Positions 1-64,000 of a stretch of DNA of 64,000 nucleotides are shown here, one piece after another (positions within the stretch are counted from its first letter, which is position 1; every line of letters begins with the position of its first letter). Position numbers and translations under genes: made by a program. This DNA comes from Paraburkholderia hospita (GTDB taxonomy: Bacteria > Pseudomonadota > Gammaproteobacteria > Burkholderiales > Burkholderiaceae). The stretch is taken from NCBI RefSeq assembly GCF_002902965.1, contig NZ_CP026106.1, positions 682,001 through 746,000 of the forward strand, in the 5' to 3' direction. The notes below the pieces were generated by a model. It was not told the origin of the DNA and searched no databases. It saw nothing but the letters and a program-made list of their open reading frames with translations.

Positions 1-467
1 GCGGCTTGCAGCGTCGTAAACGATACGTTTTTTTACGCCACTGATGCGCTGTGTGTCGCCAGCGCCAATCTGGCGCAAACCCATGGTGCGCAAGGCCACT
101 AACGGCCTTTATCGAAGAATCGCGGGGGTTCCGGGGTGGATTATCCTGGCACTCAAGAATCGCGCCCGTCAAAAAAGAAACGTTTTTAAAATCTCGGGTT
201 TCTTCTTAGCAATATTCGCTAATTGTTTGAATTAAAAGCGATTGTAAAACCCCTCATTTTGGGAAACCGGCGCAATGCCGGTTTATGCGTTTCAAACGCG
301 AAACATAAAACGTAGGTAATTACCCTCATTTTTCCATTCCGCATCACGGGAAATGTGAAATTTCTTTAAATTTCAATGCCTTACATGCATGGCATCGCCT
401 ATGCGACACGGCGAGCCGGATTGGTGCAGTCTGCCAGCCCGCCCCCCATCTCCTCCAGGAGGATTCC
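1..467. other. Non-coding leader region upstream of the Gly-rich export locus
   Basis: No convincing gene is present. The region is AT-richer than its surroundings. It contains two adjacent small palindromes (264-284, seven-base stem AAACCGG/CCGGTTT; 287-299, GCGTTT-C-AAACGC), a ten-base palindrome GGTAATTACC at 315-324 and a candidate sigma-54 promoter at 390-405. The only sizeable ORF (44-235) has no ribosome-binding site and a composition unlike a real protein. The region most likely serves as the control region of the gene starting at 468. Confidence 0.6.
390..405 (+). promoter_or_regulatory. Candidate sigma-54 (-24/-12) promoter
   Basis: TGGCATCGCCTATGCG keeps the invariant GG (391-392) and GC (403-404) of the -24/-12 consensus at the correct spacing, with mismatches at less conserved positions. 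Initiation would fall near 416, about 50 bases before the first Gly-rich gene. This is a consensus match only; no upstream activator site was identified. Confidence 0.35.
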
Positions 468-1697
468 ATGCGCAAAACTCTACTGGCGTCCGCAGCAGTC
501 ATCGCCTTGGGCTGCAGCGGCTACGCAATGGCAAACCCATGCAGTGATAGCGATTCATCCTGCAACCAGAAGTCATACAGCGGGAGCAACACATCGACAA
601 ACTCGGCGACATCCGCTCAAACCAGCACCACGGGCAACAACGCAAATGAAATTACGACGGGTGCGAGGGTCGCGCAAGATTCGTTCAACAGCACCAAGAT
701 CGTCGCAGTGAGCCGTCTGTCCGGGTCTGTATCGGGCGTAAGCGTTTATGGCATTGGCAACCATGCCTATAACGACGGCAATGCGAACGGCGGACGCGGC
801 GGCAGCGGCGCGAAAGGCATAGGCGGCAAGGGTGGCAGCGCATTGGCGATCGGCGGTGACGGCGGCTACGGCGGCAATGGCGGCAAGGCCATAGCTGGCG
901 ACGGCGGCAACTCCAGGGCATCGGCTGGCGATGGCGGCAACGCCAAGGCCTATGCCGGCGACGGCGGCAATTCCAAGGCCTACGGTGGCAAGGGCTCTGG
1001 CAGTGGCGGCGACGCATGGGCCAAGGGCGGCAGCGCGTACGCTGGATCGGCAGCGGCAGGCGGCGACGGACACGGCTCCGGCAAGGGCGCAGGTCTCGCG
1101 CTCGGTGCGGGCGCTGGGCTCGCAGGTAGCGGCGATGTGCACTCGAAGGCCAATGGCGGTGGCGGTAGCGCATCGTCGGCGAGCGGCGCAGCGACTGGCA
1201 CGGGTACGGGCACGGCAACGGCGAGCGGCTCGGGCACGGGTACGGGCACGGGCGGCGCAGGCACGTCTGGCGCAGCAACGGCTACGGCTGGAACGGGCAC
1301 CGCTACGGGCGGCGCAGGCACAGGCTCAGGCGGCGCAGCGACGTCGGCGGCAGGTGCAGGCGGCGCAGCGACGGCTACGGCAGGCGCAGGCGGCACGGCA
1401 GGCTCGACGGCCGGTAACGGCGGCAGTGCGACGGGCGGCGCAGGCGGTGCAGGCGGTGCAGGCGCAGCAGCCGCGGCGACGGCAGCAGCCGGCGGCGCGG
1501 GCTCGGGCGGCTCAGGCGGTGCAGGCGGTGCAGGTGGCGCGATCGGCGTCGGCACGGGTGACTTCAGCATGGCCAACACCATGACGAGCGTCGCTCAGTC
1601 GGCAGCGGGCATCCTGGTCGCCAACCAGAACAGCGGTATGGCTTCGCTGGTGCAACAGGCCGTCACCGTTCAGGCAAATCTGAGCGTTGGCCGCTAA
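468..1697 (+). CDS. Secreted Gly/Ala-rich repeat protein 1 (candidate surface amyloid/adhesin)
   Basis: 409 residues. A Sec signal peptide ends at AMA-N (about residue 22). A short Ser/Thr/Asn-rich region with two Cys follows, then a conserved block (about 55-105, QDSFNSTK and VYGIGN), then about 250 residues of PGRS-like low-complexity sequence: AGDGGNSKA-type repeats, then long GGAGGAG/TGTGT tracts. The C-terminus is non-repetitive, with NQNSGMASLVQQ and final VGR. AGGAGG at 457-462 fixes the start. The gene is followed 17 bases later by a paralogue. The position beside a C39 peptidase and a FapF-like barrel suggests a fibre-forming exported protein; this is inference. Such low-complexity proteins are often given misleading names in annotation. 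Confidence 0.85.
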   Translation: MRKTLLASAAVIALGCSGYAMANPCSDSDSSCNQKSYSGSNTSTNSATSAQTSTTGNNANEITTGARVAQDSFNSTKIVAVSRLSGSVSGVSVYGIGNHAYNDGNANGGRGGSGAKGIGGKGGSALAIGGDGGYGGNGGKAIAGDGGNSRASAGDGGNAKAYAGDGGNSKAYGGKGSGSGGDAWAKGGSAYAGSAAAGGDGHGSGKGAGLALGAGAGLAGSGDVHSKANGGGGSASSASGAATGTGTGTATASGSGTGTGTGGAGTSGAATATAGTGTATGGAGTGSGGAATSAAGAGGAATATAGAGGTAGSTAGNGGSATGGAGGAGGAGAAAAATAAAGGAGSGGSGGAGGAGGAIGVGTGDFSMANTMTSVAQSAAGILVANQNSGMASLVQQAVTVQANLSVGR

Positions 1698-1714
1698 TCC
1701 AATAGGAGGCTTTC

Positions 1715-2944
1715 ATGCGTAAGACACTTTTGGCATCAGCAGCCATCGTCGCGCTGGGCTTTAGCGGCTATGCGATGGCCAACCCCTGCGCGAATGGCGA
1801 CTACTCGTGCAACCAGAAGTCGGGCAGTGGCGATAACTCCCTGTCGAACACGGCGTCGTCGACCCAAGGCAGCACGACGGGCAACAACGTCAACGAAGTG
1901 ACGGGACACTCGAAGGTCTCGCAGGACTCATGGAACAACACGAAGACCGTGGCCGTCAGCAAGCTTGACGGCACCGTGAGCCATGTGAGGGTCACTGGCA
2001 TCGGCAATGTCGCGACCAACTACGGCAACGTCAATGGCGGCAAGGGCGGCGACGGCGCCAAGGGCATCGGCGGCAAAGGCGGAAGCGCCGGCGCTGTCGG
2101 TGGCTATGGCGGCGACGGCGGCAATGGCGGTCGTGCCATTGCCGGCGACGGCGGCTGGTCGAAGGCATCGGGTGGCGATGGCGGCTACGCGAAGGCGTCG
2201 GGCGGCGATGGCGGCTGGTCGAAGGCATCCGGCGGCAAGGGCTACGGGAGCGGCGGTGACGCTGGCGCGAAGGGCGGCAGTGCAGGAGCAGGCACGCTTG
2301 CCTATGGCGGCTACGGCAGCGGCAAGGGCGCGGCACTCGGCGCTGGAGCTGGTCTCGGGCTTGGCGCAGCCGGCAGCGGCGATCTGTCCTCACGTGCGGG
2401 CGGCGGCGGCGGCACGGCCACCTCGAACAGCGGCGCAGCGTCGGGCTCGGGCAGCGGCTCGGGCAGCGGCACGGCAACCGCTTCGGGTAGCGGCACGGGC
2501 GGCGCAGCCACGGCAGGCGCGGCGACCGCGACGGGCGGCGCAGCGACGGCATCGGGCGGCGCAGGCACGGGCACGGGCGGCGCGGCGACGTCGACGGCAG
2601 GTGCAGGCGGCGCAGCCACCGCGTCAGCGGGTGACGGTGGCGCAGCGACGTCGACGGCAGGCGCTGGCGGCTCGGCAACAGGCGGTGCTGGTGCAGCAGG
2701 CGCAGCAGGCGGCGCGGCAACGGCTTCGGCTGGAGCAGGCGCAGCAGGTTCGGGTGGCGCAGGCGGTGCAGGCGGCGCTGGTGGAACAGTCACGATGACG
2801 ACGGGCTCATTCGACATGTCGAACAACATGGCGAGCGCGGCTCAGTCGGCAGCTGGCGTGATGGTTCTGAACCAGAACAGCGGTATGGCGTCGCTCGTAC
2901 AGCAGGCTGTCACTGTGCAGGCAAACCTGGCTGTCGGTCGCTAA
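1715..2944 (+). CDS. Secreted Gly/Ala-rich repeat protein 2 (paralogue of protein 1)
   Basis: 409 residues, the same length as its upstream neighbour. The signal peptide is nearly identical (MRKTLLASAA), the NPC...SCNQK cysteine pair, the QDSWNNTK block and the NQNSGMASLVQQ...VGR C-terminus are conserved, and the middle is again Gly/Ala-rich. Its repeats read GDGGWSKAS/GDGGYAKAS, so an aromatic residue replaces the Asn of protein 1. AGGAGG at 1704-1709 supports the start. The pair looks like a tandem duplication followed by divergence, as expected for major and minor (nucleator) subunits of a fibre such as FapB/FapC or CsgB/CsgA. That assignment is inference. Confidence 0.85.
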   Translation: MRKTLLASAAIVALGFSGYAMANPCANGDYSCNQKSGSGDNSLSNTASSTQGSTTGNNVNEVTGHSKVSQDSWNNTKTVAVSKLDGTVSHVRVTGIGNVATNYGNVNGGKGGDGAKGIGGKGGSAGAVGGYGGDGGNGGRAIAGDGGWSKASGGDGGYAKASGGDGGWSKASGGKGYGSGGDAGAKGGSAGAGTLAYGGYGSGKGAALGAGAGLGLGAAGSGDLSSRAGGGGGTATSNSGAASGSGSGSGSGTATASGSGTGGAATAGAATATGGAATASGGAGTGTGGAATSTAGAGGAATASAGDGGAATSTAGAGGSATGGAGAAGAAGGAATASAGAGAAGSGGAGGAGGAGGTVTMTTGSFDMSNNMASAAQSAAGVMVLNQNSGMASLVQQAVTVQANLAVGR

Positions 2945-2965
2945 CTGACGTGAAGGACAGTTAGC
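2940..2965 (+). promoter_or_regulatory. Hairpin overlapping the stop codon of Gly-rich protein 2
   Basis: Perfect eight-base inverted repeat GCTAACTG / CAGTTAGC with a ten-base loop. The TAA stop (2942-2944) lies in the left arm. There is no T-run, so it is not a standard terminator. It could stabilise the upstream mRNA or attenuate read-through, setting high subunit and lower processing-protein expression. Confidence 0.4.
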
Positions 2966-3146
2966 GTCGATAAGTCGTTGTGTGATGTGCCGTGGGGCGT
3001 TCGCGCTCCACGGCTCCTGTTCCATCGTTCCGGCGTACGGGGTAAGCGCGCCGGGCGAAGGTCGCACAAATTGCACTTCGCAGGACGCTGCCGCACGCGC
3101 CGCAAGGCCGTTGCAGCACGGATCGGCGAAGCACCAGGAGACAACC

Positions 3147-3602
3147 ATGCAGGCGTTCAAACGCATTGCGAAGGTGGTACTGCCTGTCGTTATCGGACTG
3201 CCTTGCTTTGCAGCCTATGTTTCTGCCGGCGAACTGCGTTCTCCCGTGCAAGCGGATACGTCGATCGCCCCCGTTGTGACAGCCGCTCCAGGCGTGAGTG
3301 CGCTGAAGGCCCCGACAGCTGCTGCATCCCCTGCACCGGCGCCCGCCGCCGACGCGACCTTCGGTGTCGCGATGTCGGCCGAGCAGCTCGATGCGCATCG
3401 CGGCGGCGAAGCCGTCTTCAACGACATGAACCTGCGCGGCACGGTCGCGAACAATACCGCGCGCAACGTGGACACCGGGTCGAACATGATCACGGGCGGC
3501 TCGTTCTCGAACGCGAGCGGCTTGCCGACCGTGATACAGAACACGGGCGCGAACGTGCTGATCCAGAACGCGACGATCGTCAACGTGCGCTTCGGGGAAT
3601 GA
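3147..3602 (+). CDS. Small secreted protein with internal double-glycine processing motif
   Basis: 151 residues; the start is chosen for CAGGAG seven bases upstream of ATG 3147. A Sec signal peptide (about residues 1-26) is followed by an Ala/Pro-rich spacer, then MSAEQLDAHRGG with the Gly pair at residues 86-87. This matches the spacing of the bacteriocin leader consensus LSxxELxxIxGG. The remaining 64 residues are Asn/Thr/Val-rich (NNTARN, VIQNTGANVLIQNATI), a composition seen in beta-solenoid and amyloid-like proteins. The stop is three bases before the C39 peptidase gene, implying tight coupling. It is probably a substrate of that peptidase. No named family is recognised. Confidence 0.8.
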   Translation: MQAFKRIAKVVLPVVIGLPCFAAYVSAGELRSPVQADTSIAPVVTAAPGVSALKAPTAAASPAPAPAADATFGVAMSAEQLDAHRGGEAVFNDMNLRGTVANNTARNVDTGSNMITGGSFSNASGLPTVIQNTGANVLIQNATIVNVRFGE

Positions 3603-3605
3603 GCG

Positions 3606-4319
3606 ATGAAACTTCATGGAGCCCTTCAGGGAGCCTTTCATGGAGCCGTGTGGCTGCTCGCGTGCGCGTTGACGGCGGCAACCCCGGCGCGCGCCGACCC
3701 CATTACGATCTACGAACCGTCGGGCGCCGGTTACGCGATGCACGTCACGAGCCTGAAAGAGGCTCGCTTCAAGCGCACCATCAAGCAGCAGTTCGACTTC
3801 AGTTGCGGGTCCGCTGCCGTGGCGACGCTGCTTACGTTTCAATACAACTATCCGGTGAGCGAGCAGACCGCATTCCAGGAGATGTTCGAGAACGGCGATC
3901 AGGCGAAGATCCGCACTGAGGGCTTCTCGTTGCTCGACATCAAGCGCTTTCTCGAGCGGCGCGGGTTCATCGCGGACGGTTATGAGCTGCCGCTGCAAAA
4001 GCTCGTCGAAACCAACACGCCCGCGATCGTGCTGATCAGCGAAAGCGGCTATCACCATTTTGTCGTGGTGAAAGGGTTGAAGAACGACCGCGTACTGATC
4101 GGCGATCCCGCAACGGGCACGCGTCCCCTGCCGGTGAAGAGCTTCGAGACGAAATGGGAAGACCAGGTCCTGTTCGTCATCCATAACAAACCTGGCGTCG
4201 GGATCTTCAACGATCCCGTCGACTGGCGAGTCGCGCCGCCCGCGCCGCTCTATACGGGCGTCAATCGCGATGGTCTGTTCTTCACCGTCATGCCGAAGCA
4301 TGGCGCGAGTGATTTCTGA
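3606..4319 (+). CDS. Periplasmic C39-family cysteine peptidase (FapD-like)
   Basis: 237 residues. The signal peptide ends near ARA-DP (residue 30). The C39 catalytic set is visible: Gln61/62 as oxyanion-hole candidate, nucleophile Cys67 in QFDFSCGSA, His150 or His151 in SGYHHFVVVKGL, and Asp167 in IGDPATG. It is a stand-alone peptidase: no ABC or membrane domain is fused, unlike bacteriocin exporters. It lies between two secreted proteins that carry double-glycine motifs, so processing of those proteins in the periplasm is the simplest role. FapD of the Pseudomonas Fap system has the same architecture. Confidence 0.88.
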   Translation: MKLHGALQGAFHGAVWLLACALTAATPARADPITIYEPSGAGYAMHVTSLKEARFKRTIKQQFDFSCGSAAVATLLTFQYNYPVSEQTAFQEMFENGDQAKIRTEGFSLLDIKRFLERRGFIADGYELPLQKLVETNTPAIVLISESGYHHFVVVKGLKNDRVLIGDPATGTRPLPVKSFETKWEDQVLFVIHNKPGVGIFNDPVDWRVAPPAPLYTGVNRDGLFFTVMPKHGASDF

Positions 4320-4327
4320 GGGCCATC

Positions 4328-5839
4328 ATGAGAACCGAGACCCGAAAACTCGCCGGCATTGCCACGATGGTATGTGGTTCGATGGTGACGTTCGGCGCAC
4401 ACGCGTTCGAACAGGGCGCGCCTGCTGCGGCGCCGGTGGTCGCGCCGGATGTCGCGGGCGCAGCGGTCGAGCCGCTGGTGTTGCGCGACGCCGCGTCTGC
4501 GGCGGATGCGACGGATGCCATTACGCAGGCTGTCGTCGATGCATTGTCCACGCAAAAGCCGCGCGCATTTTCCGACGATGGGGACGCCGACGGCATGCGT
4601 CACGTGCCCGTGTCGTACGCGGCGCCGATTGCCGTTGCGACACCGCGCCGGGACGCTGCTGACGAAGCGGATAGCGCGGCGAAGCCGGATGCGAATGACG
4701 AAGCGAGTCGCGTAACGAACGAAGCCGTCATCAACGAAGCGCTGTATGCAGTCGATGCTTCGTCGACGCCGTCTTCGTCTTCGTCTCCACAAGAAAACGA
4801 TGTGCTCGCACAGCGCGATGCGGTTGAGCACCAGGATGCGGCCGACGTAACCGCGGCCGCAACGCCCATAGCGCCCATAGCGCCCGCACTCGCGCAAGAA
4901 GCCGAAGCGCCCGCCAAACCACTTCCGGTGTCGTATGCGGCGCCGATCGCGGTTGCCGCGCGCAAAGGTGAAAGCACTGAAAAGACCGAAAAGGCCGAAG
5001 CGCCACGCGCACAGCAGGTAGAAGAACGCGCGCAAGCGCAATTGATGCGGAATGAACAACTGACTCTCGATGCAACGCCGACACCGCCCCCCGTGTCGCC
5101 CGCGCATGAAGCGCCGGTTGCGAATGAACGCGTAATCGTCAAGCCGCCCGTTTCCTATGCGCGACCGGTTGCCGTGCCTGTTTCGCAGACGGCAAAGAGC
5201 GTGCAGAACGATTCGACGGCGTCGACGAATACATCGGTGCAAACAACAGCCGGGCAACCGCAGATCAAAGAACGCGCCGCGCCGCCCGCGCAGGCACAGG
5301 TCAAAGCGCCGCTTTCCTATGCGGCGCCCATTGCCGTGCCTCAAGCGTCGCGCAACGACACGCCCCCCGAACGCGGTCACGAAGTCAAAGCAAGAGCGGA
5401 CTCAGAAGATCCGAACTGGTCATCGAAAACGACAGTCGCCATCAGCGAAGAAAAACTCGACACGATGCGCGGCGGCTTCGATGTGGCAAACGGCCTGAAG
5501 GTCTCGTTCGGGGTGTCGAGGATGGCAGTCGTGAACGGCAATCTCGTCACGCAGACCAGCTTCAACATTCCGGACCTGAGCAACATGACGACGCAGCAGG
5601 CGCAATCGCTCGCCGCGGCGAACATCGGGTCGCTGCTGCAAAACGGTGGCGGCAATATCGCGCAGCAGGGCTCGGTGCAGGGCCTGTCGGGCGCGGTGAT
5701 CCAGAACACGCTCAGCAACCAGAACATTCAGGCGCTGACGACGATCAATGCCTCGGTCAATTCGTTGGGGCTATTCAAGAGCATGAATCTGGGCGCGACC
5801 TTGAACAATGCATTGATGAATTCAGTCCGGCCCAGATAG
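4328..5839 (+). CDS. Secreted Pro/Ala-rich protein with four PVSYAAPIAV repeats and a double-glycine motif
   Basis: 503 residues; the signal peptide ends near AHA-F (residue 26). Residues 27-370 form a low-complexity Ala/Pro/Glu/Asp spacer punctuated by four copies of a ten-residue element (PVSYAAPIAV twice, PVSYARPVAV, PLSYAAPIAV). Then comes ISEEKLDTMRGG with the Gly pair at 382-383, again fitting the double-glycine leader consensus. A 120-residue C-terminal part follows, rich in Asn, Gln, Ser and Thr (VIQNTLSNQNIQALTTIN). The C-terminal part shares VIQNT...IQ...T..N spacing with the 151-residue protein. It is the last gene of the plus-strand group and is followed by a strong terminator. 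No family is recognised; the layout fits a propeptide-bearing fibre component. Confidence 0.8.
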   Translation: MRTETRKLAGIATMVCGSMVTFGAHAFEQGAPAAAPVVAPDVAGAAVEPLVLRDAASAADATDAITQAVVDALSTQKPRAFSDDGDADGMRHVPVSYAAPIAVATPRRDAADEADSAAKPDANDEASRVTNEAVINEALYAVDASSTPSSSSSPQENDVLAQRDAVEHQDAADVTAAATPIAPIAPALAQEAEAPAKPLPVSYAAPIAVAARKGESTEKTEKAEAPRAQQVEERAQAQLMRNEQLTLDATPTPPPVSPAHEAPVANERVIVKPPVSYARPVAVPVSQTAKSVQNDSTASTNTSVQTTAGQPQIKERAAPPAQAQVKAPLSYAAPIAVPQASRNDTPPERGHEVKARADSEDPNWSSKTTVAISEEKLDTMRGGFDVANGLKVSFGVSRMAVVNGNLVTQTSFNIPDLSNMTTQQAQSLAAANIGSLLQNGGGNIAQQGSVQGLSGAVIQNTLSNQNIQALTTINASVNSLGLFKSMNLGATLNNALMNSVRPR

Positions 5840-5856
5840 AAGCCTGAAAAAAGAAA

Positions 5857-5888
5857 CTCGCGACGCTGGGGAGGCGTCGCGAGTTTTT
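5857..5888. terminator. Bidirectional intrinsic terminator between convergent genes
   Basis: Perfect ten-base stem CTCGCGACGC / GCGTCGCGAG with a seven-base loop, followed by TTTTT on the plus strand and by GTTTCTTTTTT on the minus strand. It separates the 503-residue protein gene from the convergent outer-membrane protein gene. Confidence 0.85.
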
Positions 5889-5919
5889 GTTTCGATAGAG
5901 GCGTTGCGAGCGAACCAGG

Positions 5920-7362
5920 TTAGAACTGGATCGGCATGCGGAACGTCAGCGTGAGATCCGGCGTGTCGCGCGTGAGGCCGGCGCCGAGCGAGAAGTTGAG
6001 CGTCGTCTTCGGCGTGAGGCGGTACGAGTAGCCGACGAGCAGCGTGCCGAGTATCACGCGCACCGAACCTGGAACGGTCGATCCGTTCTGCTTGGTCGGC
6101 AGCACGATGCTCTGGTCATAGCCGATACTGAACGAAGCCTTTTCGTTCAGCGCGAGGCCCATGCCGATATTGAAGCCATAGATATCGCCGGGCTGGATCT
6201 TGCCGACGAAATCGGTCTCGCCGTTCAGGATGTGCAGGCTCAGGTCGCTGCGGGCAAAGCTGTGCAAGTAGCTGAAGTTGCCGAAGAACACGACCGGGTC
6301 GCTCGGGAACAGCCACGTGAGACCCGGCTGGATCGCATAGAAACCGGTGCCCGTCGGCTGTTCGAGCGGCAGGCCCGTGCCTGTCGTATTGCCGATGCAG
6401 CGCGTCACGCAATCGGTCACGACGTCGAACGGGCTCTTGCCCGTGGCCGTCTTGAAGCGCAGCCAGCCGATGTAATAGAACTTGTCCGGGCCGCCCTCGT
6501 TCAGCTGGTAGCGCATCGTCATTTCGACGTCGCCGATGCCGTGGCCGCTGCTACCGAAGACGTTGTCCTGCGCCGAGCCCGTGAAGATCTCGCGGCTGAC
6601 GGTGTCGTTGGTCGAATAGACATACGGCACGCGCACTTCGACTTCCATCCGGTTCGTAATGCCGTAACGCGCGGCAACACCGCCCGTCAGCACGTTCGAC
6701 TTGATCTCACGCACGTCGATCAGGCCGATCAGCAAGGCGGGAATGATCGTGTAGCCAACCAGCGCGACACGGTTCGACGAAGAATAGCCGAACTGGAACG
6801 AAGGTTCGAGCACGAACTTGTTCTTCGGCGTGAGCACACCGGGCTGATCGAAGATCGGCGCGACGGCAGGCGGCGCGGTGTCGGGGATGGGCGCCTGGCC
6901 GACAGGCTGGACCTGTTGCTCGCCGCCTGCGTTTTGCGCCATGTTGATCACAGGCGCGGGTGCCGCGCCCGTCGCGGCGCCGGCTGTTGCACCCGTTGCT
7001 GCGCCCGCCGTTGCGGCGTCGGCGGTATTGGGCGCTGCGTCTGCATTGCCGCCTGGTGCCGCGCTCTGCGCAACACCCGTGGCGGGGGCTGCGCCCGAGC
7101 CGGGTTGGCCCGTGCCGCGCGTCACGTCGAGCATGCGTGAATCGAGTGCCTTGCTCAACTGCTGGAATTGCGCTTCTTCTTCCGCGATTTTGCGCTTTAG
7201 TACATCGAGTTCCTTGATACGGTTGTTCAGTTCCTGGCGAAGGGTTGCGATATTTTCTTGTGCGGTTTGATCTTGAAGCGATTGCGCATGAGCTTCAACG
7301 TAAAAGAGAAGCATCGTTGCGTAACTGATCGTCCGCACATGTCGAAATGGCTCGCGCTTCAT
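5920..7362 (-). CDS. Outer-membrane coiled-coil/beta-barrel protein (FapF-like exporter)
   Basis: 480 residues from ATG 7362, chosen for an upstream GGAG and an immediate signal peptide (MKREPFRHV...EAHAQ). An earlier in-frame start lacks both. About residues 28-75 form a heptad-patterned coiled coil (TLRQELNNRIKELDVLKRKI). An Ala/Pro/Gly-rich linker follows to about residue 180, then an amphipathic beta-strand region ending in Phe (RMPIQF), typical of a barrel. This signal-coil-linker-barrel order is that of FapF, the amyloid transporter of Pseudomonas. The convergent position with the secreted-protein genes supports an export role for them. The homology is judged by architecture and remembered motif style, not by a search. 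Confidence 0.75.
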   Translation of the reverse strand: MKREPFRHVRTISYATMLLFYVEAHAQSLQDQTAQENIATLRQELNNRIKELDVLKRKIAEEEAQFQQLSKALDSRMLDVTRGTGQPGSGAAPATGVAQSAAPGGNADAAPNTADAATAGAATGATAGAATGAAPAPVINMAQNAGGEQQVQPVGQAPIPDTAPPAVAPIFDQPGVLTPKNKFVLEPSFQFGYSSSNRVALVGYTIIPALLIGLIDVREIKSNVLTGGVAARYGITNRMEVEVRVPYVYSTNDTVSREIFTGSAQDNVFGSSGHGIGDVEMTMRYQLNEGGPDKFYYIGWLRFKTATGKSPFDVVTDCVTRCIGNTTGTGLPLEQPTGTGFYAIQPGLTWLFPSDPVVFFGNFSYLHSFARSDLSLHILNGETDFVGKIQPGDIYGFNIGMGLALNEKASFSIGYDQSIVLPTKQNGSTVPGSVRVILGTLLVGYSYRLTPKTTLNFSLGAGLTRDTPDLTLTFRMPIQF

Positions 7363-7882
7363 GGGTCTGTTCTCCATGTCAGGCTTGCAGGTTCTACCCC
7401 GGTACACCTCGACAACAGGCCAGCGGCATCGACACGTCGAGTCGTTGTGCTGGGCATGAAGCAACCCCTTCGTATGACCGCTTTACGCGACACAAGAGCG
7501 TCTCCATGCTCGCGAATGGAATCGGTATTGGAACCGTGATTCGCTATTGGTATCTATTTCCAACTTGTGTTCATGCATCCGCAATAAAATCTTTAAAAAA
7601 TGACCGTCTATGGCTTTATCGCGGACCATAAAAGCCTAACGCATCGGTGCTGCCTACGCTAATAAGAAGAACCCTGGCCTGTGATGGTTAGCCAACAGAA
7701 CGAAGCATTTCGCATGGGGCTTCGCAACGCGTGATCCGCTGTGCGTACTTTCAATCGACACGCTTCTGTCACAGGCGCGAGCAAGCATGCGCGATGTGCG
7801 CATGCACAATCCGTTTCTGCTCAACGGGTGCATAATGCGCTTCAGTCTATGCAATCGATTGTCGCCCGTCGCGGAGGACGTC
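7363..7882. other. Divergent intergenic region between the barrel gene and glutamate dehydrogenase
   Basis: No credible gene. The region must contain the minus-strand promoter for the barrel gene and the plus-strand promoter for the dehydrogenase. A perfect inverted repeat GCATGCGC-N5-GCGCATGC at 7785-7805, about 80 bases before the dehydrogenase start, is the clearest operator or hairpin candidate. No good -10/-35 pair was assigned. Confidence 0.5.
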
Positions 7883-10800
7883 ATGCAAGCGAAGAACGAA
7901 GAAGCCGTTGCCCATCTGCTCAACGATGTCGTCGAATTCGCGCGAGGACGATTGCCCGAGCCCGCTTTCGCAGCTGTCGAGCCATTCCTGCGTCACTACT
8001 ACGACTTCGCGGACGCGGACGATCTGCAAAGCCGCGGCATCGCCGATCTCTACGGCGCCGCGATGGCGCACTGGCAAACGGCGCAACGTTTCGTGCCGGG
8101 CAGCGAACGTTTGCGCGTCTACAACCCGATTCTCGAACAGCACGGCTGGCACTCGGATCACACCGTCATCGAGATCGTCAACGACGACATGCCGTTTCTG
8201 GTGGACTCGGTTTCAATGGCCGTCAACCGTCTCGGTCTGTCGCTGCACTCCGTGTTGCACCCCGTATTTCGCATATGGCGCGGCAAGGACGGCGGCATCG
8301 AGCGCATCGCGCCCGGCGGCGCATCGAGCGACGATGGCCATTCGCAACTCGCGTCGTTCATTCATTTCGAAGTGGACCGCTGCGGCGATGCCGCGAAGCT
8401 CGATGCATTACGCAACGAGATCGCGAAGGTACTGGGCGATGTGCGCGCCTCCGTCGAAGACTGGCCGAAGATCGTCGAGATAGCGCGCACGACGATCCGC
8501 GACATGGCCACGCGCGAAACGAGCCCGGAAGGCGTCGAAGCGCGCGCGTTCGTCGAATGGATGGTCGCGGACCACTTCACGTTTCTCGGCCAGCGCGATT
8601 ACGAACTCGTTACGCATGACGGCCAGTACGGCTTGCGCGGTGTGCCGGGCTCGGGCTTCGGCCTCTTGCGCGAATCCTTGCGGGCTCAGGGCACGTCCGA
8701 AGTGACACCGTTGCCGGCCGCCGCCGCCGATATCATCGCGGGCGCGACGCCCATCTTTCTGACCAAGGCCAATTCGCGCGCGACGGTGCATCGGCCCGGC
8801 TATCTCGACTATGTCGGCGTGAAGCTCGTCGGGCCGGACGGCAAGATCAACGGCGAGCGGCGCTTTATCGGGCTGTATACGTCGACGGCTTATACAACGT
8901 CCGCTTCGGAAATTCCGATCGTGCGGCGTAAATGCGCGAACATCGTGCGGCGCGCGGGTTTTCTGCCGAAGGGGCATCTCGGCAAATCGCTGGTGACGGT
9001 GCTGGAAACGTATCCACGCGATGAACTCTTCCAGGCCGACGAGAACGAACTCTACGACACAGCGATGGGCGTGCTGCGCTTGCAGGAGCATCAGCGCACG
9101 CGGATGTTCGTGCGGCGCGACCGCTTCGACCGCTTCGTGTCGTGCCTCGCATTCGTACCGCGCGATAAATACAACACCGACTTGCGCCGGCGTATCGCCA
9201 GGCTGCTGATGAGCGCGTTCAACGGCACGAACGTCGAGTTCACGCCGCTGCTGTCCGAATCGACGCTCGCGCGCATTCATTTCGTCGTGCACGCGGAGCC
9301 GGGCGCGATGACGGATGTCGATACGCGCGAACTCGAACAGCGGCTCATCCAGGTGTCGCGCCGCTGGCAGGACGATCTCGCAGATGCCTTGCTCGATGCG
9401 TTCGGTGAAGAGCAAGGCAACCGCCTGTTGCAGCACTATGCGGATTCGTTTCCGGCCGGCTATCGCGACGACTATCCGGCGCGCACGGCGGTGCGCGATA
9501 TCGAGCTGATCGAGCGCGTGCAGGGCACCGAGCAGATCGCGATGAACCTGTACCGGCCCATCGAAGCGGGGCCGCGCGCGTTCCGTTTCAAGGTGTATCG
9601 CGTGGGCGATCCGATCGCGCTGTCGCGCAGCCTGCCGATGCTCGAACATCTGGGCGTGCGCGTCGATGAAGAGCGGCCTTACCTGATCGAGGCGCCGGGT
9701 GCCGCGCCCGCGTGGATTCACGACTTCGGCCTCGAACTGGCCGACGACACCGAGTTCGACATCGAGCGCGTGAAGGGCCTGTTCGAAGACGCATTCGAGC
9801 GGGTCTGGACAGGCGATATCGAAGACGACAACTTCAACCGCCTCGTGCTGCGCGCGCAACTGAGCGCGCGCGAAGTGATCATCTTGCGGGCCTACGCGAA
9901 GTATCTGCGCCAGGTGGGCTCGACGTTCAGCGACGCGTATATCGAGCGTGCGTTGACGGGCAATCCCGCCATCGCGCGGATGCTGGTCGAACTGTTCATT
10001 GCGCGGTCCGATCCGGCCCCTGCCACGACGCGCGAGACACGCGTCGAGCGGCTGCTGAAGACGATCGAAGGCGCGCTCGACGAAGTGCCGAACCTCGACG
10101 AAGACCGCATCCTGCGCCAGTTCCTCGGCGTGATCAACGCGACGCAGCGCACGAACTACTACCGGCGCGACGAGAGCGGCAAGCCGAAACCTTATCTGTC
10201 GTTCAAGTTCGATCCCGCGAAAGTGCCGGGCCTGCCCGAGCCGAAGCCGATGTTCGAAATCTGGGTGTATTCGCCGCGTGTCGAAGGCGTGCATCTGCGC
10301 GGCGGGCGTGTCGCGCGCGGCGGCTTGCGCTGGTCCGACCGCCGCGAGGATTTCCGCACGGAAGTGCTCGGTCTGATGAAGGCGCAGATGGTGAAGAACG
10401 TCGTGATCGTGCCGGTGGGATCGAAGGGCGGTTTCGTCGTGAAGAATCCGCCGCCACCGACCGATCGCGAATCCTGGATGCGCGAGGGCGTTGCGTGCTA
10501 TCAGACGTTCCTGCGCGGGCTGCTCGACCTCACCGATAACCGGGTGGGTAGCCAGATCGTGCCGCCGCCCGGCGTCGTGCGGCATGATCCCGACGATCCG
10601 TATCTCGTCGTCGCCGCCGACAAGGGCACCGCCACGTTCTCCGATTTCGCGAACGCGATCTCGCAGGAATACGGCTTCTGGCTCGACGACGCATTTGCCT
10701 CGGGCGGCTCGGTCGGCTACGACCACAAGAAAATGGGCATCACCGCGCGCGGTGCGTGGGAGTCGGTGAAGCGCCACTTCCGCGAAATGAGCGTCGATAC

Positions 10801-12724
10801 GCAAACGATGGACTTCTCCGTGGTCGGCGTCGGCGACATGTCGGGCGACGTGTTCGGCAATGGCATGCTGCTGTCGCAGCATATTCGCCTGATCGCCGCG
10901 TTCGATCACCGGCATGTGTTCCTCGATCCGAATCCCGATCCCGCGACGAGCTTCGCTGAGCGTCAACGGCTCTTCAATCTGGACCGTTCGAGCTGGGCCG
11001 ATTACGACCCTGCGCTGATCTCGCAAGGCGGTGGCGTGTTCGCGCGCACTGCGAAGACGATCCCGCTTTCGCCCGCCGTGCAGTCGATGCTCGGCATCAC
11101 GGCCGCCGCGCTCGCGCCCTCGGAACTGGTGCGCGCGATTCTTCAGGCGCCCGTCGATCTGCTGTACAACGGCGGCATCGGCACCTATGTGAAGGCGAGC
11201 CGCGAAACGCATGCGCAGGTCGGCGACAAGGCCAACGATGCGGTGCGTGTGAACGGCTGCGATCTGCGTTGCAAGGTGGTCGCGGAAGGCGGCAATCTGG
11301 GCCTCACGCAACTCGGGCGCATCGAGTTCGCGCAACGCGGCGGCCGCATGAATACCGATGCAATCGATAATTCCGCGGGCGTCGACTGCTCGGACCACGA
11401 AGTGAACATCAAGATTCTGCTCGGCCTCGTCGTCGCGGATGGCGAGATGACGGACAAGCAGCGCAATGCATTGCTCGCGGAAATGACGGAGGAAGTGGGC
11501 CTGCTCGTGTTGCAGGACAACTACTATCAAACGCAGGCGTTGTCGATTGCAGGCCGCTATGCGGCCGAACTGTTCGACGCCGAAATGCGCATGATGCGTT
11601 ATCTCGAACGCGCGGGCCGTTTGAATCGCGTGATCGAATTTCTCCCATCCGAAGACGAAATCAACGAACGTCTTGCCGCGAAGCAGGGTTTGACTTCACC
11701 CGAACGCGCGGTGCTGCTCGCGTACAGCAAGATGTGGCTCTACGATGCGCTGCTCGAAACCGACGTGCCGGAAGATGCGCTGGTGGCGGGCATGCTGACC
11801 GAGTACTTCCCGAAGCCGCTGCGCCAGCGCTTCAGCGAGCCGATGCATCATCATCCGCTGCGCCGCGAGATTCTGGCGACGCATTTGACGAATGCGCTGG
11901 TGAATCGTGTTGGCTGTGCGTTCGTGCACCGGATGATGGAAGAGACTGACGGGAAGCCCGGCGACATCGTGCGCGCGTGCATGATTGCGCGTGATGTGTT
12001 CGATCTCAACGAGGTGTGGCGCAATATCGACGCGCTCGACAATCGGGTCGCCGACGACGTGCAGGCGCGCATGTTCGTCGAGATCACGAAGCTGCTGGAG
12101 CGCGCCGCGCTGTGGTTCCTGCGGCATCTGCAGTCGGGCGAAGTGAAGGACGGCGGCGTGGCGGAACTGATTGCGCGCTGTCGCGACGCGGCGCAACGGC
12201 TCGCGCCGCAATTGCCGATGCTGTTGCCCGGCGCGGAACTCGAAGCCTTGTCCGAGCGGCAGCGCGTGCTCGTCGATGCAGGCGTTGACAGCGAGCTGGC
12301 GGTGCGTGTCGCGAGCGGCGACATACCTGCTGCGCTGCTCGATATCGCGGAAGTGTCGGCGACGACCGATCGCGGGCTCGAACTCGTCGCGGGCGTGTAC
12401 TTCGCGTTGGGTACGCAACTGAACTACGGCTGGATCGGCGAGCGCGCCGAGGCGCTGCCGACATCGACGCATTGGGACGTGATGGCGCGGGCCGCTGCGC
12501 TCGCCGAGCTTGCGCGACTCAAGCGCGTGCTGACGACGAGTGCGCTCACGGAAGCGCCCGAGGCGACGACCGCGGAAGGCGTCGTGGAAGCGTGGCGCGC
12601 AAAACGCGAGAACGCGCTCGCGCGCTATGCGCAACTGCTGACGGATTTGCGCGCGGCGGGCGGCGCGACCCTGTCGATGCTGCTCGTGATCGTGCGGGAT
12701 ATGGCGACGCTCGAACGCCGCTAA
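7883..12724 (+). CDS. NAD-specific glutamate dehydrogenase, large (GDH-180/GdhB) type
   Basis: 1613 residues from ATG 7883, which has GGAGG just upstream and begins MQAKNEEAV; a longer in-frame start at 7787 has no site. It converts glutamate to 2-oxoglutarate and ammonium with NAD. The length matches the roughly 1600-residue family. An N-terminal regulatory part is followed by the catalytic core, with KMGITARGAWESVKRHF and the nucleotide-fold stretch AEGGNLGLTQLGRIEFA near residues 950-1150, and a helical C-terminal region. It is monocistronic. The enzyme is usually catabolic and would supply 2-oxoglutarate and ammonium during amino-acid use. Confidence 0.95.
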   Translation: MQAKNEEAVAHLLNDVVEFARGRLPEPAFAAVEPFLRHYYDFADADDLQSRGIADLYGAAMAHWQTAQRFVPGSERLRVYNPILEQHGWHSDHTVIEIVNDDMPFLVDSVSMAVNRLGLSLHSVLHPVFRIWRGKDGGIERIAPGGASSDDGHSQLASFIHFEVDRCGDAAKLDALRNEIAKVLGDVRASVEDWPKIVEIARTTIRDMATRETSPEGVEARAFVEWMVADHFTFLGQRDYELVTHDGQYGLRGVPGSGFGLLRESLRAQGTSEVTPLPAAAADIIAGATPIFLTKANSRATVHRPGYLDYVGVKLVGPDGKINGERRFIGLYTSTAYTTSASEIPIVRRKCANIVRRAGFLPKGHLGKSLVTVLETYPRDELFQADENELYDTAMGVLRLQEHQRTRMFVRRDRFDRFVSCLAFVPRDKYNTDLRRRIARLLMSAFNGTNVEFTPLLSESTLARIHFVVHAEPGAMTDVDTRELEQRLIQVSRRWQDDLADALLDAFGEEQGNRLLQHYADSFPAGYRDDYPARTAVRDIELIERVQGTEQIAMNLYRPIEAGPRAFRFKVYRVGDPIALSRSLPMLEHLGVRVDEERPYLIEAPGAAPAWIHDFGLELADDTEFDIERVKGLFEDAFERVWTGDIEDDNFNRLVLRAQLSAREVIILRAYAKYLRQVGSTFSDAYIERALTGNPAIARMLVELFIARSDPAPATTRETRVERLLKTIEGALDEVPNLDEDRILRQFLGVINATQRTNYYRRDESGKPKPYLSFKFDPAKVPGLPEPKPMFEIWVYSPRVEGVHLRGGRVARGGLRWSDRREDFRTEVLGLMKAQMVKNVVIVPVGSKGGFVVKNPPPPTDRESWMREGVACYQTFLRGLLDLTDNRVGSQIVPPPGVVRHDPDDPYLVVAADKGTATFSDFANAISQEYGFWLDDAFASGGSVGYDHKKMGITARGAWESVKRHFREMSVDTQTMDFSVVGVGDMSGDVFGNGMLLSQHIRLIAAFDHRHVFLDPNPDPATSFAERQRLFNLDRSSWADYDPALISQGGGVFARTAKTIPLSPAVQSMLGITAAALAPSELVRAILQAPVDLLYNGGIGTYVKASRETHAQVGDKANDAVRVNGCDLRCKVVAEGGNLGLTQLGRIEFAQRGGRMNTDAIDNSAGVDCSDHEVNIKILLGLVVADGEMTDKQRNALLAEMTEEVGLLVLQDNYYQTQALSIAGRYAAELFDAEMRMMRYLERAGRLNRVIEFLPSEDEINERLAAKQGLTSPERAVLLAYSKMWLYDALLETDVPEDALVAGMLTEYFPKPLRQRFSEPMHHHPLRREILATHLTNALVNRVGCAFVHRMMEETDGKPGDIVRACMIARDVFDLNEVWRNIDALDNRVADDVQARMFVEITKLLERAALWFLRHLQSGEVKDGGVAELIARCRDAAQRLAPQLPMLLPGAELEALSERQRVLVDAGVDSELAVRVASGDIPAALLDIAEVSATTDRGLELVAGVYFALGTQLNYGWIGERAEALPTSTHWDVMARAAALAELARLKRVLTTSALTEAPEATTAEGVVEAWRAKRENALARYAQLLTDLRAAGGATLSMLLVIVRDMATLERR

Positions 12725-12747
12725 ACGCGCACGGTTGCCTTCAAAGG

Positions 12748-12786
12748 AACGCGCTGTCGTCACACAGGCGAGGGCGCGTTTCTCTT
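12748..12786 (+). terminator. Probable weak terminator after glutamate dehydrogenase
   Basis: AACGCGC / GCGCGTT arms around a 19-base loop, followed by TCTCTTT. The stem is short and the T-run interrupted, so this is a modest candidate. Confidence 0.4.
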
Positions 12787-12861
12787 TGCGCGACCTGTTC
12801 GACAGCGCTTTCGCGGATTGCCGGATAATAGCCCTTATCGACCCTCCGGCACCTCACCATC

Positions 12862-13923
12862 ATGAGCGAATCCGCTGTCAGTTCCAACGTCCCACGACTC
12901 ACGAGCCTTTCGCACGGCGGCGGCTGCGGCTGCAAGATCGCGCCGGGCGTGTTGTCCGATCTTTTGAAGCGCAGCGTGCCGATGCCGTCGTTTCCGGACC
13001 TGCTGGTCGGCACGGAAACCTCGGATGACGCTGCCGTGTATCGCCTGAACGACGAGCAGGCGATCATCGCGACGACCGACTTCTTCATGCCGATCGTCGA
13101 CGATCCGTACGACTTCGGCCGCATCGCCGCGACCAACGCGCTCTCCGATGTCTATGCAATGGGTGGCAAGCCGATTCTCGCGCTCGCGCTGGTCGGCATG
13201 CCGATCAACGTGTTGCCGCACGACGTGATCGCAGCCGTGCTGCGCGGCGGCGAGGATGTGTGTGCGCAGGCGGGCATTCCCGTCGCGGGCGGCCATTCGA
13301 TCGACTCCGTCGAGCCGATCTACGGTCTTGCCGCACTCGGCGTCGTGCATCCGAAACGCGTGAAGCGCAACGCGTCCGCGCAAGCCGGCGACGTGCTCGT
13401 GCTCGGCAAGCCGCTCGGCGTCGGCGTGCTGTCGGCGGCGCTCAAGAAGAATCAGCTCGACGCGGCAGGCTATGCCGCGATGATCGCGGCCACCACCAAG
13501 CTCAATCGCCCGGGCACAGAACTGGCCGCACTCGAAGGCGTGCACGCGATGACGGACGTGACGGGTTTCGGCCTGCTCGGCCATACGCTGGAACTCGCGC
13601 GCGGCGCGCAACTGACCGCGCGATTGCGTTACGCGGATCTGCCGTGGATTGCGGGTGTCGACGCGTTCGCGGCGGCGGGCGTCATCACGGGCGCGTCGGG
13701 CCGCAACTGGGCTTCGTATGGCGAAGACATGCGTCTCGCGGATTCGCTGCCCGACACGGCACGCGCGTTGCTGACCGATCCGCAGACGTCGGGCGGGCTG
13801 CTGGTATCGTGTTCGCCCGCTGCCGTCGACGACGTGCTCGCGATTTTCCGCGCGGACGGCTTCGATCGCGCGGTGGTAATCGGCGAATTGCACGATGGCG
13901 CACCGCGCGTCGAAGTCGTTTAA
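12862..13923 (+). CDS. selD: Selenide, water dikinase
   Basis: 353 residues. It makes selenophosphate from selenide and ATP for selenocysteine or selenouridine formation. The N-terminal glycine-rich HGGGCGCKIAPG segment contains the conserved catalytic Cys (no in-frame UGA, so the Cys form). The AIR-synthase-type ATP-binding fold follows, with TDFFMPIVDDPYDFGRIAA, GGHSIDSVEP and DPQTSGGLL. It is full length. None of selA, selB, a selenouridine synthase or a tRNA-Sec lies nearby, so its use pathway is outside this window. Confidence 0.96.
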   Translation: MSESAVSSNVPRLTSLSHGGGCGCKIAPGVLSDLLKRSVPMPSFPDLLVGTETSDDAAVYRLNDEQAIIATTDFFMPIVDDPYDFGRIAATNALSDVYAMGGKPILALALVGMPINVLPHDVIAAVLRGGEDVCAQAGIPVAGGHSIDSVEPIYGLAALGVVHPKRVKRNASAQAGDVLVLGKPLGVGVLSAALKKNQLDAAGYAAMIAATTKLNRPGTELAALEGVHAMTDVTGFGLLGHTLELARGAQLTARLRYADLPWIAGVDAFAAAGVITGASGRNWASYGEDMRLADSLPDTARALLTDPQTSGGLLVSCSPAAVDDVLAIFRADGFDRAVVIGELHDGAPRVEVV

Positions 13924-13965
13924 TTCTTTCTCACTCCAATTGCATCACGACAACTCGAAGAGCCT

Positions 13966-14892
13966 ATGAAAGAAGAATCACCGAAGGCCATTTTTTACGC
14001 GCTGGCAGCGAACCTCGGCATTGCGGTTTGCAAGTTCGCGGCTGCTGCATTCACGGGTTCCGGTTCGATGTTCGCCGAGGCGATTCACTCGACGGCCGAT
14101 TGCGGCAACCAGATATTGCTGCTGTTCGGCCTCAAGCAGGCGCGACGTCCCGCAAGCCTGTTGCATCCGCTCGGCGCGGGGCGCGTAATCTATTTCTATT
14201 CGCTGATCGTCGCGCTGCTGCTGTTCTTCGTCGGCGGCGTGTTTTCTGTTTATGAGGGTGTGCATCGTCTGATGGCGCATGAGCCGTTGTCGCATGCGTA
14301 TATCGCGCTTGGCGTGCTGGGGGTTTCGGTGGTGCTCGAAACTTTTTCGCTGATGGGCGCGGTCCGGGAAATCCGCAAGACCAATCCCGACAAATCGATG
14401 TGGCGATGGTTTCGCGAAACGCGCGAATCGGAATTGCTCGTCGTCACGGGCGAAGACGTGGCCGCGCTGCTCGGTCTCGCGATTGCCTTCGTCGCCGTGC
14501 TGATGACGATGATCACTGGCAATCCCGTGTTTGACGCGTGGGGTTCCGTCGGCGTCGGTGTGTTGCTGATGGTGATTGCGGTTCTGGTGGCGCGCGAGGT
14601 GAAGTCGATGATTATCGGCGAATCCGCGAGCCCGGAAGTGCGGCGCGCAATCGAAGCGCATTTGCACACGCGCACGGAGATACGCAGCATCATCAATCTG
14701 ATTACGCTGCAGTGGGGACGTCATGTGGTCGTCGCGGTGCAGGCCGAGATGATCGACTACGACAGCGGCCGTGCAATGGTCGACGCAATCAATATCGTCG
14801 AAGCCGATTTGCAGGCGACGTTTCCGCAAGTGCGGTGGGTGTTCTTCGAGCCGGATGTGCCGAGAGTGAGAACCGAGGCGTCGCTCGATTAA
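13966..14892 (+). CDS. Cation diffusion facilitator (CDF) family metal exporter
   Basis: 308 residues. An inner-membrane proton-coupled efflux protein for divalent metals such as Zn, Fe or Mn. Several hydrophobic segments span about residues 8-210, with the CDF-type metal site HSTAD in the second segment (EAIHSTADCGNQ) and a second acidic site near GEDVAALLG. A cytoplasmic C-terminal domain (about 215-305, GESASPEVRRAIEAHL) follows. It lies 42 bases downstream of selD in the same orientation and is probably cotranscribed. Metal specificity cannot be read from the sequence. Confidence 0.88.
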   Translation: MKEESPKAIFYALAANLGIAVCKFAAAAFTGSGSMFAEAIHSTADCGNQILLLFGLKQARRPASLLHPLGAGRVIYFYSLIVALLLFFVGGVFSVYEGVHRLMAHEPLSHAYIALGVLGVSVVLETFSLMGAVREIRKTNPDKSMWRWFRETRESELLVVTGEDVAALLGLAIAFVAVLMTMITGNPVFDAWGSVGVGVLLMVIAVLVAREVKSMIIGESASPEVRRAIEAHLHTRTEIRSIINLITLQWGRHVVVAVQAEMIDYDSGRAMVDAINIVEADLQATFPQVRWVFFEPDVPRVRTEASLD

Positions 14893-14914
14893 GCGCCGAT
14901 ACCTTATTCAAAGG

Positions 14915-14955
14915 CCCGCGAATGATGCACTCGGTGCAACGTTCGCGGGTCTTTT
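14915..14955 (+). terminator. Intrinsic terminator after the CDF gene
   Basis: CCCGCGAA / TTCGCGGG eight-base stem with an intervening 19-base loop (itself partly complementary, TGCAC/GTGCA), then TCTTTT. Confidence 0.75.
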
Positions 14956-15139
14956 CGTTTCTGATTCACTTTTCGTATTGCAGTTCTTTTTCGATTTATG
15001 CGAATCAGCTATTTGAAATGACAAGTGGAATTAGCTAATGGAAAACAATTCGACGCCGCCTATACTTAGCTCCGCCCTGTTACGCGAGGGCATGCATTCC
15101 ATTCCCAATCCTTTAGCAAGCTTAAAGAAAGGACTTGTC

Positions 15140-16207
15140 ATGGTAACTCGCACGGTAGGCGCATTGACGGCTCTGGCACTGGCTGCATGCACGGCAGTCT
15201 CGCCATTGGCGAATGCGCAGGACGACAACTTTGCGCAAGGCAACGGCGAATCGCACGGCCGGCCCGTCAAGGTGATGATCATTTCGATGTTCGGACCGGA
15301 AGGGCAGGTGTGGCTCGATAAACTCGGGCCGTGGCAAGACATTCCTGTCGCGGGTCTCTCGCCGGATTATCCGAATATCCATTGCAACAGACAGGACATC
15401 TGCGTGATGACGACGGGCATGGGCCACACGAATGCCGCCGCGTCGACCATGGCGCTCGCATTCTCGTCGCGTTTCGATTTGCGGCATACGTACTTCATGA
15501 TCGCGGGCATTGCGGGTATCGATCCGATTCAAGGTACGGTCGGCTCCGCTGCGTGGGCCAAGTACCTTGTCGACTTCGGTATTCAATGGGAAATCGACGG
15601 ACGCGAAATTCCGCCGGGCTGGAACACCGGCTATCTCGGCATCAATACGAAAAGCCCTTCGGAGAAGCCGCCACTCGACTACCGCACGGAAGTGTTCCAG
15701 TTGAATACACGCCTTGCCGATGCGGCTTTTGCGTTGTCGCGCAACGTCGTGCTGTCTGACAACGCGCAGGCGCAAGCGGCGCGCTCCAAATACAGCTATG
15801 CACCTGCCAATCGTGCGCCTACTGTCATTCAGTGCGACACACTAGCAGGCGATACGTGGTGGTCCGGTACGAAGCTGGGCGAACGCGCGCGCGACTGGAC
15901 GAAGATTCTCACGGACGGCAAGGGCGTCTATTGCACGACGCAACAGGAAGACAACTCGACCTATGAAGCGTTAAAGCGCGCCGCAAGCGTGCATCGCGTC
16001 GATTTGAACCGCGTTGCGGTATTGCGCGCGGGCTCGGATTTCGATCGTCCTTATGATGGACAGACGAGCGCCGACAACCTGCTCAATTACGCCGCGCAAG
16101 GTGGCTTCACTATTGCGCTCGAGAACCTGTACCGCGCGGGCAATCCACTCGTTCAGGACATCGTGTCGCATTGGGGCGAATGGCGCAACGGCGTGCCGCA
16201 TCGCTGA
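15140..16207 (+). CDS. Purine nucleoside permease (NUP)-type periplasmic protein
   Basis: 355 residues from ATG 15140, with AAAGGA seven bases upstream; an in-frame ATG at 15038 would hide the signal peptide. The N-terminus is a Sec signal ending at ANA-Q, but the internal LAAC could also act as a lipobox. Conserved stretches include KVMIISMFGPEGQVWLDKLG, MTTGMGHTNAAAS and RAGSDFDRP, matching the NUP family first described as a fungal purine nucleoside permease and resembling nucleoside phosphorylase folds. In bacteria it is probably a periplasmic nucleoside-binding or hydrolytic protein rather than a membrane permease; no transmembrane helices are visible beyond the signal. It appears monocistronic. 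Confidence 0.82.
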   Translation: MVTRTVGALTALALAACTAVSPLANAQDDNFAQGNGESHGRPVKVMIISMFGPEGQVWLDKLGPWQDIPVAGLSPDYPNIHCNRQDICVMTTGMGHTNAAASTMALAFSSRFDLRHTYFMIAGIAGIDPIQGTVGSAAWAKYLVDFGIQWEIDGREIPPGWNTGYLGINTKSPSEKPPLDYRTEVFQLNTRLADAAFALSRNVVLSDNAQAQAARSKYSYAPANRAPTVIQCDTLAGDTWWSGTKLGERARDWTKILTDGKGVYCTTQQEDNSTYEALKRAASVHRVDLNRVAVLRAGSDFDRPYDGQTSADNLLNYAAQGGFTIALENLYRAGNPLVQDIVSHWGEWRNGVPHR

Positions 16208-16245
16208 TCGCATAGCGCAGAACGTTAAATCGGCACCAACGCAAA

Positions 16246-16275
16246 GCGCTCAATCGCTTTCATGCGATTGAGCGC
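16246..16275. terminator. Hairpin between convergent genes
   Basis: Perfect twelve-base stem GCGCTCAATCGC / GCGATTGAGCGC with a six-base loop. T-runs are poor on both sides (TTTG on the minus strand), so termination may be partial or the hairpin may protect 3' ends. Confidence 0.55.
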
Positions 16276-16308
16276 GGTACACACACTTCGCTATCTTCCA
16301 ACGCGCAC

Positions 16309-16377
16309 TTAATGCGAGCGATAGGGCGTCCAGACGGGAATATCCGCCGCCCAGTCATCGAGTTCCGATGGGCTCAT
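16309..16377 (-). CDS. Putative 22-residue small protein downstream of the DUF4148 gene
   Basis: ATG 16377 to TAA, 22 residues, beginning MSPSELDDW and ending TPYRSH. AGGAG lies six bases before the ATG, a better site than many long genes here have. The start is 33 bases after the DUF4148 stop codon, on the same strand. It is acidic at the N-terminus and Trp-containing, with no signal or membrane segment. Function unknown. It could be a translated small ORF or a chance reading frame behind an accidental AGGAG. Confidence 0.45.
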   Translation of the reverse strand: MSPSELDDWAADIPVWTPYRSH

Positions 16378-16410
16378 GTTCGACTCCTGCGACTAAAAAT
16401 AGAATGACGA

Positions 16411-16719
16411 TTACTGGCCGCGAGCGACTCGCACGCTGCCGTCGCTTTGCGCTTCGAGGCGTGCAGCTTGCGTGCGGCCAATCAGGCCTTGTTCGGGATA
16501 CGAGGTCTTGTTCAGCGACGGCAGCGTGCCGTCGCGATACGCGTCGGTCACTTCCGCGCGCACTTCTGCGCGAGACTTCGGTGCCGATGCATCCGCCGAG
16601 TGTTGCCACCATTGATCGTTGTACGACCCAGCGTGGCCAATGCCACCACCGCCGCCGGCAAATGCCGGTGCGCTGACGAGCAGCGAGAGAGCAAGACCTG
16701 CCAGCAGATTGCGTTTCAT
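16411..16719 (-). CDS. DUF4148 domain secreted protein
   Basis: 102 residues. The signal peptide (MKRNLLAGLALSLLVSAPAFA-G) is followed by a short mature part containing SRAEVRAEVTDAYRDGTLPSLNKTSYPEQGL, the hallmark of the small DUF4148 proteins that are abundant and multi-copy in Burkholderiaceae. It is probably periplasmic; function is unknown for the family. It sits alone between NUP and bpeT on the minus strand, with the 22-residue ORF directly behind it. Confidence 0.85.
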   Translation of the reverse strand: MKRNLLAGLALSLLVSAPAFAGGGGGIGHAGSYNDQWWQHSADASAPKSRAEVRAEVTDAYRDGTLPSLNKTSYPEQGLIGRTQAARLEAQSDGSVRVARGQ

Positions 16720-16892
16720 GATTCATTCACTCCTATCGTTTGCTTCGCCGTCGTGGTCCGGCGTTGCGACAGGGTGAAATGTAGGCTTTGACGCGCGGGC
16801 GATAAACCCGGCTTTCATGAAATGAATTGTCGCAATTTCAGAACAATCGCGGCGCGATGCCGCGATCGTCCCTTAAACAAAGGCCTGGCAGC

Positions 16893-17897
16893 CTATGCAA
16901 CCCACTCCGACATCACAGGCGTCTTGAATTCCGGCGCCGTCTCTTTCTGCTCGAGCGTGCGTTGCGTGCAGGTCTTGTCGAGGCTTGCGCGGCCGCTGAG
17001 CAGCGGGCAGCGATCGAAAATCTCCGCAATCCAGTCGACGAATACGCGCACTTTCGACGACAGATGCCGGCTATGCGGATACACCGCGGAAATCGGCATC
17101 GGCAGTGGCTTCATCTCAGGCAGCACTTCGACGAGCTGGCCCGAACGCAGATGCGGCAGCACCATGAAGAGCGGCGGCTGGATCAGGCCAAAGGCTTCGA
17201 GGCCGCACGTCACGTACGCATCCGCGTCGTTGACGGACACTACGCTCTTCATTTTCACCTCGACTTCCTTGCCGTCGACGAGAAACGACCAGTCCATAAC
17301 CCGGCCCGTGCGGCTCGAAAAATAATTCACCGCCTTGTGCTGGTCGAGGTCTTCGAGCGTCTGAGGAATGCCCGCGCGTTCCAGATACGCAGGCGCCGCG
17401 CACGACACGCCTTCGAATAACCCTATTCTGCGTGCGACCAATGACGAATCCTGCAGCGCGCCGACCCGCACCACGCAATCGACGCCTTCCTGCAAAAGAT
17501 CGACCGGGCGGTCGGACAAGCCGAGTTGCAGATCGATATCCGGGTACTTCGTGTGGAATTCGCACAGCGCGGGAATCACGAGCAGACGTCCGATCGATCC
17601 CGGCATATCGATGCGCAGCTTGCCACTCGGCTTCTTGTTGCCGCTCTGGAAACTCGCTTCCGTTTCTTCGACGTCCGCGAGAATGCGCACGCAACGCTCG
17701 TAGTACGCAGCGCCGTCCGGCGTCAGCGACAGACGGCGTGTCGTGCGATGCAAGAGGCGCGTGCCGAGAAACGCTTCGAGATTCTGGATGATCGTCGTGA
17801 CGGAAGCGCGGGGTAGATCGAGCGTTTCCGCAGCCCGGGTGAAGCTGTTCGTATCGACGACCCGGGTGAACACTTGCATGGCCTGAAGTCGGTCCAT
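16893..17897 (-). CDS. bpeT: LysR-type regulator of the adjacent RND pump (BpeT/CeoR-like)
   Basis: 334 residues from ATG 17897 (GGAGG ten bases upstream; the longer 17948 start is not needed). The N-terminal winged helix-turn-helix (about 1-60, FTRAAETLDLPRASVTTIIQNLE) is followed by a substrate-binding-like effector domain. It is divergently transcribed from llpE-bpeEF-oprC, the arrangement of bpeT in B. pseudomallei and of the B. cenocepacia ceo locus. It probably activates the pump operon in response to an aromatic or drug inducer. The identity rests on synteny plus family. Confidence 0.85.
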   Translation of the reverse strand: MDRLQAMQVFTRVVDTNSFTRAAETLDLPRASVTTIIQNLEAFLGTRLLHRTTRRLSLTPDGAAYYERCVRILADVEETEASFQSGNKKPSGKLRIDMPGSIGRLLVIPALCEFHTKYPDIDLQLGLSDRPVDLLQEGVDCVVRVGALQDSSLVARRIGLFEGVSCAAPAYLERAGIPQTLEDLDQHKAVNYFSSRTGRVMDWSFLVDGKEVEVKMKSVVSVNDADAYVTCGLEAFGLIQPPLFMVLPHLRSGQLVEVLPEMKPLPMPISAVYPHSRHLSSKVRVFVDWIAEIFDRCPLLSGRASLDKTCTQRTLEQKETAPEFKTPVMSEWVA

Positions 17898-18094
17898 TGC
17901 AAACCTCCGAAAGAGCCGGAGCACTGGTGAAGCAGCCGCATCAGCCATTTAACGATTGGCTAAGGCGCCGAATAAAGTCATTCGATTGTTCAGGTGCACC
18001 GAATTGTGTTGCCGGATTATAGGCATTTATTTGGAAGTCTGCTGGTCCCACAATTCGCACCATTCGATAGCTTCGCGCATTGCGCTGTTCCGAC
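17898..18094. promoter_or_regulatory. Divergent bpeT/llpE control region with LysR-type box
   Basis: An inverted repeat ATTCG-N15-CGAAT at 17980-18004 has the dyad form of a LysR-regulator site and lies between the two divergent starts. No sharp -10/-35 pair was assigned. The start codon of llpE (18095) lacks a strong Shine-Dalgarno. Confidence 0.4.
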
Positions 18095-18949
18095 ATGGAT
18101 GCATTCAACCCGCGTCACACCTTTGTCCCGTCTGGCGCGAGCCTCGGCGAAAACGCCGCGTTACTCGACGTCACCGACGTGCGGATCGAAGGGTACGCAC
18201 AGGACATCACACTGCGCCTTTACCGGCGAGCCGCCGCCAAAAACGGTCTGCCGATCCTGCTCTATTTTCACGGCGGCGGTTTCGTGCGCGGCTCGATCGA
18301 GGAAGCCGACTACGCCGCGCGCTATTTCGCGCAGCACACGCCGGCGCTCGTCGTGTCCGTCGGTTATTCGCTCGCGCCGCAGTTTCCGTTTCCCGCCGCG
18401 CCCGAAGATGCGCACCGTGCAGCACTGTGGGTGCAGACGCGCGCACGGGCGTTTGGCGGCAACACGAAAAAAATCGGCGTGGCGGGCCACGATGCAGGTG
18501 GCTCGCTCGCCAATTGCCTTGCGTTCATCGGCCGCGATCGCGGGGATGTGCGGATCGATGCGCAGGCTTTGTTCGGACCGATGCTCGATCCGAGCCTCAC
18601 GCGTCTTGGCGACGAGAAGCGCCTGAGCTCGGACATCACGGCGAGCGAATGCGCGGCCTGTTATCGCGCGTATCTGCCGCAGGCAGCGCAACGCATTCAC
18701 CCGTATGCGGCGCCGCTCGAATCGGTGCGGCTCGCCGGCTTGCCCGCGACGCTGATTGCCACCGCGCAAAACGACGTGCTGCACGTCGAAGCGGAGAAGT
18801 ACGCCAGCAATCTCATCGATGCGGGCGTGCAGACGCAGGTGGTCCGTTACCCGAGCGTATCGCACGCGGCGCTGGCCCAGCATCCGGCGGCGCTGCTCGA
18901 GGCGGTCCGATTCTTCCAGTGGCGCTTCGATGAGCGCGCACTCCGATAA
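18095..18949 (+). CDS. llpE: LlpE-like alpha/beta hydrolase (HSL family) lacking the Ser nucleophile
   Basis: 284 residues from ATG 18095. It has a hormone-sensitive-lipase type fold with the oxyanion motif HGGGF at residues 59-63, an acid at Asp227 (AQNDVLH) and His257 (SVSHAA). The nucleophile elbow, GDSAGG in the family, reads GHDAGG, with Asp133 in place of Ser. Ordinary esterase chemistry is therefore doubtful; an Asp nucleophile as in epoxide hydrolases, or a non-catalytic role, is possible. It is the first gene of the efflux operon, 38 bases before bpeE, as llpE is in B. pseudomallei. It has no signal peptide. Confidence 0.85.
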   Translation: MDAFNPRHTFVPSGASLGENAALLDVTDVRIEGYAQDITLRLYRRAAAKNGLPILLYFHGGGFVRGSIEEADYAARYFAQHTPALVVSVGYSLAPQFPFPAAPEDAHRAALWVQTRARAFGGNTKKIGVAGHDAGGSLANCLAFIGRDRGDVRIDAQALFGPMLDPSLTRLGDEKRLSSDITASECAACYRAYLPQAAQRIHPYAAPLESVRLAGLPATLIATAQNDVLHVEAEKYASNLIDAGVQTQVVRYPSVSHAALAQHPAALLEAVRFFQWRFDERALR

Positions 18950-18987
18950 ACAAACTTCTATTAACTAAATTAAATCCGGAGTCTGTC

Positions 18988-20298
18988 ATGTCTGTTTTTC
19001 CTCTCTCGCGTTCGAAGCTGGCGGTTGCGGCGCTAGCGGTGCTTGTGATTGCGGGCCTCGGCACGTTCGGCGCGATTCGCGTCGATGCGCGCTCGCCGGC
19101 GCAGTCCGCGCCGACCATCGTGCCGGAAGTCGACGTCGCCACTGTCGTGCAGAAAACCATCACCGACTGGCAAACCTATTCGGGCCGTCTTCAGGCTGTA
19201 GAAAAGGTCGACGTGCGGCCGCTCGTATCGGGCACGATCGTGTCCGTGAACTTCCAGGACGGCGCGCTCGTGAAGAAGGGCGACGTGCTGTTCGTCATCG
19301 ATCCGCGTCCGTATCAGGCGGAAGTCGATCGTGCTGCCGCGCAACTGGCGGCCGCGCAGTCGCGCGCGGGTTACTCGCAAAGCGACTGGGAGCGCGCGCA
19401 ACGGCTGATCGGCGATAGCGCAATCGCAAAACGCGACTACGACGAGAAGCAGAACGCCGCGCGCGAAGCGAGCGCGAACGTGAAGGCCGCGCAGGCCGCG
19501 CTCGAAACCGCGCAGATCAATCTCGGCTATACGAAGATCGTCGCGCCCGTGGCGGGCCGCGTGTCGCGCGCGGAGATCACGCTCGGCAACGTCGTGAACG
19601 CGGGCGCAAGCGCTGCGCCGCTGACGACGCTCGTGTCCGTCTCGCCGATCTACGCGGAGTTCGACGCCGACGAGCAGACATACCTTCAGTACATCAGCCA
19701 GGTGAAGGGCGACAGCAAGGTGCCCGTCGAACTCGGCCTCGCCAATGAGACGGGCTATTCGCGCAAGGGCACGATTCAGTCGGTCGATAACCGCCTCGAT
19801 ACGTCGTCGGGCACGATCCGCGTGCGCGCGCGTTTCGACAATAGCGACGGCTCGCTGGTGCCGGGTCTCTTTGCACGCGTGAAAGTGGGTGGCAGCGAGC
19901 CGCATGGCGCGCTGCTGATCGACGATGCCGCAATCGGCACGGACCAGGACAAGAAGTTCGTGTTCGTGGTCGACAAGGACGATCACGTCGCGTATCGCGA
20001 GATCCAGCCTGGCGACCTGCAAGGCAATCTGCGCGTCGTGAAGAGCGGCTTGCACGCGGGCGACCGCATCGTCGTGAACGGCACGCAGCGCGTGCGCCCG
20101 GGCGCGCAGGTCCGCGCGCACATGGTACCGATGGGCGAGGGCGACGCGAACAGCGCGCCCGTCGCGGACGACGCGCAGGCAGACAAGCAGGCGCAGCTCG
20201 ACGGAGCGAAGCAGAAGCACACCGAACCGCAAGCGCAGAAGGGTACGCAAACGCAGGCACAGGCGCAGCCGCGCACGAAGGCGCGCAAGGATTCGTGA
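18988..20298 (+). CDS. bpeE: RND efflux periplasmic adaptor subunit BpeE
   Basis: 436 residues. Membrane-fusion protein linking BpeF to OprC. A hydrophobic N-terminal anchor or signal (about 10-32) has no lipobox Cys. The biotinyl-lipoyl halves flank a coiled-coil hairpin (PLVSGTIVSVNFQDGALVKKGD ... TKIVAPVAGRVSRAEITLGNVV), then beta-barrel and membrane-proximal domains. The C-terminal 50 residues are a Gln/Lys/Ala-rich tail (KQAQLDGAKQKH), longer than usual. It lies within the llpE-bpeE-bpeF-oprC operon. By synteny the pump exports chloramphenicol, trimethoprim and quinolones; actual substrates here are unknown. Confidence 0.93.
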   Translation: MSVFPLSRSKLAVAALAVLVIAGLGTFGAIRVDARSPAQSAPTIVPEVDVATVVQKTITDWQTYSGRLQAVEKVDVRPLVSGTIVSVNFQDGALVKKGDVLFVIDPRPYQAEVDRAAAQLAAAQSRAGYSQSDWERAQRLIGDSAIAKRDYDEKQNAAREASANVKAAQAALETAQINLGYTKIVAPVAGRVSRAEITLGNVVNAGASAAPLTTLVSVSPIYAEFDADEQTYLQYISQVKGDSKVPVELGLANETGYSRKGTIQSVDNRLDTSSGTIRVRARFDNSDGSLVPGLFARVKVGGSEPHGALLIDDAAIGTDQDKKFVFVVDKDDHVAYREIQPGDLQGNLRVVKSGLHAGDRIVVNGTQRVRPGAQVRAHMVPMGEGDANSAPVADDAQADKQAQLDGAKQKHTEPQAQKGTQTQAQAQPRTKARKDS

Positions 20299-20372
20299 TC
20301 GGTCGACCAACCGGCACCCATCCTTCGATGCATGCGCAGAAGACGTAAGCGCTCCAACATCAAGAGCTTCAC

Positions 20373-23300
20373 ATGAACATATCCAAATTCTTCATCGACC
20401 GGCCGATCTTCGCTGGCGTGCTATCGGTCCTGATTCTGCTCGGGGGGCTGATCGCACTGTTCCAGCTGCCGATCTCCGAATACCCCGAAGTGGTGCCGCC
20501 TTCCGTGGTGGTGCACGCGCAATATCCGGGCGCGAACCCGAAGGTGATCGCCGAGGCCGTTGCGTCGCCGCTCGAAGAGCAGATCAACGGCGTCGAGAAC
20601 ATGCTGTACATGCAGTCGCAGGCCAATAGCGACGGCAATCTGACGTTGACGGTCACGTTCAAGCTCGGCACGAATCCCGATCTCGCGACGCAGCTCGTGC
20701 AGAACCGCGTGAATCAGGCACTGCCGCGTCTGCCGGAAGACGTGCAGCGTCTCGGCGTGACGACGATCAAGAGCTCGCCGACGCTGACGATGGTCGTGCA
20801 TTTGATCTCGCCGAACGACCGTTACGACATGACGTATCTGCGCAACTACGCGCTGCTCAACGTGAAAGACCGCCTGGAGCGGATCAAGGGCGTCGGGCAG
20901 GTGCAGTTGTGGGGCGCGGGCGACTACGCAATGCGCGTGTGGCTCGATCCGGCGAAGGTCGCGCAACGCAATCTGACGGCGATGGAAGTCGTCAACGCGA
21001 TTCGCGAGCAGAACATTCAGGTGGCGGCGGGCGTGATCGGTGCATCGCCTTCCGTGCCGGGCACGCCGCTGCAGCTGTCGGTGAATGCGCGCGGCCGTCT
21101 GAAAACAGAAGCGGAGTTCGGCGACATCGTCGTGAAGACGGCGCCGGATGGGGCCGTCACGTACCTGAAGGATATCGCGCGTGTCGAACTCGCGGCTTCG
21201 GAATACGGCTTGCGCTCGCTGCTCGACAACAAGCCGGCTGTTGCAATGGCGATCAACCAGTCGCCGGGCGCGAATTCGCTGCAGATTTCCGACGAAGTGC
21301 GCGCGACGATGAAAGAACTCGCCGCAGACTTCCCGGCGGGTGTCGAGTACAAGATCGTCTATGACCCGACGCAGTTCGTGCGTTCGAGTATCGAAGCCGT
21401 CGTGCACACGCTGCTCGAAGCGATTGCGCTGGTCGTGATCGTGGTGATCGTGTTCCTGCAAACGTGGCGCGCGTCGATCATTCCGCTTATCGCGGTGCCT
21501 GTGTCCATTGTCGGCACCTTCTCGCTGCTGCTCGCTTTCGGTTTCTCGATCAACGCGCTGTCGCTGTTCGGGATGGTGCTGGCCATCGGTATCGTGGTTG
21601 ACGATGCGATCGTGGTGGTGGAGAACGTCGAGCGGAACATCGAAAGCGGGCTGAGCGCGAGAGATGCGACCTACAAGGCCATGCAGGAAGTGAGCGGGCC
21701 AATTATCGCCATCGCGCTGACGCTGGTCGCCGTGTTCGTGCCGCTCGCGTTCATGACGGGTCTGACGGGCCAGTTCTACAAGCAGTTCGCGATGACCATC
21801 GCGATCTCGACGGTGATCTCGGCATTCAACTCGCTGACCCTGTCGCCCGCATTGTCTGCGCTGTTGCTGCGTGGTCATGGCGCGAAGGAAGACTGGCTGA
21901 CGCGCGGCATGAACCGCGTGTTGGGCCCGTTTTTCAGGGGCTTCAACAAGGTGTTCCATCGCGGCTCGGAAAGCTATGGGCGTGGCGTGAACGGCGTGCT
22001 CAAGCGTAAGGGCGCGATGCTCGTCGTGTACGCGGTGCTGCTGGGCCTGACGGTGCTCGTGTCGCGTGCCGTGCCGGGCGGTTTCGTGCCGGCGCAGGAC
22101 AAGGAGTATCTGATCGCGTTTGCGCAGTTGCCTAACGGCGCATCGCTCGATCGCACCGAGAAGGTGATCCGCGACATGGGCACGATCGCGCTGAAGCAGC
22201 CTGGCGTGGAAAGCGCGGTGGCGTTCCCGGGTCTGTCGGTGAACGGCTTCACGAACAGTTCGAGCGCGGGCATCGTGTTCGTCACGCTCAAGCCGTTCCA
22301 TGAACGCAAGGGCAAAGCGCTGTCGGCGGGTGCGATTGCGGGCGCGCTGAACCAGCAATACGGCGCGATCAAGGATTCGTTCGTTGCCGTCTTTCCGCCG
22401 CCACCCGTGCTCGGTCTCGGTACGCTCGGCGGCTTCAAGATGCAGCTGGAGGACCACGGTGCAGTCGGATACACAGAGCTGAACAAAGCGACGGAAGCGT
22501 TCGTCAAGAAGGCTGCAACGACTCCCGAACTCGGCCCGACGTTCTCCAGCTATCAGATCAACGTGCCGCAAGTGAACGTCGATCTCGACCGTGTGAAGGC
22601 GAAGCAACTGGGCGTGCCCGTGACGGACGTGTTCAGCACGATGCAGGTGTATCTCGGCTCGCTGTACGTGAACGACTTCAACCGTTTCGGCCGTGTGTAC
22701 CAGGTGCGTGTGCAGGCGGACGCGCCGTACCGTCAGCAGGCCGACGACATCCTGCAACTGAAGACGCGCAACGCGAATGGCGACATGGTGCCGTTGTCGT
22801 CGCTGGTGACGGTGACGCCGACGTATGGTCCGGAAATGGTCGTGCGCTACAACGGCTACACGGCGGCCGATATCAACGGCGGCCCGGCGCCAGGATTCTC
22901 GTCGGGTGAAGCGCAGGCAGCGGCCGAGCGCATCGCGGCGCAAGTGTTGCCGAAGGGTGTGAAGCTCGAATGGACCGATCTGACGTATCAGCAGATCATC
23001 GCGGGCAACGCGGGCATGTGGGTGTTCCCGATCAGCGTGCTGCTCGTGTTCCTCGTGCTCGCTGCGCTGTACGAGAGCCTGACGCTGCCGCTCGCGGTGA
23101 TCCTGATCGTGCCGATGAGCGTGTTGTCCGCGCTGGCGGGTGTATGGCTGACGCAGGGCGACAACAACATCTTCACGCAGATCGGTTTGATGGTGCTGGT
23201 GGGGCTGGCGTCGAAGAACGCGATTCTGATCGTCGAGTTTGCGCGTGAACTGGAGCACGACGGACGCACGCCGCTGCAGGCCGCCATCGAAGCGAGCCGC

Positions 23301-23558
23301 ATGCGTTTGCGGCCGATTCTGATGACGTCGATCGCGTTCATCATGGGCGTGGTGCCGCTGGTGGTGTCGAGCGGCGCGGGTTCCGAAATGCGTCACGCGA
23401 TGGGTGTGGCCGTGTTCTTCGGGATGCTGGGTGTGACGCTGTTCGGCCTGATGCTGACGCCGGTGTTCTACGTGGTGCTGCGTACGTTGGCGGGCGGCAA
23501 GATTCACGTCGCGCAAAAGGACTCGCCGCATCTCGTCGCGCATACGACGGACGCCTGA
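20373..23558 (+). CDS. bpeF: RND efflux inner-membrane transporter BpeF (HAE1 family)
   Basis: 1061 residues, full length for an AcrB-type trimeric proton/drug antiporter. It begins MNISKFFIDRPIFAGVLS, the standard HAE1 start. The proton-relay acids Asp410-Asp411 lie in GIVVDDAIVVVENVERN. Two large periplasmic loops and twelve transmembrane helices are in the expected order. The stop codon overlaps the first possible start of oprC (TGATG). The role is drug and solvent efflux with BpeE and OprC. Confidence 0.95.
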   Translation: MNISKFFIDRPIFAGVLSVLILLGGLIALFQLPISEYPEVVPPSVVVHAQYPGANPKVIAEAVASPLEEQINGVENMLYMQSQANSDGNLTLTVTFKLGTNPDLATQLVQNRVNQALPRLPEDVQRLGVTTIKSSPTLTMVVHLISPNDRYDMTYLRNYALLNVKDRLERIKGVGQVQLWGAGDYAMRVWLDPAKVAQRNLTAMEVVNAIREQNIQVAAGVIGASPSVPGTPLQLSVNARGRLKTEAEFGDIVVKTAPDGAVTYLKDIARVELAASEYGLRSLLDNKPAVAMAINQSPGANSLQISDEVRATMKELAADFPAGVEYKIVYDPTQFVRSSIEAVVHTLLEAIALVVIVVIVFLQTWRASIIPLIAVPVSIVGTFSLLLAFGFSINALSLFGMVLAIGIVVDDAIVVVENVERNIESGLSARDATYKAMQEVSGPIIAIALTLVAVFVPLAFMTGLTGQFYKQFAMTIAISTVISAFNSLTLSPALSALLLRGHGAKEDWLTRGMNRVLGPFFRGFNKVFHRGSESYGRGVNGVLKRKGAMLVVYAVLLGLTVLVSRAVPGGFVPAQDKEYLIAFAQLPNGASLDRTEKVIRDMGTIALKQPGVESAVAFPGLSVNGFTNSSSAGIVFVTLKPFHERKGKALSAGAIAGALNQQYGAIKDSFVAVFPPPPVLGLGTLGGFKMQLEDHGAVGYTELNKATEAFVKKAATTPELGPTFSSYQINVPQVNVDLDRVKAKQLGVPVTDVFSTMQVYLGSLYVNDFNRFGRVYQVRVQADAPYRQQADDILQLKTRNANGDMVPLSSLVTVTPTYGPEMVVRYNGYTAADINGGPAPGFSSGEAQAAAERIAAQVLPKGVKLEWTDLTYQQIIAGNAGMWVFPISVLLVFLVLAALYESLTLPLAVILIVPMSVLSALAGVWLTQGDNNIFTQIGLMVLVGLASKNAILIVEFARELEHDGRTPLQAAIEASRMRLRPILMTSIAFIMGVVPLVVSSGAGSEMRHAMGVAVFFGMLGVTLFGLMLTPVFYVVLRTLAGGKIHVAQKDSPHLVAHTTDA

Positions 23559-25129
23559 TGGAGAAAATGACAATGAAAAGCTTTGAACAGATGAGCGGCC
23601 TGGGTCGCGCGGCGGCGAGCACGCTGCTGATGTTGCTGCTCGCGGCGTGCTCGCTCGAGCCGACGTACAAGCGTCCCGATTCGGCGACGCCCGCGGCCTT
23701 CAAGGAAGCGCCCGTGTCGGCAACGACGGCGGATGCGGCGGCCACGCCGCTGCCGGCGAGCGAAGCGGGCACGTGGAAGACGGCTGAGCCCGCAGAAGAC
23801 GCGCATCGCGGCGAATGGTGGACGATTTTCGGCGATTCGACGCTCAACGATCTGGAAAAGCAGGCTGGCGATGCGAACCAGAACCTGAAAGCAGCCGCGG
23901 CGCGCGTGCAGGAATCGCGTGCGCTGACGCAGCAGGCGCGCGCCGACTGGTTCCCGTCGTTCGATGCGGGCTTCGGGCCGACGCGCGAGCGTCTGTCGCC
24001 CGCTTCGCAGTTCCTGCCGAACGACACGCATGTGCCGACGCAAACGCTGTGGCGCGCACAGGTGACGGCTGCGTATGAAGTCGATCTGTTTGGCCGCGTC
24101 AGTTCGAACGTGAACGCCGCACGTGCCGACCAGGCGCAGAGCGAAGCGTTGTTCCGCTCGGTGCAGCTCGCGTTGCAGGCGGACGTCGCGCAGAACTACT
24201 TTCAGTTGCGTGAGTTCGACACGCAGTTGAGCCTGTATCGTCAGACGGTGACGTTGCGTGAGAACGCATTGAAACTCGTCGAGCGCCGCTTCAACGAAGG
24301 CGACATCAACGAACTCGATGTGTCGCGCGCCCGCAATGAACTGGCGACGGCGCGCGCCGATGCCGTCGGCGTGGCGCGTCAGCGCGCGGCGTCCGAGCAC
24401 GGCCTCGCGATTTTGCTCGGCAAGGCGCCTGCGGACTTCTCGTTCCCCGAGACGCCGCTTGCGCCTGTAACGGCGCGCGTGCCTGCTGGATTGCCGTCTG
24501 CGCTGCTCGAGCGTCGGCCGGATATCGCAGCGGCGGAGCGCGCGATGGCGGGCGCGAATGCGCGGATCGGCCTGGCCAAATCGGCGTTCTTCCCGAAGCT
24601 CGATATCACGGGTGCGTTTGGCTACGAGTCGACGACGCTCGGCGATCTGTTCCAGTGGTCGAGCCGCGCGTTCCTGCTTGGTCCGTTTGCGGGCACGGCG
24701 CTCACGGTGCCGCTCTTCGATGGCGGACGTCGCAAGGCGAATCTCGCGAATGCGCGCGCGAAGTATGACGAGGATGTGGCGCAGTATCGTCAGCAGGTGC
24801 TCGTGGCGTTTCGTGAAGTTGAGGACAACTTGTCCGATCTGCGTTTGCTTGGCGATCAGACGCGCGAGCAGAACGATGCTGTCAACGCGTCGAAGCGGGC
24901 GGAGCATCTGTCGCAGACGCAGTATCAGGAAGGGCAGGTCGCCTATCTGGATGTGATCGATGCGGAACGGCAGACGCTGCAGTCGCAGTTGCAGTTGAGC
25001 CATCTTGCCGGCACGCAGGCGGTCGCGACGGTCAACTTGATTCGTGCGCTCGGCGGGGGGTGGGGTGATGTGAAGGCGGATATCGGCAGCGCCGACGGCG
25101 CGCAATCGCAGCAGGTGGCGAAGCAGTAA
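23558..25129 (+). CDS. oprC: Outer-membrane efflux lipoprotein OprC (TolC/NodT family)
   Basis: 523 residues from the ATG overlapping the bpeF stop. ATG 23573 is also likely, because GGAG at 23560-23563 is well spaced for it. The signal peptide ends in a lipobox (LLLAAC-S), so it is a lipoprotein. Two OEP repeats form the TolC-like beta-barrel and helical tunnel (about 75-275 and 290-480, with LLERRPDIAAAERAMAGANARIG). It is the last gene of the pump operon; a repeat element follows it. Confidence 0.93.
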   Translation: MEKMTMKSFEQMSGLGRAAASTLLMLLLAACSLEPTYKRPDSATPAAFKEAPVSATTADAAATPLPASEAGTWKTAEPAEDAHRGEWWTIFGDSTLNDLEKQAGDANQNLKAAAARVQESRALTQQARADWFPSFDAGFGPTRERLSPASQFLPNDTHVPTQTLWRAQVTAAYEVDLFGRVSSNVNAARADQAQSEALFRSVQLALQADVAQNYFQLREFDTQLSLYRQTVTLRENALKLVERRFNEGDINELDVSRARNELATARADAVGVARQRAASEHGLAILLGKAPADFSFPETPLAPVTARVPAGLPSALLERRPDIAAAERAMAGANARIGLAKSAFFPKLDITGAFGYESTTLGDLFQWSSRAFLLGPFAGTALTVPLFDGGRRKANLANARAKYDEDVAQYRQQVLVAFREVEDNLSDLRLLGDQTREQNDAVNASKRAEHLSQTQYQEGQVAYLDVIDAERQTLQSQLQLSHLAGTQAVATVNLIRALGGGWGDVKADIGSADGAQSQQVAKQ

Positions 25130-25140
25130 GTTTTTTTTGC

Positions 25141-25879
25141 GGTGGCATCCGCGGTTTGCTCTTGCGCGGGCATCCGCGATTTGCCTTCGCGCTTCAAGCG
25201 TCGCCCCTGTGCGGGGCGGCACCTACTTTTCTTTGCCGCCGCAAAGAAAAGTAGGCAAAAGAAAGCGGCTAACACCGCCAACATCTCTCATTGCCTGAGG
25301 GCCCCCAAAGGGTCTTACGCTTCACACGGCAATCACGTGACCCATGTTCGTTGCCAACGTTCTTGCGGTGCGCCTCACCCACTTCACGCGCCCGCGCTGC
25401 ACCCCGGCCGCGCCAGATAGTCCACCGCCGCCCAGGTGGCAAACTGTGTGTAGGCCGTAGTGCTACACACACCTCACTTCGGACCGATAGCGCACGCTCC
25501 ACCCTGTAAGAGCGCCAAGCTATACGCCGCGACAACCTACACACAGTTTGCCACCTGGGCGGCACATACCATTCGCTGCCGCTTGCCCGAGTACGGGTAT
25601 TCGAAGCGGGTGAGGCGCTCATTCGAAGCGTTGGCAACGAACGCGAACAGAAATGCTGCCGTGTGAAGCGCAAGACCCTTTGGGGGCCCGCAGGCAAGAA
25701 CAAGGATTGGCGGTGTGAGCCGCTTTCTTTTGCCTACTTTTCTTTGCGGCGGCAAAGAAAAGTAGGTGCCGCCCCGCACAGGGGCGACGCGTGAAGCACG
25801 AAGGCACAACGCGGATGCCAGTGCATCGGCTAAAGCAACCAAACCGCTAGCGCCGCGCAGGCGCCACGCGGATGCCACC
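25141..25879. repeat. Nested inverted-repeat (fold-back) element, non-coding, about 740 bp
   Basis: The two halves are imperfect reverse complements. The outermost 13 bases match (25141-25153 GGTGGCATCCGCG versus 25867-25879). The 25195-25375 block pairs with 25610-25795, and 28 inner bases pair perfectly (25427-25454 with 25536-25563), leaving an unpaired centre of about 80 bases. Each arm also contains its own perfect hairpin of 15 base pairs (CCTACTTTTCTTTGC and complement; 25222-25255 and 25733-25766). No transposase or other gene is inside. This resembles a dispersed, non-autonomous Burkholderia repeat; copy number elsewhere cannot be seen. Confidence 0.85.
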
Positions 25880-26031
25880 AAAAGCAAAACCAAAAAACCA
25901 ATCACCCCCGTGCACCCCTGCACGCCCCTCCCGGGACACGTCCCCATATTTCTTTGTACACTTAGAGCCGTTTCGCGGCAGCGATCCATCTATCGCACTG
26001 CGACTTCACCCCCACCTCGAGGTCACCGGCT
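25880..26031. other. Leader of the Nramp transporter gene
   Basis: Between the repeat element and the transporter start. No gene was seen. A GAGGT sequence at 26019-26023 is the likely ribosome-binding site for a TTG start at 26032. No metal-regulator box was confidently recognised. Confidence 0.4.
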
Positions 26032-27360
26032 TTGCAGTTCAAACTTCCAACCACAGCTACCGCGCCGTTCTGCCCATCCGAGGTGCAGGGCTCCGTCGCC
26101 GTCACGCAGTCCGCCCCATTCTGGAAAAAAATCCTTCAGTTCGCAGGTCCCGGCCTACTGGTGTCGATCGGTTACATGGACCCGGGCAACTGGGCCACCG
26201 ACATCGAAGCCGGCTCGCGCTACGGTTATAGCCTGCTGTTCGTAGTGGTGCTGTCGAGCCTAGCAGCAATGGTGCTGCAGTGCCTCAGCATGCGTCTTGG
26301 CATCGCGACGGGCCGCAATCTCGCGGAACTATCGCGCACGCGTTACTCGCCGGGCATCGCGCGTATTCAATGGCTGCTCGCCGAACTGTCGATCATCGCC
26401 TGCGATCTTGCCGAAGTGCTGGGCGGCGCGCTCGCGTTTCATCTGCTGTTCAAATGCTCGCTGACGGTCGGCGTGATCCTCACCGCGTTCGACACGCTGA
26501 TCGTGCTCGGCCTGAAGGGCAAAAATTTCCGCGACCTCGAAGCGATCATGCTCGGTCTGGTCGCGACCATCGGCGTCGGATACGTGATCGAACTGGCGCT
26601 GGTTCATCCGCACTGGCCGTCCGTCGCGGCGGGGCTCGTGCCGTCGTGGCAAGCCATCAGCGAACGCGAGCCGCTATATCTCGCGATTGGCATTCTCGGC
26701 GCGACAGTGATGCCGCATAACCTGTATCTGCATTCGTCCATCGTGCAGACGCGCGCGATCAAGCGAGATCGCGAGGGCATCGCCGACGCGATCTCGCTGT
26801 CGCGTATCGACACCATCGTCGCGCTCATTCTCGCGCTGCTGATCAATGCGGCGATCCTGATTCTCGCGGCGGCCGCGTTCCATTCGACGGGGCATACCCA
26901 GGTCACCGAAATCGAGGACGCCTACCGGCTGCTCGCGCCCATCGTCGGCACGGGCTTCGCGGCCGTGCTGTTCGCGATCACGCTGCTGGCGTCGGGGCAA
27001 AGCTCGACGTTCACGGGCACGGTGGCCGGGCAGGTCATCATGGAAGGCTTTCTGCAGCTAAAGATTCCGTGCTACCAGCGGCGCTTCATCACGCGTGCGC
27101 TCGCGTTGATTCCCGCGCTCATCGGTGTGCAGATGCTCGGCAATGGCGCCGTCGGGCAGTTGCTCGTCGCGAGCCAGGTGGTGCTGAGCCTGCAGTTGCC
27201 GTTCGCGCTCTATCCGCTGATCCGCATGACGGACGACCGCGCGCTGATGGGCGAATTCGCGAACCGGCTGCCGACGCGTATCCTCGCGTGGTCGCTGTTC
27301 GTCGTGATCAGCGCGGCGAATATCTGGCTGGTGGTGCAGACGTTCGGGTTCGCAGGCTGA
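26032..27360 (+). CDS. mntH: Nramp-family divalent metal (Mn2+/Fe2+):H+ symporter
   Basis: 442 residues. Inner-membrane importer of Mn2+ or Fe2+. The metal-binding Nramp motifs are present: DPGNWATD (about residues 45-52) in helix 1 and MPHNLYLHSS in helix 6. About eleven hydrophobic segments follow the LeuT-type order. The only plausible start upstream of helix 1 is TTG 26032, with GAGGT eight bases before, though a GTG slightly downstream cannot be excluded. It stands alone, convergent with flhC. Confidence 0.9.
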   Translation: MQFKLPTTATAPFCPSEVQGSVAVTQSAPFWKKILQFAGPGLLVSIGYMDPGNWATDIEAGSRYGYSLLFVVVLSSLAAMVLQCLSMRLGIATGRNLAELSRTRYSPGIARIQWLLAELSIIACDLAEVLGGALAFHLLFKCSLTVGVILTAFDTLIVLGLKGKNFRDLEAIMLGLVATIGVGYVIELALVHPHWPSVAAGLVPSWQAISEREPLYLAIGILGATVMPHNLYLHSSIVQTRAIKRDREGIADAISLSRIDTIVALILALLINAAILILAAAAFHSTGHTQVTEIEDAYRLLAPIVGTGFAAVLFAITLLASGQSSTFTGTVAGQVIMEGFLQLKIPCYQRRFITRALALIPALIGVQMLGNGAVGQLLVASQVVLSLQLPFALYPLIRMTDDRALMGEFANRLPTRILAWSLFVVISAANIWLVVQTFGFAG

Positions 27361-27388
27361 GCTTCAAAGCGCGAATAAAACGCGGACG

Positions 27389-27417
27389 AAAAAAAGCCGG
27401 TCTCGCGAGACCGGCTT
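27389..27417 (-). terminator. Terminator for the flhDC transcript
   Basis: 24-base perfect palindrome from AAGCCGGTCTCG to its complement at 27394-27417. Read on the minus strand it is followed by a T-run (plus-strand A-run at 27389-27395). It lies between the convergent mntH and flhC genes. Confidence 0.8.
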
Positions 27418-27460
27418 CAAAATAATGCATAGCTTCGGATGGACTGAGTGATGCGCGGCG

Positions 27461-28087
27461 CTAGGCCGCCAACGCAGTTTCCTCGAGCATCTGTTCTTCG
27501 AGTACTTCGATTTCTTCCGCGACTTGCGGCACGGATACGATGTCCTTCTCCGCCTCGCGCTTCGCGGCGGCGGCCTTCTTCGTCTTGCCGGCGCGCGACG
27601 GCGGCTGGCAGGCGCCGCACACGACGTTGTGCTGCAGGTCGTGCTTGTGCGCGACGAACTTGCCGCTGCAACGGCAGCAGGGCGTCAGTTGCAGGATCTC
27701 GGCGTCGAAGAAACGCACGAGCGTCCATGCGCGCGTCAGGTCGAGCACCGGCTCGGTCTCGCTATGACGGCAATGTTCCAGATACAGACGATAACCCTTG
27801 GTCAGCGCGTCCAGGTGCGAGCACCGCGCTTCGTTCTTCAGGAACAGGTACGTGTTGTAGAACAGCGATGCGTGAATGTTCGCGAGCCACGTCATGTACC
27901 AGTCCGCCGAGAACGGCAGCATGCCCTTCGGCGGCGATACGCCCTTGACCTCGCGGTACAGGCGGATCATCCGGTCGCGCGACAGCGTCAGCTCGCTTTC
28001 GAGCACCTGCATGCGCGCGCCCAGTTCAATCAGCGCGATCGCGCGGAACACTTCCTGCGCGTCTTCGGTAAGGCTCTTTTTCAGCAT
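27461..28087 (-). CDS. flhC: Flagellar master regulator subunit FlhC
   Basis: 208 residues from ATG 28087 with GAGAGG upstream. With FlhD it forms the FlhD4C2 activator of class II flagellar genes. The zinc-site cysteines are visible as TPCCRC (137, 138, 140) and CGAC (157, 160). The N-terminal helical DNA-binding region (ARMQVLESELTLSRDRMIRLYREVKG) is intact. A Lys/Ala/Glu-rich C-terminal extension of about 40 residues follows the zinc site. It sits 17 bases after flhD. Confidence 0.96.
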   Translation of the reverse strand: MLKKSLTEDAQEVFRAIALIELGARMQVLESELTLSRDRMIRLYREVKGVSPPKGMLPFSADWYMTWLANIHASLFYNTYLFLKNEARCSHLDALTKGYRLYLEHCRHSETEPVLDLTRAWTLVRFFDAEILQLTPCCRCSGKFVAHKHDLQHNVVCGACQPPSRAGKTKKAAAAKREAEKDIVSVPQVAEEIEVLEEQMLEETALAA

Positions 28088-28104
28088 GGCAGTCCTCTCC
28101 GGTC

Positions 28105-28425
28105 TTAAGCGAACTGCTCTGCGGGCTGTCCTGCCAGCAGGATCGCGGCATGCGTCGATGCCACCTCCGCGTGACGGGACGTGTGCGTCAACGCCGACAG
28201 CATCGTGTGGTCGTTGAAGCGGAAGAAGCATAAAAGCTGATCGGAGCTGGCCAGCTTGACGATCTGCGCGAGCGATAGCCCGGCAAGAATATCAGCCAGC
28301 TCCGATGACAAGCCCAGGCGGAACATGCCGACTGCCTTGTCCTCGCGCAACATGCGTTGTGCGAGCATGATGTAAGACAAATTGATTTCGCGGATTGAAT
28401 CCAGCGTCTCGCTGCTACGGTCCAT
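28105..28425 (-). CDS. flhD: Flagellar master regulator subunit FlhD
   Basis: 106 residues. Partner of FlhC, all-helical, forming dimers through a conserved Cys (DQLLCFFRF). It begins MDRSSETLDSIREINLSYIMLAQRMLREDK, typical of the family, and runs slightly long at the C-terminus. It is the first gene of the flhDC operon; a long untranslated or control region lies upstream. Confidence 0.95.
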   Translation of the reverse strand: MDRSSETLDSIREINLSYIMLAQRMLREDKAVGMFRLGLSSELADILAGLSLAQIVKLASSDQLLCFFRFNDHTMLSALTHTSRHAEVASTHAAILLAGQPAEQFA

Positions 28426-28832
28426 TTTCTCTTTTCCGAAGCCCCGAATTACTTATATCGGCATTTTCTGCCGTTATGGTCTTATGCCCCGCCGGACACT
28501 GAAGATTTCCGGCGTCAAGTTGGTGCACAGATACAACCAGCCAACCTTTGATACAACCCGTTACATTTCGTAACAGCTTGGGCGGAATTGTATGAACAGG
28601 ATTTCCAGAAATCAATACCTTTCTCAAAAAAAAGATACGACAAAACAACAGTCGTTTCGGTAACTCTTTCACGGCGACGTCATAATCGCCAGGCAGGCGG
28701 AAAACGTTTGCAACGGGCTCCGGATAAACCCTTGTCAGATAAGGCTTCACGCAAGAGTTTCCGATTTACGCACGTAACTTTGCTTATGCGAAAATCATAT
28801 GAGTTCAGAAAGCTGGGAGAAAGAAAACAAAA
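28426..28832 (-). promoter_or_regulatory. Long control region upstream of flhDC
   Basis: About 400 AT-richer bases without a gene, as is usual for the heavily regulated flhDC promoter. It contains a dyad GTTAC-ATTTC-GTAAC at 28560-28574 and further GTAAC half-sites at 28660 and 28774, part of a wider cluster that continues to 28968. The promoter itself was not assigned. Confidence 0.5.
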
Positions 28833-28862
28833 AACCGGCAGGTAAAAAATACGCTGCCGGTT
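28822..28862 (-). terminator. Terminator for the YeeE/YedE gene
   Basis: AACCGGCAG / CTGCCGGTT stem (28833-28841 with 28854-28862) and a 12-base loop. On the minus strand it is followed by a T-rich run (plus-strand GAAAACAAAAAA). It lies about 110 bases beyond the stop codon of the permease gene. Confidence 0.75.
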
Positions 28863-28971
28863 AGCGGATGAGGGATAACCCGAGATGTAACGAAAAGGAG
28901 TTACAAACAGGGAAGAAAGTGTAACGAGTGCGGCCGCAGTTGTTACAGACTCAGCCGGAGTTTGTAACGGG

Positions 28972-30186
28972 TCAGCAGCCGGTTTGGCGGATACGTTCGA
29001 CTTCCAGTCCGAAAAGGGGGCGCAGCCGCGTGCCGATGACATTGCCGGCGAACGCTGCGACGAGCCACAGCCAGCCATGCAGGCTGCCTGACACGATGCC
29101 GCTGAAATACGCGCCGATGTTACAACCATAGGCCAGCCGGGCGCCGTAGCCGAGCATCAGGCCGCCCACGACAGCCGCGACGAGGGATCGCATGGGCACG
29201 CGCCATAAAGGCGCGTAGCGGCCCGCTAAAGCGGCCGCAGCCATCGCGCCGAGCACGATGCCCGCATCCATTACGCTGGTGACATCGCGTGTAACGGACG
29301 ATGTCAGGGCGGTGGCATTCGTGTGAGAACTCCAGTAAGGCCAACTGGCGACGTCGATGCCCGCCAGCGAGAAGAGTTTCGCCCCCCACAGCGCAAAGGC
29401 CGAAGTTACGCCCCACGGACGGCCCGACAGTGCGAGCGTCGCGAAGTTGAGCAGCGCGAGCGCGACTGCGCCGGCGAACAGCGGCCACGGTCCGTGCAGC
29501 CACGGCGACGCGTTAGCGGCGCGCGGGGCGTCGTCGACGAGGCGCCCGTGACGGCGCTTTTCGATCACGACCGTCAGCGCGGCAATCGCCGCGAACACGG
29601 CAAGATTGACCGCGATCGCCCAGCCGGCGCCCAGAGTTGTAACAAGCGAAACCGGTTTAAGCGACGGCAGCGCGGTCCAGAACGGCATATGCGCGGTGGC
29701 GATCACCGAGCCCACGATAAACGCCGCGAGCGTCACCAGCATCCGCGTGCTGCCGCCGCCGACCGTGTACAGCGTGCCCGACGCGCAGCCGCCGCCGAGC
29801 TGCATGCCGATCCCGAACATGAACGCGCCGACGATCACCGACGTGCCCGCGGGTGACACCAGCCCCGCGACGGGATGGCCGAACAGCGAGCCTGCTGACA
29901 GCGCCGGAAAGAACAGCAACACGCCGATGCCGAGCATTAGCATTTGCGCGCGCAGGCCGGCGCCGCGGCCATCGGCGATGAACACGCGCCACGCGGACGT
30001 GAAGCCGAACGCCGCGTGATACAGCGACATGCCGAGCAGCGCGCCGACCACGTAGAGCGCCGCCTGCCGGCCGCTGACGGTTTGCGCGAGATAAACCGCG
30101 CCGAGTGCGATCAGAAGGAGCGAGAAGGTGAGCGGCTTCGGATTGATGTCGAAGCGGCGCGGAAGCGGTGTAGCGAGATCGGACAT
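28972..30186 (-). CDS. YeeE/YedE family thiosulfate/sulfur-compound permease
   Basis: 404 residues, polytopic, with about ten or more hydrophobic helices. Conserved cysteines of the TsuA/YeeE thiosulfate channel are visible in GGGCASGTLY (Cys134) and GARLAYGCNIGAYFSG (Cys355). The internal two-fold repeat of the family is apparent. It would import thiosulfate or a similar reduced sulfur compound. The usual partner YeeD/TusA-like gene is not adjacent. It is transcribed alone, away from the oxygenase gene. Confidence 0.88.
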   Translation of the reverse strand: MSDLATPLPRRFDINPKPLTFSLLLIALGAVYLAQTVSGRQAALYVVGALLGMSLYHAAFGFTSAWRVFIADGRGAGLRAQMLMLGIGVLLFFPALSAGSLFGHPVAGLVSPAGTSVIVGAFMFGIGMQLGGGCASGTLYTVGGGSTRMLVTLAAFIVGSVIATAHMPFWTALPSLKPVSLVTTLGAGWAIAVNLAVFAAIAALTVVIEKRRHGRLVDDAPRAANASPWLHGPWPLFAGAVALALLNFATLALSGRPWGVTSAFALWGAKLFSLAGIDVASWPYWSSHTNATALTSSVTRDVTSVMDAGIVLGAMAAAALAGRYAPLWRVPMRSLVAAVVGGLMLGYGARLAYGCNIGAYFSGIVSGSLHGWLWLVAAFAGNVIGTRLRPLFGLEVERIRQTGC

Positions 30187-30436
30187 GACGAACGTTGTGC
30201 GAGCGTGTGGAGCGGGTAGATGGCGCGGCGCGCGTGAGCACGGCGACGGAGCGTGCCGTGCGGGCGTGTCCGCGATCGGATGGTTGAGGTATGCGGTTTC
30301 GGGTGCAGATTTGCAACCGGAAGCCTGTCAAACAACATAGCACGTTGTGACGGATGATGCCGGGCGTGGCGCGCTTGCTGGCCACGTGTCGGGGCGGTTC
30401 GTGGTGCGCTCGATGCGTGTCGCGGAGTCGTAAGAC

Positions 30437-31243
30437 CTATTTTGCGTCGTGAAAAATCACCCCAAGCGTATGCCGATGCCCCGAGCGCAACCGGCTCACG
30501 CCATGCCGCATGTTCACGCGATACGCGCCGCGCGCGCCCTGCGCGGGCCGATGATGCACCGCGAAGATCACCGCATCGCCCTTATGCAGCGGCACGACTT
30601 CCGCGCGCGACTGCATGCGTGGACGCTGCTCCGTCAGTACGAACTCACCGCCCGTGAAATCCTTGCCTGGTTCGGACAGCAGGATCGCGAGCTGCAAAGG
30701 AAAAACGTGCTCGCCATACAGGTCCTGATGCAGGCAGTTGTAATCGCCAGCCGCGTATTGAAGGATCAGCGGCGTCGGACGCGATTGCCCGGCCTGATGA
30801 CAGCGGCGCAGGAAGGCGGCGTGCGTCGGCGGAAACCGGACGTCGATGCGCATGGCTTCGTTCCAGGCATTCGCAAGAGGCGCGAGATGCGGATAGACGG
30901 CTGCGCGCAACGCGCCGATCACGTCGGGCAGCGGGTAGTCGAAGTACTTGTACTCGCCGCGCCCGAAGCCATGCCGCGCCATCACGACGCGGCTGCGATA
31001 CAGGTCGTCGCGCGGATAGAGCGCGCTTAGGGCGTCGCACGCTTCGGCGCTCAGCAGGCCTTCGAGCGTTGCGCAGCCTTGCGCGTCCAGTTCGACTGAA
31101 GCATGCGTCCAGTCGATCGCATCGACGCGTCGTTCGATCGACTGAGGCGTAGCGATCGCGGGCGCTGGCCCACGCTGGCCTTTGCGCAGTGGTTCATCGC
31201 CGCTGAACAGCGTGGCTTGAGCGTCGAATGCGAAATCTTGCAT
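30437..31243 (-). CDS. 2-oxoglutarate/Fe(II)-dependent oxygenase (prolyl-hydroxylase-like)
   Basis: 268 residues from ATG 31243 with GGAG upstream. The iron facial triad is visible as His172 and Asp174 (CLHQDLYG) and distal His247 (MRHGVS), with Arg257 (GHRHTLGV) a candidate for binding 2-oxoglutarate. The core is a double-stranded beta-helix of about 110 residues, preceded by a helical N-terminal part. The hydroxylation substrate is unknown. It stands alone on the minus strand. Confidence 0.85.
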   Translation of the reverse strand: MQDFAFDAQATLFSGDEPLRKGQRGPAPAIATPQSIERRVDAIDWTHASVELDAQGCATLEGLLSAEACDALSALYPRDDLYRSRVVMARHGFGRGEYKYFDYPLPDVIGALRAAVYPHLAPLANAWNEAMRIDVRFPPTHAAFLRRCHQAGQSRPTPLILQYAAGDYNCLHQDLYGEHVFPLQLAILLSEPGKDFTGGEFVLTEQRPRMQSRAEVVPLHKGDAVIFAVHHRPAQGARGAYRVNMRHGVSRLRSGHRHTLGVIFHDAK

Positions 31244-31343
31244 GAGCGGCTCCGTATCGGCTTCGGTCTTTTCGATGCCACCCACTCTACGCAAGCGGCG
31301 GCGTTCGCACACCCCGGGACTTGCTCTCTCATTCGCTGCGAGT

Positions 31344-31440
31344 TCAGATGAACCGCACCATCAGATCGTCGTCATGAAACACGCCGTCGATGCGCAGCGC
31401 GTCCGGCTCCGTTCCATACACGCGAAACCCAGGCGATTCG
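31344..31440 (-). pseudogene. Remnant of a GNAT acetyltransferase C-terminus
   Basis: The minus-strand frame ending at TGA 31344-31346 reads ESPGFRVYGTEP, then ALRIDGVFHDDDLMVRFI. This is the typical end of a GNAT N-acetyltransferase (YESLGF...YG.EP.A...DG.Y.DD..M). The acetyl-CoA-binding upstream part is absent. A different frame just upstream (PMQVVPVLDLFDDQAANRLGF) may be a frameshifted continuation of about 20 codons. No intact gene can be drawn. Confidence 0.55.
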
Positions 31441-31573
31441 CCGCCTGGTCGTCGAACAGATCGAGAACGGGGACTACCTGCATGGGGATACCTTCCTTGA
31501 CGAAGCTCTGGGTTTCCTGGTGTCGCACGGGCGGTGGCATCGACCAGTCACTGGCGGGCGGCAGCAAGCAAAG

Positions 31574-31612
31574 CAAAAAAATGGCCCCGACTTCCTGAAC
31601 GAAGTCGAGGCC
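31574..31612 (-). terminator. Minus-strand intrinsic terminator
   Basis: GGCC-N2-GACTTC / GAAGTC-N2-GGCC stem-loop (31583-31612), followed on the minus strand by A then seven T. It implies a minus-strand transcript coming from higher coordinates, possibly that of the 103-residue hypothetical gene. Confidence 0.7.
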
Positions 31613-31773
31613 GCAAACATCGCCACCCTGACCGACCGTTGCGGAGACAGCCCATCTCCAACGGCAGATGACGATGACCCTTGGTTTCCCATGAAGCCGC
31701 CAGCGTTGCGCAGTTCATCGTGACGGGATGAACAGATGGGTGTCCGTCGATGCCCAATGACACCGGGCCAGTT

Positions 31774-32085
31774 TCAGGTACGCCTATGTTCTCTGCACGC
31801 GCATTTCTTTTTCGCCCCTGCGGACCACCGTTGCCGGCTCCGTTCAATGGCCTGCTTTGCAATGGATTCCATGTCACCGACGCTTAGCGAACTGGCAATA
31901 GTCTGTGCATAAGCGTGGTGCTGTCTCGTCAGTGGTGCCGCCAGGTCTTTGGCATCCAGGTACCGAAGCAGCGCAATTCTTTTGTGCCCGCATTGAATGC
32001 TATGGTCATATAGCGCCAGCGCCGCCATTGCGTCGCGCTTCTTCCCGACATCCTCGACTAAAGTTCTCGTGTCAGATCGTTTCAT
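31774..32085 (-). CDS. Hypothetical protein, 103 residues
   Basis: Minus-strand ORF with protein-like composition (KKRDAMAALALYDHSIQCGH, AYAQTIASSLSVGDMESIAK). It is mostly helical in character and has a basic C-terminus (GAKKKCACREHRRT). No signal peptide or known domain. The ribosome-binding site is weak, but a minus-strand terminator lies 160 bases downstream, consistent with a real transcript. Family unknown. Confidence 0.5.
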   Translation of the reverse strand: MKRSDTRTLVEDVGKKRDAMAALALYDHSIQCGHKRIALLRYLDAKDLAAPLTRQHHAYAQTIASSLSVGDMESIAKQAIERSRQRWSAGAKKKCACREHRRT

Positions 32086-32391
32086 TGGGAACGGTGCTGT
32101 GATCGAGGACGCGTGAGACGGCGGTCACGGCAATTCGTGGCCAACTCAGGATATGCATCCAGTCGGCGGACAGTATCGGTTTCACGCAAAAGCGCGGCAA
32201 TCCCTCTCGGGGATATACCACTCTGTAGGTAGTACTCAACCGTCGCTACACCTCGCGCGGGGCATTGATAGTGCCGCGCCTCCCGGCGATCCTGTTTTCG
32301 GCCGCGACCTTCCCGGTAGCGCTGCGCCGCTCGACGTCGGCGCCGCACTATCAATCAACGTTCGTCAACAGAAAACATGGGAGGTCTCGCC
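32086..32391. other. Intergenic stretch without a supported gene
   Basis: A 90-codon minus-strand frame (32082-32354) fills most of it, but its first 30 residues are almost all Arg/Gln/Gly, no ribosome-binding site is present and no family is recognised. GGGAGG at 32380-32385 belongs to the next gene. The base composition is less regular than in flanking regions, suggesting accessory DNA. Confidence 0.4.
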
Positions 32392-32583
32392 ATGACATCC
32401 GGTCTCAACAAAAGTCGCCCGGAATATGTCCCGCTAAAGGCAGACCTGCATGGCACCCGACACGGGTTTTTCACGTCTGGCGCGACCTGGGAGGATCGCG
32501 CGAATGCGCTTGCTTGCCACCGTGATGGCTCCCAATACCCACAGAGAGGGAGCCCCCTCTGGCAGATTGCAAGGCGCAGTTGA
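32392..32583 (+). CDS. Hypothetical small protein, 63 residues
   Basis: ATG 32392 with GGGAGG seven bases upstream, an excellent site. The product (MTSGLNKSRPEYVPLKADLH...) is hydrophilic, with no signal peptide or membrane helix. It is the first of three small plus-strand genes separated by about 50 bases each (32392, 32635, 33118). Function unknown; coding status rests on the ribosome-binding site and the arrangement. Confidence 0.5.
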   Translation: MTSGLNKSRPEYVPLKADLHGTRHGFFTSGATWEDRANALACHRDGSQYPQRGSPLWQIARRS

Positions 32584-32634
32584 CGGACCATACTAGAGAC
32601 ACGAATCGTCAAAACCTTGCAGCGGAGCCGCATC

Positions 32635-33063
32635 ATGGAAAGCCGGAATTTCCTGACCCACCAGCAGATATTCGACCGCGCTGTCGACCATCTTTTCGGC
32701 CAGGGCCGCGCTGCGCTGCTGCCACATGGGGGCGGTGCTTATCGCGGCTATTGCGGCGGGTGTCCCGTTGGCAGCTTCATCAAGCCACGCGACTACATGA
32801 CCGCAATGGAAGGCGTGCCCGTCCGCTATATCGGCAAAGCGTCATCGGACGCGATACCCCCTTATATGGATGTCGGCATCGCGGCATTGAGAAGGGCGCT
32901 GCTTCGTGCCCATGTCAATGTCTACGATCCCGTGACGATCGAGTTGCTCAGCACTTTGCAGAACGTGCATGACGTGTTCGGCAAATGGGAATGGCGTGAG
33001 CGGCTTCAGTCGATCGCCCGACAGTTTGGTCTGTCGGCCGAACTGGTCAAGGCGGCGGCCTGA
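32635..33063 (+). CDS. Hypothetical protein of a phage/plasmid-type family, 142 residues
   Basis: ATG 32635, GGAG upstream. It begins MESRNFLTHQQIFDRAVDHLFGQGR. A central HGGGAYRGYCGGCPVGSFI then DYMTAMEG has the layout of a widespread small family found on accessory elements (C.YRG..G..CAVG.LI.D..Y...MEG). A C-terminal LLSTLQNVHDVFG helix precedes a helix-turn-like end. The function of that family is not established. It is the middle of three small genes. Confidence 0.7.
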   Translation: MESRNFLTHQQIFDRAVDHLFGQGRAALLPHGGGAYRGYCGGCPVGSFIKPRDYMTAMEGVPVRYIGKASSDAIPPYMDVGIAALRRALLRAHVNVYDPVTIELLSTLQNVHDVFGKWEWRERLQSIARQFGLSAELVKAAA

Positions 33064-33117
33064 TTGCCAGAGCTGGCGGAACACGGAAATCATGTACGGG
33101 CGAGTGAGGTGACGATC

Positions 33118-33363
33118 ATGAACATGCAGCAACAGTCTTTACGCGAACTCGTCGAGAAATGGCTGGCGCCGACTCCGGCAACGCCCTTTCGAGTGACCCG
33201 GTTCAGCCGCACGCGAGATAGCAACAGGCGCTACGTCTGTGTCGAAGTGGCGCGGCCGGCGTGCCTGGTGGCCATCATGTTCTTTCGGCATGCCGATGGC
33301 GCGTGGCGCGTATTTCCGCCTCGCCGCGAGGGCCCGGCAATGGCCTTCCAGAAAGCAGCATGA
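33118..33363 (+). CDS. Hypothetical small protein, 81 residues
   Basis: ATG 33118 with GAGGTG upstream. It begins MNMQQQSLRELVEKWLAP, then a basic region and a beta-rich core (RYVCVEVARPACLVAIMFFRHADGAWRVFPP). No signal peptide. No known function is recognised. It lies 54 bases after the 142-residue gene and is likely part of the same small cluster. Confidence 0.65.
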   Translation: MNMQQQSLRELVEKWLAPTPATPFRVTRFSRTRDSNRRYVCVEVARPACLVAIMFFRHADGAWRVFPPRREGPAMAFQKAA

Positions 33364-33446
33364 CGCGCGCAGCGCCGCCGTGCTTGACCTATGATGAAAC
33401 TGTCGGCCAGCCGCCTTCAGGCCGATCCAGGTATGAGGAATAGGAC

Positions 33447-34106
33447 GTGGAGCCTGTCAACACCGTACTGCTGATCGACGATCACGCGCTGTTCCGCAAG
33501 GGCGTCGCGCAATTGATCCAGATGAACCCGGCGTTTCGCGTCGTCGGCGAAGCGTCGTCGGGACGGGTGGGTGTCGACCTCGCGGTTCGGCTCAAACCCG
33601 ACGTCGTTCTGATCGACCTCAACATGCCGGAAATGAGCGGTATCGAGACGCTCGAGATGATGAAACAGCACAACGTCGACGCACGCTTTCTGATGCTGAC
33701 GGTGTCGGACAACGAACGCGATGTGGTGGCCGCACTACGCGCCGGCGCAAGCGGCTATCTGCTCAAGGACATGGAGCCGGAAGAACTGTGCATCAATTTG
33801 CAGAAGGCGCTGCAGGGAACGGCCGTGCTCAGCGAGGCGATCACGGGCAAGCTGTTTCATGCACTGTCCGCCGGGCAGTCTCTCCCCGCCAACGAGTCGG
33901 GCCTTTCCGGGCGTGAGCAGGAGGTACTGGACTATCTGGTGGAAGGGCTATGCAACAAGGAGATCGCCCGAAAGCTCGATATCAGCGTCGGGACTGTCAA
34001 GGTGCACGTCAAACATCTGCTGCACAAACTCGACCTTCATTCCAGAGTCGAAGCCGTCGTGTGGCATCACGAGCGCCACGCGCGCCGCAATCCGCCGCGG
34101 GCGTGA
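33447..34106 (+). CDS. Orphan NarL/FixJ-type response regulator
   Basis: 219 residues with a GTG start; AGGAAT lies upstream. The receiver domain (1-120) has the acidic pair Asp11-Asp12, phosphorylation site Asp57 (VVLIDLNMPEM) and Lys in GYLLKDM. The LuxR-type helix-turn-helix is at about 150-212 (LSGREQEVLDYLVEGLCNKEIARKLDISVGTVKVHVKHLLHKL). No histidine kinase gene lies nearby, so it is an orphan in this window. Targets are unknown. Confidence 0.93.
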   Translation: MEPVNTVLLIDDHALFRKGVAQLIQMNPAFRVVGEASSGRVGVDLAVRLKPDVVLIDLNMPEMSGIETLEMMKQHNVDARFLMLTVSDNERDVVAALRAGASGYLLKDMEPEELCINLQKALQGTAVLSEAITGKLFHALSAGQSLPANESGLSGREQEVLDYLVEGLCNKEIARKLDISVGTVKVHVKHLLHKLDLHSRVEAVVWHHERHARRNPPRA

Positions 34107-34216
34107 GTCCTCTTCCTCGCCAGCCACTGATACTATTCGCACTGCGGAACCCTCGCGGCGGAGTCATGCCGCGAATCCCGTTGCCGATAGTCGATAGTCA
34201 AGTGTAGAGCCGAGCG

Positions 34217-34861
34217 ATGAAGAGCGAGATAAACGACGAACTGCCCAGCGGTCCCGTGGACGAGTCGGGCGATGGAAGGTCGATTGAGTCATTCCTGGGC
34301 AAGGTCGTCAAAGAACACCGTACGAATCAGGGGCTGACGATTGCCGACCTGGCAGAGCAAAGCGGCCTGTCGCGAAGCATGGTGTCGAAGATCGAGAACG
34401 GGCAGGTGTCGACCAGCCTCGATTCGATCGTGAGCATTGCGCGCGCACTGGGCATTTCGATTTCCGCGATGTTCAAGAACTTCGAGCATCGCGAGGGCAA
34501 TGCGCAGCATGTCAAATCCGGCAAGGGCATGGAGGTCGTGCGGCGCGGCACCACGAAGGGACATACATACCATTTGCTGGCCTATGACCAGGGGCCCGTC
34601 AAGCTGTTCGAGCCGTTTCTCATCACCATGGACGATGAAGCCGAGGTGTTCCCGACCTTCGAGCATCCCGGCACAGAGTTCATCTACATGCTGCAAGGCA
34701 AGATGGAGTATCGCCATGGCAATCGCAGCTATCTGCTGCAGCCCGGCGACGCGCTGACCTTTCGTGGCTCCGTCGCGCATGGCCCCGAGCGTCTGATCAA
34801 GCTGCCGATCCGCTTCATCACCGTGATCATGTACGGCCAGTCGCCGGACCTGGATACCTGA
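34217..34861 (+). CDS. XRE-family regulator with C-terminal cupin domain
   Basis: 214 residues. The N-terminal lambda-repressor-like helix-turn-helix is at about 25-85 (LTIADLAEQSGLSRSMVSKIENGQVSTSLDSIVSIARALG). A cupin_2 ligand-binding barrel is at about 130-210 (EHPGTEFIYMLQGKMEYRHGNRSYLLQPGDALTF). Such proteins sense small molecules and often control adjacent amine or amino-acid catabolic operons. It lies directly upstream of the purU-sox-mgs operon, whose promoter has a clear dyad, so it is the natural candidate regulator. Confidence 0.92.
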   Translation: MKSEINDELPSGPVDESGDGRSIESFLGKVVKEHRTNQGLTIADLAEQSGLSRSMVSKIENGQVSTSLDSIVSIARALGISISAMFKNFEHREGNAQHVKSGKGMEVVRRGTTKGHTYHLLAYDQGPVKLFEPFLITMDDEAEVFPTFEHPGTEFIYMLQGKMEYRHGNRSYLLQPGDALTFRGSVAHGPERLIKLPIRFITVIMYGQSPDLDT

Positions 34862-35074
34862 ACGCCCGTCTGAGCTGGCTAACCCTGCGATAGCTGCGCG
34901 CGCATCCATGCGCGCCGATTGCGCTATCGATTCCCCGCCTCGCAACCGTCCTCGAAAGACGTTGCCTCCCCCGTCACTTCCGTCGACATGCAGACACGTG
35001 CAGGGATAGTCGCGGCCATCGCCTGGGCAATCAGGTGATACGCGCCTGGCGATACTCCCGAAGGTGTACGGGTG

Positions 35075-35133
35075 TTTCCTGACAGGAAAAAAAGTTTATT
35101 GCCATTGACACACAAGTTTCGGCTGGCTACTGT
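35075..35133 (+). promoter_or_regulatory. Operator dyad and sigma-70 promoter of the purU-sox-mgs operon
   Basis: TTTCCTG-A-CAGGAAA (35075-35089) is a perfect dyad immediately upstream of TTGACA (35105-35110), a 17-base spacer and TACTGT (35128-35133). Initiation would fall near 35140, 20 bases before purU. Position and symmetry suggest binding of the upstream XRE-cupin regulator; this is inference. Confidence 0.6.
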
Positions 35134-35160
35134 TGTCACCAATGGTTCCTCTTCGAATCA

Positions 35161-36033
35161 ATGCACAACATGTCCTCCAATACACACCGCTTCACGCTGA
35201 CTCTGTCCTGCCCCGATCGCATCGGGATTGTGTCTGCTGTAAGCACATTCCTTGCCGAGCATCGGGCCTGGATCATCGAGGCCACCCATCATGCCGACGA
35301 AATCGAGAAGCGCTTCTTCATGCGCCACGAGATCGTCGCGGAGTCGCTGCCCTTCGGCATCAACGGGTTCCGGGATCGCTTCGCCCACATCGCGAGAGAG
35401 TTTGCGATGGACTGGAAGATCTCTGACAACTCAGTCAAGAAGCGGGTCGTGATACTCGTGTCGAAGCTCGAACACTGTCTCTACGACCTGCTCGCGCGCT
35501 GGAAAGCGGGCGAACTCGACATCGAGATTCCGTGCGTGATCTCGAACCACGACACATGGCGCAGCTTTGTCGAATGGCACGGCATCCCGTTCCATCACGT
35601 GCCCGTCACGCCTGATAACAAGGCGCAGGCGTATGACGAGGTGCAACGGCTGTTCGAGGATGCGCGCGCCGACACGATGGTGCTCGCGCGGTACATGCAG
35701 GTTCTTTCTCCGAAACTGTGCGCGGCTTATCCGGGGCGAATCATCAACATCCACCATTCGTTCCTGCCGAGCTTCGTTGGTGCGAAGCCTTATCACCAGG
35801 CCTACGGGCGCGGCGTGAAGCTGACGGGCGCGACCTGCCACTACGTGACGGAAGAGCTCGACCAAGGGCCGATCATCGAGCAGGACGTGATTCGCATACG
35901 CCACTCGGACCGCCCGGATGACCTCGTGCGCCTGGGCCGCGATATCGAGAAAGCGGTATTGGCGCGAGGCTTGCGTTATCACCTTGAGGATCGCGTGCTG
36001 ATCCACGGCAACAAGACCATCGTGCTGCGGTAA
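35161..36033 (+). CDS. purU: Formyltetrahydrofolate deformylase
   Basis: 290 residues. It hydrolyses 10-formyl-THF to formate and THF. An N-terminal ACT domain (about 8-90) precedes a formyltransferase-fold catalytic domain (about 95-290) with INIHHSFLPSF and the catalytic Asp in ELDQGPIIEQD. It is first in an operon whose other enzymes load THF with C1 units, so its role is to oxidise surplus C1 to formate and recycle THF. A second in-frame ATG at 35170 is possible. Confidence 0.96.
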   Translation: MHNMSSNTHRFTLTLSCPDRIGIVSAVSTFLAEHRAWIIEATHHADEIEKRFFMRHEIVAESLPFGINGFRDRFAHIAREFAMDWKISDNSVKKRVVILVSKLEHCLYDLLARWKAGELDIEIPCVISNHDTWRSFVEWHGIPFHHVPVTPDNKAQAYDEVQRLFEDARADTMVLARYMQVLSPKLCAAYPGRIINIHHSFLPSFVGAKPYHQAYGRGVKLTGATCHYVTEELDQGPIIEQDVIRIRHSDRPDDLVRLGRDIEKAVLARGLRYHLEDRVLIHGNKTIVLR

Positions 36034-36102
36034 TCGCGTAGCCGTCTTCCATCGAACAGGTCGTTAAGCCGCCCCCAGCGGGGCAGGCCAAAGGAGCGTT
36101 TT

Positions 36103-37344
36103 ATGCCATGGCGTCTCGTCCGCTTCGCTCTCTCAAAGAAACATCCCGAACCGAGGATGTTCACGAGACACGACACTTTGCGTCGTTCATATGACGTTGT
36201 GATCATCGGCGCAGGGGGCCACGGTCTCGCGTCGGCCTACTATCTCGCGAAAGAGCACGGCATCACGAATGTGGCCGTGCTGGAGAAGGGGTATATCGGA
36301 GGAGGTAATACCGGGCGTAACACCACGATCATCCGCTCGAACTATCTGACGCCCGAGGGCGTGCAGTTCTATGACGAGTCCGTGAAGCTGTGGCAGGACC
36401 TGTCGCAGGACTTCGATCTGAACCTGTTCTATTCGACGCGCGGTCACTACACGCTTGCCCATACCGATTCGGCGATGCGTACGATGCGCTGGCGCGCAGA
36501 GGTCAACAAGCACTACGGGGTGGACTCCGAGGTCGTGGGTCCGAACGAGGTGAAAAAGGCCGCGCCGATGATCGATATCTCGTGCGGCGGCGTCGCGCCC
36601 ATCATGGGCGCGCTGTATCACGCACCGGGCGCGGTTGCGCGGCACGATGCCGTTGCCTGGGGCTACGGGCGGGGCGCGGACCAGCGCGGCGTCGAAATCC
36701 ATCAGCAGACGGAGGTGCTCGGCATCGACGTGGTGGGCGGCAAGGTCAAGGGCGTGAAGACCTCGCGCGGCTATATCTCGACGAACAAGGTGCTGTGCGC
36801 GGTGGCAGGTTCGACGCCCCGCGTGACGGATATGGTCGGCTTGCGCACGCCCATCTACATCCATCCGCTTCAGGCGATGGTGAGCGAGCCGCTCAAGCCC
36901 TGGCTCGATCCGATTCTCGTCTCGGGCAGCCTGCACGTCTACATCAGCCAGTCGGCGCGGGGCGAACTCGTGATGGGCGCTTCGCTCGATCCCTACGAAC
37001 TGCATTCGACACGCTCGACGCTCGACTTCGTCGAAGGACTCACCTCGCACATGCTCGAGATGTTCCCGTTCCTGTCGCAGGCCAAGGTGATGCGCCAATG
37101 GGCGGGGATGGCCGACATGACACCCGACTTCGCGCCGATCATGGGCAAGACGCCTGTCGAAGGCTTCTATCTGGATTCGGGCTGGGGCACCTGGGGTTTC
37201 AAGGCCACACCTGTGTGCGGCAAGACGATGTCCCACACGGTCGCGAACGACGCCACCCACCCGCTGATCGAGAGCTTCTCGCTCGACAGGTTCCGCCGCT
37301 TCTCGCTCACGGGCGAAAAGGGCGCGGCATCCGTTGGCCACTAA
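36103..37344 (+). CDS. soxB: Heterotetrameric sarcosine oxidase/N-methylglutamate dehydrogenase, beta subunit
   Basis: 413 residues; AAAGGAG lies upstream. FAD-binding oxidoreductase of the DAO fold, with dinucleotide motif GAGGHGLAS (about residues 36-44) and GGGNTGRNTTIIRSNYL. It oxidises the N-methyl group of sarcosine, or of N-methylglutamate if the cluster is an NMG pathway (then mgdA). It is followed by delta, alpha and gamma subunits in the canonical beta-delta-alpha-gamma order. Its substrate cannot be told from sequence alone. Confidence 0.93.
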   Translation: MPWRLVRFALSKKHPEPRMFTRHDTLRRSYDVVIIGAGGHGLASAYYLAKEHGITNVAVLEKGYIGGGNTGRNTTIIRSNYLTPEGVQFYDESVKLWQDLSQDFDLNLFYSTRGHYTLAHTDSAMRTMRWRAEVNKHYGVDSEVVGPNEVKKAAPMIDISCGGVAPIMGALYHAPGAVARHDAVAWGYGRGADQRGVEIHQQTEVLGIDVVGGKVKGVKTSRGYISTNKVLCAVAGSTPRVTDMVGLRTPIYIHPLQAMVSEPLKPWLDPILVSGSLHVYISQSARGELVMGASLDPYELHSTRSTLDFVEGLTSHMLEMFPFLSQAKVMRQWAGMADMTPDFAPIMGKTPVEGFYLDSGWGTWGFKATPVCGKTMSHTVANDATHPLIESFSLDRFRRFSLTGEKGAASVGH

Positions 37345-37358
37345 GCTGGAGAACGACG

Positions 37359-37616
37359 ATGAAAATCATGACCTGTCCGGTAAATGGCGCGCGGCCGGTG
37401 TCGGAGTTCGCCTACTGGGGCGAGATTCGTCACGAGCCTGATCCGACCCAGGCGAGCGATGCGCAATGGGCTGACTATGTGTTTTGCCGCAACGGCGCGC
37501 CGGGCGTGAAGCAGGAGTGGTGGTGCCATACGCCGAGCAATACATGGTTCATTGCCGAGCGCGACACCGCGAAAGATCTCGTGCTGCGCACGTGGCTTGC
37601 CGGCGAGGAGGCCTGA
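37359..37616 (+). CDS. soxD: Sarcosine oxidase/N-methylglutamate dehydrogenase, delta subunit
   Basis: 85 residues. Small structural zinc-binding subunit, with CPVNGARPVSEFAYWGE at the N-terminus and YVFCRNGAPGVKQEWWCH, the Cys/His ligand set of the family. It is mgdB in the N-methylglutamate nomenclature. It starts 14 bases after soxB and ends directly at the soxA start codon. Confidence 0.94.
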   Translation: MKIMTCPVNGARPVSEFAYWGEIRHEPDPTQASDAQWADYVFCRNGAPGVKQEWWCHTPSNTWFIAERDTAKDLVLRTWLAGEEA

Positions 37617-40577
37617 ATGCGTCTGACTCCTCACCGCGGCGAATGGATCGAGCGCGATACACGCATCGATTTCTCGTATGAAGGCAAGCAATACAGCGGC
37701 CTCATTGGCGACACGATCTCGAGCGCACTGTGGGACTCGGGCCTGCGTGTGCTCGGCCGCAGCTTCAAGTATCACCGCCCGCGTGGCGTCCTTTCGCTCG
37801 CCAATCACGATGTCAATGTGATGCTGCAGGACGGCGCACGGCTGAACGTGCGCGCCGATGTGACCGCGTTGACGCCGGGCGGCAACTGGTATTCGGTGAA
37901 TACCTTCGGCGGCGTGGAAGGCGATCGTGCGCGCGTCGTCGGCAAGCTCGCGGCGTTCCTGCCCGTCGGCTTCTACTACAAGGCGTTTTATAGCAAGCGC
38001 TGGTTTCCGCGCTGGGAGCGCATGTTCCGCACGATGACGGGTCTCGGCAAGGTCGATTTCGACGCGCCGCATATCCGCACACCGAAGCGTTATGGCTTTT
38101 GCGACGTGCTGGTGATCGGCGCGGGTCCATCCGGTTTGTCGGCGGCGCTCGCGGCGGCCGGGGAAGGCACTGACGTCGTGATCGTCGATGAGAATGCGCG
38201 CATCGGCGGCAGCGGTGGTTATCAGCTGGGCGGCGACGAGAAGTGCTTCGACACCATCCGTGAACTGGAGAACGCCGTGCTCGGCCATCCGCGCATCCGC
38301 GTGATGACGGGCACGCTCGCGGCAGCCTATTACGCGGACCTGTGGGTGCCGCTCGTGAACGCGACGTGTATTACGAAGATGCGCGCGAAAGCCGTGATCG
38401 TCGCGAGTGGCGCGTTCGAGCAACCCGCCGTGTTTCGCAACAACGACCTGCCGGGCGTGATGCTGGCGTCGGCGGCGCAGCGCCTTGCCTATCGTTATGC
38501 CGTTGCGCCCGGCAAGCGGGCCGTCGTGCTCGCCGCCAATGCCGACGGCTACCGTGCGGCGCTCGACATGCTGGCGCGCGGTATCGAAGTCGTTGCCGTG
38601 GTGGATCTGCGCGCATCGCATGCAAGCGATGACCTCGAGCGCGATCTCAGGGCGAAGGGCGTCGATGTATTGCCTTCGAGCTGTGTCGTCGAGGCCGTGC
38701 CGGACCGATCGGGCGAACGGCTGACGGGCGTGCGTGTCGGCGCGTTTTCAACGAACAGCGGCCTTCGCTATTCGACGGCAACGACCCGTCTGATCGAATG
38801 CGACACGCTGCTGATGAGCGTCGGCTGGTCGCCTGCCGCGAACCTGCTGTACCAGGCGGGCACGAAGATGCACTTCGATCACGATGTGCAGCAGTTCGTG
38901 CCGGAGCAATTGCCAGCCGGTGTGTTCGCATGCGGCCGCGTGAACGGCGTGTACACGCTCGGCAGCAAGCTGCGCGACGGCGCGCGCGCAGGCGTGCAGG
39001 CGGCAGCGCATAGCGGCAACGGCAAGGCAGGCGAAGCCGCGCAACTGCGTCTCCTGGAACGGGAATCGCCATCGCATCCCTGGCCGATCGTGGGCCATAC
39101 GTCCGGCAAGAACTTCGTCGATTTCGACGAGGACCTGCAACTGAAGGACTTCGAAAACGCGGTGCAGGAAGGCTTCGACAACATCGAACTGTTGAAGCGC
39201 TTCTCGACCAACGGCATGGGGCCGAGCCAGGGCAAGCATTCGAACATGAACGGCCTGCGCATCCTCGCGCGGCTGACGGGCAAGGAGCCCCAGGAGGTCG
39301 GCACGACGACGGCGCGGCCGTTCTTCCATCCCGTGCCGATGTCGCATCTCGCCGGGCGCGGCTTCAACCCGGAACGGCGCACGCCGCTGCACGCGCAGCA
39401 CCAGTTGCTCGGCGCAGTGTGGATGCCGGCGGGCGTCTGGCAGCGCCCGGAGTACTACGCGGTCGCGGGCAAGGAGCGCGCGGTCTGCATCGAGGAAGAG
39501 GCGCTCTCCGTGCGCAACGGCGTGGGCATCATCGATGTGGGCACGCTCGGGAAGATCGAAGTGCGGGGGCCACAGGCCGCGGAGTTTCTCGAACGCGTGT
39601 ACGTGTCGAAGTACGCGGGCCTGAAGCCTGGCATGACCCGTTACGCCGTGATGTGCGATGAGTCCGGCGTGGTGATCGACGATGGCGTGATCGCGCGTCT
39701 CGCCGACGACCACTTCTACTTCACGACCACGACGTCGGGCGCGGCGGCCATCTATCGCGAGCTGTCGCGGCTCAACACGATCTGGCGGCTCGACTGCGGC
39801 ATCGTCAACGTGACGGGCGCGTTCGCAGCGGTGAATCTCGCGGGGCCCGCATCGCGTGCCGTGCTCGGCAAGCTCGTCGATCTCGATCTGTCGCCGGCGG
39901 CCTTCCCGTATCTCGGCGTGCGCGTGACGGGCGTCGCCCTCGGTCAGAACCGTGTGCCGGCGCGTCTGATGCGCGTGGGTTTCGTCGGCGAATGGGGATA
40001 CGAAATCCATATTCCCGCCGAGTACGGCGCGGCACTGTGGTGCACGCTGCTCGAAGCGGGTCATGAACACGGCATTCGCCCGTTCGGCGTCGAAGCGCAG
40101 CGTCTGTTGCGGCTCGAAAAGGGACACGTGATCGTGAGCCAGGATACCGACGGGCTGACGACACCGCGCGACGCCGGCATGGAATGGGCCGTGAAGATGG
40201 ACAAGCCGTTCTTCGTCGGCAAACGCAGCCTGCAGATCATCGACAAGCTGCCTGCCAAACAGCGTCTGGTCGGTTTCGCGCTCGATGCGGGCGTGCGCGA
40301 CGCGGGCCTGCGCGAGTGTCATCTCGTGATCGAACGCGGCGAGATAGCGGGCCGCGTGACGAGCGTCGCGTGGAGCGCGACGCTGCAAAAAACGATTGGT
40401 CTTGCGTTCGTGCGGCCCGAGCAGGCCGAGCCCGGCACGCGCATCAGTTTCCGCGCGAGCGGCGGCCGGATGGTGCCCGCGACGGTGGTGCCGACACCGT
40501 TCTATGACCCTGAGAGCGAGCGTCAAAAAGACGCCGTAACAACAAAGGCTGCCACGCCGAGGAAGGAGACAGCATGA
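37617..40577 (+). CDS. soxA: Sarcosine oxidase/N-methylglutamate dehydrogenase, alpha subunit
   Basis: 986 residues. An N-terminal ferredoxin-like 2Fe-2S-fold domain (about 15-110) is followed by an NAD-binding pyridine-nucleotide-disulfide-type domain (GAGPSG at 168-173). The C-terminal aminomethyltransferase (GcvT-like) half (about 600-980) binds THF and receives the oxidised methyl group to form 5,10-methylene-THF. It is mgdC in the NMG pathway. The start codon abuts the soxD stop. The stop overlaps soxG by four bases. Confidence 0.95.
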   Translation: MRLTPHRGEWIERDTRIDFSYEGKQYSGLIGDTISSALWDSGLRVLGRSFKYHRPRGVLSLANHDVNVMLQDGARLNVRADVTALTPGGNWYSVNTFGGVEGDRARVVGKLAAFLPVGFYYKAFYSKRWFPRWERMFRTMTGLGKVDFDAPHIRTPKRYGFCDVLVIGAGPSGLSAALAAAGEGTDVVIVDENARIGGSGGYQLGGDEKCFDTIRELENAVLGHPRIRVMTGTLAAAYYADLWVPLVNATCITKMRAKAVIVASGAFEQPAVFRNNDLPGVMLASAAQRLAYRYAVAPGKRAVVLAANADGYRAALDMLARGIEVVAVVDLRASHASDDLERDLRAKGVDVLPSSCVVEAVPDRSGERLTGVRVGAFSTNSGLRYSTATTRLIECDTLLMSVGWSPAANLLYQAGTKMHFDHDVQQFVPEQLPAGVFACGRVNGVYTLGSKLRDGARAGVQAAAHSGNGKAGEAAQLRLLERESPSHPWPIVGHTSGKNFVDFDEDLQLKDFENAVQEGFDNIELLKRFSTNGMGPSQGKHSNMNGLRILARLTGKEPQEVGTTTARPFFHPVPMSHLAGRGFNPERRTPLHAQHQLLGAVWMPAGVWQRPEYYAVAGKERAVCIEEEALSVRNGVGIIDVGTLGKIEVRGPQAAEFLERVYVSKYAGLKPGMTRYAVMCDESGVVIDDGVIARLADDHFYFTTTTSGAAAIYRELSRLNTIWRLDCGIVNVTGAFAAVNLAGPASRAVLGKLVDLDLSPAAFPYLGVRVTGVALGQNRVPARLMRVGFVGEWGYEIHIPAEYGAALWCTLLEAGHEHGIRPFGVEAQRLLRLEKGHVIVSQDTDGLTTPRDAGMEWAVKMDKPFFVGKRSLQIIDKLPAKQRLVGFALDAGVRDAGLRECHLVIERGEIAGRVTSVAWSATLQKTIGLAFVRPEQAEPGTRISFRASGGRMVPATVVPTPFYDPESERQKDAVTTKAATPRKETA

Positions 40578-41248
40578 ACGCACCACTTCGGATGAGCCCC
40601 GTATGCAACGCCTGGAAGACGGGCAACGCGCAGTGGAGCGTGCGGGAGAACATGCGCGTCGAGGAGCGCGTCGATGCCGCCGACAGCACCCGTGCCGCGA
40701 CGCTTGGCATCGCCGACGTCTCCTTCCTGTTTCGCACCGGCTTCAAGGGGCAGGGCGTAGCCGCCTGGCTGCAGGCGCAGGACATCCCTGTGCCGCCGCA
40801 GCCCAACAGCTGGGCACCCCTCGCAGGTGGCGGCGTCGTGTTGCGGCTCGGCGTCTCCGAATACCTGATCGAAGACGGACTGACGCAAGGTAGCTCGGCA
40901 AGGATGGCGCATCTCGAGACGCCCGTGCACGTGTACCCCGTGCTTCATCAGGATGCGGCACTCGTGCTGTGCGGCGAAGCCGTGAACGAACTGCTGCTGC
41001 AAACCTGCAATGTCAATTTTGGCGCGCTCGATCTGGCTGCCCGGCCAGTCGTGCTGACATCGATGGCGGGTGTCGCCGTCACCGTCATGCCAGGCGCCCG
41101 GGCAGGCAAGCCTTACTACCGGGTATGGGCCGACGGCACATACGGCTTGTATCTGTGGGAGACGCTGGCGGGCATCGCCGGTGAACTGGGCGGCGGGCCA
41201 GTCGGGGTCGCTGCGATCACGGATATCGACCAGTCGGCAACCCCGTAG
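40574..41248 (+). CDS. soxG: Sarcosine oxidase/N-methylglutamate dehydrogenase, gamma subunit
   Basis: 224 residues. Fourth subunit of the complex, with a GcvT-like fold lacking catalytic function ([29 protein letters not shown]). It is mgdD in the NMG pathway. ATGA overlap with soxA indicates translational coupling and stoichiometric production. Length is normal for the family. Confidence 0.9.
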
Positions 41249-41327
41249 CGAGCAAGTAGTCGACGCGGGCGCGCACTCGGGCCGGCGTTTTCAGAAACCT
41301 GGATTTATCACGTTCAAGGACATTCAG

Positions 41328-42656
41328 ATGACCCCCGAAGACGCCCGAAAATTTCTCGCAGAAAACGAGGTGAAATACATCCTCGCGCAGTTCGTCGATA
41401 TCCACGGAGTCGCGAAGACCAAATCCGTGCCTGCGGCGCATCTGAACAGCATTCTCACGGCGGGAGCCGGCTTCGCGGGCTTTGCCGTGTGGGGCCTGGG
41501 TATCGATCCGCAAGGGCCCGACTTCATGGCCGTCGGCGACATCAATACCCTGCAACTCGTGCCCTGGCAACCGGGCTATGCGCGCGTCGTCTGCGACGGA
41601 CATGTGAAGCGCGAGCCGTGGCCATTCGAAAGCCGTGTGACGCTGAAAAAACAGATTCGCCGCCTCGAAGAACACGGCTGGATTCTCAACACAGGGCTCG
41701 AGCCGGAGTTCTCGCTGCTGCGCAAGGGGGCGGACGGCACGATCGCACCCTGCGACCACACCGATGCATTGCCGAAGCCGTGCTACGACTACAAGGGTCT
41801 TTCCCGCTCGCGCGAATTCCTGGAGCGTTTGACGGATGCGCTGATCAAGGCGGGCATCGACGTCTATCAGATCGATCACGAAGACGCGAACGGCCAGTTC
41901 GAGATCAACTACACGTACACCGACTGTCTGAAGTCCTGCGATCACTACGTCTTCTTCAAGATGGCGGCGGCGGAAATCGCCAACGAACTGGGCCTCGTCT
42001 GCTCGTTCATGCCGAAGCCGTTCGCGAACCGGCCCGGCAACGGCATGCACATGCACATGTCGATTTCCGACGGCAAGAAGAACCTGTTCGCCGACGATCA
42101 CGACGAGCGCGGCCTCGGCCTCTCGAAGCTCGCCTACCACTGGACGGCGGGCCTTCTGAAGCATGCCGGGGCGCTCGCGGCGATCTGCGCGCCGACGGTG
42201 AATTCGTACAAGCGTCTCGTCGTGGGCCGTTCGTTGACAGGCGCGACATGGGCGCCCGCCTATGTGAGCTATGGCGACAACAACCGCTCGTCGATGGTGC
42301 GCATTCCGGGTGGCCGGATCGAACTGCGCCTGCCCGATGCCGCGTGTAACGCATATCTCGCGACGGCCGCCGTGATTGCGGCCGGGCTCGATGGCGTCGA
42401 AAACCGTCTGGACCCGGGCGAACCCTGCAATGCCAACCTCTACGAGATGTCGCAGCGTGATCTCAAGGAGAACGGCATCAGCATCTTGCCGCAGAACCTC
42501 GAAGCCGCGTTGCATGCGCTGGAGCGCGACGAAGTGATGCTCGAAGCGCTGGGGCCGGCGGGCGGCGAGTTTCTCCGTCTCAAGCACATGGAGTGGATCG
42601 AGTACATGCGCCATGTGTCGGACTGGGAACAGAAGACCTACCTCGAATTTTTCTGA
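41328..42656 (+). CDS. glnT: Type III glutamine synthetase-like enzyme (GlnT / gamma-glutamylmethylamide synthetase candidate)
   Basis: 442 residues from ATG 41328, AAGGA upstream. The glutamine-synthetase fold has an N-terminal beta-grasp (about 10-105) and a catalytic barrel with metal and substrate motifs [25 protein letters not shown] and [17 protein letters not shown]. Relatives either amidate glutamate (GlnT) or condense it with methylamine (GmaS). The position between an mgdABCD-type complex and an mgsABC-type trio argues for GmaS, the first step of the N-methylglutamate route. That is context-based inference. Confidence 0.88.
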
Positions 42657-42707
42657 TCAAGAATCCTAAACAGCTTTTCGCTTGAATTTAAGCGCGAGGA
42701 GATAACG

Positions 42708-43616
42708 ATGTGTGGAATTGTCGGACTACTCGTCAAGAAACCCGAGTTGCGCGAGCGGCTCGGCGAATTGATGGTGCCCATGTTGTTGGGTATGACGGAG
42801 CGCGGCCCGGACTCGGCGGGCCTTGCAGTGTTCACGGAGCCTGTCGCTGACGGCGTGCGCAAGATCAGCCTTTACTCGGGCCTGACAGAAGAGGGCGCCG
42901 ACTTCAACTGGCAGGGGCTGGTTCATGAACTGAACGCGCATCTCGGCGCCAAGGCATCGGTGCAGGTGAAGGACAACCACGCCGTATTGACCGTTGCCGT
43001 TGATCCCGAAACGGTCAAGCACTGGATCCGCGAAACGCACCCGGGGCTGCACGTGCTGTCGACGGGACGCATGATCGATCTGTACAAGGACACGGGCACG
43101 CCCGGCCAAGTCGCGGACCGTTACGCGTTCAGCGGGCTGACGGGCACGCATCTGGTGGGGCATACGCGGATGGCGACCGAATCCGCCGTGACGCCCGATC
43201 GTGCGCATCCCTTCACGGCGGGCGAGGATTTCTGTCTGGTGCACAACGGCTCGCTGTCGAATCCATTCGGCGTGAGACGCATGCTCGAACCGCACGGCAT
43301 TCGCTTCGACACCGACAATGACACGGAAGCCGCCTGCCGTTTCCTCGAATACCGGCTGCGCGAAGGCGACGATCTCGAAGCGGCGTTGCAGAAGGGCTTC
43401 GAGCAGCTCGACGGCTTCTTCACGTTTCTGATGGGCACGCCCGACAAACTCGCGCTGATCCGCGATCCGTTCGCCTGCAAGCCGGCTGTGGTCGCCGAGA
43501 CGGACGATTTCGTCGCGATTGCCTCCGAGTTCCGTTCGCTCGCGCATCTGCCCGACATCAAGCACGCCCGCGTTTTTGAACCGGCTCCCGAGGAGATGTA
43601 CGTATGGACAGTGTGA
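42708..43616 (+). CDS. mgsA: Class II glutamine amidotransferase (MgsA/GlxB-like)
   Basis: 302 residues; GAGGAG upstream. It starts MCGIVGLL, so Cys2 becomes the N-terminal nucleophile after Met removal. HTRMATESAVTPDRAHPF and VHNGSLSN match the glutamine-binding site of Ntn amidotransferases. In N-methylglutamate synthase this subunit handles gamma-glutamyl substrates; the same gene is glxB in rhizobia. It overlaps mgsB by 13 bases. Confidence 0.9.
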   Translation: MCGIVGLLVKKPELRERLGELMVPMLLGMTERGPDSAGLAVFTEPVADGVRKISLYSGLTEEGADFNWQGLVHELNAHLGAKASVQVKDNHAVLTVAVDPETVKHWIRETHPGLHVLSTGRMIDLYKDTGTPGQVADRYAFSGLTGTHLVGHTRMATESAVTPDRAHPFTAGEDFCLVHNGSLSNPFGVRRMLEPHGIRFDTDNDTEAACRFLEYRLREGDDLEAALQKGFEQLDGFFTFLMGTPDKLALIRDPFACKPAVVAETDDFVAIASEFRSLAHLPDIKHARVFEPAPEEMYVWTV

Positions 43617-44302
43617 ACTTCGACCTGGCGTCCGCCTCGGTGACGGACGTGAATGGCTTCCTGCACCGCGAGGCCGCGAAAGCGGGAACGCGCAGGGTGC
43701 TGATCTCGAATCCCGATGGCGCGCACAACATTGCGGTGGGGCTCGATCTTCCCATCGAAATCGAGATCGACGGCCATGCAGGCTATTACGCCGCCGGCAT
43801 GAACAAGGAAGCGAAAGTGACGATCTCGGGCAGCGCCAGCACGGGTGTGGCCGAGAACATGATGAGCGGCCGCGTGCACGTGAAGGGTTTCGCTTCGAAC
43901 GCGGCGGGCGCATCGGCGCACGGCGGGCTGCTCGTCATCGAGGGCGACGCGGGCCTGCGCTGCGGAATCTCGCTGAAGGGCGCGGACATCGTCGTGAAGG
44001 GATCGGTTGGCAGCTTTTCCGCGTTCATGGCCCAGGCGGGCCGGATCGTGATCTGCGGCGACGCCGGCGATGCGCTCGGCGACTCGCTGTACGAGGCGGT
44101 GATCTATGTGCGCGGCAAGGTCAAGTCGCTGGGTGCCGACGCGCGTGAAGAGCCGATGCAACCTGCCGATGTGGAAGCCGTCGCGCAACTGCTGCGCGCA
44201 GCGGGCCCCGCATTCGCGGAATTCGATCCCAAGGAATTCAGACGCGTCTCGTCGGCCCGCTCGCTGTATCACTGGAATGCCGACGCGAATCAGGAATATT
44301 GA
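43604..44302 (+). CDS. mgsB: GXGXG-motif subunit (MgsB/GlxC-like)
   Basis: 232 residues. A right-handed beta-helix of the type found at the C-terminus of glutamate synthase and in FwdC/FhcC (GXGXG repeats: HAGYYAAGMNKEAKVTISGSAS, GMSGR-like VAENMMSGRVHVKG, GDAGDALGDSLYEAVIYVRG). It serves as a structural bridge between amidotransferase and FMN subunits. It overlaps mgsA and precedes mgsC by 15 bases. Confidence 0.9.
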   Translation: MDSVNFDLASASVTDVNGFLHREAAKAGTRRVLISNPDGAHNIAVGLDLPIEIEIDGHAGYYAAGMNKEAKVTISGSASTGVAENMMSGRVHVKGFASNAAGASAHGGLLVIEGDAGLRCGISLKGADIVVKGSVGSFSAFMAQAGRIVICGDAGDALGDSLYEAVIYVRGKVKSLGADAREEPMQPADVEAVAQLLRAAGPAFAEFDPKEFRRVSSARSLYHWNADANQEY

Positions 44303-44317
44303 ACCGGGGACCCCGCC

Positions 44318-45685
44318 ATGGAAATCAAGCCCGTACACATGAAACATATCGCCACCGAAGAGTCCTGGGGCTTCGACCGCAAGACGATCGACTACATCCA
44401 GAACGCTGCGGCACACGGACTGTATGAGATCCGTGGCCTTGGGGCGAAGCGGCGCGTGCCGCACTTCGACGATCTACTGTTTCTCGGCGCATCGCTGTCG
44501 CGCTATCCGCTTGAGGGATACCGCGAAAAGTGCGTGACCAAGACCGTGCTCGGCACGCGCTTCGCGAAGAAGCCGATCGAGCTCGCCATCCCCATCACCG
44601 TCGCGGGCATGAGCTTCGGCGCGCTGTCGGCGAACGTGAAGGAATCGCTCGGCCGCGCCGCCACCGAACTCGGCACCTCGACGACGACGGGCGACGGTGG
44701 CATGACGCCCGAAGAACGGCAATCGTCGAAGACGCTCGTCTATCAGTGCCTGCCGTCGCGTTACGGCTTCAATCCCGACGACGTGCGCAAGGCCGACGCG
44801 ATCGAGGTCGTGATCGGACAAGGGGCCAAGCCGGGTGGGGGCGGCATGTTGCTCGGCCAGAAGATTTCGCCGCGCGTGGCCAAAATGCGCACGCTGCCGG
44901 AAGGAATCGATCAGCGTTCGGCATCTCGCCATCCCGACTGGACAGGCCCTGACGACCTGCAGATCAAGATTCTCGAATTGCGCGAGATGACCGACTGGCA
45001 GACCCCGATCTACGTCAAGGTCGGCGCGACCCGCACGTTCAATGACGTCAAGCTCGCGGTACACGCGGGCGCGGACGTGATCGTCGTCGATGGGATGCAG
45101 GGCGGCACGGCCGCGACGCAGACCTGCTTCATCGAGAACGTCGGCATTCCGACGCTCGCCGCGTTGCGCCAGGCCGTCGACGCGCTCGAAGACCTCAACA
45201 TGAAGGGGCAGGTGCAGTTGATCATCTCGGGCGGCATCCGCAGCGGGGCCGACGTCGCGAAGGCGCTGGCGATGGGCGCCGATGCCGTGGCCATCGGCCA
45301 GGGCGTGCTGGTGTCGCTGGGCTGCAATAGCGGCTCGTATATCGAGAACGGCCAGCATGTGAGCGCGCTCGACGACTACGCGAGCCTCGGCACCGCGCCG
45401 GGCTTCTGTCACCATTGCCACACGGGCAAGTGCCCCGTTGGCATCACGACCCAGAACCCGGTGCTGCAAGAACGTCTGAAGCCCGATGTCGGTGCGAAGC
45501 GTCTGAAGAACTATCTGAAGACGCTGAACATGGAGCTGACGACGATCGCGCGTGCTTGCGGCAAGCAGAACGTTCACCACTTGGAGCCGGAAGACCTCGT
45601 GGCGCTCACGGTCGAAGCCGCGGCGATGGCGCGTGTGCCGCTCGCCGGGACCAACTGGATTCCCGGCCTGAACGGCGCCCGATGA
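44318..45685 (+). CDS. mgsC: FMN-binding glutamate synthase-like subunit (MgsC/GlxD)
   Basis: 455 residues. A TIM-barrel FMN domain as in the glutamate synthase central region: VAGMSFGALSANVKESLGRAA, STTTGDGGM, KPGGGGMLLGQKIS, IVVDGMQGGTAATQ. The Fe-S cysteine cluster near the end is CHHCHTGKCPVGI. With MgsAB it would form N-methylglutamate from gamma-glutamylmethylamide and 2-oxoglutarate, or act as a GlxBCD enzyme of unknown reaction. The stop overlaps folD by four bases, tying THF metabolism to the same transcript. Confidence 0.92.
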   Translation: MEIKPVHMKHIATEESWGFDRKTIDYIQNAAAHGLYEIRGLGAKRRVPHFDDLLFLGASLSRYPLEGYREKCVTKTVLGTRFAKKPIELAIPITVAGMSFGALSANVKESLGRAATELGTSTTTGDGGMTPEERQSSKTLVYQCLPSRYGFNPDDVRKADAIEVVIGQGAKPGGGGMLLGQKISPRVAKMRTLPEGIDQRSASRHPDWTGPDDLQIKILELREMTDWQTPIYVKVGATRTFNDVKLAVHAGADVIVVDGMQGGTAATQTCFIENVGIPTLAALRQAVDALEDLNMKGQVQLIISGGIRSGADVAKALAMGADAVAIGQGVLVSLGCNSGSYIENGQHVSALDDYASLGTAPGFCHHCHTGKCPVGITTQNPVLQERLKPDVGAKRLKNYLKTLNMELTTIARACGKQNVHHLEPEDLVALTVEAAAMARVPLAGTNWIPGLNGAR

Positions 45686-46581
45686 CAGCGCAGATCATCG
45701 ACGGCCGGCACCTTGCGCGACGGCTGCGCGCGCGCTTTCGCGAGCGCGTCGCGGCCCTGTCCGCGCGAGGTGTCGTGCCCGGTCTCGCCGTGGTGCTGGT
45801 CGGCGACAACCCTGCGTCGGAGCTGTACGTCGCGAACAAGGTGCGAGCCTGCGAGGATTGCGGCGTGCGCTCGTTCATGCACAGGTTCCACGCGGATTGC
45901 CGGGAAACGGAACTCCTCGATCGTATTGCCGCGCTCAACGTCGAGCGCAGCACGCACGGCATTCTGGTGCAACTGCCGTTGCCGCCGCAGATCAACGTGC
46001 GGCGCGTGCTGGAAAGCATCGTCGTCGACAAGGACGTCGACGGTTTCCATCTTTACAACGTGGGCGCGCTGGTGGTCGGCAATTCGATCTTTCCGCCGTG
46101 CACGCCGTATGGCGTTCAGCTTCTGCTGGAGACGACGGGTATCGACGTGGCGGGGAAGAACGTCGTGGTGGTCGGCGCGAGCAACATCGTCGGCAAGCCG
46201 ATGGCGTTGATGCTGCTGCAGAAGGAAGCCACCGTCACCGTGTGTCACGTGAAAACGCGCGACCTTGCGCAACACACGATTCACGCTGACATTCTGGTCG
46301 TCGCCGCAGGCAAGCCGGGTCTCATCAAGGCGGAGATGGTGAAGGAAGGCGCGATCGTGATCGACGTCGGGATCAATCGCACGTCGGATGGGCGCATCGT
46401 CGGCGATGTCGATTTCGAGCCCGTGCGCGAGCGGGCATCATGGATTACGCCCGTGCCGGGCGGCGTGGGACCGATGACGGTCACGATGCTGATCGAGAAC
46501 ACGCTGCGATCGGCCGAGCGGTTTGCGGATGGGGAAGCGTTTCATCCGCCGCAGCCCTTCTGGCAGGTGCCAGCAGGGTAG
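45682..46581 (+). CDS. folD: Bifunctional methylene-THF dehydrogenase/methenyl-THF cyclohydrolase
   Basis: 299 residues. It converts 5,10-methylene-THF to 10-formyl-THF through methenyl-THF with NADP. The substrate-binding half contains YVANKVRACEDCGV (catalytic Lys) and GILVQLPLP. The nucleotide-binding half contains VVVGASNIVGKPMALML and ends in the PGGVGPMTVTMLIENT signature. The ATGA overlap with mgsC places it in the purU-sox-mgs operon, linking the methylene-THF made by SoxA to PurU. Confidence 0.96.
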   Translation: MTAQIIDGRHLARRLRARFRERVAALSARGVVPGLAVVLVGDNPASELYVANKVRACEDCGVRSFMHRFHADCRETELLDRIAALNVERSTHGILVQLPLPPQINVRRVLESIVVDKDVDGFHLYNVGALVVGNSIFPPCTPYGVQLLLETTGIDVAGKNVVVVGASNIVGKPMALMLLQKEATVTVCHVKTRDLAQHTIHADILVVAAGKPGLIKAEMVKEGAIVIDVGINRTSDGRIVGDVDFEPVRERASWITPVPGGVGPMTVTMLIENTLRSAERFADGEAFHPPQPFWQVPAG

Positions 46582-46629
46582 GGACAAAGAACAAAGCGAT
46601 ACGGCGTTGACGATTGCAGGAGACCTCTA

Positions 46630-48081
46630 ATGGCTGACGATACACGCAACGCACTCGAAACCGCTGCGCGGCTCGCGCTCGCATTTCACGACTCGCGCGC
46701 GTCGCGCCCAACGGGTCCGATAGCGAGCTTCCACGAGTTGAGCGCAGCGTTCGGCGGCCCGACGCCGGAACAAGGCGAGCCCGCCGATGCCGTCATCGCG
46801 CGGCTCTCGGCCATTGCTGAGCCAGGTTTGCTCGGCACGGCGGGGCCGCGCTTTTTCGGCTGGGTTGCGGGCGGCTCGCATCCCGCCGCCGTCGCGGCGG
46901 ACTGGCTCACGAGCATCTGGGGACAAAATGCCGCGACCTGGCACGGCGCGCCTGCGGCTGCCGTCGCGGAACAGGTGGTGGCGGGCTGGTTCCTCGATAT
47001 GCTGGATCTGCCGCGCGACTGCTCGGTCGGTTTCACCACGGGCGCGACGATGAGCAATTTCGTTTGCCTCGCGGCGGCTCGCGACGCCGTGCTGCGGCAG
47101 GCGGCCTGGGACGTCGAGGCCGACGGTCTGTGCGGCGCGCCGCCCATCTCCGTGTACGTCGGCGAAGGCGTACACGCGGGCGTGTTGGCCGCGCTGCGCT
47201 ATCTGGGCATCGGCGAGCGGCGTGTCATCCGGATCGCCGCCGACGAGTCGGGCCGCATGCAGGTCTCCGCGTTGCGGGAGGCGCTCGCGCAACATTCGGG
47301 ACCGCTCATCGTGATCGCCCAGGCGGGACACATGATGACAGGCGCGTTCGATCCCGTCGGCGAGATCGCGGCGTGTACGCACGAGCATGGCGGATGGGTT
47401 CACGTCGATGCGGCGTTCGGGCTGTGGGTCAGAGCAAGCCCGCAGCACAGGGATCTTGCAGCCGGCATCGAAGACGCGGATTCATGGGCTGCCGACGCGC
47501 ACAAGTGGCTGCAAGCACCCTATGAAACCGGCTGCGCGTTCGTACGCGATGCCGCCGCTCACCGTCGCGCGATGTCGATTAACGCGAGCTATCTGCCGCA
47601 AGCAGATGAAGGCGTTCGCGACCCTGTGCACTACACGCCGGAGCTGTCGCGCCGCGCACGCGGCTTTGCGCTCTGGGCGCTCGTGCGCTCGCTCGGCAGG
47701 CAGGGCATCGCGGCGATGGTCGAACGCCATTGCGCGCTCGCGCGGCGCATGGCACGCCGGCTTGCGTTGGGTCCCGGTGTCGCGCTGCTCAACGAGGTCG
47801 AGTTGAACCAGGTGATCGTGCGCTTCGGTTCGGCCTATGACGTCTCGCTCGCCGACGAACTGACGCTGCGCGCGATCGAACGTATCCGGGCGCAGGGCAT
47901 CTGCGATGTGCGCGCGGCGCGCTGGCAAGGGCGCGCGGTGATGCGTCTGTCGGTCATCTCGTGGGCCACGACGGAGCACGACGCGGATCGTGCCGCCGAT
48001 GCGATTCTGTCGGCATGGGATCAGGTGCATGGCGACTACCTGTGTCAGGAACGGGAAGCGATGGCATTGGCATTCGGATAA
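46630..48081 (+). CDS. Group II PLP-dependent amino-acid decarboxylase, substrate unknown
   Basis: 483 residues; AGGAGACC upstream. A fold-type I PLP enzyme of the aromatic/glutamate decarboxylase group: FTTGATMSNFVCLAAARD, HVDAAFGLWV and the PLP lysine Lys292 in ADAHKWLQAPYETG. It is full length for the family. It lies 48 bases after folD in the same direction and is probably the last gene of the operon. No step of known methylotrophic pathways needs it, so its substrate (an amino acid or amine precursor) is open. Confidence 0.88.
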   Translation: MADDTRNALETAARLALAFHDSRASRPTGPIASFHELSAAFGGPTPEQGEPADAVIARLSAIAEPGLLGTAGPRFFGWVAGGSHPAAVAADWLTSIWGQNAATWHGAPAAAVAEQVVAGWFLDMLDLPRDCSVGFTTGATMSNFVCLAAARDAVLRQAAWDVEADGLCGAPPISVYVGEGVHAGVLAALRYLGIGERRVIRIAADESGRMQVSALREALAQHSGPLIVIAQAGHMMTGAFDPVGEIAACTHEHGGWVHVDAAFGLWVRASPQHRDLAAGIEDADSWAADAHKWLQAPYETGCAFVRDAAAHRRAMSINASYLPQADEGVRDPVHYTPELSRRARGFALWALVRSLGRQGIAAMVERHCALARRMARRLALGPGVALLNEVELNQVIVRFGSAYDVSLADELTLRAIERIRAQGICDVRAARWQGRAVMRLSVISWATTEHDADRAADAILSAWDQVHGDYLCQEREAMALAFG

Positions 48082-48105
48082 GCGTTGCTCAAGCGCTGTA
48101 CTTTT

Positions 48106-48143
48106 GCGGGCGGTCCGTCAACTTCGACGGGCCGCCCGCTTTT
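48106..48143 (+). terminator. Terminator at the end of the purU-to-decarboxylase operon
   Basis: 14-base-pair stem (48106-48119 with 48126-48139, one G-U pair), six-base loop, then TTTT on the plus strand. It lies between the convergent decarboxylase and malyl-CoA lyase genes. Confidence 0.8.
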
Positions 48144-48148
48144 CGCAT

Positions 48149-49132
48149 TTATCGCTTGTTGCCGCCGCCGATCGCATCTGCCGTTGCGAGCAGCGCCTCG
48201 GCCATGCGGATGCTCGCTGCGTCGATCAGCCGGCCATCCAGCGAGACAGCCCCTTTGCCTTCCTTCGCGGCCTGCGCCATCGCCTCCATGATGCGGCGCG
48301 CCTTGGTCACTTCCGCTTCGGCGGGCGTGAACACGCGGTTGGCGAGTTCGATCTGCGACGGATGGATCGCCCATTTCCCCTCATAACCCAGCACGGCTGC
48401 GCGGCGCGCGGCGGCATCGTAGCCATCGGGATCGCTGAAATCACCGAACGGTCCGTCGATGGGACGCAGCCCATAGGCGCGGCAGGCCACCATCATCCGC
48501 GTTTGCGCGGCGTGCCACTGATCACCCCAGTAGTAATCGCGCTCGCCGCGCTCATTCTTGTCCGTGAGCACACCGTAGTCGCGATTCACGCCGCCGATCA
48601 CCGTCGTGCGCGCGCGCGTCGATGCCGCATAGTCCGCGACGCCGAACGACATGGCTTCGAGACGGCGGCTCGACTGCGCGATGCTCTCGACGTTCGCCAT
48701 GCCGAGCGCGGTTTCGATCAGCACTTCGAAGCCGATCCGGCGGGTGCGCTGGCGGGCTGCCTCGATCTGCGTGACGAGCATATCGACGGCGTACACGTCC
48801 GCGGCCACGCCGACCTTCGGAATCAGGATCATGTCGAGACGCGGACACGCTTCGACGATATCGACGACATCGCGATACATGTAGTGCGTATCGAGTCCGT
48901 TGATACGGACCATCATCGTCTTGCTTCCCCAATCGATATCGTTAAGCCCTTCGACGATGTTCTTGCGTGCCTGCTCCTTGTCGTCCGGGGCGACGGCGTC
49001 TTCGCAGTCGAGGAAGATGATGTCCGCGGCCGAGCGCGCGGCTTTTTCGAACATCGCGGGATTCGAGCCGGGCACGGCCAGCTCGGAACGGTGCAACCGC
49101 GCTTTGGCTTGCTCGATGACAGTGAAGCTCAT
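48149..49132 (-). CDS. mclA: L-malyl-CoA/beta-methylmalyl-CoA lyase (serine cycle)
   Basis: 327 residues. CitE-like TIM barrel that splits malyl-CoA into acetyl-CoA and glyoxylate. Conserved motifs are RSELAVPGSNPAMFEKAARSAAD, IFLDCEDAVAP (metal-binding acids), VRINGLDT, and ADYAAS, with the C-terminal lid. It is last of the glyA-to-mcl minus-strand run. The neighbours (malate-CoA ligase genes mtkAB and ppc) support the serine-cycle assignment over a citrate lyase beta subunit. Confidence 0.92.
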   Translation of the reverse strand: MSFTVIEQAKARLHRSELAVPGSNPAMFEKAARSAADIIFLDCEDAVAPDDKEQARKNIVEGLNDIDWGSKTMMVRINGLDTHYMYRDVVDIVEACPRLDMILIPKVGVAADVYAVDMLVTQIEAARQRTRRIGFEVLIETALGMANVESIAQSSRRLEAMSFGVADYAASTRARTTVIGGVNRDYGVLTDKNERGERDYYWGDQWHAAQTRMMVACRAYGLRPIDGPFGDFSDPDGYDAAARRAAVLGYEGKWAIHPSQIELANRVFTPAEAEVTKARRIMEAMAQAAKEGKGAVSLDGRLIDAASIRMAEALLATADAIGGGNKR

Positions 49133-49181
49133 ACGGGTTCTCCTGAAGTCATTTCATTGAAGGCATGACGGCAACGGGCGC

Positions 49182-52100
49182 CTAGCCCGTCGCGCCGAAG
49201 CCCGATGCGATGCAGTTGATGGACAGCAGCAGCGGCACCTGATACGCGCGCCGCTGTCGTTCCGTTTGTGACGAACGGTAGAGACGTAGCAGTTCGATCT
49301 GCTGGCGGCTAACGAGATCGATAGCGGGCAAACGGCGCTGCAGACGCGCATGGAACTTCGGAAAGCGGGTGCCCAGTCCGGACGAGCCCGTGAGCGTTTG
49401 CACCATCTTCACCGTGAGCCTGAATTCGGCTTCGATCTGCGCGAAGATCGTGTCGCGGATCGCTTCATCGGGCACGAGGCTCGCGTACTCGCGTGCAATG
49501 TCGAGATTGACCTGGGCCAGCGTCTTTTCGACCTCGTCGATGACGAGCCGGAACAGCCGCGATTCGTCGAACATTCGCCGCAGCAGGTCGATCCCGCGTT
49601 CCTGCCGCACCGAAAGGAAGCCTTCGATCGCGCTGCCCACGCCGTACCAGCCCGTCAGCGCGTGCCGGTTCTGCGACCATGCGAACACCCACGGAATCGC
49701 GCGCAGATCCTGCAAGCTCGTTGCGCCGAAGCGGCGGGCAGGGCGCGAGCCCATGTTGAGCATCGACAGTTCTTCGAGCGGGCTGGCCGCCTGGAAATAC
49801 GCGAGCATGCCCGGCTGCTCGATGAACTTCGCATACGCGGCCCGCGACGCGCCCGAGAGCGCTTCCATGGCTTCATCGAATTCGCCCTTCGGCAGCAACG
49901 CTTCTTCGCGCTCCGACTTCAGCGTATGTTCGAGTACGCTCGACGCAAGCAACTCGACGTGATACTGCGCCGTGCCGCGATTCGCGTATTTGAACGACAC
50001 CACTTCGCCCTGTTCGGTCACGCGAAAACGTCCTTTGACCGAGCCGGCGGGCAAAGCGGCGACGGCGCGGCCAGCCGGTATGCCGCCCCGGCTCACCGAC
50101 CCGCCGCGTCCGTGGAAGAACGCGATCGTGACGCCCAGTTCATCGCCGAGCCGCTTGATCTTCGTCTGCGCTTTCGACAATTCCCAGTTGCTCGCGAAAA
50201 ATCCGCCGTCCTTGTTCGAATCCGAATAGCCGATCATGATTTCCTGCACGCCGCCCTGTGCGCGAATGCTGCGGCGGACCATCGGCACGGCCAGCAGTTC
50301 GCGCAGGATTTCGGGCGCGCGGCGCAAGTCGTCGATGGTTTCGAGCAGGGGCACGACGGGTAACGTGCAGCTTTCCGTCCCGGCTGCGTCGGAAAAGAGA
50401 CCGGCCTCCTTGGCAAGCAGATAGACCCCGAGCACATCGCTCGCCCGATGCGTCATGCTCAGAATGAACGCGCCGAATGCATTGCGATCCACCTGCTGGC
50501 GCATCTCGCGCGCCGTGCGGAAAATCTGCAGCGTCTGTGCCTCGTCGAATGGCAGCGAATCGAAGCGGCGTTCCCGCTCCTGCTCGCTGTCCGAGGGTTG
50601 GGCCAGTTCGCTGAGCAGCCACGCTTTCCATTCGGGCGAGTCGCTGGCGGGCGGCTCGCCGGATGTGCCACAGGTCGCGCGCCACAACGCGCGCAGCGCC
50701 TGCTCGATCACCGTCGTGTTCTGACGCAGGTCGAGCTGCACGGTGCTGAAGCGAAACGTCTCCACTTCTTGCCGCAACGGTCGTACGAGCATATGCGCCA
50801 GTTGCGCGCTGCCCGTCGCAAAGAGCGTCTGCTCGATCACCAGCAGATCAGCGGCAAGCTCGTCGGCGCTCGTGTAGCCACCTTGAACGGGCGTGCCGTC
50901 GGCGGGCCGGCTTGCGTTGGCAAGCGACCCGTCGAGCCGGCGCAAGATGCACGTCAGGTATTGACGGAACAGTTCGCCCGGATTGCGCGACGCGACCGAC
51001 GTGGCCTCGCCGCTGCGCATCAGCGCGCGCGCCAGCGCTTCGTGGAAACTGTCCGGCACAGGCAATGCCTCGGACGTGATACTCAGCATCTGCGTCAGTT
51101 CGACGAGACGCAGCCGGTAGCGCTTCAGGCACGCAAGCCGGTTCTCATGCAGCGTGGCGCGCGTGACGCTGTCGTCGACGAAGGGATTGCCGTCGCGGTC
51201 TCCGCCTATCCACGAACCAAACTGGAAAAAACGCGGCATGTCGAAGCGCTCGCCCGGATAGTGACGCGCGAGCGCGCTCTCCAGCTTGTCGAACAGCAGT
51301 GGCACGGCTTCGAACAGCGTCTCGCTGAAAAAGTGCAGACCCCACGCGACTTCCTGTGCGACCGTGGGTTTTTCGAGCCGCAGCTCGCCGCTCATCCACA
51401 ACAGCTCGATATCGTTCCTGAGCGCGAGGATGAGCGTGTGGCGTTCGCGCGGTGTCCAGCGCGGCGATTCGAGTTCCATCAGACGCCGGTAGATGCGCCG
51501 ATGGATTTCGAGCACCGTGACACGCTTGGCTTCCGTTGGGTGGGCCGTCAGTACGGGGCGCACCTTCATCTGACTCAGCGCGTCACGCACTTCGGCGGCA
51601 GGAATGCCCGCCTCGGCCGCTTCGGCAATCACCCGCGCAAACGAATCGGGCAACCAGTCGTAGCCGCCTTCGATCTCGATCTCCCGGCGGCGGCGCATCG
51701 CGGTACTCTGCTCGGCGATGCTGAGCAGCTGGAACCACATGCCTTGCGCCTGCAGCATGCGCCTCAGGATGACGCGCGCGGTACGATCATCCATCCGCTC
51801 GCGCATCAGTTCCGTCATCGATTCATGCGCCGACTCGCCCATCAGCGTGCGTTCAACCTCCGGCTGGCGGCTGCGCGCAATGTCGCGCAACAGTTCTGAA
51901 AGCAACTCGATGACAGCGTATTCGTAATCTTCCGCGCTGAGCGCGGGCAGGGCAGCCGACGCGATCGCGAGCTCGTGCAGCCCGCCAACTTCAGCGTCGG
52001 CGTGCCTGCTCGCGGGGAAGGGGCGCACAACCTCGACGCGCGGCGGGTCGGGTTGTGGTTCTGGGCCGTAGCCCCAATCAGGCAACGCGGCGCGTGACAT
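49182..52100 (-). CDS. ppc: Phosphoenolpyruvate carboxylase (serine cycle)
   Basis: 972 residues from ATG 52100; an earlier in-frame TTG at 52121 is possible. It carboxylates PEP to oxaloacetate. Catalytic motifs are VLTAHPTEAKR, the Arg-rich GSWIGGDRDGNP, MIGYSDSNKDGG and FFHGRGGSVSRGG. It starts inside the last codons of mtkB (23-base overlap), so it is translationally coupled. A separate anaplerotic Ppc may exist elsewhere. In this run the enzyme supplies the malate side of the serine cycle. Confidence 0.95.
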   Translation of the reverse strand: MSRAALPDWGYGPEPQPDPPRVEVVRPFPASRHADAEVGGLHELAIASAALPALSAEDYEYAVIELLSELLRDIARSRQPEVERTLMGESAHESMTELMRERMDDRTARVILRRMLQAQGMWFQLLSIAEQSTAMRRRREIEIEGGYDWLPDSFARVIAEAAEAGIPAAEVRDALSQMKVRPVLTAHPTEAKRVTVLEIHRRIYRRLMELESPRWTPRERHTLILALRNDIELLWMSGELRLEKPTVAQEVAWGLHFFSETLFEAVPLLFDKLESALARHYPGERFDMPRFFQFGSWIGGDRDGNPFVDDSVTRATLHENRLACLKRYRLRLVELTQMLSITSEALPVPDSFHEALARALMRSGEATSVASRNPGELFRQYLTCILRRLDGSLANASRPADGTPVQGGYTSADELAADLLVIEQTLFATGSAQLAHMLVRPLRQEVETFRFSTVQLDLRQNTTVIEQALRALWRATCGTSGEPPASDSPEWKAWLLSELAQPSDSEQERERRFDSLPFDEAQTLQIFRTAREMRQQVDRNAFGAFILSMTHRASDVLGVYLLAKEAGLFSDAAGTESCTLPVVPLLETIDDLRRAPEILRELLAVPMVRRSIRAQGGVQEIMIGYSDSNKDGGFFASNWELSKAQTKIKRLGDELGVTIAFFHGRGGSVSRGGIPAGRAVAALPAGSVKGRFRVTEQGEVVSFKYANRGTAQYHVELLASSVLEHTLKSEREEALLPKGEFDEAMEALSGASRAAYAKFIEQPGMLAYFQAASPLEELSMLNMGSRPARRFGATSLQDLRAIPWVFAWSQNRHALTGWYGVGSAIEGFLSVRQERGIDLLRRMFDESRLFRLVIDEVEKTLAQVNLDIAREYASLVPDEAIRDTIFAQIEAEFRLTVKMVQTLTGSSGLGTRFPKFHARLQRRLPAIDLVSRQQIELLRLYRSSQTERQRRAYQVPLLLSINCIASGFGATG

Positions 52101-52983
52101 GGTCTTCGAGCACAGAGGCAACCGTGGAACCCAGCTCGGACGCGCTGGGCGCCACCGAGAGGCCGTAGGACATCATGATTTCCGCTTTCTCCGCCGCGCT
52201 GTCGCCCGCTGCCGAGATAATCGCGCCCGCGTGTCCCATGCGCCGTCCCTTGGGCGCCGTCAGACCGGCCACATAGCCGACGACGGGTTTCGTCATATGC
52301 TCGCTGACCCACTTGGCGGCTTCGGCTTCCTGCGGGCCGCCAATCTCGCCGATCATCACGACAGCCTCGGTCTCGGGGTCCTGCTCGAACAGTTTCAGAT
52401 GATCGAGGAACGAGCTGCCGTTGATGGGATCGCCGCCGATGCCGACGCTCGTCGTGACGCCGAGGCCGAGCGCATTGAGCTGCGCGGCGGCTTCATAGCC
52501 GAGCGTGCCCGAGCGCGACACGATGCCGATATTGCCGCGCCGGTAGATGTTGCCCGGCATGATGCCGAGCATCGCGCGTCCGGCGCTGATGATGCCCGCG
52601 CAGTTCGGGCCGACCACCATCGTGCGGGTTTCCTTCGGATAACGCAGCAGATAGCGTTTGACGCGCATCATGTCCTGCGCCGGGATGCCGTCGGTAATCA
52701 CGCAGACGAGTTGCAGGCCGGCGTCGGCGGCTTCCATGATGGCGTCGGCACAGTAGGGCGGCGGCACGAACACGAGGCTCGCGGTGGCGCCCGTTTCGCG
52801 CACGGCGTCTTTCACGGTGTCGAACACGGGGCGTTCGAGATGAAGCTGTCCGCCCTTGCCCGGCGTGACGCCGCCGACCACGTTGGTGCCGTATTCGATC
52901 ATCTCTTTCGCATGGAACGACGCCTTGTCGCCCGTGAAGCCCTGCACGATGACGCGGGTGTTTTCGTCGATCAGGATACTCAT
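52078..52983 (-). CDS. mtkB: Malate-CoA ligase alpha subunit (MtkB; succinyl-CoA ligase family)
   Basis: 301 residues. CoA-binding domain (about 5-100, [23 protein letters not shown] is the start of the family) and ligase domain with the phosphohistidine His in MGHAGAIIS. It pairs with MtkA to make malyl-CoA from malate, CoA and ATP. The order mtkA-mtkB-ppc-mcl is that of the Methylobacterium serine-cycle cluster. Sequence alone resembles succinyl-CoA synthetase alpha; context decides. Confidence 0.9.
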
Positions 52984-52994
52984 GTCCGTTCTCC

Positions 52995-54182
52995 TTATCT
53001 GGGGTTGCCGGCCTGGCGGGCGCGGTGCGCCTTGGAGGCCTCGACGGCCTTTTGCGCCGCTTCCAGCAGCGATTGCGCCGCGATGATGGGCAAGCCGCTT
53101 TCCTTGATGATGCGTCGTCCTTCTTCGACGTTGGTACCCGCCAGACGCACGACGAGAGGCACCCTCAGGCCGCGGGCAGCCTGCACGACTCCCTCGGCAA
53201 CCCAGTCGCAGCGATTGATGCCGGCGAAAATATTGACGAGCACGGCCGAAACATTCTGGTCCGACAGCACGAGGCGAAACGCGGCCGCCACGCGCTCGGG
53301 CGATGCGCCTCCGCCGACGTCGAGGAAGTTTGCCGGCTCGCCGCCTGCGTACTTGATCGTGTCCATGGTGGCCATCGCGAGGCCGGCGCCATTGATGATG
53401 CAGCCGATATCGCCGTCGAGCCCCACGTAGTTCAGCCCGAACTGCGCCGCTTCCGCTTCGCGCGGATCTTCCTGCGCCGCGTCGCGCATCTCGGACACGT
53501 GCGGGTGGCGAAACAGGCCGTTGTCGTCGAACGAAATCTTCGCGTCGAGGGCGATCACGCGGTCGTCATCGGTGACGACGAGGGGATTGATCTCGACCAT
53601 CGTCGCGTCGAGGTCGCGAAACGCGCGATACGCGCCCATGATCGCGTTGACGGCGCGGCTCACCTGCTTGATGTTCAAGCCAAGGCCGAAGGCGATCTCG
53701 CGCGCCTGGAAGGGCTGCAAGCCGACGGCTGGCTCGACCACTGTCTGAAGAACGGCGCCCGGGTTGGTGCGCACCACTTCTTCGATATCCATGCCGCCCT
53801 GTGCGGAAGCGATCACGCGCACGCGTTCCGCCTTGCGGTCGAGCACGATGCCGAGATAGATCTCGCGCTCGAATTTCTCGGCGACCTCCACGTACACACG
53901 CTCGACGACTTTGCCTTCCGGTCCCGTCTGGATCGTCACGAGCTGCTTGCCGAACAGCGCGGTCGCCGCCTCGTGCACATCGTGATAGGTCTCGCACAGC
54001 TTGATGCCGCCCGCCTTGCCGCGCGCGCCCGAATGAATCTGCGCCTTGACGGCCCAGTGCCAGCCGCCGAGTTCCGTGGCGCAGTAGACGGCCTGATCCG
54101 GCGTGTAGGCGACCGCGCCGCGCTGGATCGGCACGCCGAAGCCAGACAGCAGGTCTTTGGCCTGATACTCGTGAATGTCCAT
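52995..54182 (-). CDS. mtkA: Malate-CoA ligase beta subunit (MtkA)
   Basis: 395 residues. ATP-grasp domain at the N-terminus ([40 protein letters not shown]) and a CoA-ligase domain with [16 protein letters not shown]. With MtkB it activates malate to malyl-CoA. It starts 38 bases after the hydroxypyruvate reductase stop; MtkB starts 12 bases after its own stop. It was chosen over sucC on the basis of its serine-cycle neighbours. Confidence 0.9.
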
Positions 54183-54219
54183 GTCGATGTCTCCGTTTGA
54201 TTGCGTGGTTTGCGAACCG

Positions 54220-55176
54220 TCAGGTCACGAGATTGCGCGGTACGCCGCGCGCGAATGCCTCGATGTTCTCGATCAGCTGGTCGGCCAGCGACTGCATGGC
54301 GTCGTCGGACGCCCATGCAACGTGAGGTGTCAGAATGAAGTTGGGCAGATCGAGCTCGAGCAGCGGATTGCCCGCGACGGGTGGCTCCTGGCTCAGCACG
54401 TCGAAGCCTGCTCCAGCGATCAGTCCTTCCTTGAGCGCCGTGGCGAGCGAGGCTTCGCACACCAGCCCGCCGCGCGCCGTGTTGATCAGCAGGCAGTTGC
54501 GCTTCATGCTGCGCAACTCGTCGAGCCCGATCAGGTTGCGTGTGGCAGGCGTGAGCGGCGCGTGCAGCGAGATCACGTCCGACGCGCGCAGCACCGTGTC
54601 GAGTTCGGCGTATTCGAGGCCAGGCACCCGCGCGCGCTGCGCGTCGTGAGCGGCGAACACCGGGCGCATGCCGAAGCCGCGCGCAATCTGCGCCGTGCCC
54701 TGGCCCAGCGCGCCGCCGCCGATGATGCCAAGCGTCGAGCCATGCAGATCGCGGATCTGATGATCGAAGAAGCAGAACTGCTTGGTCTGCTGCCAGCGTC
54801 CGCTCAGCACGTCGTTGCGGTAAGCGAGCAGGTTGCGCCGCAACGCGAGGATCAGCGCGAACGTGTGCTCGGGCACCGCGTGAGACGCATAGCCGCGAAT
54901 GTTGGCGACGGCGATGCCACGCTCGCGGCAGTACGCCGTATCGACGACGTCATAGCCTGTCGCCGCCACGGCAATCATCTTGATCGACGGGTGCCTGTCG
55001 AGCATGTCGGCTCGCAGCGGCACCTTGTTGGTGATCGCGATGGTGGCGCCTTCGAGCCGCCGCATGACCTCTTGTTCAGAGGTCGACGCGTACTGGACCC
55101 AGTGGTGGTCGAACGTTGGGCGCCTGACATCGGCATTCAGCGTGGAACGGTCGAGAAAAACGATTTCGTGTCGCAT
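54220..55176 (-). CDS. hprA: NAD(P)-dependent hydroxypyruvate reductase/glycerate dehydrogenase (serine cycle)
   Basis: 318 residues. D-isomer-specific 2-hydroxyacid dehydrogenase: nucleotide motif [16 protein letters not shown] (about 148-163), the substrate Arg region (NTARGGLV), catalytic Glu and His near the end ([12 protein letters not shown]). It reduces hydroxypyruvate to glycerate, directly after the aminotransferase step. The order sgaA-hprA-mtkA is conserved with methylotroph clusters. Confidence 0.93.
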
Positions 55177-55286
55177 GGTGTCGTGCGTTCCGTAGTGTGG
55201 GCGGGAAGGATGCGACCCGCCGCGCCTGCTTCAGGCAGGCGCGTTCAGGCGGTCGCGCTCATAGAGCCGTGCTCATGCCGCTGTGT

Positions 55287-56555
55287 TCACGCATTTGCGG
55301 CGCGGCGCGCGACGGGCTCTGCCACCCGCTGCGTCGCGGCATGCGTCGCGGTCTGCGCACCCGGCGTGTGCGTGCGCCAGTACTGTCCGGCTGCGCCTAC
55401 GCCGCTGCCTGGCCGCACGTCGATCCCGGCATCGAGCATGGCCATTTCGGCGCCTGCAATCGCGCTCACCAGCATCAGCTCGTTCAGGTCGCCGAGGTGG
55501 CCGATGCGGAACACCTTGCCCGCGACCTTCGAGAGTCCCGCGCCGAGCGCGAGGTTGTAGCGGCGATAAGCGGTGTCGATGACCTGCGCGGCGTTGAATC
55601 CTTCTGGCACGACGATCGCGGACACCGTATCGGAGTGCCACTTCGGCGCCTTCGCGCACACTTCGAGTCCCCAGCCTTCCGTGATGGCGGCGCGCACACC
55701 CGAAGCCAGGTAGTGATGCCGCGCGAACACGTTGTCGAGGCCCTCCTGGAACAGCAGGTCGAGCGCGGCGCGCAGCCCGTACAGCAGCGAAAGCGCAGGC
55801 GTGTACGGGAAATAACCGGTAGCGTTGGTCCGCACCATGTCGGCGAGATCGAAGTAGCAGCGGCGCGATTTCGCGTGTCCGATCGTCTTCAACGCCTTCT
55901 GGCTCACGCACAGGATGCCGAGGCCCGCCGGCAGCATCAGACCTTTCTGCGAGCCCGTCACGGCCAGATCGACGCCCCATTCGTCCATGCGGAAATCGAT
56001 GCAGCCAATCGAGCTCACGCCGTCGACGAACAGCAAGGCCGGGTGGCCCGCCGCATCCATCGCGCGGCGCAGTGCGCCGATATCGCTCGTCACGCCCGTC
56101 GCCGTTTCGTTGTGGCAGGCCAGAATGCCCTTGATGGTGTGCTGACGGTCCGCCTTCAGGATCTCGCCGATCCGCTCGACGGGCACGCCTTCGCCCCAAT
56201 CGACGTCGAGAATTTCCACATCGAAGCCCAGGCGCTGCGCCATGTCGGCCCACAGATGGCTGAACTGGCCAAAGCGCGGCACCAGGACCCGGTCACCCGG
56301 CGACAACGTGTTGGTGAGCGCCGCTTCCCATGCGCCCGTACCCGACGACGGAAAAATAAAGGGCTGGCCTTCCGCCGTCCGGTAGATCTTCTTCAGATCG
56401 GAGAGCAGGCCATGCGTGAGTTCGGGGAATTTTGTCGAACGGTGGTCTTCCATCGACACCACCATCGCGCGTTGCACGGCGTCGGGAACATTGGTCGGAC
56501 CGGGGACGGCGAGAATGTTGCGTCCAGGGATGCGCGCGGCAGAAGTATTCGACAT
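55287..56555 (-). CDS. sgaA: Serine-glyoxylate aminotransferase
   Basis: 422 residues; AAGGAG upstream of ATG 56555. Class V PLP aminotransferase: PGPTNVPDAVQRAM, SSGTGAWEAALTN, FVDGVSSIGCIDF and the PLP Lys in TGSQKGLMLPAGL. It converts serine plus glyoxylate to hydroxypyruvate plus glycine, regenerating the glycine acceptor for GlyA. A 35-residue Ala/Arg-rich C-terminal tail extends past the conserved fold. Confidence 0.94.
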   Translation of the reverse strand: MSNTSAARIPGRNILAVPGPTNVPDAVQRAMVVSMEDHRSTKFPELTHGLLSDLKKIYRTAEGQPFIFPSSGTGAWEAALTNTLSPGDRVLVPRFGQFSHLWADMAQRLGFDVEILDVDWGEGVPVERIGEILKADRQHTIKGILACHNETATGVTSDIGALRRAMDAAGHPALLFVDGVSSIGCIDFRMDEWGVDLAVTGSQKGLMLPAGLGILCVSQKALKTIGHAKSRRCYFDLADMVRTNATGYFPYTPALSLLYGLRAALDLLFQEGLDNVFARHHYLASGVRAAITEGWGLEVCAKAPKWHSDTVSAIVVPEGFNAAQVIDTAYRRYNLALGAGLSKVAGKVFRIGHLGDLNELMLVSAIAGAEMAMLDAGIDVRPGSGVGAAGQYWRTHTPGAQTATHAATQRVAEPVARRAANA

Positions 56556-56614
56556 GGTTTGTCTCCTTGGGTGATGATCCTGATCTGTCGTTTGGATGAT
56601 GTCGTTCGGGTGGT

Positions 56615-57937
56615 TCAGTGCGCCGCGTGACCGGCGGCCGTGCTGTCGTCCCGTGTCACGGGTGCGTTGTGGCGCAGTGCGTCGGGTGCGTCGCGATACA
56701 CAGGGAACTTCGCGGTCAGTGCGAGCACAGCGTCCGCTGTGCGGCGGATCACGAGATCGTTGGCCGGTGCGTCGAGCACATCGGCCATCAGATGCGCAAG
56801 CTGTTGCGCTTCCGTTTCGCGCATGCCGCGTGTCGTGATAGCGGGCGAACCGATACGCACGCCGCTCGTGACAAAGGGCTTTTGCGGATCGTTCGGAATC
56901 GCGTTCTTGTTGACCGTGATGAAGGCGCGGCCAAGTGCGGCTTCCGCCTCTTTGCCCGTGACGTTTTTCGCGCGCAGATCGACGAGGAACACGTGTGAAT
57001 CCGTGCGGCCCGACACGATCCGCAAGCCGCGTTGCTGGAGCGTCTGCGCCATGGTCCGTGCGTTGATAAGCACCTGTTGCTGGTACTCGCGAAACTCGTC
57101 GGTCATCGCTTCGCGCAGCGCAGCCGCCTTGCCCGCGATCACATGCATCAGCGGGCCGCCCTGGATGCCGGGGAAGATCGTCGAGTCGATTGCCTTCGCA
57201 GCCTGCGCGCCCGCGAGAATCATGCCGCCGCGCGGACCACGCAACGTCTTGTGGGTGGTCGTCGTGACGTAATCGGCGATGCCAACGGGGCTCGGGTAAA
57301 GCCCCGCCGCCACGAGACCCGCATAGTGCGCCATATCGACGAGCAACGACGCGCCAACGCTATCGGCGATCGCACGAAAACGCTGCCAGTCGATCACGAG
57401 CGAGTAGGCGGAAGCACCCGCGACGATCATGCGTGGCTTGTGAGTCTGCGCGAGTTGCTGGACCTGCTCGTAGTCGATTTCTTCCGTATCGGGATTGAGA
57501 CCGTATGACACGGCATTGAACAGCTTGCCGCTCACGTTCACGGACGCGCCATGCGTGAGGTGTCCGCCGTGCGCGAGCGACATGCCGAGAATCGTGTCGC
57601 CCGGCTTGAGCACGGACAGATACACGGCCTGATTTGCCTGCGATCCCGAATGTGGCTGCACGTTGGCATACTCGGCATGGAACAACTGCTTCGCGCGATC
57701 GATGGCGAGCTGCTCGACGACGTCGACGTGTTCGCAGCCGCCGTAGTAGCGGCGGCCCGGATAACCCTCAGCGTATTTGTTGGTCAGCTGCGATCCCTGC
57801 GCTTCCAGCACAGCGGGCGACGCATAATTTTCGGATGCGATCAGCTCGATGTGATCCTGTTGACGCTGCGTCTCCGCCGAGATGGCCTGCCGCAATTCCG
57901 GGTCGGTGACGGCAATCGTGTTTTTGTAGCTGAACAT
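56615..57937 (-). CDS. glyA: Serine hydroxymethyltransferase (serine-cycle copy)
   Basis: 440 residues from ATG 57937 (GAGAGG upstream); a longer start at 58048 is rejected. It makes serine from glycine and methylene-THF. Conserved stretches are [40 protein letters not shown] and the PLP Lys in [14 protein letters not shown]. It is slightly longer than usual, with a tail ending AGHAAH. It is probably a second glyA dedicated to C1 assimilation, as it heads the serine-cycle run. Confidence 0.95.
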
Positions 57938-58218
57938 GTATGAACCTCTCTTTAATGAACCAGACAGGCTGGACGTCGCTGCTCGTCCCCTCCGTATCCC
58001 CTTCGCATTCCTGTTGAACCGATGGTAGTGGCGTGCCGCCGAAAACACTCATTCGCGTTACTTATCCGATCCATAACCTTGCGTGTGAGCCTTGCCTGTC
58101 GGACCTCGCGCCTCGCGGAGTACCTCTTCTTGGGCATTGCGGACGCTTCCTCCGCTGGTACAGTTGAGGCGTGAAATCAAGGCGTTTTTGCCGCGTGCGT
58201 GGGAGGGTAGGGAGCGAG
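57938..58218. promoter_or_regulatory. Divergent glyA/LysR control region
   Basis: 281 bases between the glyA and LysR start codons. The dyad GTTA-N13-TAAC at 58057-58077 fits a LysR-type operator placed to control the serine-cycle transcript. Individual -10/-35 boxes were not assigned. Confidence 0.4.
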
Positions 58219-59139
58219 ATGCTGCACCTGACATTGCGCCAGCTAAAGGTGTTCGAGGCGAGTGCGCGTCATCTGAGTTTTTCGCGCGCAGCGGAGGAGC
58301 TTCATCTGACGCAGCCCGGCGTGTCGTCGCAACTGAAGCAGCTCGAAACGGGCATCGGTATGCCGCTGTTCGAACAGGTCGGACGGCGCGTCTTCCTGAC
58401 AGCGGCGGGCAAGGAGTTGTACAGCCATACGCGGCTGTTGCAGCAACAGTTGTCGCTTCTCGAAGCGTCGCTCGATCAGCTGCGCGACATGAAGCAGGGC
58501 AAGCTGAAGGTGTCGGTGGTGAGCGGGATGACCAACCCGCTCGCGCTTCAGTTGATCGCGAAGTTCACGCGGGCTTTTCCAGGCGTGAACGTGAGTCTCT
58601 CCGTCGGTAACCGGGAGTGCGTGCTGAACGAACTGGCGAACAACGAGACCGATCTCGCCATCATGGGGATGCCGCCCGAAGGGCAAGGTCTCGCTGCCGT
58701 GCGCGTGGCGAAGAATCCCCTCGTGATGATCGCGCCGCCCGATCACTCGCTCGTGCGCGAGCGCCGCATTGCGCTGGGCGCGCTCGAGCGCGAAACGTTT
58801 CTGGTGCGCGAATCCGGCTCCGGCACGCGCCGCGCGATGGAGCGCTTCTTTGCCGAGCACCGGACCAGCTTTCGGCCAGGCATGGAAGTGAGCAGCAACG
58901 AGGCTGTGAAATGGGCCGTGCAGGCGGGTATGGGCCTGTCAGTCGTGCCCCTCGCGACGATCATGGCCGAACTCGAAACCCTTCGGCTCAAGGTGCTCGA
59001 TGTCGAGCACTTTCCGATCGTCCGGTATCTGTATCTGGTGCATCGCGAGAGCAAGCAGCTTTCGGCTGCCGCGTCGGCGTTCAGGGACAGTCTGATCAAC
59101 GGAGCCCATGAGGCGGGTGAGCGGGTGTCGGGCGAATGA
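58219..59139 (+). CDS. LysR-type regulator divergent from the serine-cycle genes (CbbR/QscR-like)
   Basis: 306 residues from ATG 58219 (GGGAG upstream). It begins MLHLTLRQLKVFEASARHLSFSRAAEELHLTQPGVSSQLKQLE, strongly CbbR-like. The effector domain follows from about residue 90. In Methylobacterium the CbbR homologue QscR controls serine-cycle genes; the divergent position next to glyA supports the same role here. No gene symbol is assigned because orthology was not tested. Confidence 0.9.
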   Translation: MLHLTLRQLKVFEASARHLSFSRAAEELHLTQPGVSSQLKQLETGIGMPLFEQVGRRVFLTAAGKELYSHTRLLQQQLSLLEASLDQLRDMKQGKLKVSVVSGMTNPLALQLIAKFTRAFPGVNVSLSVGNRECVLNELANNETDLAIMGMPPEGQGLAAVRVAKNPLVMIAPPDHSLVRERRIALGALERETFLVRESGSGTRRAMERFFAEHRTSFRPGMEVSSNEAVKWAVQAGMGLSVVPLATIMAELETLRLKVLDVEHFPIVRYLYLVHRESKQLSAAASAFRDSLINGAHEAGERVSGE

Positions 59140-59173
59140 TGAACGCGCTTGCGTGACGGATGGCTTTTAGCGC

Positions 59174-60001
59174 TTACCCAGCCAGCAATATTTCGCCCTT
59201 GCCTTGCACCGATACATCGCCGCGTAGCCGCCGTGGAGGTTGCGCACGCGACAACATGGCAAACGCGCCGCCTTCTCGCGCGAGCGTCGGCACCAGCAGC
59301 CGCCAGAATACGTCGATATCGCTGGCGTTTTCCGCGAAGCGTTGCGTTGCAGGCCACGCGGAATCGAGCAGCAGCAGCGAGCCGCGCCGCATTCCATACG
59401 CCGGATGTTCGCCGACACGGCCTGCAACGGCGATCGTCCCCGCGACCATGCGCGACGCCACGAACGCGCCCGCCGATCCGAATACGATCATCGTGCCGCG
59501 ACGCATGCGGTCACCCAGACGCGCGCCCGCATCGCCATGAATCACGAGCGTGCCCCCGCGCATGCCGTCCATGTCGCCCGGCAGCGCGGCGCCTGCAAAA
59601 TCCCCGGCATTGCCGCGAATCTCGACGCGGCCGCCCGATAGCTCACACGCGGCGAAGCTCCCGCAATGACCTTCGACGACGATCGTCCCCGCGCTCATCT
59701 GCGCGCCGAGAAAATCCCCTGCATTGCCATCGATGACGAGATGGCCCGCGTCCATGCGCGAGCCAAGCCGGTCGAAGCGTTGCATATCGCCCTCGAACCT
59801 GAGTTGAGGCAGGTCGAGCGATGCTTCATCAGCGATCTCGACAGCGAACAGATCGCCCACGTTGATCGGCTCGCTGCCGTGCCAAAGCGCCATCTTGCCG
59901 ATTTCGACGGCGCTCAGTTCCGCGAGTCGCGCGGGCAGGAGTTCGCGCGCGTCGATGCGCAGGCTGGGCGCGTGCTTCAGACGTAACGTGATGCGCTTCA
60001 T
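59174..60001 (-). CDS. fhcC: Formyltransferase/hydrolase complex subunit C
   Basis: 275 residues from ATG 60001. A beta-helix protein with GXGXG repeats (GNAGDFLGAQMSAGTIVVEG, GNAGDFAGAALPGDMDGMRGG), the counterpart of formylmethanofuran dehydrogenase FwdC. Fourth in the overlapping fhcB-A-D-C run. The complex converts formyl-H4MPT to formate in aerobic methylotrophs. Start and fhcD stop overlap as ATGA. Confidence 0.93.
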   Translation of the reverse strand: MKRITLRLKHAPSLRIDARELLPARLAELSAVEIGKMALWHGSEPINVGDLFAVEIADEASLDLPQLRFEGDMQRFDRLGSRMDAGHLVIDGNAGDFLGAQMSAGTIVVEGHCGSFAACELSGGRVEIRGNAGDFAGAALPGDMDGMRGGTLVIHGDAGARLGDRMRRGTMIVFGSAGAFVASRMVAGTIAVAGRVGEHPAYGMRRGSLLLLDSAWPATQRFAENASDIDVFWRLLVPTLAREGGAFAMLSRAQPPRRLRGDVSVQGKGEILLAG

Positions 60002-60972
60002 CGGTTCTCCGGCGCGTCGCACAATTGATGCAGATGAAAGTGAAACGGCCCGAGCTTGCCGCCATAGTTGCCTGCGGAGATCCGCACCAGTCCCTTTTCC
60101 ACGCCAGCGTCCGCGCCCGTCGCCGCCGCGATGCCGACACGCATGGCTTCGGCCACATCCGTATCGCTCAATCCGTCGATGACGATTTCGAGCACGCTCT
60201 GCACATCGCCCGTCAGTTCGGTGCGTAGTGCAAGTTCGCTGAGGCCGGGGCAGAACGCATCGTTGGTCGAGGCAGGCAGTGCCGAATATTTCGAGCCGAC
60301 CTTCGAGCCCGAGCGCACGACGCCGCCCGGAAACGGCAGGATCACGTTCGGCACCGCGCGCATCGCGTCAACGGCCGTCTGCGCTGCATTGAGTGCCGCG
60401 TCGGTGTCGCGCGCAAGAAAGAGCAGGTTGCCGCCGCCGACGCCTTTGACGACGGCTGTCGTTTCCTCGGCGACGAATTCGCCGTCCATCACGGGCACGC
60501 GCCAATAGCGCTTGCCGTCGATCAGTTTCGAAATCTGCCAGCCGTCGCCGAAGAAGCGCAGATTCTTGCCGAGCGCGATGGGCTCGCCATTCGCGATGCC
60601 ACCGAAAACGGCCGTCGTCGGACATGTCAGCACGCACTGTCCGACGCGGCGCTCGACCTGTTTCGCGAGTTCCTTGCCGGACATCGAAAATAGCAGCAGG
60701 GCGACGCCTGGCCGGCCGTCGGGTGTCTCGTCGGGTGACAGTTCGCGCTCGATGCCCGCTTCGCAGCCACACGCGATCACGGATGTCGCAAAGCCGGTTG
60801 CCGCGATGGCTGCGTTGCGTGCCCAGGTGGCGTTACGCGCCGTCACGATCAGGCGCGTCGCTTTCATCGGAAACGCTTCGGCAAACGTGTCGTCGATCGC
60901 GACGCCGCGCACGCTGCGCGGTGCCGCCGGACGCTCGACTACAGGCGCCGCGCTCGAAGTGATATCGCTCAT
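59998..60972 (-). CDS. fhcD: Formylmethanofuran-H4MPT formyltransferase (FhcD/Ftr)
   Basis: 324 residues from ATG 60972, chosen because it overlaps the fhcA stop as ATGA. It transfers the formyl group between H4MPT and the methanofuran-like carrier. Conserved segments are DTFAEAFPMKATRLIVTA, GCEAGIERELSPDETPDGRPG, VGQCVLTCPTTAVF and SKVGSKYSALPAS. It has an N-terminal extension of about 25 residues relative to the typical family start. Confidence 0.93.
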   Translation of the reverse strand: MSDITSSAAPVVERPAAPRSVRGVAIDDTFAEAFPMKATRLIVTARNATWARNAAIAATGFATSVIACGCEAGIERELSPDETPDGRPGVALLLFSMSGKELAKQVERRVGQCVLTCPTTAVFGGIANGEPIALGKNLRFFGDGWQISKLIDGKRYWRVPVMDGEFVAEETTAVVKGVGGGNLLFLARDTDAALNAAQTAVDAMRAVPNVILPFPGGVVRSGSKVGSKYSALPASTNDAFCPGLSELALRTELTGDVQSVLEIVIDGLSDTDVAEAMRVGIAAATGADAGVEKGLVRISAGNYGGKLGPFHFHLHQLCDAPENR

Positions 60973-62660
60973 GACGGGGACTCCGCACGCTGTTGGCGAT
61001 GTACGCCGCACGCTGCAGGCAGCAGACGCCCGCCGTTGCCGCACAGGCAGAGTTCATCGCGGCTGATGGGCGCGCGCCGCATGTTGGTCGCGAGATAGGC
61101 GTCCCCGTACTCCTCGACCACCTTTTCGATCGAGCGGTCGAATTCGGGTTCGACATAGTGCGTGCCGCCCACTGGCGTCGCGACGATGCGGCCGTCGCGC
61201 GCGACCAGTTCACCGTCCTTGAACACGTAGACGGGCGCGCGGAACATCGCTTCGCGGTCGGCATGTTCGCGGTACACGGCGATATCGGCGGCCGCGCCCG
61301 CATCGAGCCGGCCACGATCTTTGAGCCCAAGCAGCCGGGCGGGCGCGGCGCGGGTCAGGATGGCGATCTCGTTGAGGTCGAGTTCCCGTTTCAGGCTGAC
61401 AAGCGGCGATTGCGCGGCAACGTCGGGATGAAGCTTCGCCAGTTGCTCGTCGCGGAACGATTTGTCCATCAGCAGGCGGATCAGATGGGGATAGCTCGTG
61501 AACGGGCCGCCGTTCGGATGATCGGTCGTGAGCGTGATTTGCCAGGGGTTGTTCACCAGCAGGAAAAGCTCCAGGCCGATCGTCCACTGCAGCGCGTTGA
61601 CGTAGCTGGTTTCACGGTAGCGAAACGGGACCACACCGCAGCCCGCATCGCATTCGATATCACCCGCGATCCATTTGCGCGGCGACGCGAAGGCGGCCTG
61701 CTTGACCTGCTTCATGATATCGCCCGACGCCGTCACCGTCTGGCCGAACATGATCTGGCCGACATCGATCGAGATGTTCGGGTTCGCGTTGACGGCCTCC
61801 GCGATCCGGTGCGCCGCCGACGAAAACTTCCGGGGACCGTCGTTGCCGTAGCTATGAAACTGAATATGCGTGAGATGGCCGGGCAGACCTTCGAGCGCAT
61901 CGATGGTGACGAGCGTCGAATCGATATTGCCCGGCACGCCCAGATTGCTTGCGTGAATATGCAGCGGATGCGGCACGCCGAGATCGGTGAGCGCGCGAGC
62001 GAGTACATGCAGCACGTCGCGAGGCGTGATGCCGTAGTGCGTATGGTGCTCGTCGACATCGAGACTGCGCTGGTTGAACTTGAATGCCGAAATGCCGCCC
62101 GGATTGACGACCTTCACACCAAGCGCGCGGGTCGCGTGAATCGACCATCCGACGTAGTCGCGCAGGCGTTCGTAGTCGGTATGCCCGGCCAGCATGCGCA
62201 AGAACAATTCGTCGTTGCCGAGCATCACGTAGGCGCCGTGATCGATGATCGGCGTGTCGCCCATTTCGAGGTGCGTGTGGCGCGCGTTCGATGCGATCAT
62301 CGCCGGCTCGAATGCCGCCGTGTAACCCATCTCGGCATACCGGTAGCCCGTCGCGAGCGTGCCGGGCGTGCAGTCGCCGCACGAGGCGAGTTCGAGTGGA
62401 TTGTCGGAAGCGCGGCGGCCGCGATGATCCTCCGGCATCAGCAGGCGCGCGAGATTGACCTTGCCGCCGCCGATATGCGAATGCATGTCGATGCCACCCG
62501 CCATGATGACCATGCCCGAGGCGTCGTATTCGCAATCGACGGATTCCTGTTCGGGCAGATCGACGATCCGGCCGTCACGCACGCAGATGTCGCTGATCTG
62601 CCCGGCGATGCGTGAGGCTGGATCGTACACGCGGCCACCGCGCAACCGGAACGTGCTCAT
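60969..62660 (-). CDS. fhcA: Formyltransferase/hydrolase complex subunit A (amidohydrolase-like)
   Basis: 563 residues. Metallo-amidohydrolase fold homologous to FwdA. The metal-binding HxH is at His60 and His62 (GGIDMHSHIGGG), followed by HIHASNLG and TTDHPNGGPF. It hydrolyses the formyl-methanofuran-type intermediate to formate. Both ends overlap neighbours by four bases (ATGA), so the run is translated as a unit. The C-terminus is Cys-containing (LCLCGNGGRLLPAACG). Confidence 0.94.
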   Translation of the reverse strand: MSTFRLRGGRVYDPASRIAGQISDICVRDGRIVDLPEQESVDCEYDASGMVIMAGGIDMHSHIGGGKVNLARLLMPEDHRGRRASDNPLELASCGDCTPGTLATGYRYAEMGYTAAFEPAMIASNARHTHLEMGDTPIIDHGAYVMLGNDELFLRMLAGHTDYERLRDYVGWSIHATRALGVKVVNPGGISAFKFNQRSLDVDEHHTHYGITPRDVLHVLARALTDLGVPHPLHIHASNLGVPGNIDSTLVTIDALEGLPGHLTHIQFHSYGNDGPRKFSSAAHRIAEAVNANPNISIDVGQIMFGQTVTASGDIMKQVKQAAFASPRKWIAGDIECDAGCGVVPFRYRETSYVNALQWTIGLELFLLVNNPWQITLTTDHPNGGPFTSYPHLIRLLMDKSFRDEQLAKLHPDVAAQSPLVSLKRELDLNEIAILTRAAPARLLGLKDRGRLDAGAAADIAVYREHADREAMFRAPVYVFKDGELVARDGRIVATPVGGTHYVEPEFDRSIEKVVEEYGDAYLATNMRRAPISRDELCLCGNGGRLLPAACGVHRQQRAESPS

Positions 62661-63985
62661 CGGGCGGGCTCCTTTGCGGTTGATTGTGCGGTCGAATGCG
62701 GTGCTGCCAGCGCATGCGCGATTTGCGCGGCCACATGCGCGACGGTGGGCAAGCTGTCGTCATAAACAGGCACGAGCGGCAGCACGACGCCGCCGTCCGT
62801 GCGGAACAGATGACCAGCAGAACCGATGCCGGGTGTCGAGACTGGCATGAAGAGCGTCGGCCCGTGGCGATCCGTGGACGATGCCGCTAGGCCGGGATGG
62901 CCCAGTACGATCGTCGGCATGTCGTTCTCTGGCGGCGGCAGGTCGGCGCCGAAGCTTGCGACCCAGACGAGAGCATCGACAGCACGGTCTTCGAGCAACC
63001 GTTGTGTGTCGTAGCGATGCGGATCGTGTTCGAGACCGGTTCGATGCACGCCTGTGCGTAGCGGTAGACCAGACATCCACGTGAGCGTCTGGTTGACGGT
63101 CGCGGCGCCGTCGTCTCCGCCGAGCGAGAGGCAGCCTGCGCGGGTCTTCAGGTTGATCGACTTGGTCAGACGGTCGAGCCCTTCGACCAGCAGCGTCGCA
63201 TGGCTGCCAGGCAAGTCGGCCGTGCTCCAGACGAGCGTGACGTAGCGCGCCGCGAGCATGTCCACGGCCAGCGACTCGAGTGCAGGCGCATTGCCTGGCA
63301 TCGGCTGGCCTTTCAAAAGCGAATCGATCCGCGCGTTCAGCAGCGCAATGGTCTCGTACAGATCGCCCTGCAACGGGATGGCGCGTTGCGAAACCGTGCC
63401 GGGCTGCGCCATAGATTCGAGGCTCGCGTCGATCCCGCTGCCGACGAAGATCACGTCGCGCCGGGCCGGGCCTGTTGCATCGGCCGGCTTCGCACCGACC
63501 CCGCAGCGTTTGAAGAACGCCGGATATCTCGCCGTGGGCGTCGACGCGAAACAGACGATGAGGTCCGAGCGCGCGCGCACTTCGGAAAGCGTGGTCGTGA
63601 ACGCGCCGCGGTCCTGCATCGCCGTCAGGCCGTGCATCAACGAGCGGCCGTGGGCGTGATCGATGATGGCGGCGCTCGCGTTGGCCAGGCGATACAGCGC
63701 TCGCGTGCCGGCTACATCGGTGGCCATGCCCGCGAATAACGGTTGCTTCGCTTGCGCGAGCCATTGGGCCGCGAGGCCAATGGCATCGTCGAACGCGATC
63801 GGCTTGCCGTCGTGCATCGGCTGTGCGTGTGCGGGGCGCGCGCTGAACTGCGCGAGAGCCCGCGTCGCACGCGGACAGTCGGTGCCCGTCAGGGTCAACG
63901 TCTCGCCCGCTGCGATCGAAAGGCGATCGCATAACAGCGGGCAGAACGGACACGTCCAGGACGTGGGGGAACTGATAGAGGTCAT
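62657..63985 (-). CDS. fhcB: Formyltransferase/hydrolase complex subunit B
   Basis: 442 residues. Relative of the molybdopterin-type FwdB without its full catalytic role. It begins with the Cys-rich CPFCPLLCDRL; core segments include RAGCLSLGGDDGAATVNQTLTWMSGLPLRTGVHRTG. First of the fhcB-A-D-C run; the window ends 15 bases beyond its start codon, so any further upstream H4MPT gene is not visible. Confidence 0.9.
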   Translation of the reverse strand: MTSISSPTSWTCPFCPLLCDRLSIAAGETLTLTGTDCPRATRALAQFSARPAHAQPMHDGKPIAFDDAIGLAAQWLAQAKQPLFAGMATDVAGTRALYRLANASAAIIDHAHGRSLMHGLTAMQDRGAFTTTLSEVRARSDLIVCFASTPTARYPAFFKRCGVGAKPADATGPARRDVIFVGSGIDASLESMAQPGTVSQRAIPLQGDLYETIALLNARIDSLLKGQPMPGNAPALESLAVDMLAARYVTLVWSTADLPGSHATLLVEGLDRLTKSINLKTRAGCLSLGGDDGAATVNQTLTWMSGLPLRTGVHRTGLEHDPHRYDTQRLLEDRAVDALVWVASFGADLPPPENDMPTIVLGHPGLAASSTDRHGPTLFMPVSTPGIGSAGHLFRTDGGVVLPLVPVYDDSLPTVAHVAAQIAHALAAPHSTAQSTAKEPAR

Positions 63986-64000
63986 GTCCGGCTATCAGCA

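Follow-up and report, generated by a model that had tools for sequence, protein, structure and literature searches.

A Fap-like locus of Paraburkholderia hospita that probably exports a Gly/Ala-rich surface polymer and carries putative C39 leaders in two of its proteins

The window analysed here, a 64,000-nucleotide stretch of Paraburkholderia hospita DNA, carries six genes whose products all begin, judged by eye, with a hydrophobic, signal-peptide-like segment (Table 1). They encode two tandem, secreted Gly/Ala-rich paralogs (GA1 and GA2), two further secreted proteins (P3 and P5), a stand-alone C39 peptidase, and an outer-membrane barrel protein, all of which the original prediction had named from the DNA alone. 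In P5, a long variable spacer precedes the double-glycine leader, after which comes a conserved mature part. Because the barrel gene lies on the minus strand, it converges with the P5 side of the locus, and the hairpin between the two genes is likely their shared terminator; it is the longest of nine terminator-like sites found by minus-strand scoring, a count that is no excess over the 8.2 given by shuffles. We found no sigma-70-like promoter in positions 1–7,900, and neither a sigma-54-like site nor a sigma-54 activator in the window. A literature search, with most subscription journals and preprints outside its coverage, returned no paper on the locus.

Table 1. Coordinates of the genes, candidate leaders, and other features of the locus.
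Feature	Position	Strand	Description
GA1	468-1697	+	409 aa, secreted Gly/Ala-rich (PGRS-like) subunit
GA1 core N-half (proposed)	699-791	+	Residues 78-108; conserved residues
GA1 Gly/Ala-rich stretch	792-1550	+	Putative insert in the core
GA1 core C-half	1551-1694	+	Ends QNSGMASLVQQAVTVQANLSVGR; core profile match
GA2	1715-2944	+	409 aa, second Gly/Ala-rich subunit
P3	3147-3602	+	151 aa from the ATG at 3147; small secreted protein, double-glycine leader, core-like mature part
P3 C39 leader (putative), -15 to -1	3363-3407	+	GG at 3402-3407
C39 peptidase	3606-4319	+	237 aa, stand-alone, FapD-like, predicted periplasmic
P5	4328-5839	+	503 aa, secreted, FapE position
P5 C39 leader (putative), -15 to -1	5432-5476	+	GG at 5471-5476
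Hairpin	5854-5886		13 pairs, intergenic, with P5 and barrel genes converging on it; T-rich flanks
Barrel gene	7362-5920	-	480 aa, FapF-like
Barrel protein parts			Residues ~28-78 coiled coil (likely), Ala-rich linker, residues 165-480 beta-barrel

Synteny in relatives had been named as one of two points on which the prediction would stand or fall, and the gene set is kept in 80 related named loci. These 80, fetched with the peptidase alone, together with the window make up the 81 loci counted below. P3, the C39 peptidase, P5, and the barrel co-occur in 81 of 81, a recurrence beyond chance among loci that are related to one another and do not represent 81 independent events. The system had been ascribed to Burkholderiaceae, a range that, with the family in its usual bounds, proved too narrow: it occurs in Burkholderiales, including Massilia and Pseudoduganella, and in Rhodanobacteraceae (Dyella, Luteibacter, Frateuria, and Rhodanobacter). 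A sigma-54 activator adjoins 3 of the 81 fetched loci, and sigma-54-like sites lie upstream of the GA genes in 8 of 69 (five of them at -79 to -92) compared with 8% of random windows; on these counts we dropped sigma-54 control as a general feature of the locus.

The suggestion that the peptidase is FapD-like was borne out by profile comparison, as it matches NCBIfam FapD at 2.5e-40, FilB at 4.3e-33, and the Pfam C39 family at 1.2e-20, and among PDB chains it comes closest to a ‘Double Glycine Motif Protease domain’ (7.6e-08). Its 138 bits fall below the curated NCBIfam cut-off for FapD of 330 bits, a cut-off that is strict since the FapD of the genome’s own fap locus also falls below it, at 209 bits. 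The catalytic Cys, His, and Asp are kept in 81/81 locus peptidases and in 43/43 other C39 ORFs. In a tree of 65 rows, for which the program warned of long branches, peptidases of the locus type group in a clade separate from both FapD and FilB, with support of 99/98.

P3 and P5 carry what appear to be C39 double-glycine leaders, a feature absent from the original prediction and one that likely ties the peptidase to its substrates. The published substrate rule for C39 domains is hydrophobic residues at -4, -7, and -12, with Phe at -15 in ComA (PMC10885120), and both proteins conform to it with GG, hydrophobic -7 and -12, and a looser -4. The locating patterns already demanded L or I at -7 plus GG, so the counts that follow show a site of this kind in every protein and are not a blind discovery of positions. 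All 81 P3 proteins have GG and L at -7, and 76/81 have V, M, or L at -12, while P5 has V, L, or I at -12, L at -7, R at -3, and GG, each in 81/81, with W at -15 in 58/81 and F at +1 in 78/81. At -4, P5 has M or L in 54/81 and P3 is mixed, with H or Y in 27. Among 81 shuffled proteins, the short leader motif turned up on average in 2.9 for P5 and 1.4 for P3, and P5 of four loci (L060, L063, L079, and L080) contains two or three copies of the leader. An AlphaFold model of the P5 end (pLDDT 68) places a helix at residues 10–16 just before the GG, in a part with pLDDT 57–61, and a PDB fold search with this model gave nothing at E ≤ 0.001. Matching a DNA pattern for LDxxRGG across the whole genome gave no usable signal (56 matches versus 38 in a backward control), and P3–P5 and GA–P5 profile comparisons were given no weight because shuffled columns scored above 130.

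For the barrel protein, alignment to an unrelated porin family had been set as a finding that would count against a Fap-like system. It matches NCBIfam FapF at 9.6e-40 and FilC at 3.2e-13, and its residues 165–480 match the solved FapF structures 5o67, 5o65, and 5o68 at about 1e-27 (1e-26 to 1e-28), with no other barrel type among its 12 PDB matches at E ≤ 10; the solved-FapF matches rule out the unrelated-porin identity. Its score is 136.6 bits against a curated NCBIfam FapF cut-off of 700, with the FapF of the genome’s fap locus at 357. Weak, sub-threshold matches to coiled-coil Pfam families make the coiled coil in its N-terminal part likely.

GA1 and GA2 are 71% identical across residues 1–171. 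Their description as PGRS-like and unlike FapB/FapC agrees with a G+A content of 65% over residues 105–360 and with the lack of any Pfam or NCBIfam match at E ≤ 1, FapC included. PE_PGRS proteins are mycobacterial, and their likeness to GA1 and GA2 is one of GGxGG-rich composition only; having no Pfam match at E ≤ 1, GA1 and GA2 lack the PE domain. Across the loci, GA proteins are 302–620 aa long in 76 of 77, and a core profile matches the C-terminus of 71/77 (domain E < 0.01; reversed 0/77) as well as 80/81 P3 proteins (reversed 0/81). Comparison of the GA C-terminus with the P3 profile scored 35.7, against no more than 15.5 in 40 shuffles. The NQ-rich GA C-terminal core is common to P3 and to sister-system subunits. 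The GA N-half matches the uninterrupted core only after it is joined to the C-half (60/77 proteins), a step that itself favours a core match, and the Gly/Ala-rich stretch seems to be inserted into a conserved assembly core. AlphaFold gave no fold for GA1 (mean pLDDT 36). Likeness of the core to the NQ-rich FapB/FapC repeats is at most suggestive: the core or P3 scored 17–21 against these repeats, with shuffle maxima of 13–20, the P3–FapB alignment reaching 20.8 where 60 shuffles peaked at 19.6, and the GA C-terminus and joined GA halves gave no match at all. Iterated profile searches that reached FapB and FapC were set aside because strict, uniterated profiles found none.

Fap shares with the locus a C39 peptidase, a FapF barrel, and secreted low-complexity subunits, and P5, whose gene follows that of the peptidase, looks FapE-like in position and leader geometry. 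The locus differs in its Gly/Ala-rich subunits without a FapC match, its canonical GG where FapE leaders have GR or GK, P3 as an additional leader protein placed between the subunits and the peptidase, its separate peptidase clade, and a barrel gene that is convergent in 28/81 loci. An ordinary fap locus is present elsewhere in the same genome, and all 29 genus genomes with a locus-type peptidase list a second peptidase at 32–37% identity, of which the copies in this genome and in G056 were inspected. The separate clade and the coexisting fap locus mark the locus as Fap-like but distinct, and the original proposal of a Fap-like, perhaps distinct system is supported, with amyloid or adhesin as its putative function. 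This conserved gene set is probably a distinct relative of Pseudomonas Fap that exports a Gly/Ala-rich surface polymer and assembles it. Widespread in Burkholderiales and Rhodanobacteraceae, the system has a very different body protein, and it suggests that a single export core can handle low-complexity cargo of quite different kinds.

The leader also appears to extend to Fap itself. FapE encoded beside fapD has hydrophobic -12 and -7, G at -2, and R or K at -1 in 17/17 genes, counted with a pattern preset at -12, -7, -3, -2, and -1 that records presence of a site and is not blind. The P5–FapE profile score was 35.4, whereas 40 column shuffles reached at most 17.4, over 27 columns (the leader and the following FG segment), with P5 and FapE both trimmed at the motif; a strict profile search of P5 against FapE gave no hit. 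FapA has hydrophobic -12, -7, and -4 with SG or AG (6 genes, pattern-matched in 16 fap neighbourhoods). According to a 2017 paper, FapD is an active periplasmic protease whose Cys mutant blocks FapC secretion, its target ‘remains unclear’, the Fap proteins lack canonical C39 sequences, FapA is unprocessed, FapE is N-terminally processed, with no N-terminal peptides seen and peptides absent over about 70 residues, and the FapF linker is another possible target (PMC5557850). The locus suggests a candidate for where FapD may cut its partner protein, as it retains the canonical site and shows which proteins carry it. Since FapE combines a P5-type leader with N-terminal processing, the target and cut site of FapD can be predicted: aligned with the locus, FapD would cut FapE after GR/GK, before Tyr/Phe. 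The predicted cut lies near residue 40 (L168), whereas the stretch of FapE without peptides in PMC5557850 spans ~70 residues; this mismatch counts against the prediction, as do the unprocessed FapA and the FapF linker as another possible target.

On this evidence we consider it likely that a Gly/Ala-rich surface polymer is secreted and assembled by the products of the locus, which would form a distinct system of the FapD/FapF type, C39 leader cutting included. All parts would enter the periplasm by Sec, where the C39 peptidase would bind the amphipathic leader of P3 and P5 via hydrophobic -12, -7, and -4 and, as the leader and its own conserved catalytic residues suggest, cut after Gly-Gly. 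Freed by cleavage, mature P3 and P5 would be FapE-like starter or accessory subunits that, by homology with Fap, may license export via the FapF-like barrel. GA1 and GA2 would be the bulk subunits, their C-terminal core carrying export and co-assembly and their Gly/Ala-rich insert forming the exposed, length-variable body of a fibre or coat. By homology, true Fap would follow the same leader logic, with FapD cutting FapE after Gly-Arg/Lys.

The Gly/Ala-rich proteins might instead be adhesins or coat proteins that pass the FapF-like barrel without being amyloid fibre subunits, as their PGRS-like composition, their wide range of lengths, and the lack of a predicted GA1 fold would allow; we regard this as unlikely though worth serious consideration, because the NQ-rich core common to P3 and sister-system subunits suggests assembly beyond passage. 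It is partly compatible with the secretion and assembly system that we favour, and the odds of the two overlap. A divergent fap operon, in which GA1 and GA2 correspond to FapB/FapC, P3 to FapA, and P5 to FapE, with subunits that drifted toward Gly/Ala, would account for the identical part list, the FapD and FapF homology, the FapE-like start of P5 in the FapE position, and the suggestive P3–FapB alignment. We think it improbable given the separate peptidase clade, the absent FapC match, the coexisting fap locus and second peptidases, and the place of P3 between subunits and peptidase, not first. That the GG leaders are uncut docking signals and the peptidase a chaperone, as FapA might hint by keeping hydrophobic -12, -7, and -4 yet being reported unprocessed, is very doubtful given the invariant catalytic residues, GG in every P3 and P5, and the loss of FapC secretion in the FapD Cys mutant, both Fap reports being from PMC5557850.

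In Fil (FilA–FilD, as defined by NCBIfam models), too, a C39 peptidase and a FapF-family barrel are found, consistent with the FilB and FilC matches above. The name, for a putative pilus system, originates in Acinetobacter. FilA/DUF6160-like proteins share the -12/-7/-4 pattern, ending in GQ (5 pattern-matched in 8 neighbourhoods); neither DUF6160 (FilA) nor a FadL-type FilD was found among the six locus proteins at E ≤ 1 in Pfam and NCBIfam, and Fil-type peptidases, unlike the locus C39, start by eye with a membrane-anchor-like helix. One rule might span Fap, Fil, the locus, and its sister types, a tentative proposal that we hold at just short of even: the periplasmic C39 peptidase would recognise a leader of the bacteriocin type (Gly at -2, hydrophobic -12/-7/-4) in a starter protein, namely FapE, P5, P3, or FilA, and its removal after Sec export would license the FapF-family barrel. 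In the branch represented by the locus, a PGRS-like Gly/Ala domain inserted in the shared assembly core would give a fibre class apart from Fap and Fil. Double-glycine bacteriocin export by PCAT/ABC C39 domains matches the locus in its leader rule and in its catalytic residues, and the solved chain closest to the locus C39 is a protease domain of the double-glycine type, but this C39 stands alone with a signal-peptide-like start and no ABC transporter at the locus.

The window carries a real, conserved Fap-like system that is distinct from Fap, with a demonstrated gene set, synteny, peptidase and barrel homology, conserved leaders and a conserved C-terminal core. ORF coordinates agree with the six-gene locus of the original prediction: tandem Gly/Ala-rich secreted proteins (GA1 and GA2), further secreted proteins P3 and P5, a stand-alone C39 peptidase and a FapF-like outer-membrane barrel protein. 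P3, the peptidase and P5 nearly abut, with intergenic gaps of 3 and 8 bases. Literature searches for the locus found no paper.

Features of the Fap-like locus in the window
Feature	Position	Strand	Type
GA1	468-1697	+	ORF
GA2	1715-2944	+	ORF
P3	3147-3602	+	ORF
C39 peptidase	3606-4319	+	ORF
P5	4328-5839	+	ORF
Hairpin, 13 pairs, between P5 and the convergent barrel gene	5854-5886		
Barrel protein, 480 residues	7362-5920	-	ORF

The predicted kinship of the peptidase with FapD and of the barrel with FapF was borne out. The peptidase matched Pfam C39 (E = 1.2e-20), NCBIfam FapD (E = 2.5e-40; 138 bits, below the curated cut-off of 330) and FilB (E = 4.3e-33), and 81/81 peptidases retain the catalytic residues Cys, His and Asp. 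The barrel matched NCBIfam FapF (E = 9.6e-40; 136.6 bits, below the curated cut-off of 700) and, more weakly, FilC (E = 3.2e-13). In a plain sequence search of the PDB, the solved FapF chains 5o67, 5o65 and 5o68 aligned to barrel residues 165-480 (E = 1e-26 to 1e-28), and the next chain stood at E = 0.68. For GA1, GA2, P3 and P5, neither Pfam nor NCBIfam gave a match at E<=1.

Scanning a single genome from each of 84,980 species with the peptidase yielded 160 relatives. As the expected synteny would have it, P3, peptidase, P5 and barrel were all present in 81/81 loci, comprising the window and the best 80 of the 160 relatives (L035-L114), the barrel of L114 being a 120-residue fragment at a contig end. 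The closest named relatives by peptidase among those best 80 were Burkholderia/Paraburkholderia isolates (93-96% identity), and genera in the locus titles include Paraburkholderia, Burkholderia, Trinickia, Cupriavidus, Ralstonia, Pandoraea, Massilia and Pseudoduganella, and also Dyella, Luteibacter, Frateuria and Rhodanobacter. A Gly/Ala-rich protein was detected upstream by profile in 77/81 loci; the protein of L103 and L105 escaped the profile, and in L036 and L083 the contig start truncates the locus. Tandem GA pairs occur in 8 of 81 loci. Barrel genes are codirectional with the rest at 52 loci and convergent at 28, and a single locus has the barrel upstream.

The host genome (11.5 Mb, six contigs) also encodes an ordinary fap locus, L146, where a second peptidase (contig 1, 971 kb) adjoins FapC (NCBIfam E = 6.9e-15) and FapF (E = 1.3e-106), all three under their curated cut-offs, with a FapE-like gene downstream. 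The two host peptidases are 34% identical over 183 residues and the two barrels 28% over 512 columns. A window-type peptidase (at least 67% identity) was found in 29/144 genomes of the genus, and 29/29 of these have a second peptidase at 32-37% identity. In a 65-row peptidase tree, for which the software flagged several long branches, the window type forms a clade of 28 (support 99/98), separate from both the fap-locus FapD and the FilB type. In L146 (contig 1, ~968-977 kb), an extra upstream ORF (217 residues as called) has its own leader-like sequence, ALDDQVLARQRGG, and a similar ORF lies near the fap locus of another genome, G056 (L180). According to a 2018 review (PMC6173800), fapD and fapF homologues occur together in five more phyla, and in a 2013 study (PMC3792158) the FapD and FapF models extended to two larger families; both results are consistent with a wider family of which the window system is one branch.

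Well past the signal peptide, both P3 and P5 have a leader of the C39 type that ends in Gly-Gly. The C39 rule, as outlined in PMC10885120, places hydrophobic residues at -4, -7 and -12 and the cut behind GG, GA or GS; ComA has Phe at -15. In 81 P3 and 81 P5 proteins picked by profile, the site was placed by a pattern requiring L/I at -7 (loose spacing in P5) and GG; for P5 it further demanded R/S at -3 together with F/M/Y at +1. No protein lacked such a site. Leaders of P5 have W at -15 in 58 cases, V/L/I at -12 in all 81, M or L at -4 in 54 and F at +1 in 78 (F/M/Y required), besides L at -7, R at -3 and GG in every one (partly pattern-required). P3 leaders have L at -7 and GG in 81 (required in part), R at -3 in 66 and V/M/L at -12 in 76. 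The motif [LM]xxx[RS]GG occurs in 81/81 P5 and 76/81 P3 proteins, against shuffled means of 2.9 and 1.4 (50 rounds), and the P5 ends, 37 of the 81 aligned, show no variation at L, R, G and G.

The leader is repeated two to three times in P5 of L060, L063, L079 and L080 (three Cupriavidus, one 'Burkholderiaceae bacterium'); a fifth pattern match, in L048, looks like chance. The window P5 spacer (4328-5431) holds four PVSYAAPIAV-like repeats, at residues 94, 200, 274 and 328, where Cupriavidus-type P5 has WKPVA...RGGF leader repeats; these are perhaps decayed leader copies. Among 15 further loci (L147-L161; six in the window clade by tree, the others sister types), patterns found P5-like RGGF leaders in 13/15 and P3-like leaders in 11/15. 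Of the two loci outside the 13, L161 has a P5-like leader with Ala at -12, and L160, a sister type with short peptidase and barrel ORFs, looks broken and is apparently a decaying copy. In the sister-type locus L148, subunit, P3, peptidase and P5 are duplicated in tandem as a block.

A related leader occurs in FapE. In 16 fap neighbourhoods (the host's own and 15 others; FapD above its curated cut-off in five, L167-L171), 17 FapE genes each adjoin their fapD. Picked by a pattern that required -12, -7, -3, -2 and -1 and left -4 and +1 free, 17/17 have L/V/I at -12, L/M at -7, G at -2 and R (11) or K (6) at -1, and 16/17 have Tyr/Phe at +1. Compared as profiles trimmed just before the motif, P5 and 14 FapE scored 35.4 over 27 columns, where 40 column shuffles reached at most 17.4; a strict profile search gave no match. 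Six pattern-matched FapA genes in the same neighbourhoods have L at -12, F/I/Y at -7 and V/I/M at -4, ending SG or AG, and five pattern-matched FilA-like proteins from eight Fil-type neighbourhoods are likewise leader-like (M/L, L, V/I, then GQ). FapB of L167-L170 has an [IV]DDSV[LM]xQQ stretch, leader-like without glycines, and in L172 two fap units lie in tandem, FapD and FapE each being encoded twice. Fil-type L163 encodes, by NCBIfam/Pfam scan, FilA (DUF6160), FilB, FilC, a FadL-type FilD, a MalM-like protein and a MalT-like regulator; L162, L164, L165 and L183-L186 were assigned by the peptidase tree. Proteins in five of these eight loci have a leader-like LDDxxLxxVTGQ pattern.

Passages of PMC5557850 report that the FapD Cys is needed for secretion, call the FapD target unclear, hold the FapF linker a possible target, and describe peptides throughout FapA to FapD but none from the first ~70 residues of FapE. 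The FapE gap is consistent with FapE being cut, although it extends beyond the predicted cut, near residue 40 in L168; the FapA peptides speak against cutting of FapA. In the window system, parts would be exported via Sec, the P3 and P5 leaders would be cut after GG, their removal may license the barrel, and a polymer, possibly amyloid, would assemble at the surface. We consider this best explanation fairly probable, and the reading of one leader rule across the superfamily tentative and narrowly on the doubtful side; both were lowered slightly, because the FapE gap passes the predicted site and the patterns partly required the leader positions.

Sister-locus subunits end in an uninterrupted core of ~70-90 residues (seven proteins from L147, L148, L149, L156 and L159), a proposed assembly segment. 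Its profile matched the C-terminus of 71/77 GA proteins (domain E<0.01; reversed, 0/77) and 80/81 P3 proteins (E<1e-3; reversed, 0/81). The GA N-half alone gave 0/77 matches to the core, and N- and C-halves joined by script (60/77 proteins) matched it across 66 columns with a probability of 97.5%. From the matches of the C-terminus and of the joined halves, the Gly/Ala-rich stretch (G+A 65%) may be read as an insert within the core, the weakest link of the analysis; the AlphaFold model of GA1 (mean pLDDT 36) is too low in confidence to test it. GA proteins are 302-620 residues long in 76/77 cases, and the remaining one, at 900, probably reflects an over-extended ORF.
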